DNA of 24,177 nucleotides from a bacterium. GTDB taxonomy: Bacteria; JAHJDO01. The translations under genes were made by a program, and so were the position numbers. Shown in pieces: positions 1 to 24,177 of the stretch. Numbering within the stretch: the stretch's first letter is position 1; each line of letters starts with the position of its first letter. The notes beneath the pieces are model-generated. The model worked only from the letters and a program-made list of their open reading frames with translations. It was not told the DNA's origin and searched no databases. The stretch covers positions 1 through 24,177 of the forward strand of contig JAUWOV010000017.1 of the NCBI GenBank assembly GCA_030611945.1, given 5' to 3'.

Positions 1-1301
1 GTATTTGCATTGAAAATCACTGGTATACAATTTTCTACAGCTCTAAATACAGACATTGACATATGCTGATATGGAGCTGAGGACTTACCAAACCAGCTGT
101 CATTTGTAACATTAACTAGAAACTGCGCGCCATTTCTTACAAATTGACGAGTAAAGTTTGAAAATATATTTTCAAAACAGATTATACAAGCAAACTTAAT
201 TTTTCGATCTGAATCTAGTTTATCTTTTCTGTAAAAATTCAACACCGTGTACTCTTTTCCACGATCAAAATCCCCTGTAGGAACCACCTTGGACAAAAAT
301 GGGAAAAGGCTTTTAAGAGGAATATATTCACCAAACGGCACAAGATGTATTTTATCATAGCGTTGTCTCATTGCGCCATTTGGAGCAAAAAGGAACACAC
401 TATTATAGAATTTACTTGTTGAAAGCGGCCTGTAACAAACACCTGTTAGAAGATGTAAATTATTATGCCTTGCAAAATTCTTGACTTTATTAATTAGTTT
501 CTCGTCGTAATTATCTACATAGGTCAGCGCGGTCTCAGGCCAAATAATAATATCAGGGTTAAATTTTAGAAGTTTCTCACTCAGATTTAGATGAATATTT
601 AAAGCTCTTTCTCTTGAGTTATAAAGAACCTCTGCTTTTCCTTCTTGAGATATATTTGGCTGAACAATTCCAACCTTAATACTTTCCTCAATGCCTCCTC
701 TCTTTTCTGTATTGCCATATATTAAAAAACCACCAACAGTAATAACTGATAATACTGGACCTATTAAAACTCTCCAGCCTCCCTTTCTGTTCTTGGAAAA
801 TAACCATATATCAGCGATTGATGCGTTAACTAAAACAATCAAACACGATATTCCGTAAACACTAATAAAAGATGCGCTCTGAATAAGTGTAATCTGTTTA
901 TACTGAGAATATCCTAATAATGCCCATGGAAAACCTGTAAGAAGATGTGCCCTTATAAACTCACTCAAGACCCAGACAGGAGGAGCAATAAGCGCCAGCG
1001 GCAATTTGAGCCTCCTAAAAAAACAGTTTGTAAAAACTCCAAATACAGCTATATAAAGACTAAGATATAGAACAAGCAGCACCATACCTAATGTGCTGAC
1101 AAAGGATATCCAGTAAATTGTCAAAAGAAAAAAGACTGTTCCTGTTATATAGGAAAAAGTAAAAGCTTTTTTTGAATTAACACTTGCTAAAATTAAGAAT
1201 AGCGGGACTAGGGCTATCCATGCGCCATATTCAAAATCGATTTTGGAGAAGGAAATTGCAAGCAGTATTCCTGAGATAAGAGATAGAAAAAGATTTTTCA
1301 C
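1..1301 (-). CDS. lnt: Apolipoprotein N-acyltransferase, C-terminus beyond window
   Basis: Lnt transfers the third acyl chain from phospholipid to the N-terminal cysteine of lipoproteins in the inner membrane. My translation of the reverse strand gives 433 codons, open to the window edge. Several hydrophobic segments fill residues 1-195 (the family motif TGFPWALLGY is at 122-131), followed by a nitrilase-type domain. The expected catalytic triad is visible: Glu256 in WPETAL, Lys317 in YDKIHLVPFGEY, and Cys375 in LICFENIF. The start is a GTG two bases after the acpS stop; no ATG fits better and the upstream site is weak (GGGATA). Only the end of the nitrilase domain and the last TM segment should be missing. 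It is last of rodA-acpS-lnt within the window. Confidence 0.93.
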   Translation of the reverse strand, partial: MKNLFLSLISGILLAISFSKIDFEYGAWIALVPLFLILASVNSKKAFTFSYITGTVFFLLTIYWISFVSTLGMVLLVLYLSLYIAVFGVFTNCFFRRLKLPLALIAPPVWVLSEFIRAHLLTGFPWALLGYSQYKQITLIQSASFISVYGISCLIVLVNASIADIWLFSKNRKGGWRVLIGPVLSVITVGGFLIYGNTEKRGGIEESIKVGIVQPNISQEGKAEVLYNSRERALNIHLNLSEKLLKFNPDIIIWPETALTYVDNYDEKLINKVKNFARHNNLHLLTGVCYRPLSTSKFYNSVFLFAPNGAMRQRYDKIHLVPFGEYIPLKSLFPFLSKVVPTGDFDRGKEYTVLNFYRKDKLDSDRKIKFACIICFENIFSNFTRQFVRNGAQFLVNVTNDSWFGKSSAPYQHMSMSVFRAVENCIPVIFNAN

Positions 1302-1303
1302 AA

Positions 1304-1681
1304 TTATCCCGCAACAGCTACTGCGGAAGCTACTGCGCGGGTTTTTATATGAGAAATGCTTACCAAAATGCTTGAAATGTTCTTCTCTTTAGCAATTTTT
1401 TTAACTTTTCCGTGAAGAACTACATATGGACGAGCTTGTTCTAAATTTCTAACTTCTATCTCTGTCCATTTCACAACACAATCAATATTTAATGTTTTAT
1501 ACACTGCCTCCTTTGCTGCGAACTTCCCCGCAAAATGCTGGCAGGATACTTTTCCTGTATTGCAATATTTTATTTCTATGTCTGTGTATATTTTCTTTAG
1601 AAATCTATCTCCAAATCTTCTAATAGCATCTTCAATCCTCGCTACCTCAACGATATCTACACCAACTCCTGTAACATTCAT
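1304..1681 (-). CDS. acpS: Holo-[acyl-carrier-protein] synthase
   Basis: Transfers 4'-phosphopantetheine from CoA to apo-ACP, activating fatty-acid synthesis; cytosolic. The 125 residues are the normal length for the family. Visible signatures are GVGVDIVEVARI at 5-16, with metal-binding Asp9, and FAAKEAVYKTL at 54-64, with the second metal ligand Glu58. The C-terminal SISH motif is kept, although the residues after it (IKTRAVASAVAVAG) are more alanine-rich than usual. The ATG lies one base beyond the rodA stop codon. A strong AGGAGG sits in the last rodA codons but about 14 bases from the ATG, so translational coupling to rodA is likely. Confidence 0.95.
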   Translation of the reverse strand: MNVTGVGVDIVEVARIEDAIRRFGDRFLKKIYTDIEIKYCNTGKVSCQHFAGKFAAKEAVYKTLNIDCVVKWTEIEVRNLEQARPYVVLHGKVKKIAKEKNISSILVSISHIKTRAVASAVAVAG

Positions 1682-1682
1682 T

Positions 1683-2768
1683 TTAAACCTTAAACCTCCT
1701 CATTCCTATATTGAGTACCAACCCAACCAAAAACATATTTGCAACCAAGGATGAGCCTCCATAACTCAGAAACGGCAGTGTAAGCCCTGTGATGGGCATT
1801 ATTCCTATTGCCATTCCTATGTTGATAAAAATATGTACACTAAAAAGAGAAATCACCCCAATAATTATAAGTAAGCCTAATTTATCTCTTATCAAGCTTG
1901 CTATACTAAACATACGCCAAAGGAGAACAGCATAAAGTAATAACAGCACACACGCTCCTGCAAAACCCCATTCTTCGGCTACTGTCGAGAAGATAAAATC
2001 CGTGTGATGTTCCGGTATGAAGTTAAGATGCGTCTGATAACCTCTTTTCCATCCGTATCCAAACAATCCACCGGCTCCAATAGCTATCTTTGACTGAATT
2101 ATAGCATAACCAGCGCCTAAAGGATCTACTTCCGGATTTATGAAAACCAGTAGTCTTTTCTTCTGATACGCTCTTAAAAATTTCCATAAAAATGGACAAC
2201 TGGCAAGACTTATTCCAGCTACAATCAGCATATTCCGAATGCTTCCTTCTGAGACAAATACAATAGTAAATATCACAAAAATTAGAGAGAGCGCAGTGCC
2301 AAGATCCGGTTGAACAATAATAAGTAAAATTGGTAAAACCACAATTAAAAAAACGTAACTTAATATTTTAGAGCTACTTACTCTTTTGCCAACCTTATTC
2401 AAATAATACGCTATCATTAAGATAGATGTAATTTTAAATAATTCCGACGGCTGAAAACTTACTATGCCAAGAGAGATCCACCTTCTTGCACCGCCTATGC
2501 CTTTACCTATAAGAAGAACCATTATTAATAACAAAACAGACACCGTATAGATTGGTATTGTATGCTTAGCTAGCTTAGAATAATTGAACATTATTGCAAT
2601 TATCAGCCCAACTAATCCAATAGAGAAATATAAAAGCTGCCTTTTTGCGTAGTCAATTTCTAGCGCGCTGGCAGCGCTTTTGATAAATATTATACCCAGC
2701 AGACATAATGCAATTGTTGTAAAGAACAAAATGAAATCGAAATTTTCAAATAATCTTCTATCAATCAT
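1683..2768 (-). CDS. rodA: Rod-shape SEDS peptidoglycan glycosyltransferase RodA
   Basis: SEDS-family lipid II polymerase of the elongation machinery, an integral membrane protein that works with a class B PBP. The 361 residues form about ten hydrophobic segments. The family signature LPFLSYGGSSLVANM is near the C-terminus, with a conserved AEEWGFAG loop before it. The short N-terminus and the length favour RodA over FtsW or SpoVE, though SEDS paralogues are hard to separate by eye. It is the first gene of a minus-strand operon with acpS and lnt, and a good sigma70-type promoter lies just upstream. The ATG has only a weak GGAT ribosome site. No pbp2 or mreBCD gene is visible next to it. Confidence 0.9.
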   Translation of the reverse strand: MIDRRLFENFDFILFFTTIALCLLGIIFIKSAASALEIDYAKRQLLYFSIGLVGLIIAIMFNYSKLAKHTIPIYTVSVLLLIMVLLIGKGIGGARRWISLGIVSFQPSELFKITSILMIAYYLNKVGKRVSSSKILSYVFLIVVLPILLIIVQPDLGTALSLIFVIFTIVFVSEGSIRNMLIVAGISLASCPFLWKFLRAYQKKRLLVFINPEVDPLGAGYAIIQSKIAIGAGGLFGYGWKRGYQTHLNFIPEHHTDFIFSTVAEEWGFAGACVLLLLYAVLLWRMFSIASLIRDKLGLLIIIGVISLFSVHIFINIGMAIGIMPITGLTLPFLSYGGSSLVANMFLVGLVLNIGMRRFKV

Positions 2769-2797
2769 ATAACATCCAAATATCTGTTTTGGGGTTT

Positions 2798-2826
2798 ATT
2801 ATAACACGCTTTCTTTATCATGTCTC
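2798..2826 (-). promoter_or_regulatory. Sigma70-type promoter of rodA operon
   Basis: Read on the minus strand, GAGACA (plus 2821-2826) and a perfect TATAAT (plus 2798-2803) are separated by 17 bases. Transcription should begin near 2791, giving a leader of about 23 bases before the rodA ATG. It lies back-to-back with the promoter of the plus-strand helicase gene. Confidence 0.65.
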
Positions 2827-2839
2827 AGTTTTATGCTAG

Positions 2840-2845
2840 TATACT
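2840..2845 (+). promoter_or_regulatory. -10 box directly before helicase ATG (leaderless candidate)
   Basis: TATACT ends five bases before the ATG at 2851, so transcription would begin at or next to the A of the start codon. No Shine-Dalgarno sequence exists between 2820 and 2850. The -35 is poor (TTATCA at 2815-2820, 19-base spacing). The same layout recurs at the next plus-strand gene. Confidence 0.5.
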
Positions 2846-2850
2846 AAGCT

Positions 2851-5800
2851 ATGTACAATCATTACTATAACCAGTTAAACGATAAACAAAAAGCAGTTGT
2901 TGACAATATTGAAGAACACGTTGTTGTACTAGCCGGACCAGGCACTGGGAAAACTCAGGTGCTTTCTGTCCGAACAGCAAATATACTAAAAAGAAACAAC
3001 GTTTCACCATCAAATATCCTTATCCTGAGCTTTACCAATGCTGCTAGCGGAACTATCAGGGAAAGGATTGTTGAAATTATTGGCACAGACGGTTACTTCG
3101 TAGAGGTTGGAACGTATCATAGTCTCGCAAATTCAATCATTACTGAATCAGAGGAAGTATCCGAGGCATTTGGAGAAAAAATAGAACTGCATGATACAGA
3201 GAGAATCAAACTCATAAGATACATTCTGGACAATTTGGATAATATCTCAGAAATCCGACCCTTTAGAGCGCCTTATCATTATGAAAAAGAGATTGTTAAG
3301 AATATAAATATCCTGAAAAGGGAAGGTGTCACACCTTCGGATTTTCTTCAACATCTAACAAATATCTCGTCTGACGGAGAGATTATTCAGGAAAAACATA
3401 TTCCAAAACTTCACCAGTTCGGGAAGGTTTACAGAATGTATGAAGAGCTCAAGGATTCCGGGGAAAAACATATTCTCGATGAGCGAGGAAGATATGATTT
3501 TGACGATATGATAATCATGGCAACTTACATTCTGAAGCATGACGAAAATCTGTGTAAAAAATACAGGGAGAAATTCAGCTATATTATGGTGGATGAGTTT
3601 CAGGATACAAACAAAGCTCAACTCAAGCTGCTTCTGAGTCTTATTGATCCTAAGAAAACTAATCTATGTGTAGTAGGAGATGATGACCAGTCAATATATA
3701 GATTTCAGGGCGCGTCTATTACAAACTTCAGAACAATAAAGAACAGATTCAGGAATATCACACAAATGATTCTTACGGAAAATTATCGCTCAACTCCGGA
3801 AATACTCAATACATCAAAAAAACTCATAGAACAAATCCCCTGTCATAAGAGAATATCTCGAAAATCTTTAGTCCCGCACCATGGACTGAAGTCGGTGGTT
3901 TTCTCCAACGGGGTAAAATCCCTAAAATTTGGTTCCATCAGAGAAGAGATATTATTTATTGTAGAAAAAATTAAGAAACTAGTTAAAGAAAAACCCGACG
4001 ATGATCCGTACAGCAGTATAACTATACTCCTTAGAACAAGAAAAGACATATTGCCTATTATTGATGCGTTCCTGCAAACAGGAATTCCATATGTAACAGA
4101 CGGCAAAGAGGATATAAGCTCCCATCTGCGTGTCAGGCAGCTGCTTTCGGCTCTAAGCCTTGCAGTAAATTCGCATAATCCTGAGCATGCAGATAGGTAT
4201 ATATTTGAACTACTTGCTTCAGATTATTTTGAAATAGATATAAGTGACATGACTGCATTACTGAGTTATGTAAACTTGCGAAAGAGGAAAAATATTAATG
4301 AGAATAAACCCATTACTCTTCTTGAAGAAATAACATCCGGATTTTCAGGAAACACTCCGCCTATTACTCTCAAAAACCCTCTAAAATTACATAAATTCTC
4401 ATGGACAATTCAGAGGCTTATCAAGGATTCAGACACGCGTCCGGTTCATCAGCTAATACTTCAGTACATAAAGGATTCAGGAATGCTGGAATTTATATTA
4501 GCAAAATATGAAACAGACCAGATATTGAAGATAAGAGATTTAAGAGCAGTCTCTTCTTTTATTGAATATGTGAAGGAACAGGCAACTGCTAATCCTTTGA
4601 TGACGATTACTGATTTAGTGGAAAATATCAATTTGCAGCAATCTTACGGCATAGGAATTCGAGGTATACTTGCAAGTTCTCATCAGAAAGGGGTCAGGGT
4701 CTTAACAGCTCACAGCGCAAAGGGAACTGAATTCCATACTGTCTTTATCCCTTTTTGCATTCACGACAAAAAATGGCCTAAAAAACTAATTACGGATCTA
4801 ATACCTATTCCGCAAACGATTCTTCAAATACCTGAAAGTGCATGTTCAAAGGAAGCGATGAAGAAACCACATGTATTCGATGAAATAAGACTATTCTATG
4901 TAGCGTGCACAAGAGCTAAAGCAAACCTATTTTTCACTGCCGCTCCGGTACAAAAAGACATTCCAAGCATGTTTCTTAAAAACATGGATATTGAGCCTAA
5001 AACATGCCTTATACCTGAAGAACATGTTCTTAGATTTTCCGTAGATACAGTTAAAGAACGTCCGCCCTTTTTGCAGACAGGGGAAATTCTCAAGGACTAT
5101 GTAAAATCCATAAGCTTGAATCCGACAAACGTGAATGACTACATAAGATGCAGAAGATATTTCCTCTATAATAATTTGTTAATGCTTCCAAGCGAGTTTA
5201 CAGAAGGACAGGTATTTGGGCTCTGTGTTCACAAGGCATTAAGTAAAGTCTATCAGGAATACAAAAAGAGGCGAAGCCTCTCGAGACGAAGTCTCCCTGA
5301 ATTTGAGTTTTTCGAGAATGTTTTTAATATATGTCTAAAAAATATATCTCTGGGGAAAAGGATAGAGCAGGGCTGCCTTGGAAAGATTGACGAGCTCAGA
5401 AATTGGTATCAGAAGAAGGCTGAAAGCCCTGCATGCGTTTTATTCATAGAGAAAAGACTTGAAATATTTATAAATGAGAATATCCCTTTTTCAGGGAGGT
5501 TTGACAGAATAGATACTGTTGGAAGCAATAGAAACGTTTGTGTTATTGATTACAAAACAGGAGATGCGTATACACATATAAAAAGTATTATAGACAACAA
5601 TGACCCTCTTAACAAAGACTGCGACCCATATCTTCACCAGCTTATAGCGTATAAATTAATAATGGAAAATCAGCCCGAGCCTTATAAAGTGGTATCATGC
5701 AAACTTGAGTTTTTGGAGCCTTCAAAAAGAACGGTTAAAAAATACAATATAGAAGAAGGCGAATATAAAACACTTGAGCTCACAATAACTGATAAAATGA

Positions 5801-5931
5801 CAGAAGACATGAAGAAGCTCATTATTGATGTGTGGGAAAGAATTCACAATCTTGAATTTGAGAAATTAGCAGAATACGATAAAATAAAATGTGAGAACTG
5901 TAATTTTAGAAATGTGTGTTGGGAGGCGTAG
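2851..5931 (+). CDS. UvrD/PcrA-type SF1 helicase fused to Fe-S PD-(D/E)XK nuclease
   Basis: Predicted ATP-dependent 3'-5' DNA translocase with a C-terminal RecB/AddB-like nuclease, likely in DNA repair or foreign-DNA processing. SF1A motifs appear in order: Walker A AGPGTGKT (28-35), VDEFQDT (247-253), GDDDQSIYRFQGA (276-288), LTENYRST, VRVLTAHSAKGTEF, and YVACTRAKA with Arg688. The nuclease part carries GRFDRID with Asp885, VIDYKTG with Asp900 and Lys902, and YLHQLIAYK after it. Cys767 plus Cys1014, Cys1017 and Cys1023 form the pattern of a 4Fe-4S clasp as in AddB. At 1026 residues both enzymatic halves look intact. No addA/recB/recC partner is adjacent, so it may act alone. Residues about 806-815 (RRSLSRRSLP) come from a palindromic DNA insert. 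The ATG has no ribosome site. Confidence 0.9.
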   Translation: MYNHYYNQLNDKQKAVVDNIEEHVVVLAGPGTGKTQVLSVRTANILKRNNVSPSNILILSFTNAASGTIRERIVEIIGTDGYFVEVGTYHSLANSIITESEEVSEAFGEKIELHDTERIKLIRYILDNLDNISEIRPFRAPYHYEKEIVKNINILKREGVTPSDFLQHLTNISSDGEIIQEKHIPKLHQFGKVYRMYEELKDSGEKHILDERGRYDFDDMIIMATYILKHDENLCKKYREKFSYIMVDEFQDTNKAQLKLLLSLIDPKKTNLCVVGDDDQSIYRFQGASITNFRTIKNRFRNITQMILTENYRSTPEILNTSKKLIEQIPCHKRISRKSLVPHHGLKSVVFSNGVKSLKFGSIREEILFIVEKIKKLVKEKPDDDPYSSITILLRTRKDILPIIDAFLQTGIPYVTDGKEDISSHLRVRQLLSALSLAVNSHNPEHADRYIFELLASDYFEIDISDMTALLSYVNLRKRKNINENKPITLLEEITSGFSGNTPPITLKNPLKLHKFSWTIQRLIKDSDTRPVHQLILQYIKDSGMLEFILAKYETDQILKIRDLRAVSSFIEYVKEQATANPLMTITDLVENINLQQSYGIGIRGILASSHQKGVRVLTAHSAKGTEFHTVFIPFCIHDKKWPKKLITDLIPIPQTILQIPESACSKEAMKKPHVFDEIRLFYVACTRAKANLFFTAAPVQKDIPSMFLKNMDIEPKTCLIPEEHVLRFSVDTVKERPPFLQTGEILKDYVKSISLNPTNVNDYIRCRRYFLYNNLLMLPSEFTEGQVFGLCVHKALSKVYQEYKKRRSLSRRSLPEFEFFENVFNICLKNISLGKRIEQGCLGKIDELRNWYQKKAESPACVLFIEKRLEIFINENIPFSGRFDRIDTVGSNRNVCVIDYKTGDAYTHIKSIIDNNDPLNKDCDPYLHQLIAYKLIMENQPEPYKVVSCKLEFLEPSKRTVKKYNIEEGEYKTLELTITDKMTEDMKKLIIDVWERIHNLEFEKLAEYDKIKCENCNFRNVCWEA
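5268..5295 (+). repeat. Paired palindromic hairpins inside helicase ORF
   Basis: Two perfect 5-bp stems with GAA loops lie in tandem: GAGGC-GAA-GCCTC at 5268-5280 and GAGAC-GAA-GTCTC at 5283-5295. They encode the repetitive peptide RRSLSRRSLP between the Fe-S cysteine motif region and the nuclease core. The unit resembles small palindromic elements that insert in frame into genes. No other copy was seen in this window. Confidence 0.6.
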
Positions 5932-5935
5932 TACA

Positions 5936-5999
5936 GATAATTTTCTATTGACAACAGAAAAATATTGGATAATTTTCTATTGACAACAGAAAAATATTG
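5936..5999 (+). repeat. Perfect 32-bp tandem repeat with palindromes, over DUF4143 promoter
   Basis: Copy 1 is 5936-5967 and copy 2 is 5968-5999, identical at all 32 positions. Each contains a near-perfect dyad: TTTTCTATTG, one central A, then CAACAGAAAA (one mismatch in ten pairs). The TTGACA -35 box sits in the centre of each dyad. A 32-bp period is about three helical turns, so two proteins could bind the same face of the DNA. It looks like a double operator, though a recent replication-slippage duplication is also possible. Confidence 0.8.
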
Positions 6000-6008
6000 A
6001 ATTATACT
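5980..6008 (+). promoter_or_regulatory. Near-consensus promoter of DUF4143 ATPase, leaderless
   Basis: Perfect TTGACA at 5980-5985, 17-base spacer, TATACT at 6003-6008. The expected start of transcription, about seven bases on, coincides with the ATG at 6015. No ribosome site exists. The -35 is in repeat copy 2; copy 1 has a second TTGACA at 5948-5953 without a well-spaced -10. Confidence 0.75.
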
Positions 6009-6014
6009 GCTTTT

Positions 6015-7232
6015 ATGATAACCAGAAAAATAAGTCCTGCCATTATAAAGAATTTGGATAAACCGGATGTCTTGCTTATTATTGGAGCAAGACAGGTTGG
6101 CAAAACGACGGTTTTAAAAGAACTCGTTTCTTATCTTAAGAAAAGAAATCGCGAGACATACTTTTTCACTCTGGAAGATCCTGATTTATTAACAGACCTT
6201 AATCAACACCCGGAGAACATTTTTAGTTATGTCCCTAAAACCAGTAAGTATTTCTTCCTCTTACTGGATGAAGTCCAATACCTAAATAATCCGACTAATT
6301 TTCTTAAATATATCTACGATTTATACAGTGAGAAGATAAAATTGATTGTTTCGGGATCATCTGCATTTTATATAGATTATAAATTTAAGGATTCGTTAGC
6401 GGGAAGAAAGAAGATAATAGAGCTTTATCCTTTCTGCTTTTCGGAGTTTTTACTAGCCAAAAAAGAGATAAAACTTTCAGAAAAGATTGCGCAGGAAAAC
6501 TATTTTGACAGAGTAAAAAAAGTAGATTTATTGAAACATGAAAGAAGAAAACTGAGTTATTTGTGGCAGGAATATAGTATCTTTGGTGGATATCCAAGAG
6601 TTGTTCTTGAAGATAATTTGGAGGAAAAGAAATATATTTTAAAAGAGATATATCAAAGTTTCCTGCGAAAAGATATTCGTGAGGCAGGAATAAAGAATGA
6701 ACTAAAGTTTTACATGTTATTAAAAATTCTTGCTTCACAAGTTGGTCAACTGTTAAATATTCAGGAACTTGCTAATACCACCGATGTTTCAAATGACACA
6801 GTTTCAAAATATATATATACCTTGCAAAAATCATTCATTATCAAACAGTGTGTGCCATTTTATCGCAACATCAGAAAAGAATTGACTAAAATGCCAAAGA
6901 TATTCTTTTTGGATAACGGATATCGTAATTCCTTGCTCAACTTGTTTGTCCCTATTGGCCAAAGAATTGACAATGGAGCAGTGTTAGAGAATATCTTCTT
7001 TACAGAACTGGTTAAATTATCAATTGACGATATCAAGTTTTGGAGAACGCAAAGTAAGTCAGAAATAGATTTTATCGTAAATGAAAGGTATGCATTTGAA
7101 TTAAAAATGTCTAAAAAGGCGTATAATATAGCAAAATACAAAAAGTTTACCGAGCGTTATCCAGAGATAAGTTTGAGACTTGTTACACATCAGGATGAAA
7201 AAAGTTTAGATTTGCTGGATTTTGCCAGTTAG
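6015..7232 (+). CDS. AAA-family ATPase with DUF4143 domain
   Basis: Member of the widespread AAA_14/DUF4143 family, whose cellular role is not firmly known; many are horizontally spread. From the ATG at 6015 it has 405 residues. Walker A is GARQVGKT (24-31), Walker B LLLDEVQ with Asp85-Glu86, then SGSS (113-116), an arginine in LAGRKK (about 131), and the family PFCFSEFL segment. A winged-helix-like stretch (LNIQELANTTDVSNDTVSKYIYTL) follows. The C-terminal part has Glu350-x-Asp352 and Glu362-x-Lys364, the layout of a PD-(D/E)XK-like fold. A TTG at 5997 would add six residues but lies upstream of the -10 box, so it is not the start. It sits in a cassette behind the helicase gene. Confidence 0.88.
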   Translation: MITRKISPAIIKNLDKPDVLLIIGARQVGKTTVLKELVSYLKKRNRETYFFTLEDPDLLTDLNQHPENIFSYVPKTSKYFFLLLDEVQYLNNPTNFLKYIYDLYSEKIKLIVSGSSAFYIDYKFKDSLAGRKKIIELYPFCFSEFLLAKKEIKLSEKIAQENYFDRVKKVDLLKHERRKLSYLWQEYSIFGGYPRVVLEDNLEEKKYILKEIYQSFLRKDIREAGIKNELKFYMLLKILASQVGQLLNIQELANTTDVSNDTVSKYIYTLQKSFIIKQCVPFYRNIRKELTKMPKIFFLDNGYRNSLLNLFVPIGQRIDNGAVLENIFFTELVKLSIDDIKFWRTQSKSEIDFIVNERYAFELKMSKKAYNIAKYKKFTERYPEISLRLVTHQDEKSLDLLDFAS

Positions 7233-7245
7233 TTTTGTATTCATT

Positions 7246-7288
7246 ATGCAAGAACTGTAATTTTGGAAGCGTGTGCCGGGAAGTGTAG
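7246..7288 (+). pseudogene. Displaced remnant of helicase 3' end (Fe-S cysteine tail)
   Basis: This 43-base stretch aligns without gaps to the last 43 bases of the helicase gene (5889-5931), stop codon included. By eye, 34 of 43 bases match and all nine differences are transitions. In frame it reads CKNCNFGSVCREV then stop, against CENCNFRNVCWEA then stop in the helicase, so all three cysteines of the Fe-S tail remain. There is no start codon and homology ends at once upstream, so it is not a gene. It marks either an insertion at the helicase 3' end or the leftover of a duplicated helicase gene. Confidence 0.7.
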
Positions 7289-7356
7289 TTTTCTTGTTCC
7301 TAACGTGATTTAAGCCCTTAGCTTGCCAAATTGGCTTGAGCGATTTGTTGTACGGG
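7289..7356. other. Short intergenic spacer with two small palindromes
   Basis: Holds GCCAA-A-TTGGC at 7325-7335 and GGGTT-ATTC-AACCC at 7354-7367, the latter running into the stop of the zinc-ribbon gene. Neither has a T-run, so I do not call a terminator. It separates the convergent DUF4143 and zinc-ribbon genes. Confidence 0.4.
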
Positions 7357-7755
7357 TTATTCAACCCAATTCCATCTCTCTATCGACTCTAAATTACCAC
7401 CACATTGACAATATATGCTCTTTCCTTTAGCACATGGCTTAAAACACTTATCACAAATAACAGTATTCGATCTCTCGAGCTTTATTGCTCCTAACATAAG
7501 CTGCAATAAATATAAACAAATAAAAGTGAGTACAAACCAAGGCACAAAATACACCTTCAGCCATGATAGTACTTCATTAATAGAAGCTCCCGAATGCCAT
7601 CCAGTATATCTTGTTCCATGTCCGATCACTGCAAACAAAATACCAACACTCCACAAGCCAACCGCTACAAGAAGTGGACGTTTATAATCATATCGCTGTC
7701 GCTTCTTTTGCTTATTATATTGTAAATACTCTTCATCTGTTTTTTTAATCCACAT
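7357..7755 (-). CDS. Small two-TM membrane protein with C-terminal zinc ribbon, unknown function
   Basis: I do not recognise this 132-residue protein. A charged N-terminus (1-27) is followed by a hydrophobic segment at about 28-45, a short polar stretch, a second one at about 67-91, and a cysteine-rich tail: Cys101-x2-Cys104, Cys108, then Cys116-x-Cys118, the layout of a zinc ribbon. It probably sits in the cytoplasmic membrane with the ribbon in the cytosol, by the loop's short length and basic N-terminus. The ATG at 7755 is chosen because GGAG lies six bases before it; a TTG four codons upstream would overlap that site. It is downstream of ahcY on the same strand with a 79-base gap. No partner suggests a role. 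Confidence 0.6.
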   Translation of the reverse strand: MWIKKTDEEYLQYNKQKKRQRYDYKRPLLVAVGLWSVGILFAVIGHGTRYTGWHSGASINEVLSWLKVYFVPWFVLTFICLYLLQLMLGAIKLERSNTVICDKCFKPCAKGKSIYCQCGGNLESIERWNWVE

Positions 7756-7834
7756 GGATGTCTCCAATAATATGATTCATACAACAATCAACAGACGTAT
7801 TACGTAATTTTATGGCTAAGCGACTTATATCTCG

Positions 7835-9091
7835 TTATGTTCCAATCTCCCATGAACTGAGGTATTTTTTTTGTTCTGGAGTTAGTTTGTCTATTTTAAT
7901 ACCCATGGAATTGAGCTTGAGTTTGGAGATTCTTTTATCTATATCTTGAGGGACATTATATACCTTCTTCTCTAGTTTTTTATGATTTTTTGCAATGTAC
8001 TCAGCTGATAAGGATTGATTGGCAAAACTCATATCCATTACCATTGCAGGATGTCCCTCAGCAGACGCAAGATTGATTAGACGACCCTCCCCAAGAAGAC
8101 ATATTCTCCTGCCGTTCTGCATTGTATATTCATCAACAAATTCTCTTACTCTTCTTTTGCTTTTACTCATTTTTTTAAGAGCCGGCACATCAATCTCTAC
8201 GTCAAAATGTCCTGAATTTGCAATGATAGCGCCATCTTTCATATTCTTAAAATGCTTAGTTGCTAAAACATGTATATCTCCCGTTAAGGTTACAAAGGCA
8301 TCGCCAATATAAGAAGCCTTCTCCATAGACATAACAGAGAAGCCATCCATGACTGCCTCCAATGCGCGCAAAGGGTCAACTTCTGTTATAATAACATTTG
8401 CTCCCATACCTTTGGCCCTGCTTGCAAAACCCCGTCCGCACCAGCCATATCCGGACACCACAACAGTGGAACCGGCAAACAACATGTTAGTTGCTCTGAT
8501 AATGCCGTCAATCGTGCTTTGCCCGGTACCATATCTGTTGTCAAAGAAATGTTTTGTGTCAGCGTCATTAACAGCTATGATCGGAAACGCAAGTTTTTTC
8601 TGTCTTTCCAGGCTCCTCAATCTAATAACGCCTGTTGTCGTCTCCTCTGTTCCGCCAAGAATATTCTTTATAAGCTCTCTTTTATTATTGTGAATTGTAG
8701 AAACAAGATCTGCGCCGTCATCCATAGTAATATTAGGTTTGTTTTCTAATGTACTGCTGATATGGCTATAATAAGTTTTGTTATTCTCTCCACATATAGC
8801 AAAAACGGATATCCCGTAATCTTTTACCAGAGAGGCAGCAACATCATCCTGAGTGCTCAGAGGATTTGAAGCGCATAATCTTACTTCTGCGCCGCCTGCT
8901 TTTAGAGCTATTGCTAAATTAGCTGTCTCTGTTGTAACATGCAGACATGCGCCTAATCTAATCCCCTTTAGAGGTTTTTCTTTCTTAAAGCGTGCTTGAA
9001 TTGATCTGAGAACCGGCATATTTTTTTCTGCCCATTCTATGCGCAGTTTACCCTCTTTAGCCAGCTTGATGTTTCTTATATCATATTTCAA
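7835..9091 (-). CDS. ahcY: Adenosylhomocysteinase
   Basis: Cytosolic NAD-dependent enzyme that splits S-adenosylhomocysteine to adenosine and homocysteine, clearing the product of SAM-dependent methylation. Its 418 residues match the shorter bacterial/archaeal form. Visible are His51 in [17 protein letters not shown] (125-129), [18 protein letters not shown] (about 175-192, with Lys180 and Asp184), and the NAD loop GYGWCGRG (214-221). The C-terminus is WEIGT rather than the KxxxYRY tail of the longer type, as in thermophile-like short homologues. The start is TTG, with GGGGGAT upstream; the nearby ATG is out of frame. It follows metK by 37 bases, so SAM synthesis and SAH removal are probably co-expressed. 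Confidence 0.95.
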
Positions 9092-9128
9092 AATAACATC
9101 CCCCTATAGTAAATTTAAGTTAGAAATT

Positions 9129-10286
9129 TTACAGTCCGGCTTTCCTCCTAAGAAAGCTTGCTTTATCTGTCTTTTCCCATGTAAAGGTATCTTCCTCTCT
9201 GCCAAAATGACCATAGCAAGCAGTCTTCTTATAGATTGGCCTGCGAAGTTTTAAATGGTTAATTATTCCTTTTGGACTCATATCAAAATTATCAATAAGA
9301 AGTTTCTTAATTTTATCTTTTGATATCTTGCCTTTATTGAATGTGTTTAACATAACTGAAACTGGTTCCGGCACTCCAATTGCGTATGCCAGTTGAATCT
9401 CGCATTCGGATGTTAAACCGGCTGCTACTATATTCTTCGCAAGATAGCGGGCAAAATACGATGCGGAGCGATCAACTTTTGTGCAATCCTTACCGGAAAA
9501 ACAGCCTCCGCCATGACTGCCCACACCGCCGTATGTATCAACTATGATCTTTCTTCCTGTAAGGCCAGTATCTCCATGCGGCCCGCCTATCTCAAATCTG
9601 CCTGTTGGATTTATGAAAATCTTGGTTTTGCTATCCATTAAATTAGAAGGAATAACAGGTTTTATTACATGTTCTTTTATATCATCCTTTAAAATGTTCA
9701 TATCAATATCGCCGTCATGCTGCGCTGATATTACTACTGCTTCTATGCGGCATGGTTTCCCATCTGCATATTCAGCTGTTACCTGCGACTTCCCGTCAGG
9801 TCTTAAGTAATCTAATGCTTTTTCTTTCCTTATCTTAGCCAGTCTTCTGCAAAGTTTATGAGCAAGCATGATTGGCAAGGGCATGAGTTCCTTTGTCTCC
9901 TCAACCGCATAACCAAACATCATTCCCTGGTCTCCTGCGCCGCCCGGATCAACACCAAGAGCAATGTCCGGAGACTGAGATTGTATAGCGGTAAGACCGC
10001 CGCATGTTTCGTAATCAAAACCATAAGAAGCATTAGTATAGCCAATCTCTCTAATGGTTTTTCTTACAATCGTCGGGATATCTACATAACATGAAGTTGT
10101 GATTTCCCCAGCAACATATGCAATGCCTGTGGTTACAAGCGTCTCACACGCAACTCTTCCATTTGGGTCGTTCTCCATAATAACATCTAAAATACTGTCA
10201 GATATTTGGTCTGCCATCTTATCAGGATGTCCTTCAGTTACGGACTCTGATGTAAATAAATACCTGTTATTATTTTTTGTTACCAT
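9129..10286 (-). CDS. metK: S-adenosylmethionine synthetase
   Basis: Makes SAM from methionine and ATP. The 385 residues are full length. Signatures seen are [18 protein letters not shown] (13-30, with His20 in the ATP site), [12 protein letters not shown], and the glycine-rich loop GGGCFSGKD followed by TKVDRSASY; the family usually has Ala where this has Cys in GGGCFSGKD. The ATG has a good AAGGAGA site. It is 16 bases after the pgi/pmi gene and directly before ahcY. No SAM or SAH riboswitch fits in the short gaps, so regulation by SAM must come from elsewhere if it exists. Confidence 0.96.
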
Positions 10287-10302
10287 CTAATTTCTCCTTT
10301 TG

Positions 10303-11361
10303 CTATTCCACCAGTTTTTTCTTTAATATCTCTATCCTCTCAACAGGTGTTGGATCAACTCCATACAATATTGCCAGATAAAAACTCACAAAATCTCCAA
10401 GATAAATGAGTGAAAACATTCTGGCTAGCACAGAACTACCCTCTGTCCAGACTTCTGTAATTTCGCTCGGTTTGTCTTTTATGATTGAGCTTGTTATAGC
10501 AATACGCTTTGAATTTCTTTCAAAATCGTTTTTATCTCTGAGTATTATAACTGACATACTCTTTGTTAAATTATCCAGCCCTTCCCAGCCAACTATTTCA
10601 TTATGATCTAGCTCAGGGAAAACATTATTGTATGCCAGAATCTTGCTGTTCTCATTCAACTGTGTTTTCCATCTTAGAGCTACCGGCGCAAGACAGCCGT
10701 CTACCGAATAGACCAGAGGAAACTTATTGTATAATGTCTTTGCGAGTTTTTTTGCCAGATTTGAGTCAGAGGATTCATTTCCCCACACAGTTTTAAACCT
10801 CTTTAAAATACCCATAGCTTCATTTATATCTTCCGTCTTTGAAGCAGTGAGACCAAGATTTTGCATAACTATTAACACAGGCAGAAACATGTATCCTAGC
10901 GCGCTTCTCGGAGGCTGACCACCTGATATTTTTATTAATGGGATCCTGTCAGATTCTGCATTCTCAGCTAGTTTCCCCCCGCTTGTTACACAAACTATTC
11001 TGCAGCCGCGCGCTCTTGCGTCGTTGTAAGACGAAAGTGTCTCCTCAGTGTTGCCTGAATAACTTGTAGCAAATACAAGAGTCTTTTTATCCGCAAAATT
11101 AGGCAGATGATAATTACGATTAACAAATATTGGAACTTTTATCTCATCTATGAGAAGTTTGGATAAGATATCCCCACCAATTGCTGAACCTCCCATACCT
11201 ATGACTATAATTTTCTCAATCTGTGAATATTCATGAGAAATATCACAAGACTGGGCGGCAGAAACAGCCTCTTCGCACTGAGAGTCAAAATTCAATATCA
11301 AATCAAACATACAGGATGCATCTATTTTCTTTATTGACTCTAAATTATCCAAAACATCCAT
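10303..11361 (-). CDS. Bifunctional phosphoglucose/phosphomannose isomerase (SIS family)
   Basis: Cytosolic isomerase of the PGI/PMI SIS family first known from archaea, predicted to interconvert glucose-6-P or mannose-6-P with fructose-6-P. From the chosen start it has 352 residues. The first SIS domain has GMGGSAIGGD (55-64) and SYSGNTEE (100-107); then PPRSALGY (150-157) and ELDHNEIVGWE (250-260), typical of this subfamily, and PTPVERIEILKKKL at the end. The second ATG (11361) is chosen because GGAGG lies eight bases before it but only two before the first ATG. It sits in the PTS/glycolysis operon after ptsI. The actual mannose activity cannot be judged from sequence alone. Confidence 0.9.
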   Translation of the reverse strand: MDVLDNLESIKKIDASCMFDLILNFDSQCEEAVSAAQSCDISHEYSQIEKIIVIGMGGSAIGGDILSKLLIDEIKVPIFVNRNYHLPNFADKKTLVFATSYSGNTEETLSSYNDARARGCRIVCVTSGGKLAENAESDRIPLIKISGGQPPRSALGYMFLPVLIVMQNLGLTASKTEDINEAMGILKRFKTVWGNESSDSNLAKKLAKTLYNKFPLVYSVDGCLAPVALRWKTQLNENSKILAYNNVFPELDHNEIVGWEGLDNLTKSMSVIILRDKNDFERNSKRIAITSSIIKDKPSEITEVWTEGSSVLARMFSLIYLGDFVSFYLAILYGVDPTPVERIEILKKKLVE

Positions 11362-11385
11362 GAACATTTCCTCCTTTCATAATAT

Positions 11386-13134
11386 TTACCCATATACCTC
11401 AATTTCAGCCCTTGAAATAATCTTTTTAATCCTAGATATCAGATACCTGTCTGCTTCCTTACCTGTTGATAATTTAAGAACATGTTTGGCAACTTTTCTT
11501 GCATCATTAGTATTTACATGGCGAACAAGTTTTTTAATTTCGGGAATTATTACGGAGGCCATACTGAAACGGAACAATCCCAATCCCAATAAAGCCAATA
11601 CAGATGCCGGCACTCCCGCCATCTCTCCGCATATACTAACCGGAATATCAGCTTCATTCGCAGCATCCACAATCATTTTAATTAAACGATAAACTGCCGG
11701 ATGATTAGGCCTATAGAGATAAGAGATTTTTTCGTTAACTCTGTCTACCGCAAAAGAATACTGGATTAAGTCATTAGTTCCTATGCTAAAAAAATCTGCT
11801 TCTTTTGCCAGCATATCAGCTATTAATGCCGCAGAAGGTACTTCTATCATAGCGCCAATCTTAATATTCCTGTCATAAGGGAGATTTTTCCTATCCAATT
11901 CATTTTTTGCGGTCTCAACGATAACTTTTGCTTCTCTCATTTCTGATAATCCGGATATCATGGGGAACATTATTGACACATTGCCATAATGACTTGCTCT
12001 TAGAATAGCCCGTAACTGAGTCTTGAATATATCCGGCTGTTTCAGGCAAAATCTAATAGCCCTCAATCCTAAAAATGAATTCATTTCTTTTGGCGTTCCC
12101 AACTTTGATATAAACTTATCCCCTCCCAGATCAAGGGTTCTTATAACGACATTCTGCGGATTAATTTTTTGAGTAACAAATTTGTAAGCGTTAAACTGTT
12201 CTTCTTCGCTGGGAATATCATTTCTATTTAAGTAGAGAAATTCCGTTCTATAAAGCCCTATTCCATTTGCGCCATGCGCTATTATTGAGTGAACTTCGTC
12301 CTGTGATTCTATATTTGCCGCCAGTTGGATCTTCTGCCCGTCAAGCGTATCTGCGCGCACATTTTTAAGTCTTGAGAGTCTTCTTTCTAATAACTTGATA
12401 TCTGCCCGCTTCTTCAAGTATTTTTCAAGAATGGATGAAGAAGGATTTACTATTACTGCTCCTTTTACGCCGTCTATGATAATAGTGTCCCCTGTAATCA
12501 CCTTTTGAGTAATATCCTTCACACCAACAACAGCTGGTATCTCTAATGTTCTCGCCATGATTGCTGTATGCGAAGTCCTTCCTCCCATCTCAGTTGCAAA
12601 TCCTATAACTTTATTTTTATCCATTTGGGCGGTGTCTGACGGAGAAACATCATGGCTTACGAGCACAACTCTTTCTTTTAAATTAGACAAATCTATATGC
12701 TTTCTGGCTAAAAGATTTTTGAGAACGCGTCTGCCAACATCATTTATATCAGCTGCGCGTTCCTTAATGTACTCATCATCAATATCAGAGAAGCTTTTAG
12801 TTGCTTTCCCCAAAATCCGTGAAAATACAAACTCCACGTTAAACTGTTTGTCTCTTATTTGTTCTATAGTTTCTTCTATTAATGATGAGTCTTCTAACAT
12901 TAATAAATGCGCGTCAAAGATAGCAGCGTGTGTTTTTCCCACCTTGTCGATAAATTTTCTCTGAATCTCTATAAGTTCTCTTTTGGTTTTGCTAATCGCC
13001 CTTGTAAAGCGGATTATCTCCCTCACTATCTTATCTTTGTTAATTTTATACTTGGGCACAGCAGATATTCTACTATCCAATAATAGAACTTTACCAATTA
13101 CTATGCCAGGCGATACAGGAATTCCATTTAACAA
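11386..13134 (-). CDS. ptsI: PTS enzyme I (phosphoenolpyruvate-protein phosphotransferase)
   Basis: Takes phosphate from PEP and passes it to HPr. The 582 residues are the standard length for sugar-type EI and there is no N-terminal GAF domain, unlike EI-Ntr (PtsP). Visible are the N-terminal GIPVSPGIVIGK, the phospho-histidine motif GGRTSHTAIMAR with His189, EVPSAALIADML, GTNDLIQYSFAVDR, and the C-terminal SICGEMAG with the catalytic Cys. The start is a TTG seven bases after the ptsH stop; GAGGAG at the end of ptsH is its ribosome site, so the two are translationally linked. No EIIB or EIIC gene is near. Confidence 0.95.
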   Translation of the reverse strand: MLNGIPVSPGIVIGKVLLLDSRISAVPKYKINKDKIVREIIRFTRAISKTKRELIEIQRKFIDKVGKTHAAIFDAHLLMLEDSSLIEETIEQIRDKQFNVEFVFSRILGKATKSFSDIDDEYIKERAADINDVGRRVLKNLLARKHIDLSNLKERVVLVSHDVSPSDTAQMDKNKVIGFATEMGGRTSHTAIMARTLEIPAVVGVKDITQKVITGDTIIIDGVKGAVIVNPSSSILEKYLKKRADIKLLERRLSRLKNVRADTLDGQKIQLAANIESQDEVHSIIAHGANGIGLYRTEFLYLNRNDIPSEEEQFNAYKFVTQKINPQNVVIRTLDLGGDKFISKLGTPKEMNSFLGLRAIRFCLKQPDIFKTQLRAILRASHYGNVSIMFPMISGLSEMREAKVIVETAKNELDRKNLPYDRNIKIGAMIEVPSAALIADMLAKEADFFSIGTNDLIQYSFAVDRVNEKISYLYRPNHPAVYRLIKMIVDAANEADIPVSICGEMAGVPASVLALLGLGLFRFSMASVIIPEIKKLVRHVNTNDARKVAKHVLKLSTGKEADRYLISRIKKIISRAEIEVYG

Positions 13135-13140
13135 TGTAGT

Positions 13141-13422
13141 TTACTCCTCACCAAATTTATCCCAAAGTAACTTTTCTAAAGCTATTACAGCCTCTTCAGC
13201 ATCATTTCCATCTGCTGTTATAGTTATTTCTTGTCCTTTGCCGGCAGCCAGCGTCATTATTCCCATGATGCTTTTACCATTTACTTTTTGCTCTTTTTTT
13301 TCTACCAAAATCTCTGATTGAAACTTATTAGCAAGTTGAACAAATAAAGCCGCTGGTCTTGCATGCAGACCAAGTGTATTTTCTATAACAACTGTTTTTT
13401 TAATATCAGTCTTTTTTATCAT
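13141..13422 (-). CDS. ptsH: Phosphocarrier protein HPr
   Basis: Small relay protein between EI and EIIA. The 93 residues include the His20 site in GLHARPAALF and the regulatory serine Ser51 in VNGKSIMGIMTLAA. Having both means it can be a substrate for EI and for the HPr kinase encoded two genes upstream. The N-terminus is a few residues longer than the usual HPr. It overlaps the end of tpiA by 17 bases and is followed at once by ptsI. Confidence 0.95.
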   Translation of the reverse strand: MIKKTDIKKTVVIENTLGLHARPAALFVQLANKFQSEILVEKKEQKVNGKSIMGIMTLAAGKGQEITITADGNDAEEAVIALEKLLWDKFGEE

Positions 13423-14167
13423 AATTGACTATTCTTATAAATGATTCCACAGACAAACTTGCTCCGCCTACTAAAGCCCCGTCTATGTCAGATTCTTCCA
13501 TCAAAGCGTTTATATTATCTGGTTTTACACTGCCGCCATATTGTATTCTCGTTTTTTCGCCGGTTTTAGCATCTAACATATCCGATATAATCTTTCTTAT
13601 GATCTTGTGAACTTTATTCGCATCATTAGGAGTGGCGGTTTTCCCTGTCCCAATAGCCCAAATCGGCTCATACGCAATGGCTACATTACTCATTTGCTCG
13701 TTATCTATACCAGCCAAACCCTCTGTAATTTCTGTTTTCACAACATCAATGGTTTGATTGTTTTGGTATTCTGAGAGGGTTTCGCCAACGCACAAAATTG
13801 GACGCAACTGGTATTTTAAAGCCAATTTTATCTTAGCATTAACTGATTTATTATCCTCCCTAAAGTATTGCCTCCTTTCAGAATGACCTATTATAACATA
13901 CCTGCAGCCTATTTCCTTTAACATTAAAGGCGATATTTCTCCTGTGTATGCACCATTCTTCTGCATATACATATTCTGAGCACCCAACTTTATACTGCTT
14001 CCTTCCAGCATTTTACTCACTTCACTTAAAGCAACAAACGTAGGGCATATAACCATTTCAACATCCTGCACATCTCTTAATGCTGATTTTAGGTTGTTCG
14101 TAAAATCTACTGCCTCGCTTACCGTTTTATTCATTTTCCAATTCCCAGCTATCAATGACTTACGCAT
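13406..14167 (-). CDS. tpiA: Triosephosphate isomerase
   Basis: Glycolytic enzyme interconverting dihydroxyacetone phosphate and glyceraldehyde-3-phosphate. At 253 residues it is full length, with Asn9 and Lys11 in AGNWKMN, His95 in IIGHSERR, Glu167 in AYEPIWAIGTG, and the phosphate-binding loops QYGGSVKPDN and DGALVGGASL. It overlaps hprK by 16 bases at its start and ptsH by 17 bases at its end, so it is locked between two PTS genes. Its usual neighbours (gap, pgk, secG) are absent. Confidence 0.96.
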   Translation of the reverse strand: MRKSLIAGNWKMNKTVSEAVDFTNNLKSALRDVQDVEMVICPTFVALSEVSKMLEGSSIKLGAQNMYMQKNGAYTGEISPLMLKEIGCRYVIIGHSERRQYFREDNKSVNAKIKLALKYQLRPILCVGETLSEYQNNQTIDVVKTEITEGLAGIDNEQMSNVAIAYEPIWAIGTGKTATPNDANKVHKIIRKIISDMLDAKTGEKTRIQYGGSVKPDNINALMEESDIDGALVGGASLSVESFIRIVNYDKKD

Positions 14168-14691
14168 ATATCTTTTCCTTTCTCAATTAATTCTTTATCC
14201 AGCTCTCTTGCTGTAAAAGTACCCATTCTTCTTAATCTGTTGTTTCTCGTAGCAACTTCAATAATCGTTGCAATATTACGACCAGGTCTTACAGGAATAA
14301 TTATCATTGAAACGTCTATCCCCAATATACCGTGCGTTTTTTCTTCCAGCCCCAATCTTTCATATTCCTTGCTACTGTCCCAGTGTTCAAGCTTTATCAC
14401 TAATTCTATCCTTTTGCGATTCCTTATACTTCCCACTCCAAAGATAGCGCAAACATCTATAATCCCCAGACCTCTGATCTCCATCTTATGTCTGGTGAGT
14501 TCAGACCCGGAACCCATCAGACATTTCTCTGTGACCAATTTAATATTAACAACGTCATCTGCAACCAACCGATGTCCTCTTGTAATCAGATCAAGCGCTG
14601 CCTCACTTTTCCCAACACCGCTTTTACCTGTAATTAACACACCGGATCCATGCACATCCAGTAAAACTCCATGTATCGTTGTTTCCATCAT
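14152..14691 (-). CDS. hprK: HPr kinase/phosphorylase, catalytic domain only
   Basis: Phosphorylates HPr on its regulatory serine, and in full family members also removes it. Only 179 residues are present where typical proteins have about 310. The sequence begins at the catalytic domain: His7 in IHGVLLDV, Walker A GKSGVGKS (22-29), the Asp pair in LVADDVV (45-46), and family signature MEIRGLGIIDV (70-80), then PVRPGRNIATIIEVATRNNRLRRMG near the end. The N-terminal domain is absent, and the start overlaps the ptsN stop in an ATGA, so no room for it remains. Alphaproteobacterial HprK is also N-terminally short, but here the C-terminal loop is kept. Likely active as a kinase; regulation may differ. 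Confidence 0.9.
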   Translation of the reverse strand: MMETTIHGVLLDVHGSGVLITGKSGVGKSEAALDLITRGHRLVADDVVNIKLVTEKCLMGSGSELTRHKMEIRGLGIIDVCAIFGVGSIRNRKRIELVIKLEHWDSSKEYERLGLEEKTHGILGIDVSMIIIPVRPGRNIATIIEVATRNNRLRRMGTFTARELDKELIEKGKDICVSH

Positions 14692-15167
14692 TTGTCTCTT
14701 AAAGAGTTTTTTTCTTCTGTTGTAATTAGTTTTATTACGTCTTCCGAAGATTTAGTATTTATCAAAACATGCCTGAAAGTCTTATTTTTTAAAAGACGGG
14801 CTATTCTGGCCAGCGCTCTTAAATGAGGAGCTGCAGAGCTTGGAGGCGCAATTAAAAGAGCGAATATATACGTCTTTTGCCCGTCAACAGAATCAAAATC
14901 AACTCCATTAGAAGAGATACCAATAGCAATGGTTATGCTTTTTACCAAATCAGATTTTCCATGCGGGATAGCCGCTCCATTAGCAATTCCTGTGCTGCCG
15001 AGTTTCTCTCTCTCACATAGAATGTTAAACAAATTTTCTCTATTACTATTTTTAATTCCTCCTGATTTCAGGAGAATATCAACCAGTTCATAAAGCACAG
15101 CTGTTTTGTCATTGGATTTCAAATCTATACAGACAGCGTCTTTGTTAATAAAATCAGTTAGTCTCAT
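14688..15167 (-). CDS. ptsN: PTS EIIA protein of PtsN (nitrogen/fructose) type
   Basis: Terminal phosphate acceptor of the regulatory PTS. The 159 residues match EIIA-Ntr length, and His69 in GIANGAAIPHGKSD is the predicted phosphorylation site. There is no attached EIIB or EIIC domain. It lies between hpf and hprK, echoing the hpf-ptsN pair of proteobacterial rpoN clusters, though rpoN and rapZ are absent here. Its stop overlaps the hprK start (ATGA). Its partner targets cannot be read from the sequence. Confidence 0.92.
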   Translation of the reverse strand: MRLTDFINKDAVCIDLKSNDKTAVLYELVDILLKSGGIKNSNRENLFNILCEREKLGSTGIANGAAIPHGKSDLVKSITIAIGISSNGVDFDSVDGQKTYIFALLIAPPSSAAPHLRALARIARLLKNKTFRHVLINTKSSEDVIKLITTEEKNSLRDK

Positions 15168-15168
15168 C

Positions 15169-15525
15169 TTATATCCCTTCTTCCGTTTTTTCTTGCTTGG
15201 ACGTGTGCGTTACGATTCTATCCTTATATCTTCTGATTTGCTTTTCAACCTTAGAGAGCGCTTTATCAAACGCTGTATGAACATCCGGATGCTCTGCTCT
15301 GCCCGGCATTGTTATTCCATTAGTTAACGCATTAATTTCTATAACATGTCTATATTTTTCTTCACTTATAGTAATATGTATGTCAGATACATGAGAGAAG
15401 TATTTTGTTAATTTTGAGGTTTTTTGCTGAATATAATCCCTGAGCTTAGGTGTTAATTCCATTTGTTTACTTGTTATACTGACATGCAATTTATCATCCA
15501 TTTTAAAAGTTTCGCGTTTTTCCAT
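15169..15525 (-). CDS. hpf: Ribosome hibernation-promoting factor (HPF/RaiA family, short form)
   Basis: Binds the 30S A/P-site region and silences ribosomes in stationary phase. It has about 118 residues with only the S30AE domain, and no long C-terminal dimerization domain. Recognisable features are ELTPKLRDYIQQKTSKLTKYF, an ITISEEKYRHVIEI strand, and DVHTAFDKALSKVEKQIRRYKDRI. The ATG at 15525 is chosen because GGAGGA lies just before it; the ATG four codons upstream would contain that site. It is the first protein gene after tRNA-Ala, with a gap of 30 bases and no terminator, so the tRNA promoter probably also drives it. Confidence 0.92.
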   Translation of the reverse strand: MEKRETFKMDDKLHVSITSKQMELTPKLRDYIQQKTSKLTKYFSHVSDIHITISEEKYRHVIEINALTNGITMPGRAEHPDVHTAFDKALSKVEKQIRRYKDRIVTHTSKQEKTEEGI

Positions 15526-15555
15526 ACATTCCTCCATAAAGTTATAACAAGTTTG

Positions 15556-15628
<73 letters not shown>

Positions 15629-15638
15629 TTCGTCATGG

Positions 15639-15667
15639 ATTCTAGTTAACTTTCCTGACGATGTCAA
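15639..15667 (-). promoter_or_regulatory. Near-consensus promoter of tRNA-Ala and downstream operon
   Basis: On the minus strand, perfect TTGACA (plus 15662-15667), a 17-base spacer and TAGAAT (plus 15639-15644). Transcription should start near 15632, only about four bases before the mature tRNA. No terminator separates the tRNA from hpf, so this may be the main promoter of the whole PTS/methyl-cycle operon. Confidence 0.75.
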
Positions 15668-15670
15668 GGC

Positions 15671-15679
15671 AGTATACCA
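15671..15679 (-). promoter_or_regulatory. Possible extended -10 promoter upstream of tRNA-Ala
   Basis: TGGTATACT on the minus strand fits a TGn-extended -10 box. It has no good -35 at normal distance and lies just upstream of the stronger tRNA promoter, so it could be a secondary start or chance. Confidence 0.3.
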
Positions 15680-15688
15680 TAAATTCTC

Positions 15689-15717
15689 TTGACAAAAAAG
15701 GTTGCTGGTATTATTGA
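15689..15717 (+). promoter_or_regulatory. Promoter of HD phosphohydrolase gene
   Basis: Perfect TTGACA at 15689-15694 with 17-base spacing to a poor TATTGA at 15712-15717; TATATA at 15718-15723, five bases before the ATG, is another -10 candidate but too far from this -35. Either choice leaves few or no leader bases. It diverges from the tRNA promoter. Confidence 0.5.
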
Positions 15718-15728
15718 TATATAACGAG

Positions 15729-17156
15729 ATGAAAATAAAAGAGCTAGGTAAAAATGATTCTTTTTATTCAGGCATAGATCTAATAAGCGACCCTATACAT
15801 AATTACATCAAATTTACTTCTCCGACTGAGAAAAACAAAACAGAGATCACAGAACGCGATATTATTGATAATCCGTGGATACAGCGGCTTAGACGCATAC
15901 ACCAGCTTCAAAGCGCTTTCTGGGTTTTTCCTTCAGCTGAACATAGCAGATTTCAGCATTCTATTGGAACAATGCATGTAGCGGGCAGATTTGCTCTGCA
16001 TCTGTATCCGTCAATAAAAAAAGCCTGTCCGGACTGCCCGTCAAGCAATTACATAGAAGAGTTAATGAGACTTGCAGGCTTGCTTCATGATATAGGACAT
16101 GGCCCATTCGGGCATTTCTTTGATGATAATTATCTCAAACAATTTAATGCTTCCCATGAGACAATATCAAAGGCAATAATAGAAACAAAGCTGGCTCTAT
16201 TACTAAAAAAAATTAGAAGAAGCCCGTCCGGATATTTTGCTAAAGGAGAGGTCATCAGCCCTTCGCACATATCCTTTCTTGTTGAAAAGCCTAAAAAAGA
16301 CAGAACTCGTTCATCTTTTCCAAAGTGGCTTAAATTCTTACTGCCTCTTTTTAGCGGGATATATACTGTAGATAATCTTGACTATGTATTAAGAGATTCA
16401 TATATAACAGGTTTCTCCAGGTCGCCTATTGATCTTGAACGCATCCTGCATTATACGTTTGTATCTTCTAAAGGACTAACTTTTCATAGTGCTGGAAAAA
16501 CAGCTTTGCTCAATTTTGTTAATGCCAGATTAAGTCTTTATTCCGCTGTTTATTATCACAGAGCTACAAGGTCAATAGATTTATGTTTAAAGGATATATT
16601 CGGGGAAACAATGAAAGTAGTCTTTGAAAATAGAAATCCAATAAAACATCTTAATGATTATTTATATCTTACAGAATGGTCATTGTTTGCGAGTGTAGAC
16701 AAATGGAAATATAGTTCCAATCAAAGTATTCAACGGCTTGGCAGAGAATGGGAAAAGATTCTTATGAGGCAAAGGCAGTGGAAGATGGTTTATGAGAAGT
16801 TTGAAAGATTAAAGAATACAGAAAATTATGCAGATATCTTCTATTCAGATGCTAAAGGATTAGAGGCAAAAGTAAAGGAAAATATTTCTCCTCATAAGAT
16901 TGATTTTCGCATAGATATCCCTGCGCTTGATCCAAGACCGGATAATCCAATGGCTATGGGAGACAAACAGATCTTCTTATATGAACCTTCGTCAGGAAAG
17001 GTTCAGAAAGAAACGTTAAAGGAGTTGCTTGAATTTGTGCCTTCCAGAGTCTATCTTTGCAGGATATACGCTCATAACGACAAACATAAAAAGGAACTGG
17101 TTAGAGCGTTTGAAAAAATATTTAGAATAAGAGAAGCTCTGTCTACAAATGTTTAG
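15729..17156 (+). CDS. HD-domain phosphohydrolase (dGTPase/SAMHD1-like, COG1078 type)
   Basis: Predicted metal-dependent nucleotide phosphohydrolase, related to dNTP triphosphohydrolases; the true substrate is unknown. From the ATG at 15729 it has 475 residues. The metal-site motifs are SRFQHSIGTMHVAG (His77), LLHDIGHGPFGHFF with His120-Asp121 and His124, and VDNLDYVLRDSYITGF, which marks this family. The C-terminal third is less conserved and charged. A TTG nine codons upstream would extend the protein, but it would overlap the promoter, so ATG is preferred; there is no real ribosome site. It has no clear functional partner; the hicBA pair follows after 122 bases. Confidence 0.87.
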   Translation: MKIKELGKNDSFYSGIDLISDPIHNYIKFTSPTEKNKTEITERDIIDNPWIQRLRRIHQLQSAFWVFPSAEHSRFQHSIGTMHVAGRFALHLYPSIKKACPDCPSSNYIEELMRLAGLLHDIGHGPFGHFFDDNYLKQFNASHETISKAIIETKLALLLKKIRRSPSGYFAKGEVISPSHISFLVEKPKKDRTRSSFPKWLKFLLPLFSGIYTVDNLDYVLRDSYITGFSRSPIDLERILHYTFVSSKGLTFHSAGKTALLNFVNARLSLYSAVYYHRATRSIDLCLKDIFGETMKVVFENRNPIKHLNDYLYLTEWSLFASVDKWKYSSNQSIQRLGREWEKILMRQRQWKMVYEKFERLKNTENYADIFYSDAKGLEAKVKENISPHKIDFRIDIPALDPRPDNPMAMGDKQIFLYEPSSGKVQKETLKELLEFVPSRVYLCRIYAHNDKHKKELVRAFEKIFRIREALSTNV

Positions 17157-17204
17157 CAAAGTTAATTTAACTGTCTTATAGTTTTCTTCCATTTCTTCTA
17201 ATTC

Positions 17205-17231
17205 CAAAATTTTTAATTTTGTGCTTTTTTT
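17205..17231 (+). terminator. Weak A+T-rich terminator after HD gene
   Basis: CAAAAT, a five-base loop and ATTTTG (17205-17221) form a 6-bp stem followed by seven T at 17225-17231. The stem is weak, so termination would be partial at best. Confidence 0.35.
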
Positions 17232-17233
17232 GT

Positions 17234-17262
17234 TTGGAGAAATATGATATTTTAGATAGAAT
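17234..17262 (+). promoter_or_regulatory. Promoter of hicBA
   Basis: TTGGAG at 17234-17239, 17-base spacer, TAGAAT at 17257-17262; the -35 is only partly consensus. The ribosome site AGAGAGG at 17268-17274 lies just before the hicB ATG, so unlike the other plus-strand genes this one has a normal translation start. Confidence 0.5.
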
Positions 17263-17278
17263 AAAATAGAGAGGAAAA

Positions 17279-17509
17279 ATGGAAAAGCATTATCAGTTAC
17301 CTATCTTGACTGAAAAAGATGAAGACGGCTTTTATGTTGTAGAGTGTCCTGTATTTAGCGGCTGTTATACTCAGGGCAAAACTATGGACGAGGCTTTAGA
17401 AAACATCCGAGAAGTGATTGACTTGTGTCTTGAAGAAAAAGAAAACAAAGAGACGCTTGAAAACTTTCACCCACAAGAGTTAATCTTCTCCACTCTATCC
17501 TATGCCTAA
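17279..17509 (+). CDS. hicB: HicB-like antitoxin, no DNA-binding domain
   Basis: Predicted antitoxin that binds and inactivates HicA. The 76 residues hold only the partial RNase H-like fold: DEDGFYVVECPVFSGCYTQG, then a helix TMDEALENIREVIDLCLEEK. The usual C-terminal HTH or ribbon-helix-helix domain that represses the operon is not present; only a short tail remains. It has a clear AGAGAGG ribosome site. Its stop overlaps the hicA start by eight bases, so translation is coupled, with antitoxin made first. Confidence 0.85.
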   Translation: MEKHYQLPILTEKDEDGFYVVECPVFSGCYTQGKTMDEALENIREVIDLCLEEKENKETLENFHPQELIFSTLSYA

Positions 17510-17729
17510 ACTACCAATAGTATCCGCAAAAGAAGCTATAAGAACATTTGAGAGATTGGGTTATCAAATTGTTCGCCAAAAAGGTAGTCATATTAGAATG
17601 CATCATAAAACAGACAAGAGCAAACGCCACTTGACTATTCCTAATCATAAAACGATAGGTAAAGGTTTATTGCGTAAACTATTAAGAGATGCGGAATTAA
17701 CTGTTGAAGATTTTTCAAAATTACTCTAA
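17502..17729 (+). CDS. hicA: HicA-family mRNA interferase toxin
   Basis: Small dsRNA-binding-fold ribonuclease predicted to cleave mRNA during stress. The 75 residues match the family: [29 protein letters not shown] contains the catalytic His in GSH, followed by a basic [24 protein letters not shown]. It begins inside the end of hicB. Its stop codon overlaps the stop of the convergent fusA gene by four bases, so there is no intergenic space between toxin and EF-G. Confidence 0.88.
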
Positions 17730-19795
17730 TCGCTCTCTATTATTTTACCGGCAATGTGCGGAGGAACGCTGTCATATCTTTCAAACTGCATAGACTCTGC
17801 TGCTCGTCCCTGTGACAGCGACCTTAGCTGTGTAGCGTAACCGAAAAGCTCCATAAGCGGAATCTCTGACTTTATTAACTGTGTCTTAGCCTTTTTTTCT
17901 ATCAGGATTATCCTGCCCCTTCTTGATGTTATATTAGATGTGATCGGACCAAAATATTCTTCAGGAGTAGATATATCCACTGTCATAATCGGCTCAACAA
18001 GTCTTGGCCCCGCCTTCATAAATGCGCTCTTGAATGCATAGTATCCAGCTACCTTAAAAGCCATTTCGGAAGAGTCAACCTCGTGAAAGTTCCCATCAAA
18101 CAATCTTACTTTCACATCAATTACAGGATACCCTGCGTAAATTCCTGATTCCATTGCTTCAATACAGCCCTTTTCAACAGCGGGAATAAATTCTCTGGGA
18201 ATAGCTCCCTGCTTGATATTATTAATAAATTCAAACCCCTCGCCTTTCTTTGCAGGAATTAGTTCTATGTGCACTTCCGCAAATTGTCCTCTTCCACCGG
18301 TTTGCTTCTGATGTTTATACTTTTCTTCCTGCATATTGGTTATTGTTTCCTTAAAGGCAACCTTAGGCTTGCCTACATTCGCAGATACATTAAACTCCCT
18401 CTTTAATCTATCTACCAGAATTTCAAGATGCAGCTCACCCATACCGGAAAGAATAGTTTGGGATGTCTCTTCATTAAAAAAGAAATTAAATGTTGGATCC
18501 TCATGAGATAATTTTCTTATTGAATTCGAAAGTTTCTCCTGCTCAATCTTGTTCTTTGCTTCAATTGCTACTGAAATTACAGGTGTTGGGAATTCTATGT
18601 TCTCAAGGAAAAGATTGGAATTTTGTTTGCATATTGTATCGCCAGTAGTAATGTTCATAGGTCCGATTATCGCTCCTATATCTCCTGCGTTGAGACTATC
18701 CACAGCCTCTTTTTTATTAGCGTGCATCTTTACAATACGTGACACTCTTTCTTTCTTTGATGACCCTGCCTTGAAAACATATTCGCCTTTCTTTATTGAA
18801 CCTGAATATATTCTGCAATAAACAAGTTTTCCAATATGAGGGTCAACGGCAATCTTAAAAGCAAGCCCCAGTAAATCCTTTTTTTCTCCAAAACCGAACA
18901 AGCTCTTTTCTCCCGAATCACTATCTATAACCTCAACGGGCGGCGCATCTTCGGGACTTGGCAAGTAGTCTACAACAGCTTCCATAAGCATCCTGACTCC
19001 CTTGTTCTTGAAAGCTGCGCCGCATAATACAGGAAATATCTTAGACTTTATAGTTGCCTTACTGAGAGATTTTTTAATTTCGTCTATTGTAATGGGCTGA
19101 TTTTCAATATATTTATTCATGAGATTGTCATCTATATCAGCAAGCTTTTCTATCAGCTCATTTCTGTATTTCTTCGTTATCTTTATATAGTCTTCAGGGA
19201 TTTCTCGTTCTTTCGGCTCTTCTATAGTGTCTTCCGAATTGAAGAAAAATGCCTTTTCTTCCACAATATCTATAATGCCCTGAAAATTGTCCTCTTTTCC
19301 AATTGGCAGCTGAATTGGAATATAATTGACCCCGAGTTTATTATCTATCATTTTAAGCACAGCAAAAAAATCCGCTCCAATTCTATCCATCTTGTTAATA
19401 AAGACAATCTTGGGAATCTTATATTTTTCCGATTGTCTCCATACGGTTTCAGTTTGCGGCTCCACACCGCCGACTGCGCAGAATATTGCTACTGCGCCAT
19501 CTAAAACTCTCAGACTTCTTTCTACCTCCGCAGTGAAATCTACATGTCCCGGAGTGTCAATGATATTAATGTTATGATTACGCCAGATACATGTTGTAGC
19601 TGCAGATGTAATTGTTATCCCTCTCTCTCTTTCCTGTTCCATCCAGTCCATTGTAGCAGCCCCGTCATGAACTTCGCCTATGCGATGTATTCTGCCCGCA
19701 AAGAACAGCATTCTTTCTGTTGTTGTCGTTTTACCCGCATCAATATGAGCCATAATGCCGATATTTCTTATCTTTTTAACATCTCCAATTTGCAT
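17726..19795 (-). CDS. fusA: Elongation factor G
   Basis: GTPase that drives ribosomal translocation. The 689 residues are full length. G1 is AHIDAGKT (16-23), switch region RGITI (58-62), G3 DTPGH (80-84) and G4 NKMD (134-137), with domains II to V following and the C-terminal [18 protein letters not shown]. It stands apart from the usual rpsL-rpsG-tuf cluster, so it is either a relocated fusA or a second EF-G. The start has a TAGGA site 39 bases after leuA on the same strand, so it may be read from the ilv/leu operon. The 3' end overlaps hicA. Confidence 0.95.
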
Positions 19796-19834
19796 TATTT
19801 ATTCCTACCAGCTTTTAACTTAATTCCACAATTT

Positions 19835-21352
19835 TTATGCTCTTCTGCGCTTTGCCAACAACCTATTCACAGCATTAACATAAGCCTTCACACTCGCTTC
19901 AATAATGTCTGTACTAGCTCCCCTTCCTGCTACTGTTCTATTACCAACTGCAACCTTTACATGAACCTCGCCTAATGCGTCCTTTCCTCCTGTAACAGCT
20001 TGAAGTGAATAGTCAACAAGTTTTGCTTTAAGTTTTGTAATCCTGTCAATAGCTTTATATGCTGCATCTACAGGCCCATCTCCACAGGCTGCTTCCTGGG
20101 AAACTGCGTTCCCCTTTTTTAATTTCACAGTAGCAGTTGGTATAGTCTTATTTCCACTTACAGTATTAAAGTATTCAAGAATGTAAGTTTCCGAAGTTGT
20201 AGTTATTTCATCCTCAACTATAGCCTCCAGATCTTCATCAAAAACCTCTTGCTTACGATCTGCTACTGTTATAAATCGCTCATAGACCTGAGAGAGTTTT
20301 TCTCCTTTGAGTTTATACCCTAACTCTTCCAAACGATGTTTAAGCGCATGTCGTCCGGACCGAGCTGTTAATACAACATCGCTCTGTTGAACACCAACTT
20401 CCTCAGGCTTCATAATTTCATAAGTTTTTCTATCCTTAAGAAAACCATCTACATGAATACCGCTGCTGTGAGCAAAGGCATTCTTCCCTATAATAGCTTT
20501 ATTTGGAGGAACTGATATGCCAAGGAGATGCGACACAAGCCTGGATGTTCTGTAAAGTTCCACTGTCTTTATTCCAGTAGAAAAACCAAAATAGTCTGAG
20601 CGGACTTTAAGCGCCATAACTATTTCCTCAAGCGACGCATTACCGGCGCGTTCACCAACCCCGTTAATTGTGCACTCAACTTGTCTTGCCCCAGCCTTCA
20701 CTCCTGCAAGGCTATTCGCTACAGCCAGACCAAGGTCGTTGTGACAGTGGACACTAATAATAGCCTGACTAATATTCGGGACTTCCTCTCTGATCTTCAT
20801 GATAAGCGATGCGAATTGTTCCGGCATAGTATATCCGGTTGTATCAGGAATATTAATAATTTTCGCGCCAGCTTCTATAACAGCTTCCACCATTTCCAGT
20901 AGAAAACCCGGCTCTGCTCTTCCAGCATCTTCTGCGTAAAATTCCACTTCTCCGGCGAATTTCTTCGCTAATTTGACAGACTGCGCAGCCATTTTCAAAA
21001 CTTCGGTTCTTGTTTTTCTAAGCTTACTCTCTATATGAATATCTGAAACACCGAGTCCTGTATGAATACGTGATTTAGAAACTCCTTTTAATGCTTTTCC
21101 CGCTATCTCTATATCCTCAGAGCGGCATCTAGTGAGTGCGCAAACGATCGGTTGATGAATCTCTTTGCCAATAGCCCGAACAGCTTCAAAATCGCCGGGA
21201 GAAGAAGCGGGAAAACCAACTTCCATTACATCCACACCCAAACGCTCCAGTTGTCTGGCTATCTTAAGTTTTTCCTGCGGACCAAGACGAGTGCCAGCTG
21301 CCTGTTCCCCATCGCGCAGAGTGGTATCAAATATTAAAATTCTATTTTTCAT
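19835..21352 (-). CDS. leuA: 2-isopropylmalate synthase
   Basis: First committed step of leucine synthesis, joining acetyl-CoA with 2-ketoisovalerate. The 505 residues include FDTTLRDGEQAAGT near the start (catalytic Arg13-Asp14), the VHCHNDLGLAVANSLAG metal site, GERAGNASLEE, HSSGIHVDG, and a C-terminal LeuA dimer regulatory domain from about residue 370 onwards. Citramalate and homocitrate synthases are relatives, but the full-length form beside ilvBNC favours LeuA. It follows ilvC by 7 bases. Confidence 0.92.
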   Translation of the reverse strand: MKNRILIFDTTLRDGEQAAGTRLGPQEKLKIARQLERLGVDVMEVGFPASSPGDFEAVRAIGKEIHQPIVCALTRCRSEDIEIAGKALKGVSKSRIHTGLGVSDIHIESKLRKTRTEVLKMAAQSVKLAKKFAGEVEFYAEDAGRAEPGFLLEMVEAVIEAGAKIINIPDTTGYTMPEQFASLIMKIREEVPNISQAIISVHCHNDLGLAVANSLAGVKAGARQVECTINGVGERAGNASLEEIVMALKVRSDYFGFSTGIKTVELYRTSRLVSHLLGISVPPNKAIIGKNAFAHSSGIHVDGFLKDRKTYEIMKPEEVGVQQSDVVLTARSGRHALKHRLEELGYKLKGEKLSQVYERFITVADRKQEVFDEDLEAIVEDEITTTSETYILEYFNTVSGNKTIPTATVKLKKGNAVSQEAACGDGPVDAAYKAIDRITKLKAKLVDYSLQAVTGGKDALGEVHVKVAVGNRTVAGRGASTDIIEASVKAYVNAVNRLLAKRRRA

Positions 21353-21359
21353 GAATTTT

Positions 21360-22358
21360 TTATTTTTTCTTATTAAGCCAGGGCATCATACTTCGTAGTT
21401 TTTTGCCTACTACTTCAATCAGATGTTTTTCATCCTTTTTAGCCAATGCGTTAAACACAGGTCTGTTAGCCTGATTCTCCAGAATCCATTCTTTGGCAAA
21501 TTCTCCTGACTGAACCTCCTTTAATATCTTCTTCATTTCAGCTTTTGTATCTTTGGTTACTATTCTAGGCCCTCTGGAAAGATCTCCATATTCAGCCGTA
21601 TCACTGATTGAATTCCTCATTCCCCCAATGCCGCCTTCATGCAGCAGATCCGTTATTAATTTCACTTCATGCATACATTCAAAATAAGCCATTTCCGGTT
21701 GATATCCTGCTTCAACCAGCACTTCAAAACCTGCCTTTATTAAAGAAGTTAATCCACCACATAGAACTACCTGTTCACCAAAAAGGTCAGTTTCTGTTTC
21801 TTCTGCAAAAGTTGTTTCTATCACGCCTGCTTTTGTGCCGCCAATTCCCTTAGCATACGCAAGCCCAAGATCCCTGGCCTTGCCTGTGTATTCCTGAAAA
21901 ACCGCTATCAAACACGGCACTCCACCGCCATCTTCATACATTCTTCTAACCAAATGTCCAGGTCCCTTTGGCGCTACCATAAAAACATCTATGTTGCTTG
22001 GAGGAACTATTTGTCCAAAATGAATATTAAATCCATGTGAGAAAACGAGCGCTTTACCATCCTTCATATATGGAGATATCTCGTTTTTGTATACCTTTGC
22101 CTGTACATCATCCTGTGTTAAAATCTGAATAATATCCGCTTTTTTGGCAGCTTCCTGCGCGCTTACAGGTTCAAATCCTGCTTTAACAGCCATTTCCCAG
22201 TTTGGACTGCCTTTAAGGTCACTAACAATAACCTTTATTCCACTATCCCTGAGATTTTGCGCCTGAGCATGCCCCTGACTTCCATAACCAATAATAGCTA
22301 CAGTTTTCCCCTTTAACAGACCTAAATCCGCTTCCTGATCATAATACATCTTTACCAT
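21360..22358 (-). CDS. ilvC: Ketol-acid reductoisomerase, class I
   Basis: Converts acetolactate and acetohydroxybutyrate to the dihydroxy acids of valine and isoleucine synthesis. The 332 residues fit short class I enzymes. The cofactor site is [18 protein letters not shown] (23-40); the catalytic metal region has [22 protein letters not shown] and [18 protein letters not shown]. In the specificity loop [12 protein letters not shown] (43-54), the phosphate-binding Arg usual in the NADPH form is replaced by Leu48, and Asp47 precedes it, while Ser51 is kept. The ATG has GGAGG seven bases before it. It follows ilvN by 11 bases. Confidence 0.95.
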
Positions 22359-22369
22359 TTCCTAACCTC

Positions 22370-22855
22370 CTATTTTTTATCCACTCTTGTCATTGCTATT
22401 TTGCCGGTTCTGGCGATTTCTGCTATTCCAAATGGTCTTACTAAATCCAAAAATGTATTTAGCTTTTTCTCGTCTCCGTCTATTTCCACTATCAGATGTT
22501 TTGGACTCATGCTTACTATTTTACACTGAAAAGTCTCAACGATCTGGGTCAGTTTTGTATATTTTTTTGCGTCATAAGCAAGCTTTATTAGCATGAACTC
22601 GCGATCTATTATATTTTCGCCGGTTAAATCCTGAACCTTTATCACATCTATGAGTTTGTTAAGCTGTTTTGTGATTTGCTCGAGAACCTTTTCATCTCCT
22701 TCGGTAACAATAACCATTCTGGAGACTGTCGGATCTTCAGCGGTTGCGCCTACAGACAAGCTTATTATATTAAACCCTCTTCCACTGAAAAGACCGCTTA
22801 TTCTGGCAAGAACACCAAACTTGTTTTCAACCTGACAGGATATTATATGTTTCAT
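22370..22855 (-). CDS. ilvN: Acetolactate synthase small (regulatory) subunit
   Basis: ACT-domain subunit that activates the large subunit and usually confers valine feedback inhibition. The 161 residues have the family N-terminal ACT (VENKFGVLARISGLFSGRGFNI then SLSVGATAEDPTVSRMVIV), followed by a second ferredoxin-like domain. It is called ilvN here; ilvH is the other name for the same family. The ATG has AAGGAG close upstream and it follows ilvB by 50 bases. Confidence 0.94.
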   Translation of the reverse strand: MKHIISCQVENKFGVLARISGLFSGRGFNIISLSVGATAEDPTVSRMVIVTEGDEKVLEQITKQLNKLIDVIKVQDLTGENIIDREFMLIKLAYDAKKYTKLTQIVETFQCKIVSMSPKHLIVEIDGDEKKLNTFLDLVRPFGIAEIARTGKIAMTRVDKK

Positions 22856-22880
22856 TATGCTGTTTACTCCTTTTTTAAAC

Positions 22881-22915
22881 TTTGTGCCTTTGTGCCTGCC
22901 AGCATTTATGCTAGC
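22881..22915 (-). repeat. Small tandem repeat and hairpin between ilvB and ilvN
   Basis: On the plus strand TTTGTGCC occurs twice in tandem (22881-22896). Next to it GCCAGCAT and ATGCTAGC (22898-22905 and 22908-22915) form an 8-bp stem on the transcript, with one G-U pair, around the ilvB stop codon. There is no T-run, so it is more likely an RNA-stability or differential-expression element than a terminator. Confidence 0.4.
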
Positions 22916-24177
22916 CCTGAGAGCATTTCTGTCAAACTTGCCCCTGCAGGCACCATAGGAAATACATTCTCTTCAGGTGCTACTCTAAAGTCTATAACAA
23001 AAGGCTCGTCAGTTTTTATGGCTTCTTTAAGCGCTCCCTCAACATCTTTTTTGCGTGTCACTTTCAGCCCTTTTGCTCCATAAGCTTCAGCTATTTTTAC
23101 AAAATCAGGGTTATTATCAAGAATCGTATGTGAATACTTCTTATCGTAAAATAACTCCTGCCACTGTCTTACCATTCCAAGACAACTGTTATTTAAAATT
23201 GCTACTTTAACGTTTATATTATTTTTAACGGCTGTAGCAAGTTCCTGAATATTCATTTGAAAACTACCGTCTCCGGCTATATCAAAAACAATTTTGTCAG
23301 AACATCCTATTTTCGCTCCAATAGCCGCAGGAAGACCAAAACCCATTGTGCCAAGACCACCGGAAGAAATAAATGTTCTCGGTTTTGTATATTTGAAAAA
23401 TTGAGCCGCCCACATTTGATTCTGCCCAACCTCTGTTGTTATAATTGCCTCTCCGTTCGTAACTTCCTCTATCTTTTCAACAACGTACTGCGGTTTAATA
23501 CAATCGCCGTCATCTTTATATGCCAGAGGACATTTCTTTTTCCATCCTTCTATCTTGCCATTCCATTGTTTCCTTGTTCTTGTTTCTATGTACTTTATAA
23601 GTTCCTCAAGAACTTTTTTAACATCTCCGACTATAGGGATATCAGTCTTAACATTCTTCCCTATAGCAGTAGGATCAATATCTATGTGAACCACAAAGGC
23701 GTGCGGAGCAAATTTACTGGTTTTCCCGGTTATCCTATCATCAAACCTTGCTCCGACTGCAATAATAAGGTCTGAGTCCATGATGGCATGATTTGCATAT
23801 TGAGTACCATGCATACCAAGCATATTTAGAGATAATCTATGATTGTCAGGAAAACCTCCTTTACCCATAAGAGTAACGGTAACAGGAATATCATTCTTTT
23901 CAGCAAGTTCCTTCACAAGAATATTCGCGCCCTGAGACGCAATAACTCCCCCGCCAATATACAAAACAGGTTTCTCAGATTTATTAACGGCTTCTGCAGC
24001 TTTCTTAATCTGCTTAATATTTCCAACATATGTGGGTCTATAGCTTTTAATATCAGCTTTTTCAGGATATGAGAAATCAGTTTTAGCTACCATTACATCC
24101 TTGGGCAAATCTATAAGAACCGGACCAGGTTTACCAGTAGAAGCAATATAAAAAGCCTCTTTAATTGTTTGAGCCAG
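22906..24177 (-). CDS. ilvB: Acetolactate synthase large (catalytic) subunit, N-terminus beyond window
   Basis: ThDP- and FAD-dependent enzyme making acetolactate from pyruvate, first step for valine and leucine. The visible 423 codons are the C-terminal part. The reading frame stays open to the window edge (GKPGPVLIDLPKDVMVAK precedes the middle domain), so the TTG at 24108 is not the true start. Features include the central domain with GGGVIASQGANILVKEL, GARFDDRITGK, and the ThDP motif GDGSFQMNIQELATAVKNN near Gly-Asp-Gly. It ends FPMVPAGASLTEMLSGLA. It leads ilvN-ilvC-leuA in the same direction; the promoter is outside. Confidence 0.94.
   Translation of the reverse strand: MAQTIKEAFYIASTGKPGPVLIDLPKDVMVAKTDFSYPEKADIKSYRPTYVGNIKQIKKAAEAVNKSEKPVLYIGGGVIASQGANILVKELAEKNDIPVTVTLMGKGGFPDNHRLSLNMLGMHGTQYANHAIMDSDLIIAVGARFDDRITGKTSKFAPHAFVVHIDIDPTAIGKNVKTDIPIVGDVKKVLEELIKYIETRTRKQWNGKIEGWKKKCPLAYKDDGDCIKPQYVVEKIEEVTNGEAIITTEVGQNQMWAAQFFKYTKPRTFISSGGLGTMGFGLPAAIGAKIGCSDKIVFDIAGDGSFQMNIQELATAVKNNINVKVAILNNSCLGMVRQWQELFYDKKYSHTILDNNPDFVKIAEAYGAKGLKVTRKKDVEGALKEAIKTDEPFVIDFRVAPEENVFPMVPAGASLTEMLSGLA

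Follow-up and report, generated by a model that had tools for sequence, protein, structure and literature searches.

A single-gene candidate defence cassette lies between the stop codon of a helicase gene and a degenerate second copy of that gene's last 43 bases, and was probably acquired horizontally by one-sided (homology-facilitated illegitimate) recombination, which would have left the former helicase end downstream of the new gene. The window, that is, the whole stretch of DNA analysed (24,177 nucleotides), corresponds to contig C108 in a draft genome of 1.66 Mb. The features of the region are as follows.

2851-5931, forward strand: UvrD-family helicase gene with a C-terminal PD-(D/E)XK nuclease domain and a Cys tail, the anchor gene adjoining the insertion
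5889-5931, forward strand: copy 1, the functional end of the helicase gene including its stop codon (from repeat search and script)
5936-5999, forward strand: perfect tandem repeat of two 32-bp units that include the -35 box, a possible operator
5980-6008, forward strand: sigma-70-type promoter, TTGACA-17-TATACT, with 11/12 consensus matches
6015-7232, forward strand: AAA_14-DUF4143 gene (405 aa) with an ATPase, a winged-helix-like region and a PD-(D/E)XK nuclease-like domain
7246-7288, forward strand: copy 2, a putatively displaced and decayed helicase end, either the former end or a target duplicate (from repeat search and script)
7357-7767, reverse strand: small membrane-protein ORF with Cys motifs, a separate insertion, private to the window genome here
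7835-9091, reverse strand: adenosylhomocysteinase gene (ahcY; Pfam AdoHcyase), the convergent right border of an insertion hot spot

The top repeat pair of the region, found by repeat search, is 5889-5932 and 7246-7289 (44 nt, 80%, spacing 1357). When the last 43 bases of the helicase gene (5889-5931) were compared by script with 7246-7288, 34/43 positions were identical and the nine differences were transitions without exception (9/9, with 0 transversions), while the flanks directly outside copies 1 and 2 were without homology. The degenerate 43-base copy with nine transitions and abrupt borders, described in an earlier sequence-only reading, was thereby confirmed. When 7233-7834 was shuffled 500 times with dinucleotides preserved, ungapped matches rose to at most 24/43. 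Elsewhere in the window, both strands included, matches stay below 26/43. The helicase itself matches the Pfam families UvrD-helicase (1e-60), UvrD_C and PDDEXK_1 (2e-21). Read in the helicase frame, copy 2 gives C-K-N-C-N-F-G-S-V-C-R-E-V-stop and copy 1 gives C-E-N-C-N-F-R-N-V-C-W-E-A-stop. The conserved E, R and W of the helicase tail are missing from copy 2, which has S and V as in the tail of the same-genus genome G003 (CENCNFRSVCWEV) at positions where copy 1 has N and A. In this respect copy 2 resembles a former helicase end, which agrees with the displaced end proposed before.

The two copies enclose 5932-7245 (1314 bp), and 5932-7288 comprises the enclosed bases plus copy 2. The DUF4143 gene lies inside this interval and is the only ORF between the copies, so that its placement between them and the absence of a visible integrase both held, as did the tandem repeat and the strong promoter assigned to the cassette. 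A search of the genome that tolerated up to 3 mismatches gave no further occurrence of the 32-bp repeat. The end of the -10 box is 6 nt from the ATG (6015), and a leaderless transcript is therefore possible. At two homologous DUF4143 units, L105 and L113, the -10 box likewise ends about 6 bases before the start codon. Promoter spacing of this kind suggests that compact DUF4143 units may produce leaderless transcripts. About 10 other DUF4143 genes are present in the window genome, the closest of them with 38% protein identity, but the cassette unit occurs a single time.

The product of the gene matches DUF4143 (2e-34) and AAA_14 (3e-29) in Pfam and, over its full length, the PADLOC profile PDC-S01 (2.1e-95, residues 1-394 of 405); five other flanked DUF4143 homologues likewise match PDC-S01. 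Motifs of the Walker A/B and PD-(D/E)XK types are intact in the window protein (GARQVGKT, DE at 85-86, E350/D352 and E362-x-K364), and G29, K30, D85, E86, E350, D352, E362 and K364 are conserved at 0.97-1.0 among 119 homologues. The window gene is a member of the candidate defence family PDC-S01, and its role against phage is a candidate one. In the available text of PMC12988326, PDC-S01 is placed among the commonest candidate defence genes, as an ATPase joined to a domain of the PD-(D/E)XK superfamily, with a candidate role, and most PDCs are said still to await validation as defence systems. The insertion mode of PDC-S01 genes was not found in the available text of PMC12988326 and PMC13356809.

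The helicase-ahcY junction was compared within a genus sample of five draft genomes only. Helicase orthologues, 84-88% identical, are present in four same-genus genomes, and the junction is covered in three of them. The G002 site is empty, with the helicase stop followed by the ahcY end within 10 bp; the same gap holds a nucleotidyltransferase-like gene that is intact in G004 (C24, L051 ~3978-4576) and decayed in G003 (C38, L053 ~6353-6604). Neither DUF4143 nor a second helicase end occurs at the junction in G002, G003 or G004 (3/3), which places the insertion in the window's lineage, and the empty site in G002 together with the other cargo in G003 and G004 defines a small insertion hot spot between convergent genes. 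The right homology border falls at 7834-7836 in the three relatives. The ORF at 7357-7767 is not at the site in relatives and gave no Pfam, PADLOC or plasmid match. Between copy 2 and this ORF, 7296-7350 looks attC-like by eye (CCTAACG...TTTAAGCC...GGCTTGA...GTTGTAC). An integron cassette was rejected, since 7296-7350 folds no better than shuffles and has no plasmid attC match; no integron integrase in the genus reaches the family cut-off.

An insertion at the helicase 3' end, as first read from the window, is borne out by the empty G002 site with its intact anchor gene. None of the relatives lacks DUF4143 while keeping both copies, and no further helicase homology lies beside copy 2 that would make it part of a second helicase gene. 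Among the relatives, neither a recipient type, with a helicase ending directly in the 7246 version, nor a donor type, with helicase and DUF4143 but without copy 2, was found.

In the one-sided recombination favoured here, homology would guide the pairing of incoming DNA at just one of its ends, within the helicase, and the other end would be attached through illegitimate recombination, some 43 bp ahead of the stop codon of the resident helicase. A complete helicase end plus the cassette would thus be gained, while the recipient's own former end would be pushed behind the cassette and decay. The one-sided character of homology-facilitated illegitimate recombination has been described (PMC3240628), and PMC5361080 proposes it as the origin of displaced 3' ends in the T6SS arrays of Vibrio. 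If the copies are the alleles of two lineages, copy 2 should not be nearer to copy 1 than it is to G003 or G004; it has 9 differences to copy 1, 8 to G003 and 8 to G004. The differences of copy 2 are not enriched at third codon positions (4/9), and the window helicase, compared with relatives, has no clear identity break near its 3' end, so that a decayed simple duplicate fits the window equally well.

Flanking duplications recur at other DUF4143 genes. Upstream and downstream flanks were compared for 105 DUF4143 genes from many prokaryote families, and a flank score of at least 18 was reached by 19/105 of them versus 14/3000 mismatched pairs. Under a stricter hugging rule the counts were 10/108 DUF4143 genes versus 0/185 neighbouring genes (Fisher 3.5e-5). 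The apparent flank repeats at eight loci (L139, L179, L132, L170, L186, L199, L125 and L163) were set aside, being dispersed, of low complexity or paralogous. Inspection left about seven convincing cases, of which L097, L098, L105 and L113 belong to the same genus as the window. The end of the upstream gene is duplicated, with the upstream copy intact, at L113 (39 nt), L173, L095 and in the window; the start of the downstream gene is duplicated, with the downstream copy intact, at L105 (177 nt) and L098 (~110 nt with a deletion); and at L097 the duplicated piece is a promoter, that of a GAPDH-like gene (~37 nt). The duplications are thus 20 to 177 bp long or absent, lie on either side of the DUF4143 gene and are mutually unrelated in sequence. 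Because sequence, side and length all vary, a dedicated 3'-end-restoring unit is unsupported: of the element first envisaged, one that enters at a gene's 3' end and restores it, the insertion at the helicase end stands, whereas the dedicated unit does not, as starts and a promoter are duplicated elsewhere. The search for the cassette at other sites had a similarly divided outcome, in that DUF4143 units do occur elsewhere in the genus, but with unrelated flanks, and the helicase-end unit is found once in its genome.

With joined flanks as queries, continuous empty sites were recovered in G002 for all three of L113, L097 and L105, and in G004 for L097 as well. At L095, which has a perfect 21-bp repeat, the two flanking genes are not neighbours in relatives, and therefore no clean empty site is demonstrable. 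Identity of L113 to G002 rises from ~80% on the anchor side to 98% beyond, a jump that coincides exactly with the insertion point, and the relic on the right retains the G002-type gene end. At L105 most differences between relic and intact copy (7/9) fall on third codon positions, as do 19/34 over the five coding cases (binomial P 0.006). In G003:C138, L268 has the order DUF4143, relic gene tail, CAAX-protease-like gene (by eye), second relic tail and next gene. This order suggests a second round of displacement at one site.

The main rival holds that a staggered or processed double-strand break produced a target duplication of variable length, so that copy 2 would be a drifted duplicate and no donor flank would be involved. 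It accounts well for the relic-like loss of conserved residues in the window's copy 2, for the perfect-copy cores of 20-21 bp in L097 and L095, and for the end-joining-like gain of an L097-type unit in G002, which involved a 5-bp loss and no duplication. However, the copies at L105 and L113 resemble two functional alleles, and there is an identity break at the L113 insertion. The 21% divergence between copies 1 and 2 in the window also exceeds the 11-16% backbone divergence between species, though the insertion is lineage-specific. No Ku gene was detected in the genus, which speaks against this origin too; classical end joining was rejected on the same ground. A duplicated target is thus a possible but rather unlikely origin of copy 2, and one-sided recombination is preferred.

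DUF4143 units move within the genus as promoter, gene and a few bases. The L097 unit (1331 bp, comprising promoter, gene and ~18 bp) is also present in G002, 95.1% identical where the backbone is 87-89%, and the positions that the unit occupies in G000 and in G002 differ, lying 0.85 kb from each other, with clean empty sites. The G002 copy adjoins the stop codon of a gene judged lpxL-like from its end; its insertion cost 5 bp without any duplication, and neither G004 nor G003 has an insert there. Genome G123 contains two DUF4143 copies that are 86% identical over 1.4 kb with sharp borders, and another pair, 95% identical with different flanks, is found in G001 and G002. At L108 (G002:C101) the -35 region in front of the DUF4143 gene is spanned by an inverted repeat, perfect over 15 bp (CCATGAAATTTCGAC/GTCGAAATTTCATGG), and the left border of L107, which is 95% identical to L108, cuts through this palindrome.

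These movements raise the question of whether the PDC-S01/DUF4143 protein mobilises itself, its ATPase-nuclease cutting at gene borders and pasting promoter plus gene with irregular joints and without transposase or integrase. The L097-type unit at its two sites, the sharply bordered pair in G123 and the strict conservation of the nuclease motif are what such a protein would lead one to expect. Yet the units have no conserved ends, no fixed duplication length and, by eye, no terminal inverted repeats, and the nearby sites in G000 and G002 equally fit transfer helped by neighbouring homology. A DDE-type transposon was rejected likewise, with duplications of 20-177 bp or none and no terminal inverted repeats by eye. 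A further objection comes from HicBA cassettes, which lack such a protein and have equivalent scars. In the same genome set, 14/50 HicBA cassettes had a flank score of at least 18, in windows wider than those used for DUF4143. The duplicated pieces include the start of glyA at L292 (G133:C8), the end of a VOC gene at L298 (G043:C95), a 195-bp gene end plus downstream sequence at L282 and a 48-bp gene end at L254 (G007:C15), with gene names at the inspected HicBA loci read by eye from translations; some other HicBA flank repeats are dispersed or paralogous. The hugging signature is therefore not specific to DUF4143 and marks imported small cassettes in general. A scar around DUF4143 does not demonstrate self-movement by the DUF4143 protein, and its occurrence around related and unrelated cassettes alike makes an imprecise gene-import scar likelier than a new mobile element. 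DUF4143-specific mobility as the sole explanation of the repeats was rejected as unproven, the HicBA loci being alike, and self-mobilisation as such appears improbable. The window itself has a HicB-HicA pair at 17279-17729, between an ORF at 15702-17156 (HD-domain-like by eye) and an elongation factor G-like ORF.

A site-specific element with an att site in the helicase end, restoring the gene on entry, would explain the exact stop-codon position and the displaced former end. It is nevertheless very unlikely, since there is no integrase in or beside the unit, homologous units elsewhere in the genus lie at gene starts and promoters of unrelated sequence, and both the 32-bp repeat and the unit are single-copy in the genome; a fixed att-like target was ruled out, as the duplications at different sites are unrelated to one another. 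Chance similarity or a decayed helicase paralogue, for which the shortness of the copy (just 43 bp) might speak, can practically be dismissed given 34/43 matches against at most 24/43 in shuffles, the same frame and stop, and the lack of helicase homology beside copy 2.

The question addressed by these observations is by what route small defence genes that lack an integrase become established in chromosomes. Displaced gene ends provide a readable scar, which marks an import, reveals the anchored side and points to the empty site. DUF4143 and HicBA cassettes, which are unrelated to each other, both carry the scar, and it is seen in several lineages, so that a large-scale survey of one-sided import is possible. 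The scar also offers direct tests of self-movement by the DUF4143 protein, which, if true, would explain the spread of PDC-S01/DUF4143 genes, which count among the commonest candidate defence genes.

Several known systems invite comparison. Free-standing homing endonuclease genes are single-gene mobile units with a nuclease, found at gene borders with allele-level flank differences. The likeness lies in the single-gene nuclease unit; the window nuclease differs in architecture and is joined to an AAA ATPase, and its mobility is a candidate property. Site-specific integrative elements at gene 3' ends displace the former gene end behind the insert. Unlike them, the window cassette has no integrase, and the insertions share no common att sequence. 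With PDC-S01, as presented in the available text of PMC12988326 and PMC13356809, the window gene shares its form as a single gene with an AAA ATPase and a PD-(D/E)XK-superfamily domain, a patchy distribution and transfer between lineages. Closely comparable are the T6SS effector-immunity arrays of Vibrio cholerae and the orphan 3' regions of Rhs genes, in which a new gene likewise appears beside a conserved anchor and the old 3' end of the anchor is pushed downstream without an integrase; repeated rounds can build arrays there, to be compared with G003:C138, where a second gene lies between two tail copies (PMC5361080). Unlike in the T6SS arrays, the cargo here is a single defence-type gene and not an effector-immunity pair, the anchor helicase stands outside the cargo system, and mirror-image cases occur at gene starts (L105 and L098).
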